DNA from: Verrucomicrobiales bacterium
Lineage (GTDB): Bacteria > Verrucomicrobiota > Verrucomicrobiia > Limisphaerales > UBA11320
NCBI GenBank assembly: GCA_016793885.1
Contig: JAEUHE010000193.1
Span: 1-64,000, forward strand
DNA length: 64,000 nucleotides
Direction: 5' to 3'
The notes beneath the pieces were generated by a model. That model searched no databases, was not told where the DNA came from, and saw only the letters and a list, made by a program, of their open reading frames with translations. Both the position numbers and the translations under genes were made by a program. Within the stretch, counting starts at the first letter, position 1, and the number at the start of each line of letters is the position of its first letter. Of this stretch, positions 1-64,000 are shown piece by piece.

Positions 1-1
1 T

Positions 2-832
2 TGGTGTTTCGTGGACCAGACCGAGCTTACCCGCGAGGCGCCGGATTGGTTGCACCGGGTAGAACAAAGTCACGAGCCACTCATCCGCAAACTCCGACGT
101 CAGTTCTATTCATTGACCCGTGATTGGCTGCGGCAACGACGTCAAACATCCGGATCGGAATTCGATCTCGACGCGGTGGTCGAATCAGAAACCGAGCGAC
201 GATCGGGCCACACTCCGGTGGAAGCCATTTATCTGAATCGAAAGCGGGACCTGCACGACATTGCAGCCCTGGTCTTGCTGGATGTCAGCTATTCCACCGA
301 CGCCTGGATCGACAACCGCCGAGTGTTGGATGTCATTCGAGAAACGGTGTTCTGCGTAGGAGAGGTCTTGGAGGATTATGTGGAGCAGTTTGGAATCGCG
401 ACCTTCACTTCGAATACCCGGAGGGCCTGCTCATTCGAATTCATCAAACCCCTCGCTGCGCCGTGGCGACAAACGCGAGGGCGGCTAGGCGCCATCGAAC
501 CACGCGGCTACACGCGCATGGGGCCGGCGCTCCGTCATGCCCAGGAGCAGCTCTTGAACATTCGGGCTAGTCGCAAGATTGTAATCCTCGTCACGGATGG
601 GCGGCCGTGCGATTACGACCGTTACGAGGGGCAGTATGGACTCATGGATGTGCGCAAAGCGATCGAGACGGGCCAGGCCCAGGGGATTCGAACCCATGCC
701 TTCGCGGTGGAGAAGCGTGCCGCTGAGTGTCTGCCGCAAATGTTCACCCGACATCGCTACGATATCGTCCCGCGTCCGGAGATTCTCGGCAGCGTGATGT
801 GTCGGCTCTTTGCGAGGTTGCTGGCGGAGTAG
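2..832 (+). CDS. NorD-like VWA-domain protein, C-terminal part (5' end outside window)
   Basis: The reading frame is open to the left window edge, and the visible 273 residues from the GTG at 11 look like only the C-terminal third of a NorD-type protein (family length about 600 aa). A von Willebrand A domain fills residues 80-270, with a MIDAS metal site: DVSYS (D-x-S-x-S) near residue 94, and the TDGRP loop near residue 196. NorD/CbbO-type proteins work with MoxR AAA+ ATPases to insert metal or activate an enzyme such as nitric oxide reductase. No such partner lies immediately downstream, and the only moxR in the window is 56 kb away. The fold is clear; the substrate cannot be told. Confidence 0.75.
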   Translation, partial: WCFVDQTELTREAPDWLHRVEQSHEPLIRKLRRQFYSLTRDWLRQRRQTSGSEFDLDAVVESETERRSGHTPVEAIYLNRKRDLHDIAALVLLDVSYSTDAWIDNRRVLDVIRETVFCVGEVLEDYVEQFGIATFTSNTRRACSFEFIKPLAAPWRQTRGRLGAIEPRGYTRMGPALRHAQEQLLNIRASRKIVILVTDGRPCDYDRYEGQYGLMDVRKAIETGQAQGIRTHAFAVEKRAAECLPQMFTRHRYDIVPRPEILGSVMCRLFARLLAE

Positions 833-1047
833 TGGAAACACTCGTAATCGCTATTTCAGTTGGCGGAAATGTCGGCTGATCCCATTTCACCGATCTTGTG
901 GCACCTAGGGAGGCTTTGGGCGGGTCGACCGTCGTGCCGTTCATCGCCCTTGGCCCTACCTCCGTGTGAGAAATTCGGATCGGGGACGTTTTTGAATCAG
1001 AGTTCGCTTGCCCAACGCATCCTCTCTTGGGTTGACTGCGCGCATCT

Positions 1048-3357
1048 ATGAAAACCGGTTTGAAACGGGCTGCTCGAATTCTGCTGGCGGTGGGCGTCGC
1101 GGTGGGGACCTGTTCTGTGGTTGGTCAGACCTCGGCCGCGGTGCGCGTGCCCGAACTGATGGGGGCTTACCGTGCGGCGAAAGCGATACCGGACGACATG
1201 TTTCTGCAGGAGGTCGGGATGCAGGTGCCGTCGGCGGAGCCCTTGCTTTCGGTGGCCTTTCGCGGTGGACAGGTTTTCGCCGGCACCGCCCGCGGCATCG
1301 TCCGGCTCCAGGGATCCAACTGGCTGGCGGACTCCACCATCAGTCAGCCGATCCATCGGCTGGTGGAAACCTCAGGGCAATTGTGGGCCATGGGCGCTTC
1401 CGGGCTCCATCGATTGGAGGGGGATGCTTGGAAGCTCATCAGCTCGCAGCCGATCGTCGATGTCACCGAGTTTCGTGGTAAGCCGATCGCGGTGGGGGGC
1501 AAGCAGCTATTCGCCATCGACGCCGGCGCGTTGACCCCCTGGTCGACGAACGGATCACGGTTCGCCATCCATCGAGCGTTCCCGCATCAGGAGACGTTGT
1601 TTGTGGTCGGGCAAGGCCGGGTGGCGCCCTTCGCCTTCGGTTCGTTTGGCGGTCTGGATGCCTACACTTGGCCGTCCGATTTGGGATGGGACTGGGGATC
1701 GCCTCCGTCGTCGGCGACTCTTGATGCGCTGAGTGTGGGGCCGTGTCTCTACCTGGCCACCGACCGCGGATTGGGAGTTTTGAGGGGAATGTCCATGACC
1801 GCGGTACGCGGGGAGCACGGGTTGCCGTTTGAGGATCTAACCTGCCTGGCCAAGGGGTTTACCAATGACCTTTGGATCGGAACCACCCGCGGCGCCATCC
1901 GTCAGGTCGACGGGGTGTATCATTACTTCGCCGGCCGACGCTGGGTTCCCGGGGAGCGGGTGAATGATATCGATGTCCAAGGCTCAACCGTCTACCTGGC
2001 TACCGACAAAGGTCTGGGGATGATTCGTTACGAGCCGTACACCCTGCTCAAGAAGGCGGACTACTATGAACGTCATCTCGAGGAGTGGGGGCAGAAGCGG
2101 CTGGGGTTCACCCATAAATTGGAGTGGGATGCGAAGCTGAACGAGTATGTGCGGGAGGTCAGCGACAACGATGGCGGATACACGGGCAACTATTTGGCGG
2201 CGCAGTGCTATCGCTATGCGGTGACCAAAGATCCCGCGGCGCGACGCGAGGCGACCAACACCTTCCACGGCTTACGCTGGCTCGAGGCGATGACCGGGAT
2301 TCCGGGTTTCCCGGCTCGGTCGGTATGGGCGAAGGGTGAGCGGGGGCATCAAGCGGGGCACGGATCGGGTGGCTACGCCGCCGAATGGCATGACACGGCA
2401 GATGGGCTCTTCGAGTGGAAGGGCGATACCTCCAGCGATGAAATCTGCTCTCATTTTTATGCCTTCGGACTTTTCCTCGAATTGGTGGCGGAAGGTGGCG
2501 AGAAAGATTTGGTGAAAGGCCATTTGGCCAGGGTGGCCTCCCACCTGATCGATCATCAATGGAAACTGGTCGATCTCGATGGGAAGCCCACGCGGTGGGG
2601 GCGGTGGGATCCTGACTACTTTCTGACCGATGAGGGAAAGTATGATCGCGGGTTGCAAGCGGTGGAGCTGCTTTCGTTCATCAAGACTGCGGAAGTTCTC
2701 ACGGGGCAGGCCAAATTTAAGGAGGCGTACCAGCGGCTGATTCAACTGGGCTACCCGGCCTACACCCTGCGCGCGCGAAATACATTCCCGCCGGATAGTA
2801 TCCTTCACTTTCTGGATGAACTGGCTTTCTGGAGCTATTGGAATCTGTTGCGGTATGAGCAAGACCCCGAGTTGCGCGCCCTCTATCGCCGTGGCTACGA
2901 ACGAAGCTATGAGGTGGTCCGGGTGGAGCAGAATCCGTGGTTCAATTACCTTTACGGCGCGCTGACCGGCAATGATTGCGAACCCGTTGCCTCCATCGAG
3001 CATTTGCGGGGTTGGCCTTTGGACCTGCGGATATGGTCCTATCAGAATAGCCATCGCGCCGACCTACGAACCCCGGCTGGGTATGTCGCGTTGAAAGGCG
3101 GCAGCCGAACCTTCCCCCCGCGTGAAACTGAGCCGCTGCGTTGGGATCGATGGCTGATGCAGCCGGACGGCGGGGCGGGAGGCAATGATGTGGTGGAGCC
3201 GGGGGCCTGGTTGCTCGCCTATTGGATGGGCCGCTATCATGGGTACATCGACGCTCCCACCTCCACGGATCCGGCCCTGTTGGCTGTCGCGCACACCAAG
3301 GATCGTGAGCGCGGCGCCCGGCCCTACGAAGGACCGGGGCGCCCGCTGGGCTTCTGA
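1048..3357 (+). CDS. Secreted beta-propeller / alpha-toroid protein, function unknown
   Basis: This 769-aa protein has a signal peptide (residues 1-31, ending TSAA). Residues about 60-340 contain short repeats of the two-component-regulator-propeller type (LYLATDRGLGVL, DLWIGTTRGAIR, VYLATDKGLGMI), which form a beta-propeller. From about 350 to the end the sequence is helical with many aromatic residues and resembles the six-hairpin (alpha/alpha toroid) folds of glycosidases and polysaccharide lyases. I cannot point to a catalytic pair. It is probably a periplasmic or secreted glycan-binding or glycan-processing protein. A strong hairpin follows the stop. The start has an ordinary ATG and no close upstream neighbour. 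Confidence 0.6.
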   Translation: MKTGLKRAARILLAVGVAVGTCSVVGQTSAAVRVPELMGAYRAAKAIPDDMFLQEVGMQVPSAEPLLSVAFRGGQVFAGTARGIVRLQGSNWLADSTISQPIHRLVETSGQLWAMGASGLHRLEGDAWKLISSQPIVDVTEFRGKPIAVGGKQLFAIDAGALTPWSTNGSRFAIHRAFPHQETLFVVGQGRVAPFAFGSFGGLDAYTWPSDLGWDWGSPPSSATLDALSVGPCLYLATDRGLGVLRGMSMTAVRGEHGLPFEDLTCLAKGFTNDLWIGTTRGAIRQVDGVYHYFAGRRWVPGERVNDIDVQGSTVYLATDKGLGMIRYEPYTLLKKADYYERHLEEWGQKRLGFTHKLEWDAKLNEYVREVSDNDGGYTGNYLAAQCYRYAVTKDPAARREATNTFHGLRWLEAMTGIPGFPARSVWAKGERGHQAGHGSGGYAAEWHDTADGLFEWKGDTSSDEICSHFYAFGLFLELVAEGGEKDLVKGHLARVASHLIDHQWKLVDLDGKPTRWGRWDPDYFLTDEGKYDRGLQAVELLSFIKTAEVLTGQAKFKEAYQRLIQLGYPAYTLRARNTFPPDSILHFLDELAFWSYWNLLRYEQDPELRALYRRGYERSYEVVRVEQNPWFNYLYGALTGNDCEPVASIEHLRGWPLDLRIWSYQNSHRADLRTPAGYVALKGGSRTFPPRETEPLRWDRWLMQPDGGAGGNDVVEPGAWLLAYWMGRYHGYIDAPTSTDPALLAVAHTKDRERGARPYEGPGRPLGF

Positions 3358-3365
3358 GGCCCCTC

Positions 3366-3410
3366 AGGGACCGTACAAAAATAACTTCGGGTTAGTTTTG
3401 CACGGTCCCT
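3366..3410. terminator. Bidirectional terminator-type hairpin between convergent genes
   Basis: Arms at 3366-3380 and 3396-3410 match at 14 of 15 positions (AGGGACCGT plus a CAAAA/TTTTG extension) around a 15-nt loop. The A/T ends give a U-tract on either strand, as expected for a shared rho-independent terminator. The right arm overlaps the stop codon of the minus-strand CotH gene (3409-3411). Confidence 0.75.
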
Positions 3411-6400
3411 AAGGTTGAAACGGCGTGATAATCCGGTAAAACCGAGAACCCGAGTTGGATTCCTCCGGAAGGCTCACCACACGATTGGTGGGGAAGGCGA
3501 GCACATGCGCCACGGCCCGCCATGAGGCCGTCGCGATTCGGTCGGTGGATTGAACGGTGTAAGTCCGATTCGAGACGGCGAGAAACTCCCAGCCCAGCCC
3601 CGCCACATTGGGTCGGGCTGCCAGTTGCAGCCGATCTTGGTTGCTGGTGGGATCTGTTCCCGCGACGTATTCCTCGCGATCGAGAAGTCCATCCTGATCG
3701 GTATCGATCTCCGGTTTTGTGCCGGCTGTGCCAAAGAGGATGTTTTCCCAGGAGTCGGCCAGGCCATCGCTGTCGAGGTCCGCCAGGTACTCGATCGCGG
3801 CGGGCGCGGAGACCACTCCGGCCGGGCTCGCTGGGTTGGTCGCGACGATGGCGTACGAAACCCAGGGAGGCGCCGCGTTGGTGCCTTCGATTCGAACGAA
3901 GAGATGATGGCCGTCCGTCACGAAGACCTGGGCCAGCTCGGGACCGACGGGAAGCCCGTTGCGCAGGATTCGGAAGCCGACCGGCGGGGTGGCGCTGTTG
4001 GTCACCGAGCCGGTGAGGATCAGCGGTCCTCCGGCGACGATGCCTTGGCTGATGGGCTGGAGCGTGAAGCTGGGCGGCACTGCCACCACCAGCCTGGCCG
4101 GGGCCGAGGTCAGGGAGGAGATCGGATCGGAGACCACCACCGTGTAGTCACCGCCATTGGCGGGAGCCACGCGACCGAGCTTGAGGGTGGAGGCTGTTTC
4201 CCCCGCCAGCTCGACTCCGTTTCGATACCATTGATACCGCAAATTCCACGGGCTCCGGGTGGTTACAGTCAGGGAAACATCCACGCCCGGGGAAACGGTG
4301 GTTCCGGCGGGTTGCTGCAGAATCAGGGTTGGTGCCGTCATGGTCAGAACCATCTCCGGGGCCGTTACGGAGCCAAAGGCATTGTAAATCACCACGCGGT
4401 AGCCGCCCATTTGACTCGGTTGGACTTTGGCCAGGTTGAGAGTTGAATTGGTCGCGCCGGGCAGATTCATTCCGTTCCATCGCCATTGATACGCCAGATC
4501 AGGACCAGTTGATTCCACCCCCAAGGTGATCGAGGCGTTGATCGTCACATTTTGGCTGCGCGAGGCATTCAAGAGCTGCGGCGCGGTTCCTGAGCGAGTT
4601 GCGGTGCCGGGGCTGGGGACGGCGGCGATCCAGTTGATCGGATCATTGCCGTAGCTGGCGGCGACCCGCCGCTGGAGCGAAAGACCATAGCCATCGGCGC
4701 CTGGCGGCCAGGGAGAGCCATCCTCGTAGTTAACTCGATCCAGGGTCACGTACGGGACATCCGTCTCGGTCGGGGTGGTCGGAGTCTTCAGCTCCACCGT
4801 TCCCTGGGAGTTGTCCAGTTTGCCGCGGTAAGGGCCGAAGAGGCGGGTGGCGGACGGCACGTTGTACTTGGCCCGGAATGCCGAGGCGTCGGTAGTGTTG
4901 GTCGGGTTGAAGTTCACCAGGAGGACATACTCACCCGGCGTGAGCGTGACGTTGGCGGGAAACTCGTAGTCCACTCCTCCGCGCAAATGCCAGGTGTTGG
5001 TGGCTGCGGCGGGATCGAATAGGGGTATTGCGATCGACGACAGGTTCAGCAACTCGATGTATTCCTCGCGATCCACATCCTCGCCGGCGGAATTCTCAGC
5101 CGGGTGATAAAAGATCTCCTGGATCACCACTGGGCCCACCCGGGGCGGGTGATTGGCCGAGCCCAGGCTGGGTTGGGATTGAGCGACGAAGTGCTGCTTT
5201 CCGGTGCTGGTGACGTGGAGCCCAAAGCTAACGCCATTGTCCGCCGCGCCGAAGGAGTGGCCATGAATAAAGCCCGTCAGCGCTCCGCTGGAGTCGGCGC
5301 TGAGCAGCCACACCTCATCGCCGTCGGCTCCCAGTCCAAAGCCATTGCCGGTGAGGTTGAAATCATTCTCATCGAACACAACATACCCTTGCGGAGGAAT
5401 GACGGTTCCCGCCGGGATTTTGAATTTGTTGGGCGTGTTGAGATCATCGGTGAGCCACCATCCGCCGATGGCGGCCGAGGTGGTGCCAGGATTGTGCAAT
5501 TCGATCGAGTCCAGCGGGGGCGGTGTGTCAGTGCGCGTCAGCGCCTCGGTTATCCAGACCGTCGGAGGGCGGGATCGTACGGGTTCCACGGCTCCGGGAG
5601 ATCCGGCCTGCACCGCACTGGGCTGCCATTGGTCTCGGTTGCTCCACGAATCGGGTGCGGCGGTCTCGTCCACGAGTTGGAGGGAGAAGCCGAGGCCGTC
5701 GGTGAGGGCGAACCAATCATCGTCGTACTCGAAGTCCAGAATCTCCTCGCCGTTGCCATCGAGGAGCCGCAGTTGCTCCCCGTCGTTGTCCAGGCTGCCG
5801 ACGTATTCGCCGGCGATGGGAAGGTCGCTGCCGTATCGTGCGGTGAAGGCGGCCAGGTTCTTCACGATGAGAACGCGCGCGCCGGGTGCCAAGGTGGTGA
5901 GGCTGCTGCCGGTGAAGCCGAACAGCACGCCGTTGGTGAAGCGGATGCCCCGCAAGTCCAATGCGGTGGTGGTGCTGATGTTCTTGAGCTCGAGGTATTC
6001 GAACTCATCGGGCGGCAGAGGGTTCCCCGCGAGAGGCGTGGGGTGAAACATGATCTCGGTCACTCGAAGAAACTCCTGGGCCAGGCTCGGAGAGCCGTCG
6101 TAGCTGTAGCTGCTCACCCGCTGGTCGTAGGCGTTTTCGATCCAGAGCGATTCCCCTCGGGCGGAGAGCTGGCCCTGGTAGGGACCCACCACAAAGAGAC
6201 CTTGCCCCCCGCGCGGACCGGAGGCCCGCGCCCGGAAGGAAGGCGTGTGAGGGGAGAGGTAGATGACACCGTTGGAGGGAACCACTGTTCCTGGCCGGAA
6301 CCGAAACTCCACGCCCCCGCCGACCTTCCAATCGGTGAGGTCGACGGCATAGGGCATGGTGTTGCTGAGGCAGACGTATTCCTGACGCTGATCGTGCGAG

Positions 6401-9400
6401 CTGGGGTTGAACTCGACACCGATGACCGTCAGCAGCGCGTCGTGGGGTTGGGCCAGCGGAATGCCGGCATTGTTGGCTGACGAGATCCCGATGGGACGGC
6501 TGGTGTTGGTGATGCTGTGGGTGACGTACCAGTGCCGACGACGCGGTCCGACAAACTGGTTCAGCAGATCTCCGACACCGGCACTGAAGCTTTTGGAAGG
6601 CGCCCAGGGCGAGTTGCCCCACTTGGCGCGGTCGAGGACGGCCTCGGCGGCGATGAGATTGGTCATCTGCTTGATGTGATTCTCGATGATCAGGCTCTCA
6701 GCGGGCGTGCCCGGAGGTTGGATCCATCCGTCCATGATGGAGCGTTCGCGTCGCAGCAACATCTGTCGCGTTTCCGGCAGCTGCACGATGACATCGTAGA
6801 GACGGTTGTAGTTGCCTCCGGTGCTGGAACCGCCGTAGAGCGGATGGCTCTTGGAGCCGTCGACCGTCGCCTCCAAGGGATCGCTGCCGCCGTAGAGCTG
6901 TCCCCAGGAGGCGTTCATATCAAAGGGAATATTGCGCCACAAACCGTCGCCGAACGTGTCCCGATACATGCTCATGTTGGCCCAGACATCGTCGTTCTCG
7001 GCGCACCAACGCGTTCCGGCGAGGTGGTTGATAACTTGGGGCAGGTCTAGGAGGTCAAACACGGTGCGGCGGCGAACGGCTGCACTCGAGGATTCGTTGA
7101 TTCCGTTGGCCAGCTCCAGGTAGTCGGTGCGCGTCGGGTCCTCGTCCGGCTCGAGCTTCTGAAAGACGCCGGTGCTGGAGAAGTTTGGAACCAGGTTACC
7201 CACCGCCTTGTAGAGCGCCCCGTTGGGATCGTACCCGAGACGCTCCACCTGCTCCTGTCCGATGACGTCATTGTGGAAGGCGAGCTGGTAGAACTGCCCG
7301 TTCATCTGGACTCGCACTGGATAGTGATAGGGAGCGGGGACGCCGATCAGGTTGAGAAACCAGAAGCTGAGATGCTGGCGGAGGTAGGCGGGGTCCAAGT
7401 ATTCCGCCAAGAGCGCCGAGCGTCGAGTTCTGCCTCCCGGGCCGGCATGGCGAAACTCGTGACCGCGATTGAACTCCAGCCGGTGTGATTTCTTGTTGAG
7501 GCTCGCCGAGGTGTTTCCTCGCAGCTCCATGTAGATGTTGTCATAGAGTTCGCCATCGTAGAAGACGGTCACCCTTCCGCCGTTTTCCGAATCAATGCCT
7601 CCCAGCTGGGTGGGCGCCACAAAAAGATGGAAGATCGGCAGCTTGCTGGTGAGGTTGGTGGGATTGACGATGGTTCCGAGATACTCCTCGGTGCTGGTGG
7701 GATTGGTGAACAGAGGCCAGCGGGAGTTGCGTGCTGTCGTGTCGGTGGCGGTGATCGCATAGCGGATGAGCTGACCGTTCGTGGACAGGTTGGCTGGGAT
7801 GATCGCCCCATAGACACCGTCACCCGCGAGTCCATCCCCATGAAGGCCATCGTCCAACATCGGTGTGGACGCTTCGGTCCCAAATTGAATGCGATAACGC
7901 AGGGTGACACCGGCAACCGGCTGGAACGACCGGCGCACCGCCGCGGTGACGATGAGGTCTTCATGGTCGAGCGGCACGTTCGGCTCGTGCCCCACTTCGG
8001 CGATGACCGGTCCGGGCACGGCCGTGCCCCCCAGGTTGGCTGAGCCGGGCGTGGGTGTCGTGAAATAGACGTCGGTCGCACTGATCTCCCAACTGTCTCC
8101 AGCCGCCACCTGAGCGAATCCGAACGAAACATCCGGGACCTGTTGCGGCAGCGAGGGGGCGAATTCGGTCGCTACCGTCGTCCCATCAGGACGAACCAGA
8201 GCCAAGTACTCACCTCCGGCCGACAGTTGAAAGCTGGTATGCAGCCGCGCGCCCGGGATGCGACGATCGTTGCCCGAGGCGAAGACCACCAGGAACCGTC
8301 CGCCGGCCAGGTTGGTGGCGGGAAATCGCCACTTCCTCAGATCGTTGGCGGAGTCGGTGAGATACCATCCCTCGAGGTTCAAGTTGACGGCCGCCGGATT
8401 ATAAATTTCGATCCAGTCGTTATAACGTCCGGTCTCGTCGGCCAAGATCCGAGTGTTCGAGACCAGGACCTCACTGATATAGGGGGGCAAATCCAACGCG
8501 TTTGGATCCAGCCGATAGGTCCAAGTTCCCCCCGCGAACCGATTGGCGGCCGGTGACTGATCGGTAATGCCATGGGTGGCGGCCCAAGCGAGGCGCACAG
8601 CACCGGTGGGAGGCTCCGGGAAGGTGAACAGGAACTGACTTCCTCCCGCCGGGGTCACTGAAGCAGCGGGCTTATCGTTGATGAGGAGATCGTTGGCGCT
8701 CACACCGCTCACGGGTTCGGTGAAGAGGACGGTCAGGTTAGTGAGAGAACGGACCGTTGCTCCGGCACTGGGCGATATCGCGGCCACTCCCGGGGGGCTG
8801 TTGTCGACGAGCGTGTAATTCCAAGAGGCATTGGGTGCTTGGGCGTTGAAGCGGTTAGGGGGCAGCGCTTGGTCGGTAATGGTATGGGCACTGTTCCAAG
8901 TGATCGATACCTCGCCGTAAGCGGGGGGCAGGAACGTATAGAGGTAGGTGGCGCTATCCAGGGCCGTTACCCCGGAGGCGGGAATGCCTGACACGAGCAG
9001 ATGTGCCGCGGTTACCCCATTCACCGGCTCGCTAAAGGTGACGGTCAATTGGGACAGTTGATTTAAGGTGCTGCCTGCTGGAGGGGCGATGCTGGCGATG
9101 GTTGGGGGGATCGTTTCCGTGATGATGGTCTCCAGCGAAGCTTCGAAACCGAGATCGCTGCTGCCTAGACTGCTTTGGAAAACTTGGACCGCTAGCACAT
9201 TGGTTCCGGTGACCAGGTAGGAGGGCGGCGCCGGGAGTTCGTAGACTTTGGACGACACGGGCTCCTGAGCATTGATGGCTTCGGTGGTGATCGAGACCGC
9301 ACTGTCAGCTGCCCCGGACATGTTGACGCGGAGGACCTCCTTCCCATTGATCCAGGCGACGAACCCGTCGTCTACCAAGGCGTTAAGACGAAGACCACCG

Positions 9401-9753
9401 ATTTGCGAAAAATTACTGATAGTGAACGTTTTGCGTAGGAAAATGGATCGATACACGCCCTGCATTCCCGAGATCTGGGTCCCACCTGGAAGAGCGTCAC
9501 CAAACCAAAACGGGGCGGGTGCTGTCGTGAAAGATTGATCATTAAAGTCGACGCGTCGCCAGGCATCGACGGGAGCGGAGGCCTCAGCCGTTCCGGGCAA
9601 CCACCGCCAGGGGGCACCCGTCGGAACGACGACGGCCGCCGATGCCTGCAGGCTCAACAACAGGGCAATCACGAACGAGGTGGCGAGGGGGTGTCCGCAG
9701 ATCCGGTTTCGGAGGAGACGGCAAGGACTGTAAACGTTTAACAACAAGCTCAT
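3409..9753 (-). CDS. Giant exported CotH / lamin-tail / Ig multidomain protein
   Basis: 2114 aa. A signal peptide (about residues 20-40, LLLSLQASA) is followed by a jelly-roll-like region, two SbsA/Big-type Ig-like domains (about 215-415, each with a TVxFSEPVxGV-like strand), a first lamin-tail domain (about 425-530), a CotH kinase-like domain (about 700-1090), four more lamin-tail-like domains (about 1130-1690), two Ig-like domains (YQWRWNG and YQWYRNG cores) and a calcium-binding DxDxDG-type segment near residue 1990. CotH homologues can be secretory-pathway protein kinases; whether this one is active cannot be read here. The domain order suggests a cell-surface or secreted adhesive protein. 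A second, short CotH protein lies at 61.9 kb. Confidence 0.85.
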   Translation of the reverse strand: MSLLLNVYSPCRLLRNRICGHPLATSFVIALLLSLQASAAVVVPTGAPWRWLPGTAEASAPVDAWRRVDFNDQSFTTAPAPFWFGDALPGGTQISGMQGVYRSIFLRKTFTISNFSQIGGLRLNALVDDGFVAWINGKEVLRVNMSGAADSAVSITTEAINAQEPVSSKVYELPAPPSYLVTGTNVLAVQVFQSSLGSSDLGFEASLETIITETIPPTIASIAPPAGSTLNQLSQLTVTFSEPVNGVTAAHLLVSGIPASGVTALDSATYLYTFLPPAYGEVSITWNSAHTITDQALPPNRFNAQAPNASWNYTLVDNSPPGVAAISPSAGATVRSLTNLTVLFTEPVSGVSANDLLINDKPAASVTPAGGSQFLFTFPEPPTGAVRLAWAATHGITDQSPAANRFAGGTWTYRLDPNALDLPPYISEVLVSNTRILADETGRYNDWIEIYNPAAVNLNLEGWYLTDSANDLRKWRFPATNLAGGRFLVVFASGNDRRIPGARLHTSFQLSAGGEYLALVRPDGTTVATEFAPSLPQQVPDVSFGFAQVAAGDSWEISATDVYFTTPTPGSANLGGTAVPGPVIAEVGHEPNVPLDHEDLIVTAAVRRSFQPVAGVTLRYRIQFGTEASTPMLDDGLHGDGLAGDGVYGAIIPANLSTNGQLIRYAITATDTTARNSRWPLFTNPTSTEEYLGTIVNPTNLTSKLPIFHLFVAPTQLGGIDSENGGRVTVFYDGELYDNIYMELRGNTSASLNKKSHRLEFNRGHEFRHAGPGGRTRRSALLAEYLDPAYLRQHLSFWFLNLIGVPAPYHYPVRVQMNGQFYQLAFHNDVIGQEQVERLGYDPNGALYKAVGNLVPNFSSTGVFQKLEPDEDPTRTDYLELANGINESSSAAVRRRTVFDLLDLPQVINHLAGTRWCAENDDVWANMSMYRDTFGDGLWRNIPFDMNASWGQLYGGSDPLEATVDGSKSHPLYGGSSTGGNYNRLYDVIVQLPETRQMLLRRERSIMDGWIQPPGTPAESLIIENHIKQMTNLIAAEAVLDRAKWGNSPWAPSKSFSAGVGDLLNQFVGPRRRHWYVTHSITNTSRPIGISSANNAGIPLAQPHDALLTVIGVEFNPSSHDQRQEYVCLSNTMPYAVDLTDWKVGGGVEFRFRPGTVVPSNGVIYLSPHTPSFRARASGPRGGQGLFVVGPYQGQLSARGESLWIENAYDQRVSSYSYDGSPSLAQEFLRVTEIMFHPTPLAGNPLPPDEFEYLELKNISTTTALDLRGIRFTNGVLFGFTGSSLTTLAPGARVLIVKNLAAFTARYGSDLPIAGEYVGSLDNDGEQLRLLDGNGEEILDFEYDDDWFALTDGLGFSLQLVDETAAPDSWSNRDQWQPSAVQAGSPGAVEPVRSRPPTVWITEALTRTDTPPPLDSIELHNPGTTSAAIGGWWLTDDLNTPNKFKIPAGTVIPPQGYVVFDENDFNLTGNGFGLGADGDEVWLLSADSSGALTGFIHGHSFGAADNGVSFGLHVTSTGKQHFVAQSQPSLGSANHPPRVGPVVIQEIFYHPAENSAGEDVDREEYIELLNLSSIAIPLFDPAAATNTWHLRGGVDYEFPANVTLTPGEYVLLVNFNPTNTTDASAFRAKYNVPSATRLFGPYRGKLDNSQGTVELKTPTTPTETDVPYVTLDRVNYEDGSPWPPGADGYGLSLQRRVAASYGNDPINWIAAVPSPGTATRSGTAPQLLNASRSQNVTINASITLGVESTGPDLAYQWRWNGMNLPGATNSTLNLAKVQPSQMGGYRVVIYNAFGSVTAPEMVLTMTAPTLILQQPAGTTVSPGVDVSLTVTTRSPWNLRYQWYRNGVELAGETASTLKLGRVAPANGGDYTVVVSDPISSLTSAPARLVVAVPPSFTLQPISQGIVAGGPLILTGSVTNSATPPVGFRILRNGLPVGPELAQVFVTDGHHLFVRIEGTNAAPPWVSYAIVATNPASPAGVVSAPAAIEYLADLDSDGLADSWENILFGTAGTKPEIDTDQDGLLDREEYVAGTDPTSNQDRLQLAARPNVAGLGWEFLAVSNRTYTVQSTDRIATASWRAVAHVLAFPTNRVVSLPEESNSGSRFYRIITPFQP

Positions 9754-10470
9754 TACAAAGGTGCTTTCAGGTCGATCACGCCTAAAGATCGTGATCCAAC
9801 GGCGCGCTCTGCACGGCAGAGCACGGGATATAACTAGTTATCGCATAGGAAATATCGGATGGGAAGCGTGTTTCGTGAGGAGCCCGACCGCTTCGCGGGG
9901 AGCTTGACGCTAGGGAGCGCTGTAAACCTCTCTCATCTTTGCCGCTAAGAATCGGGACCAGACAAATCGGAGGACACGGTCGTTTCTCACCTGGGAGGCA
10001 GTGGCTCGAACCCACAGGGTTCAAAGAGATTTAGCCGGGGGTGCTTGCACCCCCGGAACTGTTAAAAGTACGGAGCATCGCGCAGCGATGCCACCGGCCT
10101 CTGCGACCTGGGTCACCCGACTCAAGGAGCCTATTCAGTTCGTCACTCCATTGGCCGACGGGTGGCACGCCTTTCAGGGTGCTGTTGAATAGGGGGCCGA
10201 CAAACCGGGGGTGTCGCTGCGCGCCACACCCCGTATAATCTCTTTGATCCTTTGGGGTTCTCGGCTTCGGCATCAGGAACTCAAGCGAATAAGGGAGGAT
10301 CTCCTACAACTTGTGTAGTCTCGATTTTTAAAGGTAGAGATGAGAGCCCTCTGCGTCTTTGGTCCCCACAGCGGAGCTGGGATCTCGTCCCCCCGATTCC
10401 ATTTTTCGTGAAAGGTTTTCTGAGGTGGCCGGTTTCCTTGGGTGCGCACACGGAAGATCACGGATGCACC
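9754..10470. other. 717-bp divergent intergenic region
   Basis: This separates two divergent genes for giant exported proteins and must hold both promoters, which I could not place with confidence. I see no convincing protein-coding gene. Its central third is an inverted-repeat-bounded element, listed separately at 10009-10259. Confidence 0.6.
10009..10259. repeat. Inverted-repeat-bounded MITE/REP-like element
   Basis: Two imperfect inverted repeats of about 33 bp bound the element: 10009-10045 and, on the other strand, 10259-10227. Both share TCAAAGAGATT followed by a G-rich tail ending GGGTG. Inside the left arm is a perfect 10-bp palindromic stem with a 2-nt loop (10035-10056, CCGGGGGTGC and its complement). 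No transposase is encoded, so this would be a non-autonomous element or a large palindromic repeat. Confidence 0.5.
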
Positions 10471-13400
10471 ATGAACCAGACATTAACGGAAACCGAGGGG
10501 CGAATCTCACTTCGTTCTCCGACCCACTCACGTTCGCAGACCCTGTTACTACTCATCCTCCTGTTCGCCTTTTCTTTGAGTCCAAGCCATGCGGCTACGC
10601 TTCGTTGGACGGGTGCGCACATTTCCAGCGGCCATTGGAGCCGCGGAGCGAATTGGGACTCGGGCAGTCCACCCCAGGACGGCGATACCATTGTTTTTCC
10701 AGGCGGGGCGGCTCGCCTCTCCAACACCAACGACATTGCCAACCTCCGCTTGGTAGCGGTCCGGTTCAGCGGGGCATCCGGCGGCTACGGTCTCTATGGA
10801 AACGGCTTCACGGTCACCAACAGTATTACCGCCACGAACTCGGCGGGAATCAATGGCATTGGCGTTGCTAGGATAACCCTCGGTAGGGACTTGCCCTTCA
10901 CGGTTGCCCAGAGCGGCACAACCTTATCCATCACCTCGGAAGTGCGGCTCAACGGGCACGATCTGAGTTGCCATACCGTCGGCAGCCTGGGGCTTGGCGG
11001 TGCCATCAGCGGGACTGGTGGCGTCATCAAGAACGACAATGGAACACTCACTCTCTCCGGGCCGGACGCCAACACCTTTACAGGCGACTTGGTCGTGAAT
11101 GGCGGACTGGTTCTGCTCGGCAAGACCGGTGGGCTGGCGGTGCCGAACCGGCTGGTCGTGGGTGGGGGTCCCGATACTCCTCACACCGACCAGGTTCGGA
11201 ACCTGGCCGATGATCAGGTTAACGAGGTGACGATCAATGCCTCGGGGCTGTGGGATCTCAACGGAAACAAAGAGGTCATTGCGGACTTGGTGCTCAACTC
11301 GGGCGGGGATGTGGACACTGGAGCCTCGGGAGAGCTGATCCTGGGCATCGGTGCCGATGTGAGCGTGGTTCCGAGTCTCACAGGACTTCAGGATGTCTCG
11401 GTGATCACCGGCAACTTGAACCTGCTTCTGGGAGCGCATGTCATCTCGGTGGCGGAGGGCCCGGTGCTGCCCATTGATGCCACCGATCTGCGAATCGATG
11501 CGGTCGTCAGTGGGTTGGGGGGAATCACTAAGGAGGGTGCTGGAGATTTGCTGCTGACCGGCAGTAACAGCTTCTTGGCGCTCGTCACGGTCAATGGTGG
11601 GGATCTGCGCCTGGGGCATTCGTCGGCTCTGGGAGGATCTGTGGTGGGAACGATTGTCAACAACGACGCCGCCTTGGTGCTGCTGGGGAATCTGGCGATC
11701 GCGGATGAGTCCCTGACCTTGAACAGCACGGGACGGACTGGCGTGTTCAACGGGAGCGCGGTGGTGGATTCGGTGGGGACCAACCAATGGTCCGGCGAGG
11801 TGAGATTGGAAAGAACCGCACGTATTGATGCGGGGATGAATGCGGCGCTGAACTTCACTGGACCCATCGCCGGGCCCGGTGGCATCACCAAGGAGGGGGA
11901 CGGCACGCTCCAATATTCATCGGCCTCCGGCAACAGCTATCGAGGGACGACAACGGTTCAAGCCGGAACACTGTGGCTGGACAACAGCCTCACCGCCTTC
12001 TCCGGCGACCTGGTGGTGGGTGATGGGATGGGTGGGCCTGCCGCTGACCGGGTGGTTTGCAACGGAGGACTTCAGCTTCCGGAAAGCCAAGCGGTCACGA
12101 TTCAGTCCTCCGGACGATTGAAGACCTTCTTCGAGCGACTTGGTTCCCTGGCCGGATCCGGAGAGCTCGAACCAACCGTGCTTCTGCACTTCGGGTTGAA
12201 CAACGCCTCGACGACCTTCGACGGCCATATTCTCCCGAGCGGCGGGATCCTCTACAAGTTTGGCACCGGCGTTTGGACCTTTAACGGACTGGCGGAGCAC
12301 AACTTCACCTATCTCCTGTCAGGCGACCTCGTGGTGAACGGCGACCATCGGTTGCCGGGTCTCTACCTAAATGCATTGTCATCGCTCAGCGGTGAGGGGA
12401 AGGTCGGTCTTCTGCAGTGTGTGGGAGACATTTCTCCCGGCCACACTGTGGGCCGGCTCACGGTGAACCAGCTTCATTTCTTTGGCCCCAGCACGCTCCA
12501 TCTCGAACTCAACGGGCCCTTGGCTGGGACGTCGTACGATCAACTCCGAGTGGTGAACATGGCGGATCTGGGATCCACCAAGTTGAATCTCGATCTCCAA
12601 TACCCCCCAACCATCGGCGAGAGTCTCATCATCGTGGATAATCTCGGCGTGGATCCGATCGTAGATCGCTTCGATGGGCTACCGGAAGGGGCCACGATTC
12701 GGGTGAACCAAGTGCCGTTTGTCGTCAGCTACCACGGGGGTGATGGCAACGATGTCTCCCTGACCGCCACGAATGTCAGCGTCTCGATCACCGAAACCCG
12801 GATCGACGGCGGGAATGGCAACGGGGTCATCGATCCAGGGGAATGCAATGAACTCTCGGTGGGATTGATGAACGAAACGTCCACCCCGATGTCGGTCTCG
12901 CGGGTGGTCCTAGACACCACGACGCCTGGCGTTTTAATCACGCAACAGAACACAACGTACCCCGGATTCGCTCCGCTGGGGCGGCAGATCAATCGTGTGC
13001 CCTTTGAGTTGCGAACTCTGCCCGGGTTTGATTGTGGTCGAAAGGTTGAGCTCTTGCTCACGCTTACGGTGGATACCGGGGCGGTGTTCAGTATCCCGTT
13101 GTCACTGCCCAGCGGAGGAGCCGGTGCTCCTGCTCGGTTCGACAATGGGGCCAACTTGGCCTTGGTCGATCTGGGGTTGACCAGCTCGGATGTGGTAGTG
13201 TCGAACGTCGTGCCTTACGTCGGTAAGGTTTCCGTCTCGCTCCATGCCACCCACCCTGCGTCGGGCGATCTTGTGCTGCGGCTTCGCTCGCCTTCGGGGA
13301 CGACCGTCAAACTGGCCAGCAACTTGGGAGGTACCACGGACAACTACGGCACCGGATGCGGCGAGTCCGCTCGGACCACGTTCGACGATGCGGCTGCCGT

Positions 13401-16038
13401 CAAGATCGCAGCTGGTGTCGCTCCGTTTGTGGGAAGCTTTACCCCGGAGGTTCCGTTGAGTGCTTTTCTGGGCGAAGATCCCAACGGGACGTGGACGCTT
13501 CTAGTGAACGACACCGTTGCGGGGGATACCGGTGAGCTGCGGTGCTGGTCGCTGCGGATCTCGCCCCCGGAATGCAGCTCCGGAGGAAGTAACTGTGAAG
13601 GCTGTGTCACCAACCTCACCGCCACGCTGAATGCGGACTCTTCGTTGCTGACTCAGCGGCTGGTGCGCGATGGCTTGGCCAGCCTGTGTGGCAGTCCCAA
13701 GGCTTGTCCGGGATCCGTGGCCGGACTTCCGCTTCGGTACCGAACCCACACCTTCACCAACAACGGCCCGGCCACGTGTGTGACGGTTGGCGTCACAGAC
13801 CGTTGCCGTACGAATGCGCCGCTGCACGCGTCGGCGTATCTTACCCGGTTCGATCCAGCGGACCTCTGTGCTCGGTATCTGGGGGATGTGGGGAGTGAAC
13901 TGCGCGGTTCCTCCGGGAGCTTTTCTTTCCCCGTGCCGGCCGATTCACTCTTCGTGGTGGTGGTGACATCCCCCGCCGCCTTGTCGTCCTGCGGCGCCTA
14001 CGAATTGGAAGTTCATGGCCTGCCCTGTCCCGTGGCGCCTCCACATCCGTGCCCCGAGCCTCGGATGTCGATCCGAGCGCTGACGAACAACTTGGTGGAA
14101 TTGAGTTGGCCGGCGTGCCCCGCCAATTTTTACCAAGTCGCAGCGAGTACCAACCTTCAGACGTGGAAGATGGCGAGCTCACCACTGGCTGGGCCTGCCC
14201 AGAACGGAATCATGACCTGGACGACTGAGTTGAGCTCGCCCCAGGAGTTCTTCCGCTTGATCGTGCTTCCCGTGACGAACTCGGTGGTGCCCACTCAAGC
14301 CGGGATCTATCGGGCTCAGAAGTTCGTCCACGACGGGATCACCCGGCAGTATCACCTCAACATTCCGACCGGTTACACCCATGCTGATCCGGCGCCTCTG
14401 ATGCTGGCGTTGCACGGCCACAACCAAACCGCTGATTCGTTTTCATCGAACGTTCCTGCACTCGGCACGTATGCCAACTCAGCGGGAGTGATCCTGGTGT
14501 TTCCTGATGGGACTGAAGACGAGCGTGGGACAGGCTGGAATATCCTCCCTCCTTCCCTCGAGAATCCCGTCGATGATGTCGGGTTCCTCCTGGCGCTCAT
14601 CGACCATTTGGACGCAACGCTGGGGGTGGATCGAAAGCGGGTCTATGCCGCGGGGTTCTCTAACGGCGGGCAGATGTGTCATCGGTTGGCGGCCACGACC
14701 ACGAATGTGTTTGCGGCGTTTGCAGCCGTCGGGTCCGCGGTTGCCAGTCCGTTTGGCACCGATGCCTTGGTGTATCAGCCGCCTCCCTTGGAACCCCTGC
14801 CGGTAATGATTGTCAACGCAACCAACGACTGCAAACGTCCCTACTGGGGAGGCTTGAACGAGGATGGCGTGCTGCAGCCGGCCGCTCGGGATTCGGTGGC
14901 GCACTGGACCAATGCCAATCTCTGCACCCCGGCACCCATCATCACCACGAACACCTTTGTGACCAATCAGGTTCGGCGTGTGTTCGCTGACAGCTGTGCT
15001 GGGCCCTATCCAGGCTTGAATGCCGCGGTGACAAACCAGGTCATCCGAGAGCATTACCAGCTGACCTGCACTCCCGGCACCGAGGTCGTCTTCGTGACCC
15101 TGACCGACGGTGGCCACGCTTGGACCGAGGCGGGGGATAATGTGGGATTTGATGCCAGCCGGGAGGTTTTGGAGTTTTTTCTGAGCCACTGCCGCTGCGA
15201 TGTGGCTGGGGCTCAGCCTCTCTCAGTGCCCACCGCGCCTGGCCAATACGAACTGACGTTCTGCGACCAGGGCTACAGCCGCCTGTTCCGACTTCAGATT
15301 CCGGCGGGATATCAGCCGGCGGTCCCCGCTCCGCTGGCTTTCGTGTTTCACGGAGGCCGCCAAACTGTGGCCGAGTTCAGCTCCCAGCATCCGGCTTTGT
15401 TCGCCAAGGCGAATGCCGAGAACCTGCTTTTGGTGCTACCCGAAGCGCTTGATCATCCCATGACTGGTGACACCTTGTGGGCGGATAAGCCGTTTCTTTA
15501 CGTGGTGGACGACCGTTCGTTCATCACCAATCTTTTGGGCGCCCTCGATGCCGCTCTCAATGTGGACCGCCTGAGAGTCTATGCCGCTGGTTTTTCCGGT
15601 GGCGGCGAGTTCAGCTATTGGATGGGAAGCACGACCACCGGCGTGCTCGCCGCTGTGGCGGCCGTGGGTTCCCAAACGGGCTGGGTGGATCCTTCCACGG
15701 GATCGTTGGTTGTGCCAGCCCCGCCGCTCGAACCCATATCCGTGTTAATGGTTCGTGGGAGCCTGGATCCGGAGCGTCCGTTCAACGGCAGCGCCACCGT
15801 CTTCTCCGCCCAGCAAGATGTGGACTATTGGGTCGCCGGCAGCGGCTGCACTCCTCCGCCCACGTTCACGAGTGGAGGAAACCTGAGCGAATGGGATTAC
15901 AACCCTTGTGCCGGCACGACACAAGTCACCTTGGTGCGCGTGGGGGGAATGGGCCACATCTGGCCGGACGCGGCCGATGGAGTGACCTATGACGCCAATG
16001 TTGACGTGATCGACTTCCTCCTCAGCCATAGTCGATAG
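10471..16038 (+). CDS. Giant exported protein: beta-strand repeats, P domain and two PHB-depolymerase-like esterase domains
   Basis: I start at the ATG at 10471, where a signal peptide begins (residues about 22-42, ending SHAA), giving 1855 aa; the frame is open upstream. Residues about 45-750 are autotransporter-associated beta-strand repeats (GxGGITKEGxGxL-type motifs recur). A P/Homo-B proprotein-convertase-type domain follows (about 960-1110), then a Cys-rich linker. Two alpha/beta-hydrolase domains of the LpqC/feruloyl-esterase/PHB-depolymerase class complete it, each with its nucleophile elbow (GFSNGG in the first, GFSGGG in the second) and a late Gly-His (GGHAW and GMGHIW). It is probably an extracellular polyester or plant-ester hydrolase carried on a repeat stalk. 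Confidence 0.85.
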   Translation: MNQTLTETEGRISLRSPTHSRSQTLLLLILLFAFSLSPSHAATLRWTGAHISSGHWSRGANWDSGSPPQDGDTIVFPGGAARLSNTNDIANLRLVAVRFSGASGGYGLYGNGFTVTNSITATNSAGINGIGVARITLGRDLPFTVAQSGTTLSITSEVRLNGHDLSCHTVGSLGLGGAISGTGGVIKNDNGTLTLSGPDANTFTGDLVVNGGLVLLGKTGGLAVPNRLVVGGGPDTPHTDQVRNLADDQVNEVTINASGLWDLNGNKEVIADLVLNSGGDVDTGASGELILGIGADVSVVPSLTGLQDVSVITGNLNLLLGAHVISVAEGPVLPIDATDLRIDAVVSGLGGITKEGAGDLLLTGSNSFLALVTVNGGDLRLGHSSALGGSVVGTIVNNDAALVLLGNLAIADESLTLNSTGRTGVFNGSAVVDSVGTNQWSGEVRLERTARIDAGMNAALNFTGPIAGPGGITKEGDGTLQYSSASGNSYRGTTTVQAGTLWLDNSLTAFSGDLVVGDGMGGPAADRVVCNGGLQLPESQAVTIQSSGRLKTFFERLGSLAGSGELEPTVLLHFGLNNASTTFDGHILPSGGILYKFGTGVWTFNGLAEHNFTYLLSGDLVVNGDHRLPGLYLNALSSLSGEGKVGLLQCVGDISPGHTVGRLTVNQLHFFGPSTLHLELNGPLAGTSYDQLRVVNMADLGSTKLNLDLQYPPTIGESLIIVDNLGVDPIVDRFDGLPEGATIRVNQVPFVVSYHGGDGNDVSLTATNVSVSITETRIDGGNGNGVIDPGECNELSVGLMNETSTPMSVSRVVLDTTTPGVLITQQNTTYPGFAPLGRQINRVPFELRTLPGFDCGRKVELLLTLTVDTGAVFSIPLSLPSGGAGAPARFDNGANLALVDLGLTSSDVVVSNVVPYVGKVSVSLHATHPASGDLVLRLRSPSGTTVKLASNLGGTTDNYGTGCGESARTTFDDAAAVKIAAGVAPFVGSFTPEVPLSAFLGEDPNGTWTLLVNDTVAGDTGELRCWSLRISPPECSSGGSNCEGCVTNLTATLNADSSLLTQRLVRDGLASLCGSPKACPGSVAGLPLRYRTHTFTNNGPATCVTVGVTDRCRTNAPLHASAYLTRFDPADLCARYLGDVGSELRGSSGSFSFPVPADSLFVVVVTSPAALSSCGAYELEVHGLPCPVAPPHPCPEPRMSIRALTNNLVELSWPACPANFYQVAASTNLQTWKMASSPLAGPAQNGIMTWTTELSSPQEFFRLIVLPVTNSVVPTQAGIYRAQKFVHDGITRQYHLNIPTGYTHADPAPLMLALHGHNQTADSFSSNVPALGTYANSAGVILVFPDGTEDERGTGWNILPPSLENPVDDVGFLLALIDHLDATLGVDRKRVYAAGFSNGGQMCHRLAATTTNVFAAFAAVGSAVASPFGTDALVYQPPPLEPLPVMIVNATNDCKRPYWGGLNEDGVLQPAARDSVAHWTNANLCTPAPIITTNTFVTNQVRRVFADSCAGPYPGLNAAVTNQVIREHYQLTCTPGTEVVFVTLTDGGHAWTEAGDNVGFDASREVLEFFLSHCRCDVAGAQPLSVPTAPGQYELTFCDQGYSRLFRLQIPAGYQPAVPAPLAFVFHGGRQTVAEFSSQHPALFAKANAENLLLVLPEALDHPMTGDTLWADKPFLYVVDDRSFITNLLGALDAALNVDRLRVYAAGFSGGGEFSYWMGSTTTGVLAAVAAVGSQTGWVDPSTGSLVVPAPPLEPISVLMVRGSLDPERPFNGSATVFSAQQDVDYWVAGSGCTPPPTFTSGGNLSEWDYNPCAGTTQVTLVRVGGMGHIWPDAADGVTYDANVDVIDFLLSHSR

Positions 16039-16053
16039 TGTTCGATCGTTTCC

Positions 16054-16092
16054 GATAGCCCGGATCCGCACCTAGGTGGGATCCGGGCTATC
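16054..16092. terminator. Perfect 14-bp stem terminator between convergent genes
   Basis: GATAGCCCGGATCC at 16054-16067 is perfectly complementary to 16079-16092, with an 11-nt loop. It lies in the 72-bp gap between the esterase gene and the oppositely oriented kinase gene and probably ends both transcripts. There is no long U-run, so it may instead block read-through. Confidence 0.65.
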
Positions 16093-16110
16093 GCTTCGAA
16101 AGACATGGGT

Positions 16111-18525
16111 CTACCTCCTTCCGCGGTTGCTCTCACTCCATCGGCGCGCCGTCGTTTCGACGTCTTCCCTCCATGCCTGATAAGCGGGCTCACGACGGAA
16201 CAACTCATACGGATCGCCTTCGCCGACATGCTGGGGGGCGAAACCAACGAATTGTCGTTCGGATGCCGCTTCGTCGATCTCCACGTCGCTCGCGCTCACG
16301 CGCAGGCTCGAGCGAATGCGGGCGTGCTGGAATAATTCCACCTCGGAAAGGGTATGGCTGCCCGGCTTGAGTTGCATCCGCTCATTCCAGACCGATTCGG
16401 AATCGATTTGTCGCCCCCGCCGGTCGGCCAGAAAAACGCCCTTGCCGGCGTAGACCACCTTCGTCTCCGTCCAGCGCAGCGCCGCTGGCCATTCCCCCGG
16501 GACGTAGTCGGTGAGCCGGAGGAGGGCTCCATCGCTGCGATCGATGAGAGTGCTGTCCCAGATTGCCACGACCCGACTCAAGTTCTTGGCGTCGTCGAGA
16601 TCGAGCAGGTTGCGGGTTACGATGACGCTGTTCGAGGTGCGGAACTCGGCCTCGCTTCCGGGGTCGGGGCGAAGGGTGTAGGCGCGGTGAATGATAAAGA
16701 GGCAGTTCTCGGTGTGGACCTTGATTGGGCCCCTCGGCGCTCCCCAGATGCCGACCGCGCTGCCCTGTCGGGCCAGCACCAGACAGTTTCGCAGCAGCGC
16801 GGAGCTGCCGGCGGAAAGGACGATCAGAGGTCGATGCGTCCGGGATCCGTCGTCCGAGGGAACCAGCTTTCCGGCCCGCAACAACATCGTCTCCCCTTGA
16901 GACTGAGCCCGGAGCACGCGGCAGTTCAACAGTGAGACCGGGGCACCCTCCGCTGAGATCAGCGGGAAGATGTTGATCCGATTGGAGCGCCGAAGCAGGG
17001 TGACTCCCTCAATGGTCAAAGGGGCGTCGGCCAGGATGAACGGTTGGCTTTCGTTGGTCGCCACCAGCACCGGAACATATCGATCGGCGGCCCGCAACGT
17101 CATCGACTTTGTGCCCACCCGAAACGAATCAATGACCTTTTCGCCCGAGAACCGCAGCTCGACGGTCTCCCCGTCACGGCAAGCTTGGACCGCATCCGGC
17201 AAGGTGGCGAACGTTCCCCATCGGCCCCGGATGAAGAACTCGTGTCCGTTGCGCTCGCAGAGGCGTGCGTTGATGAACGTCGTGCGGCCGGTGAGCTCGA
17301 GGCCGGCCAGAGCGGAGCCCGCGACCAGAGACAGGCCGGCCAGCACGGCGGCGGCCCGACCTACCCATACCGCGATTCGACGGCCTGGCTGCAGCACCAC
17401 GCGCAAGGCATGGGTCACTTCATCGGCAGAGGAGAAACGATCCTCCGGCCTTCGGGCCGCCAACCGATCGATGATCGCGCCCAGATGGGCCGGGATCTCG
17501 GGCGCTCGTTCACGAATGGGTTTCCGGTTTCCTTGGGCGGCGAGCTGCAGGACCTCTGCGGAAGAGTCCCCCTCGTAGAGTGTGGTGCCGGCGGCGAGTC
17601 GATGCAGCAAGGCGCCCAAGGCGAAGAGATCACTTCGCGCGTCCATCGGTTCACCTCGTGCTTGCTCGGGGGCCATGTAGTGGGGGGTTCCGGCAATCGA
17701 CCGATGGGTGGGTTCCGAGGCGGGCCCGTGGATAGGTTTGGCCAGCCCGAAGTCCGCGAGGCGCACCCGTTCCAGCCCCTGCTCGAGCAGGACGTTGGAG
17801 GGTTTGATATCCCGATGGAGGATGCCGACGGAGTGCATGGCGGCCAGCGCCTGAGCCAGCTGCATTCCCACGCGCGCCACCTGCTCCCAGGTCAGTCGGG
17901 GAGTCTTGGTCAAGAGGTCGGCGAGAGTCCCTTCCCCATGGAAGGGCATGACCAGGTAGGACAACCCCTTTTCGGTCCCGGCGTGGTAGACCGTGACGAT
18001 GTGGTCATGGTGCATGGCGGCCACAGCCCGGGCTTCCGCGAGAAACCGATCGGAAAGCCGGTCTTCTCCCCTTTGGGGATAGAGGACCTTGATGGCCACG
18101 GTGCGATGCAGCGTCCGGTCTCGTGCCTTCAACACGAGGCCCATGCCACCGCTGCCTGCCAGGTCGAGGATTTCGTAGCCAGCGAACACTCCGAGTGAAC
18201 CTGCGGAGAGGGGTGGATCGAGTCGCCGCAAAACCTGGGAGTTCGAAGCGTCGTCGTCGCAACCGCAGGACTGATCTTGGCTTATTACCGCCTGGCGGAT
18301 GAGCGTGTCGAGAACCGGAGATCCCGGCGGCGCTTGCGCTAGGGGCGAGGCGCTTGGCAGGTCGCCTAGCAGACCCAGCAGCTGGCCCCGGGTCAGGCTT
18401 TCCAGCGACTCGGCACAGGACCGGCACCCGTGGAGGTGCAGCTCGATCGACTCCAGGGCGGGTGTGGCGAGGCTGCCGCGAGCAAAGGCCTCGAGTGTTT
18501 CTGGGGAAGGACAGGGGTTACTCAT
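16111..18525 (-). CDS. Membrane Ser/Thr protein kinase with N-terminal zinc anti-sigma-like motif
   Basis: 804 aa. Residues 1-50 hold an H-x3-C-x2-C motif (H30, C34, C37) typical of zinc-binding anti-sigma (ZAS) heads. A Hanks-type kinase domain follows: GSGGMG 124-129, ATP lysine K146, HRDIKPSN 237-244, DFG 258-260 and MAPE. One membrane helix spans about 385-409. The roughly 390-residue extracytoplasmic part looks beta-rich, possibly beta-helical. The gene overlaps the upstream sigma-factor gene by 8 nt, so the two are translated as a pair. By analogy with sigma/kinase pairs known from planctomycetes and the PknT/EcfP system, the kinase probably controls the sigma factor; this is inference. 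Confidence 0.85.
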   Translation of the reverse strand: MSNPCPSPETLEAFARGSLATPALESIELHLHGCRSCAESLESLTRGQLLGLLGDLPSASPLAQAPPGSPVLDTLIRQAVISQDQSCGCDDDASNSQVLRRLDPPLSAGSLGVFAGYEILDLAGSGGMGLVLKARDRTLHRTVAIKVLYPQRGEDRLSDRFLAEARAVAAMHHDHIVTVYHAGTEKGLSYLVMPFHGEGTLADLLTKTPRLTWEQVARVGMQLAQALAAMHSVGILHRDIKPSNVLLEQGLERVRLADFGLAKPIHGPASEPTHRSIAGTPHYMAPEQARGEPMDARSDLFALGALLHRLAAGTTLYEGDSSAEVLQLAAQGNRKPIRERAPEIPAHLGAIIDRLAARRPEDRFSSADEVTHALRVVLQPGRRIAVWVGRAAAVLAGLSLVAGSALAGLELTGRTTFINARLCERNGHEFFIRGRWGTFATLPDAVQACRDGETVELRFSGEKVIDSFRVGTKSMTLRAADRYVPVLVATNESQPFILADAPLTIEGVTLLRRSNRINIFPLISAEGAPVSLLNCRVLRAQSQGETMLLRAGKLVPSDDGSRTHRPLIVLSAGSSALLRNCLVLARQGSAVGIWGAPRGPIKVHTENCLFIIHRAYTLRPDPGSEAEFRTSNSVIVTRNLLDLDDAKNLSRVVAIWDSTLIDRSDGALLRLTDYVPGEWPAALRWTETKVVYAGKGVFLADRRGRQIDSESVWNERMQLKPGSHTLSEVELFQHARIRSSLRVSASDVEIDEAASERQFVGFAPQHVGEGDPYELFRREPAYQAWREDVETTARRWSESNRGRR

Positions 18526-19138
18526 GTGCCAAACCCTCGAAGAGAGGGGACCCTTCTTCCACGGTTTGCACGAGCTGTCGTATGCGCAGGGTCACCCGGG
18601 AGCGGGCGATGTACAGTGCGTTGAGGGTCAAGCCAAGTTCTTGGGCGACAGTCTCGGCCGTCTCGTCCAGAATGGCGGTTCGCCAGAAGGCATCCCAGGT
18701 TTGGGGTTTGAACTCGGTCTGGATTTGTCCGGCCGCCCAACGCACCAGATTGAGCTGGTACTCACGCCGCCAGGTTTCTTCCAGTCGGCTCTCGGCCTCG
18801 GTTTCAGCCAGCTGTTGCAGTGTTGTTTCGCCCGCGGGGCGGGGATGTCGTGCCTGGGTGGCGAAAAAGTTGTTCAGTTTGCTGCGGACAACGGTGAACA
18901 GCCAGTTGCGAAAGGAGCTGCGCTGCGGGTCGTACTGAAAGCGAGAAATAGCCCCGGCCACCGCCTTCAGCACCTCTTGCGAGACATCGCCGGCATCGGT
19001 TTCGGAGAGACCCCGGCCGCGGCAGAACGCGAAGATAAGCGGCGTGTAGATCCCGACAAACTGAGACCATGCCGCTTCATCGCCCGCGTCACGCAGGCGG
19101 AGCAGCAAGGAGGGTCGAGTTCGCATCTCCGCAGCCAT
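18518..19138 (-). CDS. ECF-type RNA polymerase sigma factor, partner of the adjacent kinase
   Basis: 206 aa. Region sigma-2 lies at about residues 25-95 (IFAFCRGRGLSETDAGDVSQEV, then FRNWLFTVVRSKLNNF). Region sigma-4 lies at about 140-200, with the helix-turn-helix in ETVAQELGLTLNALYIARSRV. It belongs to the ECF class of planctomycetes and verrucomicrobia that travels with Ser/Thr kinases. The stop overlaps the kinase start by 8 nt. It is divergent from a second sigma/kinase pair 195 bp away. Its targets are unknown; the neighbouring exported giants are obvious candidates. Confidence 0.85.
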   Translation of the reverse strand: MAAEMRTRPSLLLRLRDAGDEAAWSQFVGIYTPLIFAFCRGRGLSETDAGDVSQEVLKAVAGAISRFQYDPQRSSFRNWLFTVVRSKLNNFFATQARHPRPAGETTLQQLAETEAESRLEETWRREYQLNLVRWAAGQIQTEFKPQTWDAFWRTAILDETAETVAQELGLTLNALYIARSRVTLRIRQLVQTVEEGSPLFEGLAHE

Positions 19139-19333
19139 AACTCTCTATAAGGAAATCGAAGCCAATTGTCACCTCCGCTGTAACTCGCCGCGCCGGCTTC
19201 TGTAGTTCCCGGTGTGTCGAACCATTCCTTTGGCGCTTGGCTTTTGTGGGATTACTGGCCATTCTCAGACTGAGCCCATCGTGTGAAGACATAGCGGAGT
19301 CACTATAATAACAACCGACTGTCAGGCTAAACC
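19139..19333. promoter_or_regulatory. Shared divergent promoter region of two sigma/kinase modules
   Basis: This 195-bp gap serves both directions. On the plus strand a perfect TATAAT (19304-19309) lies 24 bp before the ATG, with only a weak -35 (GTGTGA) at 17-bp spacing. On the minus strand GTGACA and TTATAG with a 16-bp spacer sit so close to the ATG that the transcript would be nearly leaderless. Either sigma factor could also recognise its own site here; with one example I cannot define one. Confidence 0.4.
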
Positions 19334-20086
19334 ATGTCACAGGAGACCAACCATCGGGAGCCGAGCTGGGATTCGGCGGGAATGTTCCAGACGACGCACT
19401 GGAGCGCGGTCCTGGCGGCGGGTCGATCTGAAACCCCGCAGGCGGCCGTCGCCCTGGAGGCGCTTTGCCGGGTGTACTGGTATCCGCTTTATGCTTACGT
19501 TCGACGACAGGGCCACAGTGCGCACGATGCTCAGGACCTGACTCAGGAATTCTTTTCGCGTCTCCTGCAGAAGAACTACCTTCAACTGGCGGACCAGGAG
19601 CGAGGCCGCTTTCGCTCGTTCCTGCTTAAGTCACTTCAAAATTTTCTCGTTAACGAATGGGTGCGAGGCCAGGCTCAGAAGCGTGGGGGAGGGGCTCCGC
19701 TCCTGCCCTTGGACGAGGCGGTTGCCGAGCGGCTCTATCAGCAGGAGTCGACGAACCGCACATCTGCCGAGACCTTGTTCGACAAGCGGTGGGCCATGAC
19801 CTTGCTCGAGCGGGCACTCCAGCAGTTACAGGCGGACTATGCCGCGGCCGGCAAGGGGGAGCTATTCCAGCAGCTTCAGTCGCTGCTGCTGAACGAGGGC
19901 TCCGCGGAATGCTATCGAACCCTCGGTGGCCAGGTCGGGCTGAGCGAGGGTGCGGTGAAGGTAGCCGTTCACCGGCTGCGCCATCGGTTTAAGGAGGCGG
20001 TGCGATCCGAGGTCGCCCAGACGGTGGCGACGGCGGGCGAGGTGGATGAGGAGTTGCGCTGCTTGATGACCGCGATGATTGAATAA
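19334..20086 (+). CDS. ECF-type sigma factor (TTHWS group), partner of the downstream kinase
   Basis: 250 aa. The protein opens with the FQTTHWSAVL motif that marks a planctomycete/verrucomicrobial ECF group. Sigma-2 follows (YWYPLYAYVRRQGHSAHDAQDLTQEFF), then sigma-4 with a helix-turn-helix near residues 190-215 (GGQVGLSEGAVKVAVHRLR). It is followed after 64 bp by a Ser/Thr kinase on the same strand. It differs strongly from the divergent sigma factor at 18.5-19.1 kb, so the two modules are not a recent duplication. Confidence 0.85.
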   Translation: MSQETNHREPSWDSAGMFQTTHWSAVLAAGRSETPQAAVALEALCRVYWYPLYAYVRRQGHSAHDAQDLTQEFFSRLLQKNYLQLADQERGRFRSFLLKSLQNFLVNEWVRGQAQKRGGGAPLLPLDEAVAERLYQQESTNRTSAETLFDKRWAMTLLERALQQLQADYAAAGKGELFQQLQSLLLNEGSAECYRTLGGQVGLSEGAVKVAVHRLRHRFKEAVRSEVAQTVATAGEVDEELRCLMTAMIE

Positions 20087-20150
20087 AAGGGGCAAATGGC
20101 TGTAACCGGTCGCTCTTGAATCTGTAGTGGGATGGGAAGCACGACTGTCT

Positions 20151-22475
20151 ATGACGCAGTTTTCTTTAGATGCAATTTCCCGATGTCAGCGCTGCAACGC
20201 GTCGCTGGTCGGGCAGTCGGTGGGCGGTTTGTGCGCCAACTGCCTGCTGAAGCTCGCGTTCCAAAGCACTCCATTCGAGTCAGTTGAGCGGCATGGCACG
20301 CTCTCCGATCCCGGGGCTCCCCCGCCGGCTGCGGCTGCCGGTGCGGAACCCGTGCGCTCGCGTCCATTTGGGGACTTTGAGTTGCTGGAATTGGTGGGAA
20401 GGGGAGGGATGGGGGTGGTTTACAAGGCCTACCAGCGGAGCCTCAAACGAATGGTGGCTCTCAAGATGGTTTCGAATCACCAGGATGCATCCTACGACAC
20501 GGTCGCGAGGTTTAGCATTGAGGCCGCCGCGACGGCCAAGCTGACTCATCCCAATATCGTGCCCATCTATCAGATCGGCGATCTTGAGGGACAGCCGTTC
20601 TTCAGCATGAAGCTGGTCAATGGGACCAGCTTGGCCAGGAGGCGGGCCGATTTCGGGCTGGTGGACTCTGCCAAGAAGAGCATTTCCAAAGAGTCGTCCC
20701 GGCAGCGTCAGGAAGTGATCGCCATGCTTCTGGCCAAGGTCGCCCGAGCCGTTCATTACGCGCATCAGCACGGTATTGTTCACCGCGACCTTAAGCCCAA
20801 CAACATTCTGATCGATGCCGAGGGCGAACCTCATCTGACGGACTTCGGGATCGCCAAGCTCTTGGAGAGCGACGATGCGTTGACCGGCACCAATGATGTT
20901 CTGGGCACTCCGGCCTATATGGCTCCCGAGCAGGCCTCCGGCAAAGCGGTCTCGTTCGCGGCCGACATCTACAGTCTGGGAGCCATCCTGTATGAGCTGC
21001 TCACGGGGCGAGTGCCGTTTCAGGGTAAGACCCCGCTGGACACCTTGCGGAAGGTAGCCGAGGAGGAACCGTTACCGCCCGTGACGCTGAACGGGGCGGC
21101 CGATGTGGAATTGGCGGCCATTTGTCTGAAGTGCTTGGAGAAGGACCGGTCACTCCGCTACGAGTCCGCACTGAGTCTGGCGGAAGATTTGGAACGGTGG
21201 ACGCGTGGCGAATCGGTGCAGGCCAAGCAAGCGGGGCCGTGGGTGAGGGCCTTCCGGTGGACGCGCCGCAATCCGGTCGGAGCCACCCTGATTGTTACGC
21301 TCTGCGCGGGCCTGATGGGAGCATTGGGGCTGTTAACGATGGTCAGTGCGGAGAAGGACAAGACCGCGGCGGTGCTCAAGGATGTTGAACGGGCCGGGCA
21401 AACGAATGCACAGCTGCTTTCCCTCACCGTGTCGATGCTCCACGAGCAGCTCGAGGGTTTGTGGCTCAGCACGGATCGTCGAGTTCTCCATATTTCCTCC
21501 GAACAATTGGCGGCGCTTTCTGGATTTCCTATAGCGACCGTGGCGAAGGGATCTTCGGTCGAGCGACTCGCTTTTGGGCTGGCCGCAAACGAGAGCCCGG
21601 TATCGGACTCTCAGAAGTATTCCTTGCTGCTTGCCCATCTGGAGCGCGAGTTGACGGAGCGGCGAGGGCGGCCGGTTCGAATCGATCTAAAGATCTTCAA
21701 GTTCAAAGAGGATCGTACCGCGGCTTTATTGACGAACGGAGTTCACTTTGCTCGCATGGGTGATATCTACTATTTGCGCACCAAGGAGAAGCATCCGGAG
21801 TTAGACGCGCTGGTCTTGCCGCGGTCGAAGCTGAAGACCGCAGTCTTTTTTACTCGCACCAACAGCGGCATCAAGAGCTTGGTAGATTTGAAGGGTCGCA
21901 GGCTTGCCTTCGGTGACTCGGTCTCAGGCATTACCTTTTGGGGCCAGGCCAAGCTGGCGGAGGCGGGCATTACCGGCTCCGACTTGAAGGAATACGTGTG
22001 CCTCGAGAGCCGCTCCGAATTCATCGAGGAAGTTCATGAGTTGGGCTACGAAGCGGCGGTTCGAAGGCGTGGCTGGCTACATAGTACTGCCGATGTGATC
22101 GAAGATGTTGTTCGGGGGCGATACGATGCCGGGGTCACCAGTTTGCGTGGGTTTGAAAACCATAAAAACCGAGGGCTTGTTCAGATTGGTGACTCCCACT
22201 TTGAGAGGAGCCCAAATCCTTGGGTCGGGAGCCGGCACTTGTCCGTGGAACTGGCCCGGGATCTGACTGCTGTGTTGACCAGGCTCGAGAACGCCCCGTT
22301 TCTGCTCCTTGTACCGGGCCGACCGTCAGGGTTCGAGCCGATCACGCCCTTGTCCTTCAGTGCGGTCCGCAAAGCGATGAGTCGGATGGAGGGGCTGTTT
22401 CCTCTCATCGATTATTCTTCTGCTGACGCTGGAACTCGCCCGGAGCATCGCCCTCCGCTTCCGTCAGCCAATTAG
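20151..22475 (+). CDS. Membrane Ser/Thr protein kinase fused to a PhnD-like periplasmic binding domain
   Basis: The ATG at 20151 is preceded by GGGAAG at 11-bp spacing and is preferred over a GTG at 20127; the product is 774 aa. A zinc-ribbon-like head (C12, C15, C28, C31) leads into a Hanks kinase: GRGGMG 83-88, K105, HRDLKPNN 211-218, DFG 231-233. A membrane helix at about 374-398 and a short helical linker follow. Residues about 470-745 match the PhnD/phosphate-phosphonate binding family (SLVDLKGRRLAFGDS, GVTSLRGFE). The outside domain probably binds a ligand and sets kinase activity toward the sigma factor encoded upstream. The PhnD family also binds non-phosphorus ligands, so the ligand is unknown. 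Confidence 0.85.
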   Translation: MTQFSLDAISRCQRCNASLVGQSVGGLCANCLLKLAFQSTPFESVERHGTLSDPGAPPPAAAAGAEPVRSRPFGDFELLELVGRGGMGVVYKAYQRSLKRMVALKMVSNHQDASYDTVARFSIEAAATAKLTHPNIVPIYQIGDLEGQPFFSMKLVNGTSLARRRADFGLVDSAKKSISKESSRQRQEVIAMLLAKVARAVHYAHQHGIVHRDLKPNNILIDAEGEPHLTDFGIAKLLESDDALTGTNDVLGTPAYMAPEQASGKAVSFAADIYSLGAILYELLTGRVPFQGKTPLDTLRKVAEEEPLPPVTLNGAADVELAAICLKCLEKDRSLRYESALSLAEDLERWTRGESVQAKQAGPWVRAFRWTRRNPVGATLIVTLCAGLMGALGLLTMVSAEKDKTAAVLKDVERAGQTNAQLLSLTVSMLHEQLEGLWLSTDRRVLHISSEQLAALSGFPIATVAKGSSVERLAFGLAANESPVSDSQKYSLLLAHLERELTERRGRPVRIDLKIFKFKEDRTAALLTNGVHFARMGDIYYLRTKEKHPELDALVLPRSKLKTAVFFTRTNSGIKSLVDLKGRRLAFGDSVSGITFWGQAKLAEAGITGSDLKEYVCLESRSEFIEEVHELGYEAAVRRRGWLHSTADVIEDVVRGRYDAGVTSLRGFENHKNRGLVQIGDSHFERSPNPWVGSRHLSVELARDLTAVLTRLENAPFLLLVPGRPSGFEPITPLSFSAVRKAMSRMEGLFPLIDYSSADAGTRPEHRPPLPSAN

Positions 22476-22486
22476 TGGAGCCAACA

Positions 22487-24427
22487 ATGAAAATCTCCCG
22501 AACAATCTGGACCACCTTGGCCTTCGGTGCGGTCTTGTTGCTCCCGGTGAATTACGGTCGCTGCCAACTTGCCATCACGGAAGTGATGGCGTCCGCGTCG
22601 ACAAACCTGGGCTCCATCAAGGTTCCTCAAGGGCCGGACTTCTGGGAGTTGACCAACTTCGGCAGCGAGCCAGCTGACCTCTCCGACTTCCGGTTTAGTG
22701 ACAGTGTAGGGCTCACTGATGTCTTTGAGGCTGAAGACCGAGCCATGTTTGCGGGGCTCCAGCTCGGAGCGGGGAGCTCGATTCTCTTTTTTCAGGCAAT
22801 TACCAACGTTTGCACCAACGCGACTCAGTTCCGCGCCTGGTGGGGGGAGACGAACATTCCGGCGGAGGTTCCGATTATTCCTTACACGCGACGTGGTTTC
22901 GGCCGCCTGAAAGATGCGGTTCAGGTCTGGAGAGTGGATGAGTCTGGCACGAATGAAGTGGATCGCGTGGAGCTTCTGGAGGCTCGCTCAGGCTTCAGCC
23001 TGGTTTACGATACCAACACCGGTTTCATGGATACGCTGAGCGAGGTTGGAGTCAATCGAGCCATCAAGGCGGCTCAAACGGATGATGTGGGCTCTCCCGG
23101 GACGGCCGGCGCAGCGGTGCCCGTGGGCTTTGCGCTTCAGCCTCAGAGCCTGACGGTGGATGCCGGGGCTCCTGCCGTGCTGAACGTTCGAACCCTAGGG
23201 CTGCCCCGGCCCCTGGTTCAATGGCAGTTTGAGGGGAGCGACCTTGCGGGCGAAACCAGGGATCGGATCGTCCTCACCAACGCCGAGCCGCAGCAGGCGG
23301 GACGCTATACGGCTCGGATCTTCAACGGGCTTACGTCGTCGACCAGCGAGGTGGCGGTGGTCGCGGTCAATACGATCCCCAGCGCACCGACGATTCTCAG
23401 CGCTCCCGTGGATCTGGTGGTGACCCCCTGGCAGACCGCCATTTTTCAGATAGCGGTCCGGGGTTACCCCCTGCCGGTCGTTCAATGGCGATTCGAAGGA
23501 CAAGATATTCCTGGCGAAACCGGTTCTGTGCTTCGCATTCCGCAAGCCGATGAGTTCGTTTCCGGCGTCTACTCCGTGACTGTCTCCAATCAGTTAGGTG
23601 TCGCTGTTGCTTCCGCCTCGCTGAGCGTGAGACCCGAGCCCAAGCTGTTCATCACGGAGATGATGGGTGGGCGTTCGACCAACTCGCTGGTGGTGGGCCG
23701 ATCGGACTGGTGGGAACTCACTAACTTCGACACCGACTCGGTCAACCTTCGAGGGTACCGGTTCGATGACTTTCCCCGTGTGCTCGAGGGCGCCTGGGTT
23801 ATCACCAATGACCTGGTGGTACGCCCGGGAGAGTCGGTGGTTTTCCTTCAGAATATGACACCGGAATTCTTCACCGAATGGTGGGGCGAAGAGAATTTGC
23901 CAGCGGGTCTGCAGTTTGTTCGTTATGCGGGTAACGGGATCAACGCTCACTATGATTCCATCGCGCTGTGGAATCCCACCGCATCGGACGCTGACGACTT
24001 TATCACACGGTCTGAGTATGTGCACTTGGATAAAAACTATGTTCCGATCCAGGGATCGAGCCTCAGTTTTTGGTGCGACGGCCGCATCGAGGAAGGGCGG
24101 ATGAGCCAGGTGGGGGAGTGCGGTGCCATCCGCGCCGCCAAGTCGGCTGATGTGGCGTCTCCCGGCTACTACACCAATCACCCTCCGCGGCAAGTGGCGC
24201 CTCGTCTGGTGACCATCCTCCACACGGAAGGCGCGATCCAGCTCACCTACACCGCCCAGGCCGGGACGACTTATGAGTGGCTGGCGAGCGGGGATCTGAG
24301 CGCAGGCAAGTGGACGGTGATCGCTCGGCAGACGGCCGCCGGTGATCGGATCGAGTTCAAGGAGTCGACGGCTCGGGGCACGAGCTGGCGGTTTTATACC
24401 GCGCGGATCGCCCTTTCATCCCCATGA
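22487..24427 (+). CDS. Exported lamin-tail / Ig-like domain protein
   Basis: The ATG at 22487 has GGAG six bases upstream, and the gene starts 12 bp after the kinase stop. 646 aa: signal peptide (about residues 1-29), a lamin-tail domain (about 30-190, LAITEVMASAS), two Ig-like domains (each with QWxFEGxD), and a second lamin-tail domain (about 390-560, LFITEMMGGRSTNS). The two LTD units are clearly duplicates. It ends in an ATGA overlap with the pseudopilin gene. It is probably a surface or secreted protein in the same transcript as the sigma/kinase pair. Confidence 0.8.
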   Translation: MKISRTIWTTLAFGAVLLLPVNYGRCQLAITEVMASASTNLGSIKVPQGPDFWELTNFGSEPADLSDFRFSDSVGLTDVFEAEDRAMFAGLQLGAGSSILFFQAITNVCTNATQFRAWWGETNIPAEVPIIPYTRRGFGRLKDAVQVWRVDESGTNEVDRVELLEARSGFSLVYDTNTGFMDTLSEVGVNRAIKAAQTDDVGSPGTAGAAVPVGFALQPQSLTVDAGAPAVLNVRTLGLPRPLVQWQFEGSDLAGETRDRIVLTNAEPQQAGRYTARIFNGLTSSTSEVAVVAVNTIPSAPTILSAPVDLVVTPWQTAIFQIAVRGYPLPVVQWRFEGQDIPGETGSVLRIPQADEFVSGVYSVTVSNQLGVAVASASLSVRPEPKLFITEMMGGRSTNSLVVGRSDWWELTNFDTDSVNLRGYRFDDFPRVLEGAWVITNDLVVRPGESVVFLQNMTPEFFTEWWGEENLPAGLQFVRYAGNGINAHYDSIALWNPTASDADDFITRSEYVHLDKNYVPIQGSSLSFWCDGRIEEGRMSQVGECGAIRAAKSADVASPGYYTNHPPRQVAPRLVTILHTEGAIQLTYTAQAGTTYEWLASGDLSAGKWTVIARQTAAGDRIEFKESTARGTSWRFYTARIALSSP

Positions 24428-25263
24428 CTTCGATGCCCACCCCCTGCTCCAGAATCGCCCGCCACCACCGCACGCAGGCACTCGCCCAGCGATCTGCGAC
24501 TTGCTCGTGCCTCGCCTTCACTCTCATCGAATTGCTCGTGGTGGTGGCCGTTATTGGCGTTTTGTCCGCGATGATCCTGCCGGCGCTGGGCAAGGCCAAG
24601 GCCACCGCGCGCAAAGCGTCCTGCCTTAGCCAGCTCAAGCAGTGGAACTTCGCCTTGATAATGTTTGCTCACGACAACGAGGACTTCATTCCGCGTGAGA
24701 GCTTCATTCCGGGCGGCACCACCATCAATCTCTGGGCCCAAGTGCGCAACCCGCTGGCCCATGATGTGTGGTACAACACCCTTCCCGACTATGCCCACTC
24801 ACGGCGAGCCTCCGCCTATGCGCCGGAGGCGGTGCGCGCCGACTTCTACAAACCGGGGAATCTGTTCCACTGCCCTAGCGCTACTTTTCCCAAGGGATCT
24901 GGCGTCAGTGAGATTGCCTATTTCTCCTATGCCATGAATTCGAAGCTGATCCTGAATCCCTTTCGGAGCATCAAGCTCAGCTCCGTTCTGGAACCGGCGT
25001 CCACCGTGACGTTTCTCGATAACCGGCTCGAAAACGATCCCAAGGTCGATGAGAAGCAGGAGAAGGACAATCTCGGTCAACCCAGCGCCTATGCGAGCCG
25101 CTTTGTGACGCGCCACGGACAGAGCGGAGTGCTGGCCTTTGCCGACGGTCACGTGGACCAGTTGTCGGGCCCGGAGGTGGTTCACGATGGTTGGGCCGCG
25201 TTTCCGCAAACCCGCGTGATCTGGACGGTTGATCCCGGAGTCGATCCGAATCGGACGAATTGA
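24424..25263 (+). CDS. Type II secretion-like pseudopilin (DUF1559-style)
   Basis: 279 aa. The prepilin cleavage/methylation segment is at residues 28-55 ([19 protein letters not shown]); cleavage would occur just before the Phe. The C-terminus has the H-X9-DG motif (HGQSGVLAFADGH, about residues 231-243) of the large pseudopilin family expanded in planctomycetes and verrucomicrobia. It overlaps the preceding gene by 4 nt, suggesting co-translation with that LTD protein. Exact roles of these many pseudopilins are not known. Confidence 0.85.
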   Translation: MTSMPTPCSRIARHHRTQALAQRSATCSCLAFTLIELLVVVAVIGVLSAMILPALGKAKATARKASCLSQLKQWNFALIMFAHDNEDFIPRESFIPGGTTINLWAQVRNPLAHDVWYNTLPDYAHSRRASAYAPEAVRADFYKPGNLFHCPSATFPKGSGVSEIAYFSYAMNSKLILNPFRSIKLSSVLEPASTVTFLDNRLENDPKVDEKQEKDNLGQPSAYASRFVTRHGQSGVLAFADGHVDQLSGPEVVHDGWAAFPQTRVIWTVDPGVDPNRTN

Positions 25264-25381
25264 GAGGGCGAGTGTGGGGAGGTGGGGCGGTGTTCCGAGC
25301 GAGGTGCCTGTAACCGATGGCCAGCTCGCCTGTAGTAAGGCTCCGGATGCAGGCAATCCCGTCTGCTTCTCAACCATCACC

Positions 25382-27808
25382 ATGAATCCAATTCGATCCC
25401 AATTCTCTCTTCTCTGCGGTCTGGCTTCCCTCGCGCTCGGTCTGACAGCCAGCGCCGATCCAGTGCTGCTCAACGAAATCTACGTCAACCCTCCGGGGAA
25501 CACGCTGCCCCATGAGTTCATCGAGATCAAGGGCCCGCCCCTCCAGTCGCTGGATGGTTACTTTTTGCTGGCTGTCCCTGGCAACGCGGGAGTTTCCGGC
25601 CGGGCCGATCTTGTGCTCGATTTGAAGGGCGTGGAACTGGGCGCGAACGGGCTCTTGATCGTCAAGGTCTCGGCCACGAATGGGTTTCTCGTGCCCCCCG
25701 CCACGCGCGTGGTGGAGAATCCACGGTTGATTGATACGGCTGTCTCCCCGCTGAATAACAACACGCTCTCGGTCCTGCTCGTGCAGAGCACGACGAGTCC
25801 GGTCGAGGGAACTGACTACGACTCCAATGATGACGGGGTCTTTGATGTGGCCCCCCTGGATACCGCGACAATCGTCGATGCGGTGGCGATTCGCCAGCTG
25901 CCAGCAGATCCCGTGTATGGCGGGGTTCGGGTTCCCAATGTCGGAAACGATAACCGCCCGGAGGCGGTGGTCCGCCTGGCTGGGGATCTCCGGCCGAATA
26001 ATCCGGAGGCATGGTTCGCGGGCCGCATGAATGGCTCGGGTCTCACCGTGGCCTTCAATGCCCAGGTGACGCCGAATTATCCCGAGGGGGCCACCCTCAC
26101 CCCGGGTAAGGACAATGTGGTTTTCAACGCGTTTCGTTTGGTGCAGTCGGGCAGCACCACCTATGTCGATGAGGATGGGGTCCTAGACAGTTATACACTC
26201 GCCTTGGGTGCAACACCCGCCGCGGGACAGGTAACGGTCAAGATCGCTGCCGACGCCCAGGTGCTGGTGAGTTTGGATGGCGTGCAGTTCGTTTCAGAAA
26301 CGAATCTGGTGTTCACCACCGCGAACGCCTTGGTGCCTCAGGTGATCACGGTTCGGGCGATGGACGATGCGCTGGTCGAGTTGGGTCGCCTCCATCCAGG
26401 GACCATCAGCCACAGCATCGCGGCCACGGATGATGCGGAAACCTTTCCCGTCACTTTGGCCAGCGTAGGGCTGTTGGTGAACATTTTTGACAATGAGTCT
26501 CCGTTCCCGATCGTTTTGCCATCCCAGGAAACCCCCGCCAGCTTTGCCCCTGACGATTGCGATGACGCGGCCTTCTGGATTCACCCTACTGATCCGGCGA
26601 AGAGCTTGCTGCTCACCACGAAGAAGCTGGGCGGGGCGGTGGTCTTCGATCCCCTTCTCAACGAAGTGCAGCGCTTCGCGCCTGAAACCAACGGGGCCAT
26701 CCGCTTGAACAATGTGGATGTGCTCTATGGCTTCCCCCTCAATGGAGGGAAGGTGGATCTGGCGGTCTTCTCGGATCGCATCAATGATACTCTCTACATC
26801 TATCGAATCGATGCCAACGTCGTGCGTGATCCGTTGACCCTGATTTCAGCGGATCTCACCACTCACATCTTCCCGGATTCGGTTGTGGCCGGGGATACGG
26901 CCTATGGTCTGTGTCTCTACACCAGCGTGCTCACGGGACGGCCCTATGCCTTTGTGAGCCGGAGCGCCAAAGGCGAGGTGGCTCAGCTGGAGTTGTATGA
27001 TGCGGGAGGTGGGAAGGTAGGGTGGCGCGCTGTTCGCCGCATTCAGTTGCCGGAGAACATTCAGGCGGAGGGCATTGTCGCTGACCAGGAGTTGGGCTGG
27101 GTCTACTTTGCGCAGGAGAAGGTTGGCCTGTGGAAATATTCGGCGGAGCCCACCCGGGGCGGTCTGGGGGGGACACTCGTGCAGAAGATCAAGCCGGCCG
27201 GGGCGATTCTCTCCACGGACATCGAGGGGCTCTGCATCTACTATGGCGCCAATGGTGGAGGCTACCTGGTGGTTTCGAGCCAGGGTGACAACAACTTCGC
27301 GGTATTCTCGCGCGATCCCGCGAATACCTACTTGGGTAGTTTCGCCATCGGTGCCAACCAGGCACTCGGTATCGACCAAGTCACCACCTGCGATGGCGCG
27401 GAGGTATGTCCCATTGCGTTGCCTGGCTATCCGCAGGGAGTGCTTATCGTTCAGGACGGCGAGAATGACGGCTCAGTGAGTGTTCGGAACACCAACTTTA
27501 AACTCGTCCCGTGGGAGAGTGTTGCGCGGGTCTTCCTCCCGGTCCTGGATGTGACTCCCGCAGCGTATGATCCTCGTCGGCCGACCAGTCGGATTCAACC
27601 GCGGTTTGATCAGGTGACTCGACTCGAAAATGGCGATCTTCAAATCGCACTTAGCGGAGCTTTGGGATCGGTCCATCGCTTGGAGTCCTCCGAGGATCTC
27701 AGCCGCTGGGATCTGGTCGACACCTTGGAATTCACCACCCCGATGGTGGAGCCGGTAGTTCGCGTGCCCGCGGGTGCGCGCAAGTTCTACCGCTTGGTCG
27801 CGCCCTAA
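25382..27808 (+). CDS. Exported lamin-tail protein with beta-propeller phytase domain
   Basis: I start at the ATG at 25382, directly before a signal peptide (FSLLCGLASLALGLTASA), giving 808 aa. Domains: lamin-tail-like region (about 25-200), a Calx-beta-like region (about 230-370), then a beta-propeller phytase (about 380-700) with DDCDDAAFWIHP, LNNVDVLYGF and AEGIVADQELGWVYFAQE. These match the calcium-dependent 3-phytase family, which removes phosphate from inositol hexakisphosphate. A C-terminal segment ends in RKFYRLV. The start of the frame further upstream (25229) lacks a signal peptide. An extracellular phosphorus-scavenging role is likely. Confidence 0.85.
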   Translation: MNPIRSQFSLLCGLASLALGLTASADPVLLNEIYVNPPGNTLPHEFIEIKGPPLQSLDGYFLLAVPGNAGVSGRADLVLDLKGVELGANGLLIVKVSATNGFLVPPATRVVENPRLIDTAVSPLNNNTLSVLLVQSTTSPVEGTDYDSNDDGVFDVAPLDTATIVDAVAIRQLPADPVYGGVRVPNVGNDNRPEAVVRLAGDLRPNNPEAWFAGRMNGSGLTVAFNAQVTPNYPEGATLTPGKDNVVFNAFRLVQSGSTTYVDEDGVLDSYTLALGATPAAGQVTVKIAADAQVLVSLDGVQFVSETNLVFTTANALVPQVITVRAMDDALVELGRLHPGTISHSIAATDDAETFPVTLASVGLLVNIFDNESPFPIVLPSQETPASFAPDDCDDAAFWIHPTDPAKSLLLTTKKLGGAVVFDPLLNEVQRFAPETNGAIRLNNVDVLYGFPLNGGKVDLAVFSDRINDTLYIYRIDANVVRDPLTLISADLTTHIFPDSVVAGDTAYGLCLYTSVLTGRPYAFVSRSAKGEVAQLELYDAGGGKVGWRAVRRIQLPENIQAEGIVADQELGWVYFAQEKVGLWKYSAEPTRGGLGGTLVQKIKPAGAILSTDIEGLCIYYGANGGGYLVVSSQGDNNFAVFSRDPANTYLGSFAIGANQALGIDQVTTCDGAEVCPIALPGYPQGVLIVQDGENDGSVSVRNTNFKLVPWESVARVFLPVLDVTPAAYDPRRPTSRIQPRFDQVTRLENGDLQIALSGALGSVHRLESSEDLSRWDLVDTLEFTTPMVEPVVRVPAGARKFYRLVAP

Positions 27809-27949
27809 TCGCTTCGTGAGGCAGGCAGGACACTTTCGTCGGCCTGGCGAACGGGGGCGGCGAGAACTCGAATCACCTGCCCGTTGACGAGCGTTCCCTA
27901 TCTTGTAACCTGTTGTTGGCGTTGACCCGAGGTCAACGCCAACAAACTT

Positions 27950-28195
27950 ATGGCTACTTACGTTTACGAAACCATTCCGCAGAAACCCGGGCAGAAGGTC
28001 CGTCACCTCGAGATCAAGCAGAGCATGAAGGATGAACCGCTGACCCAGCATCCCGAAACCGGTGAGCCCATCCGCCGGGTCATTTCGGGTGGGTTCGGGA
28101 CTCTGAGCAAGGCGGAAGGCAAGTCGGTGGGCTCCACCGCCCGCTCCGGACATGGTGGCGCCTGCGGCTGCGGAGCCGGCGGTTGCCGAAATTAG
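27950..28195 (+). CDS. FmdB-like small protein with lost zinc cysteines
   Basis: 81 aa. The order of motifs follows FmdB zinc-ribbon proteins (Y-x-Y-E-T start, then QSMKDEPLTQHPETGEPIRRVI). Family members normally have two CxxC pairs in these places; here they are replaced by PQKPGQ and HPETGE, so the usual zinc site is gone. A new Cys/Gly-rich tail (ACGCGAGGC) might bind metal instead. It lies 64 bp upstream of the HD oxygenase gene. Function is unknown even for intact homologues. Confidence 0.6.
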   Translation: MATYVYETIPQKPGQKVRHLEIKQSMKDEPLTQHPETGEPIRRVISGGFGTLSKAEGKSVGSTARSGHGGACGCGAGGCRN

Positions 28196-28259
28196 CACCC
28201 TCGGTTCGTCGCAAAATCTTGGCTTGTCGTGGCTCTCGGGAGCGGGGAAGATGGCTATT

Positions 28260-28811
28260 ATGCAACCTAGTGAAGTTGTCTCCGAGATTTTCGATGTCTT
28301 CCATGAGCATGGGGACGGGATGTATGGAGAGCGCGTGACGGAGCAGCAGCACGCCCTGCAGTGTGCTGCCTTGGCGCAGAAGGCCGGGGAGCCGCCGGCC
28401 CTGATCGCCGCCTGTTTGCTTCACGATTACGGTCACTTGGTTCATGGGTTGGGCGAAGATATCGCCGATCGAGGAGTCGATGCTCGCCACGAGCGAGTCG
28501 GAGCCAACCGTCTGGAGGCTTGGTTCCCTGCCGCCGTCGTTGAACCGGTGCGGCATCACGCGACCGCTAAGCGCTATCTCTGTTGGAAAGATCGCCAATA
28601 TTTCCAGGGGCTGTCGGCCGCCTCCCAGAAAAGCCTGGCTTTGCAGGGCGGACCGATGACCGAATCCGAGGCTCGGGATTTTGAGGCGCATCCGCACTTC
28701 GCCAGCGCGGTGAAGCTCCGTCAGTATGACGATCAGGCAAAGGTGCCGGGCATGATCACTCCCGCGTTGGAGGACTTCCGCGACCTGTTGGAATCTCTGG
28801 TTCGGTTCTAG
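28260..28811 (+). CDS. PhnZ-like HD-domain mixed-valent di-iron oxygenase
   Basis: I prefer the ATG at 28260, nine bases after GGGGAAG (an ATG at 28251 would touch it); 183 aa. Metal ligands expected for the HD oxygenases are present in order: H31, H55-D56, H59, H77 (ARHERVG), H99/H100 and D157/D158 (RQYDDQAK). Their spacing follows PhnZ closely, as I recall its numbering. The motif YGERVTEQQHALQ carries the conserved Glu. This family oxidatively cleaves C-P bonds of hydroxy-phosphonates; relatives act on other substrates. No PhnY-type partner hydroxylase is nearby, so the phosphonate role is an inference. Confidence 0.75.
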   Translation: MQPSEVVSEIFDVFHEHGDGMYGERVTEQQHALQCAALAQKAGEPPALIAACLLHDYGHLVHGLGEDIADRGVDARHERVGANRLEAWFPAAVVEPVRHHATAKRYLCWKDRQYFQGLSAASQKSLALQGGPMTESEARDFEAHPHFASAVKLRQYDDQAKVPGMITPALEDFRDLLESLVRF

Positions 28812-28901
28812 CATCCTGTCGGACTTTCCCCCACCGGAGGTGAGACTGTCTTTGAACCTCATCTGTGCTAAAGAATGACGTAGGAAATGTCGCGACAGGC
28901 T

Positions 28902-29123
28902 GCTAGATGTTTTTCCTGCGGAAAAGAGCCGATCCGTTGAAGGTTTTCTTGAACATAGGGCGGGGCAAGGGCGTCGGGTTTTGCATGGATCCCCGCTTCG
29001 TCACTACCCCGACTCCGAGTCGGGGTGATTGCTAGCAGGCCGAAGCCAAGAAAGCCCTGGAACCAAGGAGTAGCCCTGGCGGGCACCCTGCAGAACGATA
29101 TTCTAAGTCCGACGGCCTGCTAG
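28902..29123. repeat. About 220-bp dispersed repeat, copy A
   Basis: Matches copy B (41311-41527) strongly at both ends and weakly in the middle. Left end: GCTAGATNTTTTTCCTGCGG. Centre: a 19-bp palindrome CCCCGACTCCGAGTCGGGG (29007-29025). Right third: a perfect 12-bp inverted repeat, GCTAGCAGGCCG at 29031-29042 against 29113-29124. The final CTAG carries the stop codon of the minus-strand transglycosylase gene. A short frame on the minus strand (GLLAITPTRSRG) recurs in both copies but is interrupted differently, so I regard the element as non-coding. Confidence 0.75.
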
Positions 29124-29716
29124 CGTTTGGACTTGGGGGGGAAGGTTTCGCGGTAGCGCACGTAGCGCTCGGAGACTCTCACCACATAGTCGCGGGTGCT
29201 GGGAAAGCCGATCGCTTGGATGAAGGCGGCGCTGTTGGTGGCTGCCGCACCCTTGGCCCACTTGAGCACGTTGGCTCTGCCCGCATTGTAGTCGGCCAAG
29301 GCGTAGGGCAGGGGATTGTCGGTGTTCTTGTAGCGTTGGGACACTTTGCGCAGATACCAGGTCCCGGCGCGGGTGTTCATGGAGGGATCCAGCATCTGAC
29401 GTTCGAAGTGCAGGGCCACGCGCTCGGCGCGTGCCCACTCATCAGCGGTGCCGGGCATGAGCTGCATCAGCCCCAGCTCTCCCTTGGATCCGCGGGCATT
29501 GGGATCGAACCCGCTCTCCCGCCAGACCACGGCTTTGATGAGCGCGGGATGGACCTGATAGCGCGAGGCTGCCGCCAGGATAAAGGCGTCCTGACTGGAT
29601 TCCTTCCAGCCCCGGTAGCGTTCCCACAAAGTGAGCACCCCGCCCGCGAGGATGAGCAGGAAAACGCCGACTCGCAGGCGTCGAGACCGGCGGGATGACT
29701 CGGAAGGCTTCACCAC
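29120..29716 (-). CDS. Membrane-anchored lytic transglycosylase (SLT family)
   Basis: 198 aa from a GTG start. An N-terminal membrane anchor (about residues 13-30) precedes a lysozyme-like SLT domain (about 45-180). Family motifs are complete: ALIKAVVWRESGFDP with the catalytic Glu, GELGLMQLMP, the ALADYNAGRANV loop and a final YVVRVSERY. The enzyme cleaves peptidoglycan between MurNAc and GlcNAc to form anhydro ends. The stop codon lies within the end of dispersed repeat copy A. The gene is 54 bp downstream of the rrf2-type gene on the same strand. Confidence 0.85.
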   Translation of the reverse strand: MVKPSESSRRSRRLRVGVFLLILAGGVLTLWERYRGWKESSQDAFILAAASRYQVHPALIKAVVWRESGFDPNARGSKGELGLMQLMPGTADEWARAERVALHFERQMLDPSMNTRAGTWYLRKVSQRYKNTDNPLPYALADYNAGRANVLKWAKGAAATNSAAFIQAIGFPSTRDYVVRVSERYVRYRETFPPKSKR

Positions 29717-29770
29717 AGTTATAAACGCCGGGAAGGTCAGACGGTTTTGCGGCTGCTGGCCCGGGCCCGG

Positions 29771-30190
29771 CTAGATGTAATACATTCTCTGCTTGGCACT
29801 GCTTTGCTCCGCCAGGCTCTGGAAGTTGATGGAGTCGGCGGCCTGGTCGACGGTATCCTGGAGCTTTTTCCAAGCCTCGCGCAGTTCGCTGGGGCATTGG
29901 GCATCCGTCAAGGCGGAGGTATCGAACAAGGGGCCGTGCACCGTGCGCAGGACCTCGCCCAGGGTAATCTCCCCTGGCGGCCGGGCCAGCAAATAGCCCC
30001 CCTCCTTGCCGCGCACACTGCGAACGATGTTGCGGGACTTTAGATCGATGAGGATTTGAACCAGGTAGTTGGCGGGCACGCCATTGGCTTTGGCCAGTTC
30101 GTCGACCTTCATGGCCTTCTCCTCGCCATAGTGCCGCGCCAGGCTGAGCACGGCTCGGGCCGCGTAGTCGCTTTTGACCGATAGTTTCAC
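29771..30190 (-). CDS. Rrf2-family transcriptional regulator
   Basis: The GTG at 30190 starts the protein exactly where Rrf2 homology begins (KLSVKSDYAARAVLSLA), giving 139 aa, the normal family length. The longer upstream frame runs through a dispersed-repeat fragment and is not coding. A winged helix-turn-helix covers about residues 22-65 (VDELAKANGVPANYLVQILIDL, then the RGKEGGYLLA wing). The three-Cys cluster that binds Fe-S in IscR and NsrR is absent; only one Cys is seen, so it probably senses by another means. Its target could be the adjacent transglycosylase or the divergent gene. Confidence 0.85.
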   Translation of the reverse strand: MKLSVKSDYAARAVLSLARHYGEEKAMKVDELAKANGVPANYLVQILIDLKSRNIVRSVRGKEGGYLLARPPGEITLGEVLRTVHGPLFDTSALTDAQCPSELREAWKKLQDTVDQAADSINFQSLAEQSSAKQRMYYI

Positions 30191-30238
30191 CAGGTGGAGA
30201 TAATCAGGGGTTGAGGCCTGGGACAAGAAGGGATTGCA

Positions 30239-30276
30239 GCTAGATATTTTTCCTGCGGCAAAGAGCTGATCCACTG
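30239..30276. repeat. Dispersed repeat, left-end fragment (copy C)
   Basis: These 38 bp repeat the left end of copies A and B (CTAGATATTTTTCCTGCGG, then AAAGAGCYGATCC). The palindrome and right end are missing. It lies between the divergent rrf2-type and BatE-like genes, so unlike A and B it is upstream of genes. Confidence 0.7.
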
Positions 30277-30340
30277 AATCGGGCCAGAGCCAAGCCTTGC
30301 TTCCTCGGGTGCTCTCAGGATAAAAACTCCGCTCGTCGAA

Positions 30341-31159
30341 ATGGTTATCTGTCAAACCAATCGGGCCGCCTTCTCCTTTCTTGTGGGGATGGTGGCTCTC
30401 TGTTTTCTGGCTATCGGCCTGCGAGCGGCGTCAGTGGACGTTTCGGTGGCCTTTGACGAGGCCAACCGACTTTACGAACAGGGGCGGTTTGGTGCGGCTG
30501 CCGATGCCTATGAGTCCCTGCTTCAGGCTGGGCAGACCACGCCGGCGGTGTTGCACAACTTGGGAAATGCCCGGTTCAGAAACGGCGAGATCGGACGCTC
30601 CATCCAGGCGTTCTTGCAGGCCGGGCGCCTGGCGCCACGCGATTCCGGCATCCAGTCGAATCTCCAGTTTGCCCGTCGGGCGGTCAAAGGGGCAGAGGAG
30701 TCGTCGGTTTCCTGGCCCCGGCGGTTGGTGGGCCGTCTGAGCGCGAACGAATGGGCTTGGCTGGCCTCGGGTTGTGGCTGGCTCTTCTTTCTGCTGCTTG
30801 CCGCACGTGAGTGGCGTCCGGCACTGCGTAGCCGAGTCGGGCCCTGGTTGCAGACCTCGGGTGTCTGCCTGGCCATCGCGGGTGTCGGCTTCTGGGTGGT
30901 CAGTGAGTCCGAGAGCCGCGCGATCGGCGTGGTGGTGGTCAAGGAAGCGCCGGTCCGTTTCACGCCTCTGGATGAGTCTCCGGTGTCCTTTGCGGCGGTC
31001 GATGGTCTGGAATTGGTGATTTTGGGACATAAGCCCGGCGTTTCCGGGCAGGGGGAATGGGTTGAGGTGCGGGATGCGGCGCAACGTTCCGGGTGGATCA
31101 AGCGCGGTGCGCTAGGACTGGTGACGGAGGAGCCGGTGACAACGGGTCCATCCAGATGA
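30341..31159 (+). CDS. BatE-like TPR / SH3 membrane protein
   Basis: 272 aa: signal or anchor helix (about 9-30), TPR-type repeats (about 35-110, FDEANRLYEQGRFGAAADAYESLL and VLHNLGNARFRNGEIG), two membrane helices (about 140-155 and 172-190) and a C-terminal bacterial SH3-like domain (about 198-262). This architecture matches BatE of the Bat aerotolerance operons, where it works with MoxR and VWA proteins. Those partners are not adjacent here. It overlaps tlyA by 4 nt (ATGA), so the two are probably co-translated. Confidence 0.7.
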   Translation: MVICQTNRAAFSFLVGMVALCFLAIGLRAASVDVSVAFDEANRLYEQGRFGAAADAYESLLQAGQTTPAVLHNLGNARFRNGEIGRSIQAFLQAGRLAPRDSGIQSNLQFARRAVKGAEESSVSWPRRLVGRLSANEWAWLASGCGWLFFLLLAAREWRPALRSRVGPWLQTSGVCLAIAGVGFWVVSESESRAIGVVVVKEAPVRFTPLDESPVSFAAVDGLELVILGHKPGVSGQGEWVEVRDAAQRSGWIKRGALGLVTEEPVTTGPSR

Positions 31160-31899
31160 AGCGACTGGACCAAGCACTCGTGGAGCAGGGCCTGTGCGAG
31201 AGTCGGGAGAAGGCGAAGCGGGCGATATTGGCCGGCGACGTGCGCGTGAATGGCCAGGTGGCGCAGAAGGCGAGCGACTCGGTGCGGCCGGGCGATGAAC
31301 TGGGCTTGGCGGCGCGTGAGCGCTACGTCAGTCGGGGCGGTCTCAAGCTGGAGCACGCCCTGAAGCACTTTGGCGTCGAAGTCCAGGGCAAGCGGGCGGT
31401 GGATCTGGGAGCTTCGACCGGAGGGTTCACCGATTGTCTGCTGCAAGCCGGCGCCAGCCAGGTTTACGCGGTGGATGTGGGGCAGGGCCAGCTGGCTTGG
31501 AAGCTCCGCCAGGACCCCCGAGTCGTGGTGATGGAGCGGACGAACGCCCGGTCGTTGAGTCCGGCCGGGTTCCCCGCTGGGTTCCAGCACGTGCCGCTCA
31601 TTGTCATCGACTGTGCCTTCATCTCCCTTCGCCAGATCCTTCCGTCCGCGATTTCCCTGCTTGACCTAGGGGGGCTGATCGTGGCGTTGATCAAGCCGCA
31701 ATTTGAAGCCGGAAAGTCCGAGGTGGACAAGGGTGCCGGCGTGATTCTGGATCCGCTGGTCCATGAGCGGGTAGTCCAGGAGATCCGGGACTTTGTGGTC
31801 CAGGAGCTGAAGGCTGTCTGGCGTGGCGTCGTGGAGTCGCCCTTGGTGGGGCCGGCGGGGAACAAAGAATTTTTGGCACTGATTGAAAAAGCGGCTTGA
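31156..31899 (+). CDS. tlyA: TlyA-family rRNA 2'-O-methyltransferase
   Basis: The ATG at 31156 overlaps the previous stop and gives 247 aa beginning MKRLDQALVEQGLCESREKA, an S4 RNA-binding domain (residues 1-62). The FtsJ/RrmJ methyltransferase fold follows with the SAM motif AVDLGASTGGFTDCLL near residue 83 and the acidic DVGQGQLAW loop. TlyA proteins methylate 16S and/or 23S rRNA and were long called hemolysins. The gene is followed by nadK with a 17-nt overlap. Confidence 0.9.
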   Translation: MKRLDQALVEQGLCESREKAKRAILAGDVRVNGQVAQKASDSVRPGDELGLAARERYVSRGGLKLEHALKHFGVEVQGKRAVDLGASTGGFTDCLLQAGASQVYAVDVGQGQLAWKLRQDPRVVVMERTNARSLSPAGFPAGFQHVPLIVIDCAFISLRQILPSAISLLDLGGLIVALIKPQFEAGKSEVDKGAGVILDPLVHERVVQEIRDFVVQELKAVWRGVVESPLVGPAGNKEFLALIEKAA

Positions 31900-32767
31900 A
31901 CCCATTCGCACGGTCGGTCTGACGGCCAACTCGCAGAAGCCGCTCAGCCGCGCCCTGGTTCAGCGCACGGCTCGGCTGGTGCTTAAGAGCGGGCGAGCCC
32001 TCCTGTGCGATGCCGCGACGGCTCAGTTGGCCGGGCTCTCCTGCACCCAGTTTGCAGACACTCGCGGCTTGGCGGGTGAGGTGGACCTCCTGTTGGTGTT
32101 CGGTGGGGACGGGACCATGCTTCGGGTGGCTCGCGACACCGCCGGCATTCCCACTCCCATCCTCGGGGTGAAGGTGGGGGGGCTCGGGTTTCTGACCGCC
32201 GTCCAGACCCATCAGCTTCCCGCGGCCTTGGAAAAGGTCTGGACTGGCCACTACTCGCTGGAAACCCGGCCCTTGATTGAGGCCCGCATCGAAGGCCGCA
32301 CCAAGTCCCCGGCTCAGGTGGCGCTCAACGATTTTGTGCTGGGCCGCGGAGATGTCTTCCGGCTGATCGAGTTGGGCGTCAGCGTGGACGAGGAGTTTCT
32401 GACCCGCTACCGCTGCGATGGTTTGATTGTCAGCTCGCCCACGGGGTCGACCGCCTACTCGCTGGCGGCGGGTGGGGCGATCGTCAGTCCGAAGGCGGAT
32501 GTGATGACCCTCACGCCGATCTGTCCGCACACGCTGTCCAACCGTTCCATCATTGTCGACTCCCACTCGCTGGTGAAAGTCGCGGTGCTGAGTCGGACCG
32601 TCCAGACCATTCTGACCGCCGACGGTCAAGTGCAGACCCCGCTGAAACCGGGGGAGGTCGTGCAGATCAGCCAGAGCCGGCATTCAGTGCGGCTGCTTCG
32701 TCTGGAGGGCAGCGCGTTTTTTGCGACGCTTCGGCAGAAGTTGAACTGGAACGGGAGCAGTGTTTGA
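31883..32767 (+). CDS. nadK: NAD kinase
   Basis: 294 aa from a TTG start that lies inside the end of tlyA (17-nt overlap). The ATP-binding GGDGTML motif is at about residues 74-80, followed by GVKVGGLGFL. Further motifs are NDFVLGRG and the substrate loop CDGLIVSSPTGSTAYSLAAGG. The enzyme makes NADP from NAD and ATP. Length and motifs are complete. Pairing of tlyA with nadK is common in bacteria and supports the start used. Confidence 0.92.
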   Translation: MKKRLEPIRTVGLTANSQKPLSRALVQRTARLVLKSGRALLCDAATAQLAGLSCTQFADTRGLAGEVDLLLVFGGDGTMLRVARDTAGIPTPILGVKVGGLGFLTAVQTHQLPAALEKVWTGHYSLETRPLIEARIEGRTKSPAQVALNDFVLGRGDVFRLIELGVSVDEEFLTRYRCDGLIVSSPTGSTAYSLAAGGAIVSPKADVMTLTPICPHTLSNRSIIVDSHSLVKVAVLSRTVQTILTADGQVQTPLKPGEVVQISQSRHSVRLLRLEGSAFFATLRQKLNWNGSSV

Positions 32768-32837
32768 GCCGCGTGAACCTTGGAAACCGAACGCGCATCT
32801 ATCGAAATCGAAGTCACCTTAGCTACTGAATCACATC

Positions 32838-33878
32838 ATGCTTCGCCTCAAAGATATTGCTGAGCGCGCCGGGGTATCGATCATGACCGTGTCGAAATCG
32901 CTGCGGGATGCGCCTGACATCTCGGCGGCGACGCGTGAGCGCATCAAGAAGCTGGCGTCGGACATGGGCTATGTGCCCAACTCCGCCGCCCAGGGATTGC
33001 GCAACCGCACCACCCGTCTCCTGGGACTCATCATTCCGGCGGCGACCAATCCCATCTACGCGCGGATCACCATGGCGATTGAAGAGCAGGCGTATGCTCG
33101 GGGCTATGACGTGGTCTTTGCCCACTCCCTGAATCAGCCGGACCGGGAGGAGGTCTGCATTCAACGCATGTTGGCCCGGCGGGTCGACGGCGTGTTCATC
33201 AGCCCGGTCTATCGCATGGAGACCGAGTCGCCGGCCTACCGCGAGCTGTGGAACCGGCGGGTTCCGACGGTGTTGCTGGGGCATCGTGCTCCGTTTTGCG
33301 CCAACTTTGCGTCGGTGGAGACGGAAGATATTCTCGCGAGCTACCGGGTGACTCGACACTTGCTTCAGCTTGGTCATCGTCGGATTGCCTTCTTGGCAGG
33401 TCCGAGCAGCTCGCCGACCAGCCACGAACGGCTCGAGGGCTACCGCCGAGCGGTGCGCGAGCTGGGGCTTCAGGTGGAGGATTCGCTGATCTTTCAGGCG
33501 GGCAGTACCATTGACGAGGGCGAGAAGGCGGCCGCCCAGATGGCGGGCGAGAAGTGCGGCGCCACCGCCATCCAGGCCGTCAACGACATGGTGGCCATCG
33601 GAGCTGGAACGTTCTTTCTGCAGCAGGGGCTCCGCATCCCGCAGGATTTTTCGATCGCCGGGTTTGGCAACATTCTCGTCAGTGAACATTTTCGCGTCCC
33701 GCTAACCACCATTCGCCAGCCCAAGTTCCGGCTGGGAGTGGCGGCGGTGGAAACGATGTTTCGACTTCTGGATGGCGAGATGCCTCCGGTCAAGCGCTTG
33801 GCTGGCGACCTGGTGGTGCGGGAAAGCACCGGCGCTCCTCCGGCCGTTTCGGCCTTTGGCGTGCGCGAGCAAGTGTGA
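32838..33878 (+). CDS. LacI-family transcriptional regulator
   Basis: 346 aa. The N-terminal LacI helix-turn-helix is complete (LKDIAERAGVSIMTVSKSL, residues 3-21, with hinge helix near 45-58). A periplasmic-binding-protein-like sensor domain follows (about 62-335). No sugar-use or transport gene is adjacent, so the regulated genes and effector are unknown. A 70-bp gap separates it from nadK. Confidence 0.88.
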   Translation: MLRLKDIAERAGVSIMTVSKSLRDAPDISAATRERIKKLASDMGYVPNSAAQGLRNRTTRLLGLIIPAATNPIYARITMAIEEQAYARGYDVVFAHSLNQPDREEVCIQRMLARRVDGVFISPVYRMETESPAYRELWNRRVPTVLLGHRAPFCANFASVETEDILASYRVTRHLLQLGHRRIAFLAGPSSSPTSHERLEGYRRAVRELGLQVEDSLIFQAGSTIDEGEKAAAQMAGEKCGATAIQAVNDMVAIGAGTFFLQQGLRIPQDFSIAGFGNILVSEHFRVPLTTIRQPKFRLGVAAVETMFRLLDGEMPPVKRLAGDLVVRESTGAPPAVSAFGVREQV

Positions 33879-34171
33879 ACCGGGGGGGTGGGGTAGGTGT
33901 CAGGTGTCCGGTGTCAGGCGCCCGTAATCGTAATCGTAATCGCTCCCTCGCTCCGCGGAGGTCTCCCCATTTTCTCACACAGAGGTCGCAGAGATCACAC
34001 AGGGGGGGGGACTCGGATTGCACATTACGAACTGTTCATTGCTTACGTCCGCTGCGCTCGGGGAATTGTCCGTGGACGGACAACCCTACAGTTGTAGCGT
34101 GGGCCGTCTCGGCCCATTCCCATGTCCCCAATCGCAAATCCAAAATCTAAAATCTAAAATCCAAAATCGAC
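33879..34171. repeat. Repeat-filled intergenic region (heptamer arrays of three families plus a 70-bp palindromic repeat)
   Basis: This region, directly 3' of both the lacI-type gene and the convergent NtrC-type gene, holds: a delta array (unit GTGTCAG, about 33893-33920); three copies of CGTAAT (33923-33942); a beta array in minus orientation (34017-34044); a palindromic repeat (34050-34116) shared with 44858-44925; and a gamma array (unit AAAATCY, 34136-34170) that ends 2 bp before the NtrC stop codon. I see no gene. Confidence 0.75.
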
Positions 34172-35620
34172 TCACGCGGCTTCTGAGACTGCGTCTTCCA
34201 GATCTCGGGTGATCATGGCTTCGCGGTAGCCGGCTTGCCGATACTCGCTCAGCTTGTTGCGCAGAGTGCGTAGGCTGATCCCGATCATCTTGGCCGCGTG
34301 CGTACGATTGTTGTTGCAGCGCTTGAGGGCGGCAAAGATGAGGTCTTTTTCCAGCTGATCCAGGGTTGGAAGCGTGTCTAGTTCCTGCAGAGGCTGGGTG
34401 CCTCGCGATCGCTCGGGCAGCTCTTCGCTGGCGATCACCACATGGCTGGTGGATCGGGTGAGCCCCAGGTGTTCGGGTGTCAGGGTTTCCTCGCCGGCGG
34501 CGAAGATGACCGCGCGCTGCAGGACGTTCTCCAGCTCGCGGACATTCCCCGGCCAATGATGGCTCATGAGCGCATCCAAACACTGGCTGCCCAACATCGG
34601 GGACGGGATGCCCAGGCGGCGGGCGCTCTGATCAACAAAGCGCTGGGAGAGCTGTGGAATGTCCTGCATGCGGCGTCGCAGCGGCGGGATGTACACGGGA
34701 ACCACGTTCAATCGGAAGTAGAGGTCTTCGCGAAATTCTTTGCGGGCGATGCTCTCCTCCAGATTTCGGTTGGTGGTGGCGATTACGCGGACATCGACCG
34801 GGATGGTTTTGCTGCCCCCGACGCGCTCAAGCTCCCGCTCCTGGAGCACGCGCAACAGCTTCGCTTGGACTTGCGGCAGCACCTCGCTGACCTCGTCGAG
34901 CAGGATGGTCCCGCCATTGGCCAGTTCGAAGCGTCCCTCGCGGCGCGCGACCGCTCCGGTGAAGGCGCCTTTTTCGTGTCCGAAAAACTCGCTCTCGATC
35001 AGGTTTTCGGGCACGGCGGCGCAGTTCACCCGGATGTAGGCGGCGTTGCGCCTCAGGCTGTGCCGGAAGATCTCGCGCGCCACCAGCTCCTTGCCCGTGC
35101 CGCTTTCCCCTTGGATCAGCACGGTGGCATCCGTGGGACCCACTTTGGCGATGAGCGAATGCACTTCCTGCATCGCGGTGCTATCGCCGATCAAGGCGCT
35201 CAGGGTTTCGTCGGTGGGCGTCTGGCTGAGGAAGCGGTTGACCTTCACCAGCTGCGTGTATTCGGCCGCCTTGCACAGGCAGACCTCGACCTGCTGCGGA
35301 GTGAAGGGTTTGAGCAGATAGTCGAACGCGCCCTGCTTCATGCAATCCATGGCGCTTTCTACGGTTCCGTAGCCGGAAATGATGATGACCAGCGGCTTGT
35401 TGGTTCGGTGACGGCAAAAGTCGAGCAGGTCGGTTCCTTCGCCATCGGGCAGCCGGACATCGGCGATGACGACGTCGTAGTTGTCCTTGAGGAGGCATTC
35501 CCGTGCGGTCGCCAGGGTGGGGACGGCGGTCACTTCATAGTGGCATTGTTTCAGTTGGATCTCGAGGGTCTTTCGGAGGACCTGATCATCTTCCAGCAGC
35601 AATACTTTCTCGATAAGCAT
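34172..35620 (-). CDS. NtrC-family sigma-54-dependent response regulator
   Basis: 482 aa with the standard three parts. Receiver: residues 5-118 with D11-D12, phospho-acceptor D54 and KPF. Sigma-54 AAA+ domain: about 145-375, with Walker A GESGTGKE, the sigma-54-contacting GAFTGA loop and a Walker B-type GGTILLDEV. Fis-type helix-turn-helix: about 425-470 (THAAKMIGISLRTLRNKL). No histidine kinase gene is adjacent. It sits downstream of the FlgN-like/TPR/Pro-rich operon on the same strand after 213 bp. Sigma-54 promoters (TGGCAC-N5-TTGC) were looked for nearby and not found. Confidence 0.92.
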   Translation of the reverse strand: MLIEKVLLLEDDQVLRKTLEIQLKQCHYEVTAVPTLATARECLLKDNYDVVIADVRLPDGEGTDLLDFCRHRTNKPLVIIISGYGTVESAMDCMKQGAFDYLLKPFTPQQVEVCLCKAAEYTQLVKVNRFLSQTPTDETLSALIGDSTAMQEVHSLIAKVGPTDATVLIQGESGTGKELVAREIFRHSLRRNAAYIRVNCAAVPENLIESEFFGHEKGAFTGAVARREGRFELANGGTILLDEVSEVLPQVQAKLLRVLQERELERVGGSKTIPVDVRVIATTNRNLEESIARKEFREDLYFRLNVVPVYIPPLRRRMQDIPQLSQRFVDQSARRLGIPSPMLGSQCLDALMSHHWPGNVRELENVLQRAVIFAAGEETLTPEHLGLTRSTSHVVIASEELPERSRGTQPLQELDTLPTLDQLEKDLIFAALKRCNNNRTHAAKMIGISLRTLRNKLSEYRQAGYREAMITRDLEDAVSEAA

Positions 35621-35833
35621 GAGAACGGATCTTTTGGGAGCTTGGCTCCCGTTACCTTACGTCGCCGTCGGTACGCCACAAGATGGCAGAGTGAAGCCGG
35701 ACGGTTTCAGCATCACCTGCGACTCCATTCAGTGTGCCTCGCCCTCCGAGTTGGCGGGATCCTAGAAAGCCCTTTCCTTGGGCAGCTTCTGCGCCTTCCG
35801 CGAGAAGCCACAGAACTATTCGGCAGAAGTTGC

Positions 35834-36268
35834 CTAAACTTGAGGGGGATTCTGTTGATGGCGCCGATACAAATCGGCGACGTAGTTCGGCTGCGCCGGG
35901 GATTGGACCTTGGCCAGGTGCCGAGACGGAATGCTGCCGGCCCTAAGCAGCCGCTGCTCGTTCTCGCGATCCCGCAAAATCACGCGCATCAGCAGATCCT
36001 GCGTGCTGCGGAGCGCCACGGTCACTTCGGGGTGGTTCGTTCGGTCGTGGGGACCCCGCTGTTGCCAGGCCATCCGATGCTGGCGGAGCGATTGGAGAGC
36101 GGTGGCCAGCTGCGGCAGGAGTCGCTGTTTGGCCTCCGTCGTGTGCTTGGGCAGTCCCGGCTCCCCCTGTGCGAGCAGTGAGGCCTCCTGCTCCACCAGA
36201 TCGAGGATTTGGCGTCCGAGGGCTTGGTAGCTCTCCAGGGTGGTCAACAGCGGCAAGTTTGGACTCAT
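35834..36268 (-). CDS. Small helical protein, possibly FlgN-like
   Basis: The ATG at 36268 overlaps the upstream TPR gene stop by 4 nt and gives 144 aa; a longer frame upstream only shadows that gene. The whole protein is predicted helical: heptad-like leucines, a central TTEAKQRLLPQLATALQSL and a final LRDRENEQRLLRAG. Pattern and size resemble FlgN-type flagellar chaperones, but no flagellar gene is seen in the window, so the name is only a suggestion. Confidence 0.5.
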   Translation of the reverse strand: MSPNLPLLTTLESYQALGRQILDLVEQEASLLAQGEPGLPKHTTEAKQRLLPQLATALQSLRQHRMAWQQRGPHDRTNHPEVTVALRSTQDLLMRVILRDRENEQRLLRAGSIPSRHLAKVQSPAQPNYVADLYRRHQQNPPQV

Positions 36269-37674
36269 GGTTCCCGGGGAGCAGGAGGGGTACCAGTTGG
36301 CGCAGCGGCGCCCGGGGTTTTCGGTTTGGTGCCGCTGTTGAAGAAGGCGTTCGTGCGCTCCGCTTGGCCGGTCCATTGCAGTTGGTCGGCTCTCCATTTC
36401 GCCATGCCGACCACGGGACGCAGGGCGGAGGTCAGGTTGGTGGTGCCCTCGCCGGCTCTGAGGATCAGTTGCCGGTAGGCTTGTTCCGCCTTGGACGTTT
36501 GAGCGAGCTTCTCATAGACGAGTCCGATTTGGTAGAGCAGGGGAAGCTGCCAGTCGAGGCGTCCGCTCAGCGGGAGCAGGCCTTCGTAAACGTCCAGGGC
36601 GTTGAGATAGTCGCCTTCCTGGTAGAGCTGGTTGGCGATTTCGTTGCCGGCTCGCTGCTGCCAGTAAATCCAGGTCGCCCGGTTGGTTTTGCTCAAGCTC
36701 TGCTGGGAGACCAGCAGCTGGCTGACCTCCTGGAGCGCGTCCCGGTTTCGCCCCATGCGCTTCAGCGCGTTGGCCAGGAGAAACCGGACCTCGGGATTTT
36801 CGGGTGACGTTGGATAGAGCCGCAGGAACTCCCGTGCCGCGGCCTCCAGGTCCCGGTCGTTGCCCATCCGTTCCCGGCATTGGACGAGGCGGTAATGAAT
36901 CTGGGAGCGGTGGAGCCGGGCCGCTTCCTGCTTCAGCAATCGTTGGAAAAAGTCGATGGCGTCCTCGTATTTTCCCTGCAGGAAGTAGGTCTCGGCGATT
37001 TCGGTCTGGGCTTGGAGCACCACATGGCGATAGGTCTCCAGATTCCCTTCCTTCAGTTTGAGCGCACTGCTCCCCACGGAATAGAATTTGGCGAGAGCGA
37101 GCGTCGGGGTCCCCATTTCACGGTACATGAGCCCCTGGCGCAGGAGGACCTCCGGACAGGTGGGCGAGTCCGAGAACGTTTTGAGGAACTGGTTGTAGAT
37201 CTGCTGAGCGCGGGAGAATTCCTTCTCCTGCTCGGCCAGCAGGCCCAGTTCGAGCAGGGCAACCTGCTGGATCTCCGGCGGGGCGGATTCTTCGAGGATG
37301 GGGACCAGAGTGGCCCGGGCCGCGTCGGCCTTTCCTTCAAGACGATGTTTGCGACCCGCCTCCAGCTGAGTGATCAAGCGGTCGTAGCGCTCCTGCTCCT
37401 TGGTCTCACCATGCTTTTCGGTCGCGGGTTTGGTGATGAACTCCGAGGAGGGGACCAGGCTGGTGGGCCGATGCGGTTTCGCTGGCTCCGGTGCGCTGGC
37501 TGGTTGGGCCGCCGGCGCGGTGGCATTTGTTTCAGCGTGATCCTCGTTGGCCGCGAGGTTCCCGATGATGGCTTGGCAGCAGAGCAGGACGGTGGCCCAG
37601 TGGCGGCTCGCGAGCCGGCGGGCCTGGGCGGGCCTGGGACACCAGCGGCGATCTTTTCGCGGAGGGCGGCTCAT
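36265..37674 (-). CDS. Exported TPR-repeat protein
   Basis: 469 aa. A basic N-terminus with a hydrophobic stretch (about 27-42) suggests export. An Ala/Pro-rich linker (about 50-75) leads into about nine TPR-like helical pairs (about 90-440), such as FSRAQQIYNQFLKTF and YEDAIDFFQRLLKQE. A Thr/Pro tail ends the protein. TPR scaffolds of this kind often sit in envelope complexes. It is joined by 4-nt overlaps to both neighbours, so the three-gene operon makes its products together. Confidence 0.7.
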   Translation of the reverse strand: MSRPPRKDRRWCPRPAQARRLASRHWATVLLCCQAIIGNLAANEDHAETNATAPAAQPASAPEPAKPHRPTSLVPSSEFITKPATEKHGETKEQERYDRLITQLEAGRKHRLEGKADAARATLVPILEESAPPEIQQVALLELGLLAEQEKEFSRAQQIYNQFLKTFSDSPTCPEVLLRQGLMYREMGTPTLALAKFYSVGSSALKLKEGNLETYRHVVLQAQTEIAETYFLQGKYEDAIDFFQRLLKQEAARLHRSQIHYRLVQCRERMGNDRDLEAAAREFLRLYPTSPENPEVRFLLANALKRMGRNRDALQEVSQLLVSQQSLSKTNRATWIYWQQRAGNEIANQLYQEGDYLNALDVYEGLLPLSGRLDWQLPLLYQIGLVYEKLAQTSKAEQAYRQLILRAGEGTTNLTSALRPVVGMAKWRADQLQWTGQAERTNAFFNSGTKPKTPGAAAPTGTPPAPREP

Positions 37675-38411
37675 GGCTTGGGAACAAGTTGGTAAGTGGC
37701 CGTGCTCGACGGCAGAGTGGTCATCGGCTGGGGAGGCACGAACTCGACCGGCACCAAGATCTCAGGCATGGCCTCCAAGGCGCCGGAGTTTTCGGTCGGA
37801 GTGGCCGAGAGAGGGTCGTTTGGGCGGCGCTTGAAAAATCGGACCAGCATCTGCGGAGTGATGGCAACCCGTCCGGACGGGTCGAAGGAACGGATGCCCA
37901 CCGGTTCGGACGCGGCGCGAAATTCCACGATGGGCGTGGGGTTTTGCTTGGCCGGTTCGGGTTGTTCCGTCGGCGGTGCCTGATCCGGTTTGGCCGCTGG
38001 CTTGGCGGCATTCTCCGGCGGGGTGGCGGCGGTGTCCCCCGCGGGCGGCGGCGGTGGGCCATAGGGCTCGGGCGGCAGTGGCTCCTCGGCGGCAGCAGGC
38101 TTGGCGGGAATGGGCTTCTCGCCGGGATTGGCGGTGGTGGCAGCGGGAGCGGCTGATTCCGGTTTGGAGGGGGCAGCAGCGTTCTGAGCGCGGGGATTAG
38201 GCTGTGGATTCGAGGGCTGCGCACCCGGGCTGTTCAGCCTGAGGGGCGGCGGACCAACCCGGCTCAGGTACCCCTCCCCGGCGCTCAGCACGGCTGGAGT
38301 CGCGACGCCCAGCGCGGCGGCCAGAAGCCCCCCGAGCGCCCACCGTGGCAGCCACTGCGATCGAAGCTCGGAGTGGTGAATGGGCCGAAAAGGTAAGGGG
38401 GTTGTGAACAT
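37671..38411 (-). CDS. Pro/Ala-rich membrane-anchored protein of unknown function
   Basis: I use the ATG at 38411 (246 aa). A single membrane or signal segment (about residues 22-44, LGGLLAAALGVATPAVLSAG) is followed by a long low-complexity region rich in Pro, Ala and Glu (about 60-155). A short conserved-looking end follows (RFFKRRPNDPLSATPTE ... VPVEFVPPQP). No family recognised. The low-complexity part could span the periplasm, as in TonB-like proteins. It is first in the operon with the TPR and FlgN-like genes. Confidence 0.55.
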   Translation of the reverse strand: MFTTPLPFRPIHHSELRSQWLPRWALGGLLAAALGVATPAVLSAGEGYLSRVGPPPLRLNSPGAQPSNPQPNPRAQNAAAPSKPESAAPAATTANPGEKPIPAKPAAAEEPLPPEPYGPPPPPAGDTAATPPENAAKPAAKPDQAPPTEQPEPAKQNPTPIVEFRAASEPVGIRSFDPSGRVAITPQMLVRFFKRRPNDPLSATPTENSGALEAMPEILVPVEFVPPQPMTTLPSSTATYQLVPKP

Positions 38412-38534
38412 CGGGCCTTTAGCGAGTTGGGATTGCCGGGGGGGGAGCCACGGGTGGAAAATACCGAAACCGGCTCTCGGCACAGGGATGCCGGGAGCCG
38501 GTCAGGTGTAGATTCTTTGAGTCGGCCAGGGATC

Positions 38535-39680
38535 CTAAGCGGCGGCCGCGAGTTTTACCCCCAGCTGCGCCATGGCGTCCTGGTAGCTGGTGAACAGGCG
38601 CCAGTCCTTGGTTTCTTCGTAGTTCTTGCATTCCAGGCATACGGCTTCGGATCCGATCATGCTGTATTTCAATGAGAGCTCGTGGCACAACTGAATCGCA
38701 TTCAGGCCTACCTTGATCAGGGTGATGTCGGCCTTTTTCAACTGGCTGAGATCGATGACCATCTTGTCCAATCCGGCATCCACTGCCGCGTTCACCTTGT
38801 TGCGGAGGTGCATTCCGACCTCGTTGGCAACGCTCTGGCTGAAGTCGACCGGCAGGGTCATGACCAGTGCGCCGTCGCGGGTGGCGAAGTAGCGGAGCGA
38901 CGTGTCGAGGTTCAGGGAGCGGCAAACCCGCGTCTTGAGCTCGTCGAAATCGATGGGCTTGGTCAGCACGCCGGTGAAGCCGCTCTGCTGGGCTCGGGTC
39001 TGCTGGTCGGTGTCGGTTTTGACGGTCAGTCCAAACACCGGGACGCTCTTTGTCTTGGCGCTGCCCCGTAACATCTGGAACAGCGTGTAGCCTCCGTTTT
39101 CAGGCAGGGTCAGGCTCACCATGATCAGATCCGGGGAGCTGGAACTGCAATGATCGACCGCCTGACCGGGGGCGCTGACTCCCTCCACTTTCCATTTCGT
39201 GTCGGCCAGCCCGGCTCGGATTTGATCCACGATGGCGGGCTTGTCGTCGACGACCAGAATCTGGATGACGTCGTCGTAATTCTTCGCCTTGGCCACCGCT
39301 TCTCCGCGGGGCTTCAGCTCGATCACGCGGCTGACCCGCTCGATGATCATGTCTTCTTTGAAAGGCTTGATGAGGTAGTCGCGAACCCCGAGCTTGGCGA
39401 TCTTCAGCACCTGCTCGCGGCCTGCTTCAGCCGTCAGCATGATTACCGGAATGGATTTTAAATCCGGATCAGCCTTCAGCTTGGAGAGCATCTCGTACCC
39501 ATCCATGATGGGCATGGTGAAGTCCAGGATGATGACATCCGGTTTTTCGCGTGTCGCGACAGCCAGGCCTTCGACGCCATTGGATCCTTCCAGAATCTCG
39601 CAGTCGAAGGTCTTGAAAGCCTTCGCAACGATGAGGCGGATGGTCTTGCTGTCATCAACTGTCAATATCTTGCGTCCCAT
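38535..39680 (-). CDS. Receiver / pseudo-receiver / STAS signalling protein
   Basis: 381 aa. Receiver 1 (about 4-122) is intact: D9-D10, D53, T83, K105. Receiver 2 (about 140-258) keeps D145-D146, T219 and K241, but the phospho-acceptor position is Ser (S189 in IMVSLTLP), so it cannot be phosphorylated normally. A STAS-like domain follows (about 262-381), as in anti-anti-sigma factors. There is no output DNA-binding domain, so it probably acts by protein contacts. It lies 36 bp downstream of the CheX-like gene, whose product could remove phosphate from receiver 1. Confidence 0.85.
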   Translation of the reverse strand: MGRKILTVDDSKTIRLIVAKAFKTFDCEILEGSNGVEGLAVATREKPDVIILDFTMPIMDGYEMLSKLKADPDLKSIPVIMLTAEAGREQVLKIAKLGVRDYLIKPFKEDMIIERVSRVIELKPRGEAVAKAKNYDDVIQILVVDDKPAIVDQIRAGLADTKWKVEGVSAPGQAVDHCSSSSPDLIMVSLTLPENGGYTLFQMLRGSAKTKSVPVFGLTVKTDTDQQTRAQQSGFTGVLTKPIDFDELKTRVCRSLNLDTSLRYFATRDGALVMTLPVDFSQSVANEVGMHLRNKVNAAVDAGLDKMVIDLSQLKKADITLIKVGLNAIQLCHELSLKYSMIGSEAVCLECKNYEETKDWRLFTSYQDAMAQLGVKLAAAA

Positions 39681-39716
39681 AGCGGTTTTGTTCGTTCGAG
39701 GTTGAAATTGGTCGGT

Positions 39717-40202
39717 CTACGGCTGGGCTTTGTCTTCGGGCTTGATCAACACCTCAATGGCTATCTGCTGGGTGTTGTCGCAGCGAAATCCCACGACGAT
39801 CCGCGTCGCGCTCGTCACGGGCTGGATGCTAAACTGGCTTCCGCGCACGATGGAGGGAATGGTGAGCACGCAGCTCATCCCCCGGTCGCACAGTCTCGAT
39901 TTGATATGCCCCACCACCATGTTGCCCAGCTCGCCCATGGAGTCGTTCACCATTTCTTCGCCATCCACCTCCGTGGGGTCCAACCCCAACATGCGAGAAG
40001 TGATCACGCGGGCGTAGTCATCGTTGGAATAGATGAACACGATGCCCGTGATCTGGCCGATAAAGCCCACCGAGGTGGCCACGTGCGATCCTCCTGTGGT
40101 CAGCAGGGCTAACGTTGAGTCCGGCTCAGTCTTGATTGACAGCATTGTGCTGAACACCTCGGAGACGGCCCCTTTGATCAGATCTTCCAGGACATCGATC
40201 AT
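39717..40202 (-). CDS. CheX-like phosphatase
   Basis: The ATG at 40202 (161 aa) starts the homology; the longer upstream frame overlaps the divergent gene. The CheC/CheX/FliY phosphatase helix appears as DSMGELGNMVVGHIKSRL (about residues 83-100), with the conserved Glu and Asn that act on phosphorylated CheY. Only one such helix is present, as in CheX. No chemoreceptor, CheA or CheY gene is adjacent; the receiver/STAS gene just downstream is the likely partner. Confidence 0.75.
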   Translation of the reverse strand: MIDVLEDLIKGAVSEVFSTMLSIKTEPDSTLALLTTGGSHVATSVGFIGQITGIVFIYSNDDYARVITSRMLGLDPTEVDGEEMVNDSMGELGNMVVGHIKSRLCDRGMSCVLTIPSIVRGSQFSIQPVTSATRIVVGFRCDNTQQIAIEVLIKPEDKAQP

Positions 40203-40404
40203 GCAGTTCTTCCATCGGCATCCCGGTGATGCACTTAACTTAATAATTGATCCTCGCGCCAGGCCTGGGGGTGTCGGGCCCGGAACGGCCCGGTCAGCTG
40301 CTTTTGGGGCTTTTGGGGCGAGTGGGAGATTTGGGGTAACCTTTTTGGTGAACTTGTCGATGTTTTGAAGTGTGATAGGACTTGAGACGAAATTGCCGCC
40401 CAAG

Positions 40405-41295
40405 ATGTCGACGCCCCCATTGTCCATGGACGCGATCGTTGCCCGCGTCGAACAGTGCCCCTCGCTGCCTTCGCTGAACTGCAACGCCCGGGACATGATT
40501 CGCCTCTTGAACGCGGGCCAGACCTATACCCATCAGATTTGTGAAATTGTGCAGCGCGACCCCAGCCTGACGGCTCGGGTCCTGCGCATGGTCAACAGCG
40601 TTTACTTCGGCCTGGCGGAGCCGGTCACGACCATTGAGGAGGCGATTTTCTTCGTGGGGACTGAGCAGATCCGGCATCTCGCGATGGCGACGCCGGTGAT
40701 CGAGGACTTTCAGAAGCTGGTCGGCAGCACCCCTTTCGCCTGGCGGCCGTTTTGGCAGCACTGCATTGCCGTCGCGTTGATGACCCGGGAAGTGATGAGT
40801 TCCCTGGTTGCTCCCACGAACCAATCCGACTACGTGGCGGGGTTGGTGCATGACGTCGGCAAGATTGTGATGGCGGCGGCGTTCCCCAAGCATTTTCAGG
40901 AAATCCATCGTCGCGTGGCCGAGGAGCCGGTGAATCTCGTGGACATGGAGAAGCAGGTGCTGGGCACGGATCACATGGTCTTGGGTGGCATGTATCTGCG
41001 GCGTCGGAATTTCCCGCCGGCCTTGGTCGATGCCGCGCAGCATCACAGCGCTCCGGAAAACGCGGAGCATGAGCCAGCCATTGCGGCGGCCGTTCAGATT
41101 GCGAATCTGGTCGTGCGCAAGCATCAGCTCGGCCGCAGCGGCGAGGAGCGTCCGGTCTCGCTCGAACGGTGCTTGGCGGCCAGCGGATGGACCTTTCTGG
41201 CACCGAGTCTCTCGCCGGAGGGACGAGCGACGGCCTATGCCGGCTGGCAGCGGACCTTGGAGGGTCTGCCCGGAATTCTGGAATCCGTGATCTGA
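40405..41295 (+). CDS. HDOD-domain signalling protein
   Basis: 296 aa from the ATG at 40405; a GTG at 40372 is an alternative, and neither has a good ribosome site. The HDOD domain covers about residues 8-210 (CPSLPSLNCNARDMIRLLN, LTARVLRMVNSVYFG, YVAGLVHDVGKIVM). The HD pair is present but the full metal set of HD-GYP enzymes is not evident, as is usual for HDOD. Such proteins act in signalling downstream of response regulators. It is divergent from cheX (203 bp apart). Confidence 0.82.
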   Translation: MSTPPLSMDAIVARVEQCPSLPSLNCNARDMIRLLNAGQTYTHQICEIVQRDPSLTARVLRMVNSVYFGLAEPVTTIEEAIFFVGTEQIRHLAMATPVIEDFQKLVGSTPFAWRPFWQHCIAVALMTREVMSSLVAPTNQSDYVAGLVHDVGKIVMAAAFPKHFQEIHRRVAEEPVNLVDMEKQVLGTDHMVLGGMYLRRRNFPPALVDAAQHHSAPENAEHEPAIAAAVQIANLVVRKHQLGRSGEERPVSLERCLAASGWTFLAPSLSPEGRATAYAGWQRTLEGLPGILESVI

Positions 41296-41310
41296 CAGGT
41301 CCGACCGGCA

Positions 41311-41527
41311 GCTAGATATTTTTCCTGCGGAAAAGAGCCGATCCGCTGTTGGGTTGCGTGAAGATGGAGCGGGGCAACGGCGTTTTGAAGAATCAGATTG
41401 AGTTTGCTCACCCCGACTCCGAGTCGGGGTGATTGCTAGCAGGCCGGCATCCAAAAAACCCCAGAACCGAACAATAGCCCTGGCGGGCACCCTGCAGAAC
41501 GATATCTTAAGTCCGACGGCCTGCTAG
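41311..41527. repeat. About 220-bp dispersed repeat, copy B
   Basis: Same ends, central 19-bp palindrome (41411-41429) and right-hand inverted repeat (GCTAGCAGGCCG 41435-41446 against 41517-41527) as copy A at 28902-29123. The middle has diverged, with indels. As in copy A, the last CTAG provides the stop codon of a minus-strand gene, here mqnA. The hsdod-side left end starts 15 bp after the HDOD gene stop. Confidence 0.75.
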
Positions 41528-42462
41528 ACGTAGTTCAGCGGGAAGACGGGGCCGAGCCCGTGTTTGACCAGCAGCTCCTGGAATTTCGCCAGGCCCCGCT
41601 TTTCGTCGCTGCCCAGGTGGTAGTGGATATGCCAGCCGAGATAGTCTTTGCGAAATTCCAGATCGTATTCCGTGCGGTTGTGGATCAGGTAGTCCAGGGT
41701 GTCCATTCCGAAGTCGCGCGCCTCCCTCAGCAGCCGACGCAAGCGCGCATTCTCCACGCCGCGTCGCAACGTCCAGGCAGCATAGACGAACGGCAGGTTG
41801 GTCAGCTCGTACCAGGCTGCGCCCAGATCCCAGATTTGGTGGTCCGGGGCTGAGCGGAGGAAATCGATGGCTGGGTTGCCGATCAGCAGGACGTAGTCAT
41901 GCTGGGCAGCGTGGGCGTAGGAATCCAGCGGTTGGAATTCGGGTTTCAGTCCTTTTTCCGCGAGCAGCACCTTGAGCAGATTGACGCTGGTGAGGGATGC
42001 CGGATCGCAGGCCACCGTGCGGATCTCCTGCAGCGGTTTTCGATGGGCCAGGAACACGCTTTTGACCTCTCCCAAGGACGCCACCGCGATTCCATCGAGC
42101 ACGTCGTAATGGTCGTTGAGCAGCGCCTCGGTGATGCTCATGAGCGCGGCATCCAGCTCGCCGTGGCGCAGGAGAGCGCCCAACTCCGAGGGCGGGGCGA
42201 AGCGAACTTGCGTTTCCAGGCCGCGCACCAAAGGGACCGAGTTGAGATAGGGCACCGAGCCCACGCGGAAGGGAGCCAGCGAGTCCTCGAGTTCCCCTTC
42301 GCGTTGCGTTTCGGACGCACGGCGCTCACGTTGCACGCGGCGTGCGAGGTCCTCCGCGTTTTCGCGCGGGGCCATTTTAAGTTTAGGCAGCTCGTCACCA
42401 GGCAGCATTTGCTGGACAAGGTAGGGTGGCGGGACGGGGTTGTCCAAACGTGATTTCGTCAT
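41524..42462 (-). CDS. mqnA: Chorismate dehydratase of the futalosine menaquinone pathway
   Basis: 312 aa. After an unusual N-terminal extension of about 65 charged residues, MqnA homology starts at VGSVPYLNSVPLV. It continues through FAPPSELGALLRHGELDAALMSI, ACDPASLTSVNLLKVLL and DYVLLIGNPAIDF. The enzyme dehydrates chorismate to 3-enolpyruvyl-benzoate, the first step of menaquinone synthesis by the futalosine route. The N-terminal extension may mean the true start lies further in (near residue 60), but no clear internal start codon stands out. The stop lies in repeat copy B. Confidence 0.85.
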   Translation of the reverse strand: MTKSRLDNPVPPPYLVQQMLPGDELPKLKMAPRENAEDLARRVQRERRASETQREGELEDSLAPFRVGSVPYLNSVPLVRGLETQVRFAPPSELGALLRHGELDAALMSITEALLNDHYDVLDGIAVASLGEVKSVFLAHRKPLQEIRTVACDPASLTSVNLLKVLLAEKGLKPEFQPLDSYAHAAQHDYVLLIGNPAIDFLRSAPDHQIWDLGAAWYELTNLPFVYAAWTLRRGVENARLRRLLREARDFGMDTLDYLIHNRTEYDLEFRKDYLGWHIHYHLGSDEKRGLAKFQELLVKHGLGPVFPLNYV

Positions 42463-42507
42463 CGAGTGCTGGAAACATGCCTCCTTGCTTGATTAACTCC
42501 CGGCTCG

Positions 42508-43878
42508 ATGCGATCCGAAACCATTCTGAAATGCCTGCGCGCCTACGAGTCGCGCAACGTGACATTTCAGGACCCCGACGGCTCTTGGCCGGTGGTATGG
42601 AAGCGGGCCAAAGGGTGTCGGGTGTGGGATGAGGAAGGTCGCGTGTATCTGGATCTGACCGCCGCGTTTGGGGTGGCGAACGCCGGCCATGCGAATTCCC
42701 GGGTCGTTCGCGCGGGTCAGCACCAAATGGGGCAACTGCTCCACGCCATGGGCGATGTGCATCCGCATCGGCTGAAGGCCGATCTGGCTCGAGAACTCAG
42801 CCAGCTGACCTTCGGACGCTGGCGAGCCCGGGGCCGGGGGAAAACCATATTTTGCAGTTCGGGATTTGAGGCCGTCGAGGCCGCGCTGAAGACGGCGCTG
42901 TTGGCTACCGGGAAACCAGGGATTGTGGCCTTCGAGGGGGGCTATCACGGGTTGGGATATGGCGCGTTGAATGCAACTCACCGAGGTCATTTTCGCGATC
43001 CCTTCCTTCGCCAGTTGAGGGATTTTGGATCCTTCCTCCCTTTTCCCAGCGCCGCGCCAGGTCCAGTCCGCGGTGGCGCTTCAGCCCCGGCGGACTTGGC
43101 GCCGAACCTCCGGGAGCTTGAACACATGCTCCGCCGTCGCGTGAGCCAGGAGCCCATCGGAGCGATTTTGGTCGAGCCCATTCAAGCCCGGGGTGGAATC
43201 CGCATTCCGCCCCGTGGATTTCTGTCCATGCTGCGGCGGGTTGCGACGGAGACCGGTCTGCTGCTGATTCTGGACGAGGTCTATACCGGATTCGGGCGAA
43301 CCGGGCGTTGGTTTGCGACGGAGCATGAGTCGGTCATTCCGGATCTGGTGTGTTTGGGGAAAGCCTTGACGGGGGGATTTCCCCTCTCGGCTTGCATTGG
43401 CGAGGCAGGCCTGATGGATCGAGCCTGGCCGGAGGCCAGCGGCGAGGCGATCCACACCAGCACCTTCTTGGGGCATCCGGTGGGGTGCGCCATGGCGCTC
43501 GCTCAGATCCGCGAAATTCGTCGGCGAGATTTGGTGCGGCGCAGTGCTCGACTGGGACGCTCGTTGCTCCAGCGGTTGCGGGCGGTGCGCCTGCCTGGCC
43601 GGCCGAATTTACGGTGCGAAGCCCGGGGTGTGGGGCTGATGGCCGGTTTGCAGCTGCATCGATCAGACGGGCATCCGGCGACGGCCGAGTCGCTCTCGGC
43701 CATCAAGGCGATGTTGCAGCGCGGGTTTGTGCTGTTACCGGAGGGTGCGGACGCTGACGTGATCGGCTTCACCCCTCCGCTCGTGATCAGCGAGCGGGAG
43801 TTGGATCGAGCGGTCGAAGCCCTCCAGCGCTGTCTAGATTTGGATGTCAGATCAGCTCCTTTGACGGGTTCTCCATGA
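42508..43878 (+). CDS. Class-III PLP-dependent aminotransferase
   Basis: 456 aa. Fold-type I class-III motifs are present: SSGFEAVEAALKTA (cofactor phosphate site), FEGGYHGLGYGALN, LDEVYTGFGRTG with the pyridine-binding Asp, and the Schiff-base lysine in LGKALTGGFPLSA. It resembles 4-aminobutyrate/ornithine-type transaminases, but the donor and acceptor cannot be told. It is divergent from mqnA (45 bp) and overlaps rsmA by 4 nt, an odd partner for an aminotransferase. Confidence 0.85.
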   Translation: MRSETILKCLRAYESRNVTFQDPDGSWPVVWKRAKGCRVWDEEGRVYLDLTAAFGVANAGHANSRVVRAGQHQMGQLLHAMGDVHPHRLKADLARELSQLTFGRWRARGRGKTIFCSSGFEAVEAALKTALLATGKPGIVAFEGGYHGLGYGALNATHRGHFRDPFLRQLRDFGSFLPFPSAAPGPVRGGASAPADLAPNLRELEHMLRRRVSQEPIGAILVEPIQARGGIRIPPRGFLSMLRRVATETGLLLILDEVYTGFGRTGRWFATEHESVIPDLVCLGKALTGGFPLSACIGEAGLMDRAWPEASGEAIHTSTFLGHPVGCAMALAQIREIRRRDLVRRSARLGRSLLQRLRAVRLPGRPNLRCEARGVGLMAGLQLHRSDGHPATAESLSAIKAMLQRGFVLLPEGADADVIGFTPPLVISERELDRAVEALQRCLDLDVRSAPLTGSP

Positions 43879-44699
43879 AACTGAACGAAATGCGCCAGAT
43901 CCTCGACCAGCGGGGGATTCTGCTAACCAAGTCGCTGGGACAGAATTTTCTGCACGACGAGAATCAGCTGAAGAGAATTGTCGATGCTGCGGCGTTGAAT
44001 GCATCGGATCAGGTGCTGGAAGTCGGCCCGGGTCTCGGGCCGCTGACCGAGTGGCTGGTGGCCTATGCGGGATCCGTGACGGCCATCGAAGTGGACCAGC
44101 GATTGGTCGCGTTTCTGCGGGAGCGGTTTGTGGCGGTGAACAACCTCACGCTGATTCATGCCGATGCGCTTCAGTACCTCAAGGATCACAGCCGGGACTG
44201 GTCGTCCTGGAAACTCGTGGCGAACCTGCCCTATTCAGTGGCCTCCCCGTTGTTGGTGGAGTTGGCGCTGGGAGGCAACGGCCCGCTGCGCATGGTCACC
44301 ACGTTGCAGTTGGAGGTGGCCAAGCGGCTGATCGCCAAGGCCGATACGGATGAGTACGGCGTGCTGACGCTGCTGCTGCGATTGGATTATCAGGCGCGCA
44401 TTGCCTTTCGTGTGCCGCCGAGTTGTTTTTTTCCGGCACCGGACGTTGATTCTTCCTGCATTGTTTTGGAGAAGCGGGTTCGTCCCCTGCTTCCGCCCGC
44501 GAGCCGACGGGTCTACGTGAGCCTGGTCAAGCTGGCCTTCAGTCAACGTCGCAAGATGATGATGAAGCTGCTGAAAGCCACCTGGCCGGAGGAAACCCTG
44601 CAGAAGGCCTTTGTCGCGCTCAAGCTTCCGGCTGATATCCGGGCGGAGAAGGTCGAGTTGGAAGGGTTTGTGGCGTTGGCGGAGATGTTGACGGCGTAG
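43875..44699 (+). CDS. rsmA: 16S rRNA dimethyladenosine transferase
   Basis: 274 aa. KsgA/RsmA motifs are complete: SLGQNFLHDENQLKRIV at the N-terminus, SAM site VLEVGPGLGPLT, IEVDQRLVAFL, and the catalytic NLPYSVASPLLVEL. The C-terminal domain contains FSQRRKMMMKLL. The enzyme dimethylates two adjacent adenines at the 3' end of 16S rRNA. The start overlaps the aminotransferase stop (ATGA). Confidence 0.93.
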   Translation: MKLNEMRQILDQRGILLTKSLGQNFLHDENQLKRIVDAAALNASDQVLEVGPGLGPLTEWLVAYAGSVTAIEVDQRLVAFLRERFVAVNNLTLIHADALQYLKDHSRDWSSWKLVANLPYSVASPLLVELALGGNGPLRMVTTLQLEVAKRLIAKADTDEYGVLTLLLRLDYQARIAFRVPPSCFFPAPDVDSSCIVLEKRVRPLLPPASRRVYVSLVKLAFSQRRKMMMKLLKATWPEETLQKAFVALKLPADIRAEKVELEGFVALAEMLTA

Positions 44700-44962
44700 G
44701 ATGGGGATTCGTCCATGGAGTGTGGGCCGTCTCGGCCCACCCCCAATGTGCAATGTGAAATGAGCAATGAACAATGTGCAATCGGCGCGGCTAAAGGGAC
44801 CCTGATTTCACATTGCGAATTGCTCATTGCTCATTTTTCATTGGGGACCAATCAGGCCCGCTGCGCTCGAGGGCCGAGAGGGGAACGTCCGGGGACGGAC
44901 GTCACTACAATGGTGGGCCGTTTTTCAATTTCCAAACTTCCCAGGTGGGGTAGCTTGTTTAC
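44700..44962. repeat. Repeat-filled region: two oppositely oriented beta heptamer arrays and palindromic repeats
   Basis: Downstream of rsmA come: a GGGCCG-tct-CGGCCC hairpin (44724-44738); a plus-oriented beta array (44741-44782, unit CAATGNN); a minus-oriented beta array (44805-44846); and a palindromic repeat (about 44858-44925) with GTCCGGGGACGGAC at 44887-44900, shared with 34050-34116. The two arrays form an imperfect inverted repeat of about 100 bp that could fold into one long hairpin. I see no gene before 44963. Confidence 0.75.
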
Positions 44963-45217
44963 ATGTCGGTTCAAGAAATGGTTGCTTTGGCGGTGGTGGC
45001 GACAACCCTCGGGCTGTTCGTTCGGGCTGCGCTTCGCCGGCGACGGCAGCTGCCTTGGCAGCGGGGGAGTCATTGTGGGTGTGGAAGTCCCAGCGGGTCT
45101 GCGGCGGGGGGGGCAAATCCCCAGGTTCTCCGAATTCGGGGTCGGAAGGGAGAGACTCCGCAAGTGATTGTGACATCTTCGCAGCCAAAGCTTGCACGAA
45201 CTCCAACCGTGGATTAG
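44963..45217 (+). CDS. Putative small membrane protein
   Basis: 84 aa. A hydrophobic N-terminal helix (EMVALAVVATTLGLFVRAAL, residues 5-24) is followed by RRRR and a Cys-rich HCGCG. The layout recalls small FeoB-associated Cys-rich membrane proteins, but no feoB is near, and the C-terminal half has no recognisable family. The charge distribution after the helix favours a real membrane protein; low complexity downstream is a warning. It may be a decayed or false gene. Confidence 0.4.
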   Translation: MSVQEMVALAVVATTLGLFVRAALRRRRQLPWQRGSHCGCGSPSGSAAGGANPQVLRIRGRKGETPQVIVTSSQPKLARTPTVD

Positions 45218-45253
45218 TTTTGCTGCGTCGTTTACCCCTGATGCAAACATCGT

Positions 45254-45658
45254 GTGAACGCCTCGCCTCATTTGATAAAAAAGAGTCCAGTCGCCAGTCG
45301 TGATGTTGATTCGGGGTCGCGTTGGGAACCGAACACGGACGTCTACATCACGGATAACCGTTTGGTGATCAACGTCGAGTTAGCGGGAATGCGTCGTGAA
45401 GACCTCGAGCTGTGCGTTGATGGCAAGCAGCTCATCATCTCCGGCCAACGCCCGGATTGTTGTCGTCCCCCGGGATGCTCGTTTCTGGTGATGGAAATCA
45501 ACTACGGTCCCTTTTCCTGCGCTTTCGAGCTTCCGGAAGGATACGATTTATCCGAGGCCGTGGCTGCCTACCAAAACGGCTTCCTGAAGATCGAGATTCC
45601 CCAATCCTCGCGTGCCTCCAGCCGGCGGCAAATTTTGCAGATCACCGAGGTGAAGTAG
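45254..45658 (+). CDS. Hsp20-family small heat-shock protein
   Basis: 134 aa from a GTG start (no clear ribosome site). The alpha-crystallin domain covers about residues 22-120: PNTDVYITDNRLVINVELAGM, LIISGQR, FELPEGYDLSEAVAAYQNGFLKIEIP. The C-terminal I-x-I motif that caps oligomers is replaced by QILQITEVK, in which I-L-Q-I keeps the spacing only roughly. Hsp20 holds unfolding proteins. lon follows after 307 bp, a pairing of a holdase with the protease that clears damaged proteins. Confidence 0.85.
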   Translation: MNASPHLIKKSPVASRDVDSGSRWEPNTDVYITDNRLVINVELAGMRREDLELCVDGKQLIISGQRPDCCRPPGCSFLVMEINYGPFSCAFELPEGYDLSEAVAAYQNGFLKIEIPQSSRASSRRQILQITEVK

Positions 45659-45965
45659 ATCCCGGCTCCTGGGCTTCCCTCGAACGACCGCGGCCCCGGT
45701 CCAGGTGACCTCCGTCACGGGCGTGGTCTGCGGAATCGGCAGCCTGCTTAGCTAACCCCCGGCATCTCCAGGCCGGGTGACAAAGTTGCCGGCCAGGAGC
45801 TGGTTTTAGGGCCGGCAGAAACGTGCTGGCCTTCGGCTTGCCACCTCTCTGAGGCCCGTCGGCCTTGTTCCTGCTTGCTTCAGTCCTGATGTGCCCCTGC
45901 GGATGCGGAAATAATGGGAAAGAGACTTCCTTTTCTAGCATCTAAGGTCTAAACCGAACAAAACG
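45659..45965. other. 307-bp gap between hsp20 and lon
   Basis: This must hold the lon promoter or leader. It has one G/C-rich stem (GCCGGCC at 45788-45794 pairing with 45810-45816) and further short complementary stretches. I did not recognise a CIRCE, CtsR or known riboswitch sequence, nor a convincing small gene. Confidence 0.4.
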
Positions 45966-48356
45966 ATGACCAGTCCTGACACAGAATTCATCCGAATCTT
46001 GGGTGCGAGCGGCAGTGGAGCGGCGGCACGTTCTTCCGCTAAGACCGTCCCGGATGTCCTGCCGGTCCTCGGGCTTTCGGACATCGTTATCTTTCCTGGC
46101 ATGGTGGCCCCTCTGCTCGTGGAGACCGCCCAGAGCATTCGCCTGATCGACGATGTGGTCGAAGGGGATCGGTTGCTGGCGGTGGTGCTGCAGAAGAACG
46201 CCGAATCCCAGAACCCGATGCCGGAGGAGATGTGGGAGCATGGGTGCGCCGCCCGAGTCCTCAAGATGATGAAGTTTCCGGACAACACCGTCCGGATTCT
46301 GATTGAGGGGCTGTGGCGGATTCGGATTCAGGACTACGAAACCCTGTCTCCGTACCTTCGGGCGCATGTGGAGGTCCTGAAGGACTCGGTAGATGAGTCC
46401 GTCGAGCTGGTCGCCCTGACCCGCAATGCGCACCAGCAGTTTCAGGAAATCATCAAGCTCAGCCCCTCGATCTCCGAGCAGGTCAAGGTTGCGGCTCTGA
46501 ACACGGATGCTCCCGGGACCTTGAGCGATATTGTCGCCACCAACCTGAATCTGAGCCTGGATGAACGGCAGCACCTGATTCGGGTGAACGATGTCAAAGA
46601 GCGGTTGAACCTGCTTCGCCCCCTGATCACGCGTGAGTTGGAGGTGCTCTCGATTGGCTCGAAGATCCAGAACGAGGTCAGCAGCTCCATGGCCAAGAGC
46701 CAGCGGGATTTCTTCCTCCGCGAGCAGATCCGGGCCATCCAGCGCGAGTTGGGCGAAATGGATCCGGTGACCACCGAGGTCAACCACTTGCGCGAGCAGG
46801 CGGACAAGAACCAGCTTCCCGATGATGTTCGGAAAGTGGTCTTTAAGGAGCTGGATCGCCTGCAGCAGCTGAACCCTTCGGTGGCGGAATATGCGCTCAC
46901 GCGGAACTATCTCGACTGGCTGATCGAAATGCCCTGGTCGAAGTCCACGACCGACAGTCTGGATCTCGATGCGGCCAAAAAGCTTCTCGACGAGCAGCAT
47001 TATGGTTTGGAGAAGGTGAAGGAGCGGCTGCTGGAGTTCTTGGCGGTGATCCAGCTGAAGAAGAATCTCAAGGGCCCCATCCTGTGTCTGGTAGGGCCGC
47101 CGGGAGTGGGCAAGACCTCGTTGGGCAAGAGCGTTGCCGATGCCTTGGGCCGTAAATTTGCCCGCATTGCGTTAGGCGGCATGCGGGACGAGGCGGAGAT
47201 CCGCGGCCATCGGCGAACCTATGTGGGGGCCATGCCGGGACGCATCATTCAGAGCCTCAGGCGGGTGGAGAGTCGGAATCCGGTCATTCTTTTCGACGAG
47301 TTGGACAAGGTGGGGGCGGACTATCGGGGAGATCCCGCCGCGGCCCTGCTCGAGGTGCTCGATCCTCAGCAGAACAAAACCTTTACGGATCACTACCTCG
47401 ACGTGCCGTTTGACCTGTCCGGGGTGTTGTTTATTGCGACCGCAAACTGGTTGGATCCGGTGCATCCCGCCCTGCTGGATCGTCTGGAGGTCATCCAACT
47501 CCCCAGCTACACGGCCAGCGAGAAGCTGTATATTGCCAGGCGGCATTTGGTGCCGCGCCAACTGGAAGAGCACGGCCTGAGTCGGAACAAAGTCAAGCTG
47601 CCGGACAAGACCTTGCGTTCCTTGATCTCGGACTACACCCGGGAAGCGGGGGTGCGGCAGTTGGAGCGCGAGATTGGCTCCCTGGCCCGCAAAGCGGCTC
47701 GCAAGTGGATTGGCAAGCAAGCGGTGACCAAGCCGGTGGTGATTTCGGATGCGGATTTGAAGGAGTATCTGGGTCCGCCCAAATTTGTGCAGGAGTCGGC
47801 GGAGAGCATTTCTGAGATTGGGATTGCGACGGGGCTGGCCTGGACACCGGTCGGCGGGGAGATCTTGTTTCTCGAGGCGACCCGGATGCCAGGAGCTGGC
47901 CGACTAATGCTGACCGGCTCCTTGGGTGAGGTGATGAAGGAGAGCGCGCAAACCGCCTTGAGCTACCTGCGCAGCCAGGCTCGAAACCTCGAGTTGGACG
48001 TCCGGGATTTCGACAAATTGGACATCCATCTTCATGTCCCAGCCGGTGCCACCCCCAAGGATGGACCGAGCGCGGGAGTGACCATTGCGGTGGCCTTCGC
48101 GTCGTTGCTGTCCCAGAAGCGTGTTCGGTCGGATGTGGCCATGACGGGGGAGATCAGTCTCCGCGGGCGAGTGTTGCGGGTGGGCGGCATTAAGGAAAAA
48201 GTGATGGCGGCCGCCCGGTCCGGCGTCAAACAGGTCATTCTGCCCAAGCAGAATCAAAACGATTGGCTGGAAGTGCCTGAGGAAATCCGTAAGCGCATGA
48301 AGGTGCACTTCGTGGAGCGCTTGTCGGAAGCCCTCTCTAAGGCCCTGATGCCGTAG
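45966..48356 (+). CDS. lon: ATP-dependent Lon protease
   Basis: 796 aa, full length. The Lon N-terminal substrate domain (about 35-230) is followed by a coiled-coil region, then AAA+ with Walker A GPPGVGKTSLGKS near residue 377 and the RIALGGMRDEAEIRGHRRTY segment. The peptidase domain has the Ser-Lys pair: S702 in PKDGPSAG and Lys in GGIKEK near residue 743. Lon degrades damaged and regulatory proteins in the cytoplasm. The nearby hsp20 suggests a shared stress role. Confidence 0.95.
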   Translation: MTSPDTEFIRILGASGSGAAARSSAKTVPDVLPVLGLSDIVIFPGMVAPLLVETAQSIRLIDDVVEGDRLLAVVLQKNAESQNPMPEEMWEHGCAARVLKMMKFPDNTVRILIEGLWRIRIQDYETLSPYLRAHVEVLKDSVDESVELVALTRNAHQQFQEIIKLSPSISEQVKVAALNTDAPGTLSDIVATNLNLSLDERQHLIRVNDVKERLNLLRPLITRELEVLSIGSKIQNEVSSSMAKSQRDFFLREQIRAIQRELGEMDPVTTEVNHLREQADKNQLPDDVRKVVFKELDRLQQLNPSVAEYALTRNYLDWLIEMPWSKSTTDSLDLDAAKKLLDEQHYGLEKVKERLLEFLAVIQLKKNLKGPILCLVGPPGVGKTSLGKSVADALGRKFARIALGGMRDEAEIRGHRRTYVGAMPGRIIQSLRRVESRNPVILFDELDKVGADYRGDPAAALLEVLDPQQNKTFTDHYLDVPFDLSGVLFIATANWLDPVHPALLDRLEVIQLPSYTASEKLYIARRHLVPRQLEEHGLSRNKVKLPDKTLRSLISDYTREAGVRQLEREIGSLARKAARKWIGKQAVTKPVVISDADLKEYLGPPKFVQESAESISEIGIATGLAWTPVGGEILFLEATRMPGAGRLMLTGSLGEVMKESAQTALSYLRSQARNLELDVRDFDKLDIHLHVPAGATPKDGPSAGVTIAVAFASLLSQKRVRSDVAMTGEISLRGRVLRVGGIKEKVMAAARSGVKQVILPKQNQNDWLEVPEEIRKRMKVHFVERLSEALSKALMP

Positions 48357-48377
48357 TGGAATAGCGGGACCGTGCTC

Positions 48378-49151
48378 ATGAAGTTGTCGCGTTACTGTTG
48401 GGCCCTATGCCTGTGGATAGGCCTCGGATGGATGGGGGGGCCAGGAGGGAGCATGGGTGCGCGGGGTGCGGAAAGCGCGCTGGCTCCGGATTACCTGGAG
48501 GGCGAGCGTTTGGCTGCTCAGTTACGGGCGAGTCCGCCGGCGGAGGAGATGAACCTGAAAGGCCGGCTCAACATCCGCGACGCCTCCGGCGCTGTGCGGG
48601 ATGTGCCCTTCGAGTTTAGAACCGTCGTGACTCCCACCAACTGGATGGCCATCTATCGTTCGAATCCCGCGGGCACCAATGATGCGCGGCATACTCCTTT
48701 GGCAGTGGTGCATGCGGCGGGTCAACCCAATGCTTACTGGCAGTCCTCGCTCCCGCAGCCCAATGCCTGGGCCCCGCTGGAGGCGGGTGAGGCCTATGAG
48801 AAGTCGTTTGGGGGATCTGATTTTTCGATTCAGGATCTGGGATTGGAGTTTTTGCATTGGCCCCAGCAGCGGCTGGTTCGGGTGGAGATGCGCAAGAGCC
48901 GATCCTGTCATGTGCTGGAGAGCACCCATCCGCGCCCGGGAACCGGGGGCTACTCCCGGGTGCTGTCCTGGCTGGATGTGGAGAGCGGGGGGCTGCTCTT
49001 GGCAGAAGCTTATGATTCGCGTGGAAAGCTGCTTAAAGAGTTTGCTGTCAACAGTATGAAGAAGGTGGACCAACGTTGGCAGGTGCAGCAGATGGAGATG
49101 AGAAATGTGCAGCAACGCTCTCGCACACGGCTTGAGTTTGAGGTAAAGTAG
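48378..49151 (+). CDS. Exported LolA-like outer-membrane-lipoprotein-sorting domain protein
   Basis: I use the ATG at 48378 (257 aa); a GTG lies two codons earlier. A signal peptide (residues 1-30, ending GARGAES) is followed by a beta-rich domain resembling the LolA/LolB-like family (pfam17131-type), with EEMNLKGRLNIRD, EFRTVVTPTNWMAIYR and a final LRE-type strand RTRLEFEV. Such proteins bind lipids in the periplasm. It is followed by a sigma factor. Array units begin 4 bp after the stop. Confidence 0.6.
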   Translation: MKLSRYCWALCLWIGLGWMGGPGGSMGARGAESALAPDYLEGERLAAQLRASPPAEEMNLKGRLNIRDASGAVRDVPFEFRTVVTPTNWMAIYRSNPAGTNDARHTPLAVVHAAGQPNAYWQSSLPQPNAWAPLEAGEAYEKSFGGSDFSIQDLGLEFLHWPQQRLVRVEMRKSRSCHVLESTHPRPGTGGYSRVLSWLDVESGGLLLAEAYDSRGKLLKEFAVNSMKKVDQRWQVQQMEMRNVQQRSRTRLEFEVK

Positions 49152-49154
49152 AAG

Positions 49155-49235
49155 GAAGAGTGGCGAGCGGGGAGTGACAAGTTGCCCTGGTCACCCATCG
49201 GCAATCCAAAATCCAAAAGCTAAAATCCAAAATCT
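49155..49235. repeat. Alpha and gamma heptamer arrays downstream of the LolA-like gene
   Basis: Units of the GAGTGAY family run from 49158 to 49185 and end with the family's usual AGTTGC. After 15 bp, five AAAATCC-type units follow (49201-49235). Same order of edge units as at other loci (gamma starts GCAATCC and ends AAAATCTCGG). Confidence 0.7.
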
Positions 49236-49301
49236 CGGAGACTGCATCGCGTAACGACCCTGTGCGACGGTTGTCCAAGTGTTGTGGAAGCTCAACTAAG
49301 A

Positions 49302-49883
49302 ATGCCGGAAACCGGACCTTCTACACCGTTGCCGCTGCCGGCGTCACCCGACGCTCCGGCCCCTTTACCATGTCCCGTGCCGGCTGATTTCAGCAAGATC
49401 TACGAGGAGCATGGCCGGCAGGTGTATTATGTGGCCTTGAGGATGCTGAGCGATCCTGCTCAGGCGGAAGACGCCACCCATGATGTCTTTGTGAAGGTGT
49501 TTCGCAATCTGGACCGTTTTCGGGGGGAGTCCTGTATTCGCACCTGGCTGTATCGGATCACCATGAACCACTGCCAGAACATGCTGAAGTCCTGGCAGCA
49601 TCGGAACATCCACAGCAATGCGGAGGATGCCTTGTGGGATACGAGTGTCGGTCCTGATGAGTCGCCTTTACAGGTCCTGGAAACGCAGGAGTTGGGCAGT
49701 CGGATTCAGAAAACCTTGGATGCGCTACCTTGGGAATACCGTAAATTGCTTCTCCTCGTTGCCGATGAAGAAATGAGCTATGATGAAATCGCGCGTGTCA
49801 CGGAGCAGAGCGTGGACGCAGTGCGCGGCAAGCTTCATCGAGCCCGGAAAGCCTTCGCTCAGCAGTTCCGTACAACCGCCTGA
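49302..49883 (+). CDS. ECF sigma factor (RpoE-like)
   Basis: 193 aa from the ATG at 49302; a GTG at 49284 is possible. A Pro-rich N-terminal tail of about 25 residues precedes sigma-2 (IYEEHGRQVYYVALRMLSD, EDATHDVFVKVFRNL, FRGESCIRTWLYRI) and sigma-4 (LPWEYRKLLLLVADEEMSYDEIARVTEQS). It is a conventional ECF factor, unlike the two kinase-linked ones at 19 kb. The 89-aa gene 11 bp downstream may encode its small partner. Confidence 0.88.
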   Translation: MPETGPSTPLPLPASPDAPAPLPCPVPADFSKIYEEHGRQVYYVALRMLSDPAQAEDATHDVFVKVFRNLDRFRGESCIRTWLYRITMNHCQNMLKSWQHRNIHSNAEDALWDTSVGPDESPLQVLETQELGSRIQKTLDALPWEYRKLLLLVADEEMSYDEIARVTEQSVDAVRGKLHRARKAFAQQFRTTA

Positions 49884-49894
49884 CCCTTTTGCCC

Positions 49895-50164
49895 ATGAAC
49901 CCGAAGAAACCGAAGCTGCCATCCTCGTTACCTCAGATTCATCTCGATTTGAGCGCGCAGACTTCTCCTGAGCTGGAGCAGACGCTCACGTTTGATACCG
50001 TGGAGGAGCTGCTCAGCTACGACCAGCGCGAGACCGAGGTGCCCGATCGCATCGGACGTCGTCTCCGGGTGTCTCTGCCGGGCCATGAGTTCAAACCCAT
50101 TCACCCGACGCCCGCCTCCCCCTCGTCGTCCTCGGCTTCCTGGCCTGCCCGGACGGAGGAATGA
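49895..50164 (+). CDS. Small protein downstream of the ECF sigma factor, unknown
   Basis: 89 aa; no membrane segment, no cysteines. A central acidic stretch (TFDTVEELLSYDQRETEVPDRIG) lies between a basic start and a Ser/Pro-rich end. Position 11 bp after the sigma gene suggests co-expression and perhaps a role as regulator, but no anti-sigma motif is seen. A gamma heptamer array begins 4 bp after the stop. Confidence 0.5.
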   Translation: MNPKKPKLPSSLPQIHLDLSAQTSPELEQTLTFDTVEELLSYDQRETEVPDRIGRRLRVSLPGHEFKPIHPTPASPSSSSASWPARTEE

Positions 50165-50167
50165 GAC

Positions 50168-50358
50168 GATTTTGGATTTTGGATTCTGGATTTTGGATTC
50201 CTGATTGGCGATTCTGGATTTAAGAATGAGTTCGAGCAGTGCGTGAGTCGCTCAGCCGCAGCCTCGTCACCTCGGCTCGTACAGGCCCAAAGGGAACGGA
50301 GCGGCGTCCTGACTTCCACTCGCGAAATCCGACGTCTAACCTCCAACATCTAAAATCT
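50168..50358. repeat. Two gamma heptamer arrays in opposite orientation
   Basis: Eight 7-bp units, each beginning GATT, fill 50168-50223 in minus orientation. Units of the plus type (AAATCC, then AACATCT) run from 50325 to 50358. Between them is ordinary-looking sequence without a gene. The following TPR gene starts at 50378. Confidence 0.75.
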
Positions 50359-50377
50359 CGGATCGCCGATCCACGAA

Positions 50378-51607
50378 ATGAGCTCTTACCCCCTCCTCCG
50401 CGGCTTCTTAGTGCTGATTGTGTTGGTCGGTCTGCTGGTGTGGTTCATCTGGCTCACCCTTCGCAAGGCGGTGGATCCACGGGCCATGCGCATGAAGTGG
50501 TGCGTCACGTTCGCTCTGTTGCTGGGATTGTTGGTGCCGGTCATGATGACGGGACCGAGCCAGTTGGGAGCGTTTGTCGTTCCCGTGGTTGCGGCAGGCA
50601 TTGGCGTGATCCTGAGCATACTTTGGGCTCCCCATATCGCGGGCATGATGGCCAAACCCATTACCGCCGCCATCGATGGGGGGGACGAGGAAATGGAGGC
50701 GCGTCCGCTTTACTCCATCGCCCTCTCCCGGAGAATGTCGGGACGCTACGACGAGGCCTTGAAGGAGGTTCAGGCCCAGCTCGAGAGGTTTCCCAATGAC
50801 TTCGAGGGACTCATGCTGAGCGCTGCCATCGCGGCCGAGAACCTGAACGACCTGCCGCGGGCTGAGGTGATTGTTCAACGGCTGGCGAACCTGCCGGGAC
50901 TTCCGCCCGGGCAACTGGCGGGCGCTCTGAACTCCTTGGCGGATTGGCATCTTCGGTTTGGCCAGGATCCGGAGGCGGCGCGCCAGGCTCTCGAGCAAAT
51001 TCTGCAGCGGCTACCTGACACGTCGATGGCGGCGATGGCTCAGCAGCGTCTGGCGCATGTGACCCAGGTGGGGAGCCTGGTGGAAGGGTTCGATCGTCCC
51101 ACCCTGACCGTGACCCCGGGTGATCGGCGGCTGGGCCTGCGTCAGCATACCCAGGACTTGGTGCCGGCGGAACCGACCCCGGCGGAGGAAGCCGGCAAGT
51201 TGCTGCAACGGTTGCAGCAGTTCCCGGAGGACAATGAAGCCCGGGAGCAACTCGCTCGGGTCTACGCCGAGGGTTATCATCGTCCGGAGATGGCCATTCT
51301 GGAGCTGGAGCAGCTTATCGCCCGTCCGCTTCAACCCACGAAGCAAGTGGTGCACTGGCTGCATCTGATTGCCGACATCCAAATCAAACATCTCAACAAT
51401 GTGGAGGCCGCTGCGGCCGCGTTGCAGAGGGTGATCGACGGGTTTCCTAATGGGGCGGCCGCGGAGAATGCCCGGACACGGATGAACCTGCTCAGGCTGG
51501 AGCAGCGCGGGCAGGAAAAACCCCGAGCAGTGACGCTCGGGGAATACGAGCAACGGCTGGGCTTGAAAGGCACGAAGGCCGATCAGCGCCGAGAAGATCG
51601 CGGCTGA
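50378..51607 (+). CDS. Membrane TPR protein
   Basis: 409 aa. Three membrane helices in the first 90 residues (about 6-28, 42-58, 63-84) are followed by a cytoplasmic or periplasmic TPR region: PLYSIALSRRMSGRYDEALKE (about 112-132), LMLSAAIAAENLNDLPRAEV, and a C-terminal group ending near 390. No enzymatic motif. Its 3' end overlaps the convergent lipoprotein gene by 25 bp. Probably an assembly or scaffold protein; partner unknown. Confidence 0.65.
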   Translation: MSSYPLLRGFLVLIVLVGLLVWFIWLTLRKAVDPRAMRMKWCVTFALLLGLLVPVMMTGPSQLGAFVVPVVAAGIGVILSILWAPHIAGMMAKPITAAIDGGDEEMEARPLYSIALSRRMSGRYDEALKEVQAQLERFPNDFEGLMLSAAIAAENLNDLPRAEVIVQRLANLPGLPPGQLAGALNSLADWHLRFGQDPEAARQALEQILQRLPDTSMAAMAQQRLAHVTQVGSLVEGFDRPTLTVTPGDRRLGLRQHTQDLVPAEPTPAEEAGKLLQRLQQFPEDNEAREQLARVYAEGYHRPEMAILELEQLIARPLQPTKQVVHWLHLIADIQIKHLNNVEAAAAALQRVIDGFPNGAAAENARTRMNLLRLEQRGQEKPRAVTLGEYEQRLGLKGTKADQRREDRG

Positions 51608-52032
51608 GCGGCAGCATCGACGGCGGGCACGAACGGAGGCACCGACCGGTCGGTCACCAGGCGCAGGGCGATTTGCTTGTCGACTTCGCTCGCCAGATAG
51701 AGATCGGCCCCACCACCCTTGGTGCGGGCTTGGACGGTGGCGCGCGACCAGCGGTCGCCCACTGGGTCGATGCGAATCCAAATTCGCCGGGTATCAATGA
51801 TGCCCTCCAGGGAGTTGTTCACGGTGTTTTCGCCCGTGAGCTGGCCGTTCAGCTGCAGCACGTCCTTCGCCGCCCGAATCACCTTGTCGGTGGGATATTC
51901 GTATCGGCCCTCGATCTTATCGCGGACGAAAGGGACGCCCATCCGGCGGTGATCATCGACGGTTCGGATGCAGCCGGTGTAGGTTCCGACCGCCACAACG
52001 GCCACGAGAAAGGTTGCCAAGCGCTTCAGCAT
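51583..52032 (-). CDS. Putative lipoprotein (DUF3568-like)
   Basis: 149 aa. A hydrophobic signal (residues 5-18) ends in TYTGC, a somewhat unusual lipobox with the modified Cys at about residue 21. The mature part has alternating strands (YEYPTDKVIRAAKDVLQLNGQ, GIIDTRRIWIRIDPV) resembling the DUF3568 family of small periplasmic lipoproteins. Function unknown. Its end overlaps the convergent TPR gene. Confidence 0.6.
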   Translation of the reverse strand: MLKRLATFLVAVVAVGTYTGCIRTVDDHRRMGVPFVRDKIEGRYEYPTDKVIRAAKDVLQLNGQLTGENTVNNSLEGIIDTRRIWIRIDPVGDRWSRATVQARTKGGGADLYLASEVDKQIALRLVTDRSVPPFVPAVDAAAQPRSSRR

Positions 52033-52185
52033 CCACGCGTCATGCTAAAAAGGCCCGGGACCGTCAAGCTTGCAATTGCAGGTTGACCCGATTTTTCCGC
52101 TCCATTTTCCTTGTTTGGATAAATTCATCAACCCGGAACTTGTCAGCGGTCCGGGTCTCAGGCTTACTTCGCGGGATTTTATCGG

Positions 52186-53976
52186 ATGAATTCAAACTTG
52201 CTCTCCAAAGCTAAATCGCTCGGGTTTTCCGACCGGCAGATTGCGCATCTGACCGGCCAGACCGAGGACGCCCTCCGCGCTGAGCGCAAAGCTCAAGGCT
52301 TGGTGCCCAGCTATCGTCTGGTGGACACCTGTGCTGCTGAGTTTGAGGCGTACACCCCTTACTATTACTCGACCTACGATCGTGGGGACGACGAGGTTCG
52401 TCCTTCGGATCGGAAGAAGGTCATGATCTTGGGCGGGGGGCCCAATCGTATCGGGCAGGGGATTGAGTTCGATTACTGCTGTGTCCACGCGGCTTTCGCC
52501 TTGAAGGAGGACGGCTACGAGACGCTGATGGTGAACTCGAATCCGGAGACTGTTTCCACCGATTACGACACCAGCGACAAGCTCTTCTTTGAGCCCTTGA
52601 CCCTGGAGGACGTGCTGCACATTTACGAGCGCGAGAAGTGCTGGGGAGCAATCGCTCAGTTCGGCGGGCAGACGCCTTTGAATTTGGCCTTGGGGCTGCA
52701 AAAGAACGGCGTGCGGATTATCGGGACTTCTCCCCAAAACATTGAGATTGCTGAGGATCGGAAGCTCTTTGCGGCCATGCTCGACCGGCTGGGTATCCCT
52801 CAGCCCAAGAATGGCCTCGCCACCAACGAGCAGGAGGCCTTGGCGGTGGCCAAGACGCTGGGATATCCCGTCCTGGTGCGCCCCAGCTTCGTTCTGGGTG
52901 GGCGGGCCATGCAGATTGTTTACTCCGACAGCGAGCTTCAGCATTACATGCGCTTTGCCGTCGAGGCGTCGCCCGAGCGGCCGGTCCTGGTGGACAAGTT
53001 TCTCGAGGATGCGACGGAGGTCGATGTGGACTGCATCGCGGACGTCGGCAACTTCGACGATCCTTCGCAGGGAACCATTGTGATGGGGGGCGTGCTTGAG
53101 CACATCGAGTTTGCCGGGGTTCATTCCGGGGACGCGGCGATGGTGCTGCCTCCGCACGGCCTCACTCCGAAGGTGATCGACACGATTCGCGCCCACACGC
53201 ATGCGATGGCTCGGGAGCTGCGCGTTTGCGGCCTCATGAATGTCCAGTACGCCGTTAAGGATGAGGTGGTCTATGTGCTCGAGGTCAACCCTCGGGCCTC
53301 TCGCACCATCCCGTTTGTGAGCAAGGCCATCGGAGTTCCGTTGGCCAAACTGGCGGCCAAGGTGATGGCCGGCAAGACCCTGGTCGAACTTGGGTTTACC
53401 CAGGAAGTCTGGCCGAAGTACTGGGCGGTGAAGGAATCGGTCTTCCCGTTCAACCGCTTTCATGGGCAGGACATTCTGCTCTCCCCGGAGATGCGATCCA
53501 CCGGGGAAGTGATGGGCTTGGATAAGGATTTGGGTATTGCTTATGCCAAGAGTCAGATGGCGGCCGGCTCCCCTCTTCCCCTCTCGGGTTCGGTCTTTTT
53601 GAGCGTCAGCCAGGCCCACAAGGCCAAGGTGGTTGAAGTGGGTAAAGGATTTGCGGATCTTGGGTTCGAACTTGTTGCTACAGAAGGAACTGCGGCTGTT
53701 TTGGAGCGTGCTGGGTTGAAGGTTCGCCGGGTTCCGAAGTTGATGGAAGGGCGGCCCAACGCGATCGATCTGTTGAAGAACCGAGAGATTCAACTGGTGA
53801 TCAACACCCCGAGCGGGGCTAATCCCCGAGCGGATGAGATCAAGATTCGGACCACCGCCGTGTATACGGGGACCCCGATCATGACCACCATCAGCGGCGC
53901 CATGGCGGCCATTTTGGGAATTTCGGCGCTCAAGAAGCAGGGGTACCAGGTTCGGACCCTGCAAGAATATCACTAA
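52186..53976 (+). CDS. carB: Carbamoyl-phosphate synthase large subunit, C-terminal half (split gene)
   Basis: 596 aa, about half of a normal CarB (about 1070 aa). Residues 1-60 match the central oligomerisation domain (LLSKAKSLGFSDRQIA). Then come the second ATP-grasp unit (MILGGGPNRIGQGIEFDYC near 84; ATEVDVDCIADVG; EVNPRASRTIPF) and the MGS-like allosteric domain (about 465-590, PLPLSGSVFLSVSQAHK, INTPSG). It has its own ATG at the start of a domain and no trace of the N-terminal half upstream, so this looks like a true split gene, as in Aquifex and some archaea. It makes carbamoyl phosphate from carbamate for pyrimidines and arginine. Confidence 0.9.
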   Translation: MNSNLLSKAKSLGFSDRQIAHLTGQTEDALRAERKAQGLVPSYRLVDTCAAEFEAYTPYYYSTYDRGDDEVRPSDRKKVMILGGGPNRIGQGIEFDYCCVHAAFALKEDGYETLMVNSNPETVSTDYDTSDKLFFEPLTLEDVLHIYEREKCWGAIAQFGGQTPLNLALGLQKNGVRIIGTSPQNIEIAEDRKLFAAMLDRLGIPQPKNGLATNEQEALAVAKTLGYPVLVRPSFVLGGRAMQIVYSDSELQHYMRFAVEASPERPVLVDKFLEDATEVDVDCIADVGNFDDPSQGTIVMGGVLEHIEFAGVHSGDAAMVLPPHGLTPKVIDTIRAHTHAMARELRVCGLMNVQYAVKDEVVYVLEVNPRASRTIPFVSKAIGVPLAKLAAKVMAGKTLVELGFTQEVWPKYWAVKESVFPFNRFHGQDILLSPEMRSTGEVMGLDKDLGIAYAKSQMAAGSPLPLSGSVFLSVSQAHKAKVVEVGKGFADLGFELVATEGTAAVLERAGLKVRRVPKLMEGRPNAIDLLKNREIQLVINTPSGANPRADEIKIRTTAVYTGTPIMTTISGAMAAILGISALKKQGYQVRTLQEYH

Positions 53977-54070
53977 CTTAGTGGTTTTCCCGGTTGACGC
54001 GTTTCTTCCGGGGTACCTAAGGTAGCTCTCGTCCGTGCGAATCCGGCTAAGCCGGAATGCAAGGCACTGT

Positions 54071-54280
54071 ATGCCCGAAGGTTATTGCGTTAAATGCAAA
54101 GCGAAGAATGAAATCGTCCACGCCGTGGAGGAAGTCATGAAGAACGGGCGTAAGGCGATCAAGGGAGTCTGTCCCACGTGTGGGACAGTCATGTTTAAAA
54201 TCCTAGGCGGCAAGGCCTCGGCTGGGGCCGAGCCACCTGCATCCACTCCTGAGACTCCTCCTTCTTCGACAACATCTTGA
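54071..54280 (+). CDS. DUF5679 zinc-ribbon protein
   Basis: 69 aa from the ATG at 54071. Two CxxC pairs (YCVKCKAKNEI and CPTCGTVMFKI) surround a basic KNGRKAIKG core, the DUF5679 pattern. A low-complexity Pro/Thr tail ends the protein. It is 12 bp upstream of the NDP-kinase gene. Role unknown; nucleic-acid binding is plausible from the basic core. Confidence 0.8.
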   Translation: MPEGYCVKCKAKNEIVHAVEEVMKNGRKAIKGVCPTCGTVMFKILGGKASAGAEPPASTPETPPSSTTS

Positions 54281-54292
54281 GTTTCAATTTCT

Positions 54293-55462
54293 ATGGCAGA
54301 ACAACTGGCTTACGCCATCATCACACCCTACTCGCTGCATAAATCTCGCACCGGAGGTATCCTCGCTCGATTGATCGCGCGGACTCGTCTGGAGCTGGTT
54401 GGCGCGCGCATGTTTGCTCCCAGCGCGGAGCTCGTTAAGGAATACTCTCAGGCCATCGTGTCGGCGAATGATCCTCAGGATCGCCGCGTGCAAGAATTGC
54501 TTCGGGACTACATCCTGCAGAATTTCTCCCCTGATCCCAAGACGGGACGTCGGCGGCGGGTGATGATGCTCTTGTTCCGCGGCGAGGAAGCGGTGCGGAC
54601 CTTGCGGTCGGTGGTGGGCAATCTGAGCCCGGACCGCCGCAGCGGTGAGACGATTCGCGACACCTATGCGGACATGATCCTGGACGACAACGGGAACGTT
54701 CGCTATTTCGAGCCGGCGGTGTTGGCACCTCCCAATGTGGAGGAAGCCGAAGTCAAGTTGAAGCTCTGGGCGCGCTACTCCGACACCGACGGTGGCATCT
54801 TGTCGAACACGATCGGTTACGCGGCCGGCGAAACCCCGCAGCGCACCCTGGTGCTCATCAAGCCGGACAATTTCCGTTTCCCCACCGGCCGCCCCGGAAA
54901 CGTCATCGATTTCTTTTCCCGCACCGGGCTCTACATCGTCGGCATCAAGCTGCACCGCATGAGTGTGGCTCAAGCGATGGAGTTCTACGGGCCAGTGCGT
55001 GAAGTCCTCCGTACCAAACTCAAGGATGTGGTTGCCAAGCAGAGCAAGGAAGCCTTGGAAAAGGCTTTTGGATTTGCGTTGCCGGAAAAGGAAGTCAAGC
55101 AGCTCGGTGAGATCCTCGGTCCCATCTACGGTGACAACCAGTTCGACAATATCGTCCGCTTCATGGCCGGCAAGGCGCCGAGCGAATGCACTCCGGAACA
55201 GCTGAATGCCCCCGGGTCCGAGCGCTGTATCGCTCTGGTCTACGAGGGAGTGGAAGCTGTTTCGAAAATTCGCGACGTGCTCGGTCCCACCGATCCTTCC
55301 AAGGCTCCTCCGGGATCTATTCGTCGTGAGTTTGGTTCGACGATCATGGTCAATGCCGCTCATGCCAGCGATTCGGAAGACAATGCCCGTCGCGAGGTGG
55401 GGATTGTCAAAGTGGAAGAGAATGTCTTCCGCCGCGAAATCGATGCGTTCTTCAAGAAGTAA
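54293..55462 (+). CDS. Double nucleoside-diphosphate-kinase protein with degenerate first domain
   Basis: 389 aa, more than twice the usual 140. Residues about 5-180 look like an NDK fold in which the KPD motif has become TPY and the catalytic histidine region is lost. The second NDK copy (about 180-389) has TLVLIKPDNF, GPTDPSKAPPGSIRREFG and NAAHASDSEDNA with the catalytic His, and an insertion of about 40 residues before FDNIVRFMAG. The second half is probably active in moving phosphate between nucleotides; the first may regulate or hold the oligomer together. Confidence 0.8.
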   Translation: MAEQLAYAIITPYSLHKSRTGGILARLIARTRLELVGARMFAPSAELVKEYSQAIVSANDPQDRRVQELLRDYILQNFSPDPKTGRRRRVMMLLFRGEEAVRTLRSVVGNLSPDRRSGETIRDTYADMILDDNGNVRYFEPAVLAPPNVEEAEVKLKLWARYSDTDGGILSNTIGYAAGETPQRTLVLIKPDNFRFPTGRPGNVIDFFSRTGLYIVGIKLHRMSVAQAMEFYGPVREVLRTKLKDVVAKQSKEALEKAFGFALPEKEVKQLGEILGPIYGDNQFDNIVRFMAGKAPSECTPEQLNAPGSERCIALVYEGVEAVSKIRDVLGPTDPSKAPPGSIRREFGSTIMVNAAHASDSEDNARREVGIVKVEENVFRREIDAFFKK

Positions 55463-55594
55463 TTCCACGGTGCCCTCGGGGACGCGGCGGGCTCAAGCCT
55501 GCCTGTTGGCGCGTCCCGATGATCATGGCCGCCCGTGTCTTACGGACTCAATACAACCTCTTCTCGCGGGGCTGTGCGCTCCGCCTTCTTATTC

Positions 55595-56680
55595 ATGATT
55601 CCCCCTGATGATTCTCCAGCCCCCCAGGCAGGTTCGTCCGACCCCGGCGGTTTCGGACCCCGCCGTCCGCCCCGACGACGTGGGCGACGCGGTGGACGGC
55701 GACGCCGGCGCGGCCCGGCTCCGGAGGGTGGTGCTGTCGAGGCAGCTGGACAACCTCAGGCTCAGGCGGTGGGAGATCGGGAGGAACGAGACGAGGTAGA
55801 TGAGCGCGATGAGGAGGGCTCGGGTGAGGCCGCCGAAGTCGCTTCGGGTGAGTCCTCTTCCGAGAATTACTTTGAAGGGTCGGGTGCCTCTGAAGGCTCG
55901 AAAGATTCCCGGGAAGGGTCGGTAGACGAGGATGACGACAATCGGGGCAACCGTATTCCGGACGAAGAAGCCGACGCCGTCGGATCTCGCGCGGAATCGG
56001 GATCTGCAACGGATGCCGAGGAGGATGAGGAGCCGCCTCTGCGGCCGATTACCCCGGCGCCCCGTGCCTTTTTGCCGCAGAGGCCGAGTCGGGCGGGACG
56101 TCCCGACCCTCAGCGCCCCCAGCGTCCTCAGCGTGATTTTCAGCGTCCCCAAGCCCCGCCACCTCCACCGCCTCCGCCCAGACATCGCTCCGTTTCTGAA
56201 GCGATCGAGGAGGTTCGTAAGATCACTTTGGAGCTTCAACACGTGCTCGAAGAGCTCGAGGAGGTCATGGATGTGCTGCAGGCGGCGCACGTCGAGAAAG
56301 AGTCCGATGAGGCTGAAATCGAGCGGTTGAAGCAGACCTTGCAGCGCCTCAATCAGGTGCGTCCCCAGCGAGACTTGCGGCAGGCGTTTCGTCCCCCGCA
56401 GCGCGAGCAGGGCGGTGGTTCGCACAGCCATGGGTCTCATGCTCATGGATCCAGCCACGGGCATTCTCACTCCCCAGGATCGGGTCAGCCGCAGGGACAG
56501 TCCCAGCCGGGGCGGGATCGCGAGCGCGATCCTCGTGACCGAGACCGTGATCGTGATCGCGATCGCGATCGTGACCGTGACCCCCGGGATCGGGAGCGGC
56601 CGCAGCCGACGGAAACCCAGGAAAGCTCTTCCTCCTCCACGACCGAAGCACCCACTGCCGGGGAGGGACAGGGCAGTTAA
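55595..56680 (+). CDS. Low-complexity protein with central coiled coil, His-rich and Arg-Asp repeats
   Basis: 361 aa from the ATG at 55595. A strongly basic Arg-rich start (PPRRRGRRGGRRRRRG, about 26-41) gives way to acidic Glu/Asp/Ser-rich sequence (to about 160), a Pro-rich patch, and one predicted coiled coil (about 195-255, EAIEEVRKITLELQHVLEEL). A Gly/His/Ser-rich patch (GSHAHGSSHGHSHS) and an Arg-Asp dipeptide run (RDRDRDRDRDRDRD) follow. No enzyme domain. Such mixes suggest RNA binding or a phase-separating scaffold. The DNA for the Arg-Asp run is a simple 6-bp repeat and may vary in length. Confidence 0.6.
   Translation: MIPPDDSPAPQAGSSDPGGFGPRRPPRRRGRRGGRRRRRGPAPEGGAVEAAGQPQAQAVGDREERDEVDERDEEGSGEAAEVASGESSSENYFEGSGASEGSKDSREGSVDEDDDNRGNRIPDEEADAVGSRAESGSATDAEEDEEPPLRPITPAPRAFLPQRPSRAGRPDPQRPQRPQRDFQRPQAPPPPPPPPRHRSVSEAIEEVRKITLELQHVLEELEEVMDVLQAAHVEKESDEAEIERLKQTLQRLNQVRPQRDLRQAFRPPQREQGGGSHSHGSHAHGSSHGHSHSPGSGQPQGQSQPGRDRERDPRDRDRDRDRDRDRDRDPRDRERPQPTETQESSSSSTTEAPTAGEGQGS
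56520..56605 (+). repeat. Short tandem repeat coding for Arg-Asp
   Basis: Imperfect repeats of a 6-bp unit (CGTGAT/CGCGAT) encode the Arg-Asp run of the low-complexity protein. A multiple of three, so length change would keep the frame. Confidence 0.75.
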
Positions 56681-56694
56681 CAGAAAGGCAACTT

Positions 56695-57702
56695 GTGGCG
56701 GTTCCTGACAACACGAAGTCTCTCGAGAGACAAACGGTCGAGTTACTCCAAACGGGACGCGCCCGCATCCTGGCCGAGCTTGGCAAGGCGGTTGTTGGTC
56801 AGCGCGAGGCCATCGAGCAGATCCTGCTGGCGCTGTTTGCCGGCGGCCATTGTTTGATTACGGGTGCGCCGGGACTCGCCAAGACCCTGCTCGTTAAGTC
56901 GATCTCCCAGGTATTTCAGCTCCGTTTTCAGCGGATTCAGTTCACGCCGGATCTCATGCCGGCCGACATCACGGGAACGGAGATTCTGAACTCGGGCGCG
57001 GAGGGACGGGTGATGACCTTCGTCAAAGGGCCCATCTTCGCCAACATGGTCTTGGCGGATGAGATCAACCGGACCCCGCCCAAAACCCAGGCTGCCTTGC
57101 TCGAGGCGATGCAGGAGCATCAGGTGACCGCGGCAGGCACCCGCCACGCCTTGGAAGAGCCTTTCTTTGTGCTCGCGACCCAGAACCCGATCGAGATGGA
57201 GGGAACCTACCCGCTTCCCGAGGCTCAGCTGGATCGGTTCATGTTTAACGTGGTGATCAACTATCTGCCCGAGGACGATGAAGTCCGGGTGGTCACTCAG
57301 ACCACCTCGAATGTTCGCGAAGTGATCCAGGCTTTATTCACCGGCGAGGACGTGTTGCGCTTTCACGAAATCATCCGGAAGGTGCCGATCGCCGAGGATG
57401 TGGTTCGCTATGCGGTGCGTCTCGCGGCGGCCTCGCGTCCCCGTCAAAAGGGCACGCCCTCCTTCGTCAACGATTGGGTGAACTGGGGTGCTGGTCTGCG
57501 GGCGGGACAATTCTTGGTGTTGGGTGCGAAAGCCCGAGCCCTGCTGGAGGGTCGTCCTCACGTGACCGATGCGGATATCAAGGCGCTCGCCCAGCCCGTC
57601 CTCCGTCACCGCATTCTCCTCAACTATCGAGCCGAGGCCGATGGCATGACCGTGGAACAAGTGATTCAACGGATCGTGGAATCGGTTCCTTTCCGGGCGT
57701 AG
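56695..57702 (+). CDS. MoxR-family AAA+ ATPase
   Basis: 335 aa from a GTG start, with AAAGG eight bases upstream. MoxR features: VVGQREAIEQILLALFAGGHCLITGAPGLAKT (Walker A GAPGLAKT near residue 58), FTPDLMPADITG, MVLADEINRTPPKTQAALLEAMQE (Walker B), ATQNPIEMEGTYPLPEAQLDRF. MoxR ATPases act as chaperones with VWA-domain proteins. The usual DUF58/VWA genes are not downstream; instead a heptamer array begins 5 bp after the stop, followed by the opposite trpF. Confidence 0.9.
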   Translation: MAVPDNTKSLERQTVELLQTGRARILAELGKAVVGQREAIEQILLALFAGGHCLITGAPGLAKTLLVKSISQVFQLRFQRIQFTPDLMPADITGTEILNSGAEGRVMTFVKGPIFANMVLADEINRTPPKTQAALLEAMQEHQVTAAGTRHALEEPFFVLATQNPIEMEGTYPLPEAQLDRFMFNVVINYLPEDDEVRVVTQTTSNVREVIQALFTGEDVLRFHEIIRKVPIAEDVVRYAVRLAAASRPRQKGTPSFVNDWVNWGAGLRAGQFLVLGAKARALLEGRPHVTDADIKALAQPVLRHRILLNYRAEADGMTVEQVIQRIVESVPFRA

Positions 57703-57706
57703 GGGG

Positions 57707-57898
57707 AAGTGATGAGTGATGAGTGATGAGTTGGGGAGCCAAGGGCTGGGTAACTCAGCATTGTTCACCCTTCACTATCCCTGTCCATTTGACATTTCCC
57801 ATTGGCGTGGAAACTCATTGCCGTGGGACCCCGGACCATTCCCCTTCGGCAACTCACAACTCATCACTCATCACTCGTCACTCGTCACTTCTCCCTCA
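57707..57898. repeat. Two oppositely oriented alpha heptamer arrays between moxR and trpF
   Basis: A plus array of four units (57707-57734, GAGTGAT type) starts 5 bp after the moxR stop. A minus array of seven units (57850-57898, TCACTCA type) covers the trpF stop codon and its last codons. Between them (57787-57804) are three beta-type units. The two alpha arrays have the same first (AAGTGA) and last (GAGTTG) units, read in their own direction. Confidence 0.8.
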
Positions 57899-58514
57899 TA
57901 GCGCTATGCGCGGCGCGGACGAAGTCTCGCATCTTACGGATATCCTTCTTGCCCGGCGACGTTTCCACGCCGCTGCTGACATCCACTGCAAACGGATTCA
58001 CCGACTGGATAGCCTCAGCGACGTTGTCGGGTTTGAGGCCTCCGGCCAGAATGATGGGCTTGCCGGAGCGCTTGGCTTCCAGGGCGAGGTTCCAGTCGAA
58101 TTTTGCCCCCGTTCCACCCGCTTGGCCGGGGACGAAGCTGTCGAGCAAGATGGCCGAGACCGGGTATTGACTGAGATTCTTGAGGGATTTCGCCCCTTGC
58201 ATGCGGATGGCCTTGAGCGTGGTGGTTCGAAATTGACCGCAGAACTCCGGTGTTTCTTCCCCGTGGAGCTGAAGGGTGTCGATGCGAGTGGTGGCGATGG
58301 TCGCGTGGATCTGAGCGGCCGACGCGTCCACGAACAATCCGACTCGGCTGATGAACGGGGGCAGGTGGCTGATGATCTCAGCCGCGCGCTCGGGGGTGAT
58401 ATGGCGAGGGCTGTTCTCGTAGAAGACAAAGCCCAGCGCGTCCGCCCCCGCTTCCACCGCCGCGAGAGCGTCGGCCGTGCTGGTGATGCCGCAAATCTTT
58501 ACCCTTACTTGCAT
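57885..58514 (-). CDS. trpF: Phosphoribosylanthranilate isomerase
   Basis: 209 aa, single-domain TrpF barrel: VKICGITSTADALAAVEAGADALGFVFY, the active-site Cys in KICG, catalytic Asp in LLDSF, and PIILAGGLKPDNV with VDVSSGVETSPGKKD at the phosphate site. It catalyses the third step of tryptophan synthesis. No other trp gene is in the window. Its last five codons (AMREK and stop) are made of heptamer-array sequence. Confidence 0.93.
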   Translation of the reverse strand: MQVRVKICGITSTADALAAVEAGADALGFVFYENSPRHITPERAAEIISHLPPFISRVGLFVDASAAQIHATIATTRIDTLQLHGEETPEFCGQFRTTTLKAIRMQGAKSLKNLSQYPVSAILLDSFVPGQAGGTGAKFDWNLALEAKRSGKPIILAGGLKPDNVAEAIQSVNPFAVDVSSGVETSPGKKDIRKMRDFVRAAHSAMREK

Positions 58515-58736
58515 GATCGTTGATGTCCGTCCGATCTGATCCGATCCGGCCGAATTAAGCCCTCATTCACGCTCCGAAGTCAAAGAACTTGAACCTAGTA
58601 TCACCTTCGGCTAATGGGCGGAACGCTGTAGGGCCAAAATCGGTTGGAGTTTTCCGTTGCGCGAGGTCCTTGGCGCTCAGTAATCTCGATTCTCGATGAC
58701 AGCGGGTCTTCCCTCACCTGTGCTGGCGACAAACTT

Positions 58737-59993
58737 ATGAAATCTGAGAAACCCAAGAAGCCCTCTCGTTCGGGATCTAGCCGTGCCGGGAGTAAGCGTC
58801 CGGCGCCGGCGCGGAAAGCGACTCCGTTGGGTGCAGAACAGGTTCAGGAAGCCGCTTTGGAGGTGCCTCCGATCCTCCTGGAGGGCGATGCTCCCCCGCG
58901 GACCAGCCGCAGTGGTCCGGGTGAACGATACGCCTTGGGACCGGCGGCCGTGGCCGCCGCTGCCGGCGAACTCGACCGAAGTTTGCCGGAGGCCTATGGA
59001 ACCAAAAAACTTCTGGTGGTGGCTCGAGACCCTCACTGGCTGTATGCGCATTGGGATCTGACCCTGGAGCAGCTGCGCGACTACAATTCCCGGTCGGTTG
59101 ACAAACACCTGGTGGTTCGGGTGTTCAAGGACACGGTGGGAGATGTGCCTTTTGCCGAAGTGCATGTGCATCCTGAATCGCGGCACTGGTTTATCCATGT
59201 CGCCCGGGGAAACACCCGTTTCCTGGGAGAGCTGGGCTACTATTCCAAGCAGCGTCGTTGGACGCGCATTTCGGTGTCGGAGCCCACGCTGACTCCCCCT
59301 GATCACCTTTCCGATGATCTTTCGGTTCAGTTCGAAACGCTTCCCTTCGAGGTTTCGATGAAGCAGTTGGTGGCCTTGGTCAAATCCCTGGCGCAGGAGA
59401 ATCAGCCGCTGTTGCACGCGATGCAAGAGATGCGGGCGGACAAGCATCCCGGCCTGCCCACTCAGGGCGCGGTTGCATCCAGTCAGTGGACGCCCGCTCA
59501 AGATCGCGCGCTCGCAGCCGCGCTGTCGATCGATGATGTGCGGCGTGTTTGGATCGGATCTTTGGAGATCACGGAGCTGATCCGCCGGCAGTTGATTCAG
59601 GATTTGTCCTCCCGCGGTGCCGCTGAATTTTCACTTCCCAGCAGTTTGTCGGTCTCGAGCCTGTCGAGTCCCTTCGGCGGGGGAATGGATCGCCGCAAGG
59701 GATTCTGGTTCAACGTCAATGCGGAGCTGATCATTTACGGAGCCACGGAACCGGATGCGACGGTGACGATTGGCGGTCGGGTGATCAAGTTGAGGTCCGA
59801 CGGCAGTTTCAGCTACCGCTTCGCGCTTCCAGATGGTCAATACACCCTTCCTGCGGTCGCGACGTCCTCCGACGGTACGGACTCTCGCTCGGCTGAACTG
59901 CGATTCGGTCGGCAGACCAAGTTCGGCGGGGAAGTCGGCGTGCATCCGCAGGATCCGACCCTCCGACCCCCCAAGGTCGAGAACGTCAGCTGA
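58737..59993 (+). CDS. DUF4912 domain protein
   Basis: 418 aa from the ATG at 58737. A basic, disordered start (about 1-65) precedes a DUF4912 domain (about 82-190, LPEAYGTKKLLVVARDPHWLYAHWDLT and GNTRFLGELGYYS). The C-terminal part (about 325-400) is beta-rich, with ELIIYGATEPDATVTIGG, resembling an Ig-like fold. DUF4912 proteins are of unknown function. An alpha heptamer array starts 10 bp after the stop. Confidence 0.75.
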   Translation: MKSEKPKKPSRSGSSRAGSKRPAPARKATPLGAEQVQEAALEVPPILLEGDAPPRTSRSGPGERYALGPAAVAAAAGELDRSLPEAYGTKKLLVVARDPHWLYAHWDLTLEQLRDYNSRSVDKHLVVRVFKDTVGDVPFAEVHVHPESRHWFIHVARGNTRFLGELGYYSKQRRWTRISVSEPTLTPPDHLSDDLSVQFETLPFEVSMKQLVALVKSLAQENQPLLHAMQEMRADKHPGLPTQGAVASSQWTPAQDRALAAALSIDDVRRVWIGSLEITELIRRQLIQDLSSRGAAEFSLPSSLSVSSLSSPFGGGMDRRKGFWFNVNAELIIYGATEPDATVTIGGRVIKLRSDGSFSYRFALPDGQYTLPAVATSSDGTDSRSAELRFGRQTKFGGEVGVHPQDPTLRPPKVENVS

Positions 59994-60284
59994 TCTTTGG
60001 GGAAGTGATGAGTGACGAGTGATGAGTGACGAGTTGGGAGCGTGAGCCCGGTGCCCGGTCCTCCGCCCCCTCTTAGCGAGCGCTTGTCACGCCGTAGCTG
60101 CCAGCGAAGGCGGATCGTCCGCCTGCCCCGCATCCTGGTCGGGGTGTCGGATGACCGGAGCCGATGGAGCAGGGGATTGCACATTGTTCATTGCTCATTT
60201 CACATTGCACATTGGGGAAGGGAAATGGGGCGTAGGATCTTCCGTCCTCGGATATTTCCCCGAGCGCAGCGGGTCTCGTTTCTC
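59994..60284. repeat. Intergenic region with alpha and beta heptamer arrays
   Basis: Five GAGTGAY units (60003-60037) begin 10 bp after the DUF4912 gene. Two CCGGTSC-type units follow near 60050. A minus-oriented beta array (60176-60217) is, in reverse complement, identical over 42 nt to the one at 44741-44782. I see no gene. The IS begins at 60285. Confidence 0.75.
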
Positions 60285-60339
60285 GGGTCAAGTCCTGAAA
60301 ATAATTTGGTACTTTCTACTCTCCGCGAAGCGGCACTCC

Positions 60340-60439
60340 GGAATGGTCGGCGCCTGGGATAAGCGCCGATAGGAGTCGGTGGTGCGAGCTCACTCGCGGC
60401 TCCTATCGTGCGCAGAGGGGCCCAGGCGTCGGGCATTCC
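60340..60439. repeat. About 100-bp hairpin element nested in the IS
   Basis: Outer arms 60340-60358 and 60421-60439 pair at 16 of 19 positions (CGCCTGGG core). Inside, CGATAGGAG (60368-60376) pairs with 60401-60409, and GCGAG (60385-60389) with 60394-60398. The whole folds as one long stem. It is not needed for IS3 transposition, so it is probably a REP-like repeat that moved into the IS, or sits at its edge. Confidence 0.6.
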
Positions 60440-60472
60440 GCAGGGGGGTCTGGGGGGAGCCGCGCGACCTGG

Positions 60473-61348
60473 CTAAGCCTGGTGCACTTGCTCTGGTGTC
60501 TTCATCGCCAGATTCTTGTGCGGACGCCGCATGTTGTAGAGCCGAATGGCTTCGGCACACGCTTGTTTGGCTCGGCTGCTGTCGGGAAAAGTCGCATCCA
60601 ACCAATACTCCTGTTTCAAGATTCCGTTGACACGTTCGGCCATGGAGTTTTCCGCGCAATGATCCATCTCGGTCATACTCATCCGTAAGCCCGCCTCTCG
60701 GATCCTTTGCACAAAGGTGTGCGAAGCGTACTGACACCCGCGATCGGAATGATGAATGGGCTTCTCACTCGGTTTAAGACTCTTAAGCCCCAGGTTCAGT
60801 GCCTTGATCACTACCTCCACTTCCAGGCTCTCGCTCAGGTGGAATCCTACGATCTTCCGCGACCATTTATCCGTCACTAGCGCCAAGTATAGAAAGCTCT
60901 CTTCGGTTCGAATGTAAGTAATGTCCGCCACCCACACCTGATTGCGCCTGGTCACTTTCCGGTCCTTCACCAGATTCTTAAAAACGGGCAGATTCTCGTT
61001 GTAATGCGTCGTTTTAGGCCACTGCGACTGCTTTCTGGCCACCAATAGCTCAGCCTTCTTCAACTCCTTAAACACTCGATCTCGACCGATCTTTACCCCG
61101 GCTTTTTTCAACTCAGGTTTGATCAAATGGTAGACTTTACGAGTTCCAAGTCGCGGCTGTTCGCGCCGCTCGGCTCGCACCAATCCTAGCATCAGATCCA
61201 CATCAACTTGCTGGCGACGCCGTTGGTGTCTTCGCGCGTAGTAGTTCTGGGGAGTCATCCCCACGATTCGGCAGACCGCTACGACCTTTAGCTTCGGTTG
61301 GGCTTGGATCGCCCGGTGCGCGGCCCGCCAGCCTGCTTTTTTCGCCAA
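60473..61348 (-). CDS. IS3-family transposase OrfB (DDE integrase part)
   Basis: 291 aa from a TTG at 61348, but more likely made only as a fusion with OrfA by frameshifting. An HTH_21-like region (about 45-100) precedes the rve integrase core: first Asp in VWVADITYIRT, second Asp in HHSDRGCQYAS, and the Glu in NSMAERVNG, with 35 residues between the last two as required for a DDE triad. It lies out of frame (-1) with OrfA over a 61-bp overlap. All catalytic residues are intact. Confidence 0.92.
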   Translation of the reverse strand: MAKKAGWRAAHRAIQAQPKLKVVAVCRIVGMTPQNYYARRHQRRRQQVDVDLMLGLVRAERREQPRLGTRKVYHLIKPELKKAGVKIGRDRVFKELKKAELLVARKQSQWPKTTHYNENLPVFKNLVKDRKVTRRNQVWVADITYIRTEESFLYLALVTDKWSRKIVGFHLSESLEVEVVIKALNLGLKSLKPSEKPIHHSDRGCQYASHTFVQRIREAGLRMSMTEMDHCAENSMAERVNGILKQEYWLDATFPDSSRAKQACAEAIRLYNMRRPHKNLAMKTPEQVHQA

Positions 61349-61668
61349 TCCTCCTCCGATTGGCCCAACTCTTCGCAGGCTAACTCCACATACGCCTTCT
61401 CCACCGCCAACGCCACGTGCGCATCCGCTAAGGCTTCCTTAACAGTTCGCAACTCTCGCCTCAGGCGGTTTAGCTCGTCGATCTCTCCTGGCTTTTGCAC
61501 TCGTATCACCTTTCCAATTTTTCCGCTCCCATGAGCCTTTACCCAGCGCATCACCGTCGTTGCGGGTATTCGATACTTCAAGCTTACTCGAAAAGGAACG
61601 TTTCCTTCCGCCTCGGCCTCGCGCACCACTTGTGTTTTAAAGCTCCGACTATAGCGAATCACTCTCAT
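61288..61668 (-). CDS. IS3-family transposase OrfA
   Basis: The ATG at 61668, with GAGG five bases upstream, gives 126 aa. An HTH_Tnp_1-type helix-turn-helix is at about residues 5-45 (YSRSFKTQVVREAEAEGNVP, YRIPATTVMRWVK), followed by a leucine-zipper-like region. It binds the IS ends and, fused to OrfB, forms the full transposase of about 398 aa. Confidence 0.88.
   Translation of the reverse strand: MRVIRYSRSFKTQVVREAEAEGNVPFRVSLKYRIPATTVMRWVKAHGSGKIGKVIRVQKPGEIDELNRLRRELRTVKEALADAHVALAVEKAYVELACEELGQSEEDWRKKQAGGPRTGRSKPNRS
61336..61342 (-). promoter_or_regulatory. Programmed -1 frameshift site (A AAA AAG)
   Basis: The classic slippery heptamer lies in the OrfA/OrfB overlap with its codons in the right phase: OrfA reads AAA-AAG (61341-61336), and slipping back one base gives AAA-AAA and then the OrfB frame. 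This joins 111 OrfA codons to 287 OrfB codons. A downstream stimulatory structure was not checked. Confidence 0.85.
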
Positions 61669-61718
61669 ATTACCTCGGTTTTTCACTTTCCGAGGTACCA
61701 ACCTATTTCAGGACCTGA

Positions 61719-61800
61719 CCCCAATGACAAATGAGCAATGAACAATTCGCAATGTGCAATCCGGCCCCAGGCACCTACCACCTGACACCCGGCCCCAGCC
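61719..61800 (+). repeat. Beta and delta heptamer arrays abutting the IS right end
   Basis: Six CAATGNN-type units (61722-61763) start at the CCCC that also ends the IS inverted repeat. CTGACAC-type delta units follow (about 61770-61797). The unit order matches the 44805-44846 array (including a CAATTCG unit before CAATGTG). Confidence 0.7.
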
Positions 61801-61857
61801 CCCTCCCCTTCCACATCTTCCTGGATTCCGCGCGGCTCCGCCCTAGACTCTTTCGGT

Positions 61858-63498
61858 ATGCAGTTGACGATCGGCCCGCGGATGGCACCCGTTGCTCCTC
61901 TCCTCGCCGGGATATGGATTGTCTTCGCCCAGTTCGCTCTCGTTCTGAGCGTGTTCCCCGCGATCAACACCGACGCCTCTTCGCTCTCCTACGGCCACTC
62001 TTCCGCTCCGCTGTTTGAGTCCGCACGCGTCCTGCCCCTCGAACTAGAGATCGCTCCCGACGGACTGGCCAGTTTGAGAAAGGACCGACGGCGGCCGGTG
62101 ACCGGCTGGGTGCGCCAGGGAACGACGATCTACTCCAACGTGTTCATCCACCTGAAGGGAACCCGCGGCAGTGTGCGTTCGATTGATGATAAACCTTCGT
62201 TCACCCTGCAGTTTGCGGCCGGTTCCCCAGCCCACCAATTCTATGGCTTGAGGAAGATCCATCTGAACAATGCGGTCGAGGATCCCACCTACCTTAACCA
62301 GGGACTCGGATCCCACCTCTTCCACACGGCGGGAATCGCGACGCCGCGAACGACCTATGCCTCGGTTCGCCTGGGCTCCCGACGGTTGGGCATCTACGTG
62401 CTGCAGGAAGGCCTGACCGAAGAGTATGTTGCGGATCGTTATCCAGGTGCGGGTGTTCTGCTCTTCGAACCCGGACGCGGTCAGGATGTGGACCAGGTGC
62501 TGGTCCCCAAGTGGGAGAATTCCGAAGCCTGGGCCACGTTCTTCGCTCGGTTAGACCAGGCCTTGCGAGCGGACCCCGTGAGCGAGCGATGGAACCAGCT
62601 TTCGGAAATCGTGGATCTCGATCAGTTCGTCACCTTTATGGCGATGGAGATCATTCTGGGACATCGCGACGGATATTGCCTGGCTCGGAACAATTTTCGT
62701 CTGGCGTTGGATCGCGCGCGGGGGAGGTTTTTTTGGGTGCCGTACGGCATGGACCAACTGCTCGGCAATCCCAAGGCGGTGTTGGTTCCCAGCATGGCCG
62801 GCAGGCTGGCAGAAGCCGTGATGCGCACGCCCGAAGGGCAGGCGAGATACCGTCGGAAGTGTGAACAGTTAGTCGCCGAGGTCTTTCAACCTGGGCCAAT
62901 CGCCACCTGGATCCAGAACCAAGCCCGGGTCCTAGAGCCCTGGCTGTCCTGGAGGGAGCTTTCCTCGTTTCGGCGTGAGGTCGCCGATTTGGAGCAACGG
63001 GTCTACGACCGTCGCGCCTTCTTGGACCGTCAGCTGGCCGAGCCTGAATTGCGCCCGGTCTCCTGGCGGGAGGGGGAGACTCTTTTGGAGAACTGGACAC
63101 CTCGGGACGTCCCCGACGGGGGCAAGTTGGATCGGCCTCAGGTGGAAGACGGGCTGAGCGTACTGCGGGTGGTGGCCGGCAGCCGGACGGCCGCTTCCTG
63201 GCGATCCAAGGTCCTGTTGTCAGCCGGGCACTACCGATTCCAGGGGCGAGTGCGGACATCGGGAGTGGAGCCGCTGCTTTTCGGAGCTCGGAACGGTGCC
63301 GCATTGCGGGTGGCCGACCTCACTTTGGAGCGGATCCCCACCGTGCTGGGGGACAGTCCTTGGACACCGTTGGAGGTGACCTTTCGGGTCGTGGGCGAGC
63401 CCCGCGTCTTTGAAATGGTCTGCGAGCTGCGAGCCCGCCGCGGGGAGGCCTGGTTTGACCTCAGAACGCTTCGGTTGGTGAAACTGCCCGATTATTAA
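61858..63498 (+). CDS. CotH kinase-like exported protein
   Basis: 546 aa. An N-terminal hydrophobic segment (about 10-35) suggests export or a membrane anchor. The CotH domain (about 55-330) shows the family layout: VFIHLKGTRGSVRSIDDKPSFTLQF, FYGLRKIHLNNAVEDPTYLNQ, IYVLQEGLTEEYV, and HRDGYCLARNNFRL with FFWVPYGMDQLLGN, where the Asp of YGMDQ fits the metal-binding position. The C-terminal part (about 415-540) is beta-rich. CotH relatives phosphorylate exported proteins. It precedes a pseudopilin gene by 50 bp. Confidence 0.85.
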   Translation: MQLTIGPRMAPVAPLLAGIWIVFAQFALVLSVFPAINTDASSLSYGHSSAPLFESARVLPLELEIAPDGLASLRKDRRRPVTGWVRQGTTIYSNVFIHLKGTRGSVRSIDDKPSFTLQFAAGSPAHQFYGLRKIHLNNAVEDPTYLNQGLGSHLFHTAGIATPRTTYASVRLGSRRLGIYVLQEGLTEEYVADRYPGAGVLLFEPGRGQDVDQVLVPKWENSEAWATFFARLDQALRADPVSERWNQLSEIVDLDQFVTFMAMEIILGHRDGYCLARNNFRLALDRARGRFFWVPYGMDQLLGNPKAVLVPSMAGRLAEAVMRTPEGQARYRRKCEQLVAEVFQPGPIATWIQNQARVLEPWLSWRELSSFRREVADLEQRVYDRRAFLDRQLAEPELRPVSWREGETLLENWTPRDVPDGGKLDRPQVEDGLSVLRVVAGSRTAASWRSKVLLSAGHYRFQGRVRTSGVEPLLFGARNGAALRVADLTLERIPTVLGDSPWTPLEVTFRVVGEPRVFEMVCELRARRGEAWFDLRTLRLVKLPDY

Positions 63499-63548
63499 GA
63501 TAACGGTCAATTGACATCCCCAATTGCGGAATTAGATTGCCCTTATCT

Positions 63549-64000
63549 ATGGAACAAAGAGTCGTCAAGCAGGCTCGTGCCTTTACGCTGATCGAGTTAT
63601 TGGTGGTCATAGCGATTATCGCGATTCTGGCCGGAATGCTTCTCCCCAGCTTGGCGAGTGGTAAGCTGAAGGCCAAGAACGTCGAATGTTCCAACCAGTT
63701 GAAGCAGATTGGGATAGGCTTTAAGCTCTGGGCCAACGACCATGATGACAAGTTTCCCTGGCAGTTGGCGGAGTCCAAGGGGGGGTCTCAGGCAGCTGCG
63801 GTTTGGGTTCAACATTTCCGGGTGGCCTCGAACCAGATCGCTACCCCTCGGATCTTGGTCTGCCCCACCGACCGGGAGAAACAGCCGATTCTCAACTGGA
63901 GCAATCTGGATCCCGAGATGAATTTCAGCTATTTCGTGGGGACCGAGTCGCGTGAGCCCCAACCGCAGACCATTGTGATCGGGGACCGGAATGTCTTCGG
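63549..64000 (+). CDS. Type II secretion-like pseudopilin, 3' end outside window
   Basis: The frame opens at the ATG at 63549 and runs without stop to the window edge (about 150 codons). The prepilin segment is [20 protein letters not shown] (residues 11-30), and [12 protein letters not shown] follows, as in the same family at 24424. The H-X9-DG end would lie beyond the window. It probably shares a transcript with the CotH gene. Confidence 0.85.

Follow-up and report, generated by a model that had tools for sequence, protein, structure and literature searches.

What does a bacterial Ser/Thr kinase sense, and what does it control, when its outer part belongs to the PhnD/PtxB family of binding proteins? 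The activating signals of bacterial Ser/Thr kinases are largely unknown. Here, we describe a 774-amino-acid (aa) Hanks-type kinase with a C-terminal PhnD/PtxB-family domain, encoded in a 64,000-nucleotide stretch of DNA from a Verrucomicrobiales bacterium of the Pedosphaera group (contig JAEUHE010000193.1; analysed whole and called the window below). Because structures have been solved and ligands measured for the family of its outer domain, this kinase is among the few for which the ligand question is directly testable, and its relatives, some with the pocket kept and others with it altered, provide natural built-in controls. Its partnership with genes for an LTD/Ig protein and a pseudopilin also hints at what one of the numerous orphan pseudopilins of these bacteria may do.

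Domain architecture and topology

The protein is encoded by a stop-free open reading frame on the plus strand (positions 20151 to 22475). Reading frame, Pfam matches, motifs, and hydropathy agree on the architecture read from this DNA in an earlier note, in which a zinc-ribbon head, a Hanks kinase, a single helix, and a PhnD-family domain lie in one chain. The zinc-ribbon-like head carries two cysteine pairs (C12/C15 and C28/C31; pattern CxxC-x12-CxxC). The protein kinase domain (aa 76 to 338; 20376 to 21164, plus strand; PF00069, E value 8e-50) has every catalytic motif, namely, GRGGMGVVY (83 to 91), VALK with K105, HRDLKPNN (211 to 218, with D213), DFG (231 to 233), and APE (258 to 260). A single membrane helix at about aa 375 to 400 (21273 to 21350, plus strand; hydropathy up to 2.26) is followed by a neck of about aa 401 to 474 (21351 to 21572, plus strand), in which L434..W438 and S450-E451 are conserved across the fusions.

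The C-terminal domain (aa 475 to 715; 21573 to 22295, plus strand) matched Phosphonate-bd in Pfam (PF12974; E value 8.6e-23, 81.4 bits against a cut-off of 27). A profile built from 14 relatives matched PtxB (5o2j) across the whole domain (E value 1.3e-23), and profile comparison placed ArrX among the nearest solved structures. AlphaFold2, given just two sequences of this domain, returned a model too poor to use (pLDDT, 41.8), so the putative two-lobed fold rests on homology. An Arg/Trp-rich basic segment, WVRAFRWTRRNP, precedes the helix, with no comparable cluster behind it; by the positive-inside rule, the kinase would lie in the cytoplasm and the C-terminal domain on the outer side of the membrane. 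The extracytoplasmic position already proposed for the PhnD-family domain is therefore likely.

Distribution and phylogeny

Kinase/PhnD fusions formed one family: of 320 genomes from the host's order, 13 carried it, with open frames of about 640 to 840 aa; the fusion of one of these genomes (G457) is broken by a frame change. In addition, the order yielded one split and one truncated case. Two loci, L103 (4583 to 6762) and L107 (6274 to 7075), have the fusion split across two frames, which could be genuine or a sequencing artefact. The host genome (8.7 Mb, 274 contigs) holds three fusions, namely, the window copy, L029 (C60), and L030 (C42), together with two free PhnD-like proteins: that of L044 lies by a hybrid histidine kinase and that of L045 by pst phosphate-transport genes.

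A family-profile search found no kinase/PhnD fusion in 388 other genomes of the phylum. Long PhnD-bearing frames do exist elsewhere in the phylum (PF12974 search of 289 genomes); as candidate Hanks fusions they were rejected, since none of the 20 loci checked had a kinase match or motif, and two carried a histidine-kinase-like motif. Among the genomes of this phylum searched, the family is conserved and was seen in this order only. The earlier impression that binding proteins of ABC transporters are uncommon as sensor domains of Hanks kinases agrees with these sampled frames. In a search of genome contigs, a related locus lay on one contig only (CAMCCU010000135.1, metagenome-assembled Pedosphaera parvula), and the viral contigs searched held none. 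The plasmid matches listed included PhnD-like proteins of marine alphaproteobacteria (24 to 27% identity), and none of those listed spans 80% of the query. No described kinase/PhnD fusion was found in the literature searched, which argues only weakly that there is none.

The 21 fused binding domains all fell in one clade (95/89) together with one unfused domain; the sister group of this clade is four free proteins of the lineage (L044 to L047; 98/93). The unfused member directly follows a fusion that is also its nearest relative in the tree (L043, 4751 to 7922 for the two genes) and, lying beside it, is most readily explained by tandem duplication. Because of this duplicate, the fused domains do not make up a strict clade by themselves. 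The window copy is nested in starred sets of 6 and 14 fusions.

Gene cassette

The kinase gene is second in a four-gene cassette, all on the plus strand. The first gene (19334 to 20086) encodes an ECF-type sigma factor of 250 aa (PF04542, E value 6e-6; TIGR02937, E value 2.8e-8) and ends 65 bases before the kinase gene. The third (22487 to 24427), beginning 11 bases past the kinase stop, encodes a secreted LTD-Ig-Ig-LTD protein (PF00932 and PF07679), which is a conserved partner. The fourth (24424 to 25263), with a 4-base overlap onto the LTD gene, encodes a pseudopilin-like protein with an N-terminal methylation motif and H-X9-DG (GspG-like N terminus, family alignment). Back to back with this sigma-kinase pair, 195 bp away, lies a second ECF sigma-Ser/Thr kinase pair (16111 to 19138, minus strand), whose kinase begins with a stretch similar, at a score below cut-off, to the anti-sigma zinc domain zf-HC2 and is unrelated in its C-terminal region.

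We compared the window genes with the flanks of the relatives by tblastn. The window order (sigma, kinase/PhnD, LTD, pseudopilin) recurs in L030, L031/L101, L032, and L033. At L029, the order is kinase/PhnD, LTD, pseudopilin, with sigma absent; at L035/L060 and L105, the kinase/PhnD gene stands last, after sigma, LTD, and pseudopilin; L036, L102, L103, L104, and L106 have sigma, kinase/PhnD, and pseudopilin; and at L043, the free PhnD gene is inserted between kinase/PhnD and LTD in the otherwise full order. A sigma gene adjoins 18 of the 21 fusions, across several families of the order. A pseudopilin gene adjoins all 13 testable members of the window copy's 14-row clade, which span several families of the order with 35 to 55% identity; the flanks examined of L039 to L042 contained none. 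The two paralogues, the conserved cassette, and the LTD/Ig and pseudopilin partners all go beyond the earlier note.

Only four sites in the host genome carry LTD and pseudopilin homologues of full length, and three of these adjoin its only three kinase/PhnD genes. At the fourth (C249; L121, 7342 to 10086), the LTD and pseudopilin genes form a pair without a kinase. A pseudopilin profile detected this subfamily across many of the order's genomes, and of the 19 such loci examined (L157 to L175 among the loci noted), most adjoin an LTD protein and none this kinase. Since the pair is widespread without the kinase, it is a wider and probably older unit, to which the sigma-kinase pair appears to have been joined in some lineages. 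No promoter-like motif common to the upstream regions of the cassettes and of the orphan LTD-pseudopilin pair rose above shuffled sequences (best motif in 5 sequences; shuffles reach 5).

Ligand pocket and phosphorus genes

In Te_PtxB, the ligand is held by Y55, Y100, S130, T131, S132, and H160, with D22 and Y208 as caps (Bisson et al., PMC5700983), and a His-to-Ala change in Escherichia coli PhnD (H157A) locks the protein open (PMC5700983). Pocket positions were read off an alignment with solved proteins, in which the S-T-S and His blocks are gap-free. At PtxB positions D22, Y55, Y100, S130, T131, S132, H160, and Y208, the corresponding residues of the window copy are N, K, K, S592, G593, I594, T646, and N, respectively, so that one of the eight tabulated ligand and cap residues is retained. 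The first Ser (S592) is the sole survivor of the STS-H oxyanion motif, and neither the tyrosines nor the cap residues are kept. At the T131 position (593), 19 of 21 fusions have Thr, and the window copy alone has Gly. The H160 position is His in L029, L030, L032, L101, and L038 to L041 and Thr in the window copy and L033. Both paralogues in the host genome retain the Thr and His positions, and five other fusions (L034 and L038 to L041) retain Y55 and Ser-Thr, four of them also the His.

As aligned, the canonical phosphonate pocket of the window copy is not intact, and an intact pocket had been the earlier note's own test of its sensor reading. The backbone might still make contacts where the helix begins; the best reading is that the site is remodelled or degenerate. 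With the phosphonate/phosphite site remodelled or decayed, the signal for the window copy is probably not a classical phosphonate, and the reading in which it binds a phosphonate, phosphite, or phosphate is weak and not supported, most of STS-H being lost.

Two phosphorus genes stand side by side 3 and 6 kb downstream of the kinase gene, on the same strand. These encode a beta-propeller phytase (25382 to 27808, plus strand; PF02333, E value 2e-76) and a PhnZ-type HD-domain oxygenase (28251 to 28811, plus strand; TIGR03276, 208.6 bits, below the cut-off of 214.6), each the sole one found in the genome and each a possible regulon member. Their proximity is a suggestive phosphorus link for the window copy. 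As a conserved phosphorus regulon of this kinase, phnZ and phytase fail as a general rule, since the linkage is not kept in relatives: their PhnZ homologues lie in other surroundings, unlinked to the fusion, the phytase is absent from every relative tested, and the flanks examined of the two host paralogues hold no phosphorus genes. Linkage of the fusion to phosphonate genes is therefore not conserved. At L041 (737 to 4360), where the pocket is better kept, a phosphate-selective porin O/P gene begins 43 bases after the fusion. In another genome (G004; L056, 5456 to 9839), a PhnZ-like gene is directly followed by the gene for a different Ser/Thr kinase of 1,233 aa.

Proposed mechanism and alternatives

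Our best explanation, held with about as much confidence as doubt, is a receptor kinase that controls the LTD/pseudopilin unit by way of its ECF sigma factor and whose ligand site is remodelled or decayed. The outer type II binding-protein domain would sense an extracellular signal, and the neck and single helix would couple it to the cytoplasmic Hanks kinase, with domain closure or contact with a partner altering kinase activity. The kinase would then act on the sigma factor encoded just upstream, which in turn would drive the co-encoded secreted LTD/Ig protein and pseudopilin as a two-gene surface unit. Speaking for this explanation are the complete kinase motifs, the single clade of fusions, the conserved cassette with its closely spaced kinase, LTD, and pseudopilin genes, and the altered pocket. 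Counting against it are the three fusions without an adjoining sigma gene, the LTD-pseudopilin pair that usually occurs without this kinase, the search that gave no shared promoter-like motif, and the acidic residues that the sigma factor keeps in region 2.2. As to origin, we tentatively propose, with a little less confidence, a one-chain receptor class specific to this lineage, in which a single fusion joined a PhnD-family protein to a Hanks kinase. The product would then have spread with the sigma gene as a dedicated regulator of the LTD/Ig-pseudopilin unit, the pockets of the paralogues diverging for different ligands.

Neighbouring kinases are known to activate ECF sigma factors (EcfP/PknT and EcfK/PknS; PMC8999054, PMC13147305), and members of ECF43 need phosphorylation to supply the charge in region 2.2 (PMC8999054). 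The window sigma factor has DAQD in region 2.2, where acidic residues occur in 17 of 17 aligned cassette sigma factors. It therefore falls outside the intrinsically inactive ECF43 type and need not depend on phosphorylation; kinase action on it is possible, but not by the exact ECF43 route. The direct ligand-to-sigma-factor circuit envisaged earlier is plausible, and its sigma-factor link is supported by the sigma gene 65 bp upstream and by those beside most of the fusions. The acidic region 2.2 would also suit a kinase with other target proteins, tied to the sigma factor by nothing more than a common operon, the sigma factor being constitutive or otherwise regulated; the fusions that have no sigma gene and the many genomes with the LTD-pseudopilin pair and neither kinase nor sigma point the same way. 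Against this stand the adjoining sigma genes across several families of the order and the cassette itself, in which no anti-sigma factor was identified, and of the alternatives we consider it the least probable.

What the outer domain reads is the other point of dispute. It is unlikely to be a phosphonate or organophosphate sensor whose kinase-sigma pair induces phosphorus scavenging, here through the downstream phytase and PhnZ-like oxygenase. PF12974 membership, the position on the same strand of the genome's only phytase and PhnZ-like genes, the five fusions that keep Y55 and Ser-Thr, and the porin gene at L041 favour such a sensor; the single tabulated PtxB residue left in the window copy, the different placement of phnZ and the missing phytase in relatives, and the paralogue flanks do not. 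With the better kept pocket and the porin O/P gene together at L041 and the linkage unkept elsewhere, a phosphorus role is likelier in the L041 branch than for the window copy. We give equally little credence to the binding fold having become a protein-contact module that takes no small ligand and reads a surface partner, e.g., the LTD/Ig protein or pseudopilin of the cassette. Such a module would account for a window copy that lost its pocket residues and retained the fold core, for the fixed linkage to LTD and pseudopilin genes, and for the stretch ahead of the His position, which is longer in the window copy's clade than in the free proteins, but not readily for host paralogues that retain the Thr and His positions.

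Comparison with known systems

Among the known systems nearest to it is ECF43 with its partner kinases (EcfP-PknT of Vibrio parahaemolyticus and EcfK-PknS of Xanthomonas citri), where, as here, a Hanks kinase gene adjoins an ECF sigma gene (PMC8999054, PMC13147305). PknS, too, sits in the membrane and has a periplasmic region at its C terminus (PMC8999054, PMC13147305), but it has TPRs, whereas the outer domain of the window kinase is PhnD-like. ECF43 members are without DAED and have a phospho-acceptor Thr in its place; the window sigma factor has DAQD.

With the PhnD/PtxB/HtxB binding proteins (PF12974), the outer domain shares the whole-domain match to PtxB reported above and differs in being fused to a kinase, in having no transporter pairing, and in having lost most of STS-H. 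The arsenic oxyanion sensors AioX, ArrX, and ArxX also use the PhnD family in signalling and not in transport; these are free-standing and signal via a histidine kinase (PMC5908839), whereas the window domain is part of a Ser/Thr kinase. A free PhnD-like protein of the host genome itself, from the sister group of the fused domains, recalls AioX/AioS, as its gene adjoins that of a hybrid histidine kinase (L044, 3391 to 7215; HisKA, HATPase, and response regulator). It is linked to a sensor kinase gene as the fused domains are to their kinase, but with two genes, histidine kinase output, and the Y55, Ser-Thr, and His positions retained. The free protein at L046 has a similar neighbour, judged by N-terminal sequence. 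In the actinobacterial GlnH-GlnX-PknG system, a solute-binding protein controls a Ser/Thr kinase (PMC6069109, PMC9769921), as we suggest here from sequence; there, three proteins and a different binding protein are involved, compared with one chain in the window.

The system is best filed with the kinase-linked ECF systems, a known kind; what is new is that the Hanks receptor kinase has an outer domain of the PhnD family and is linked to an LTD/Ig-pseudopilin unit.
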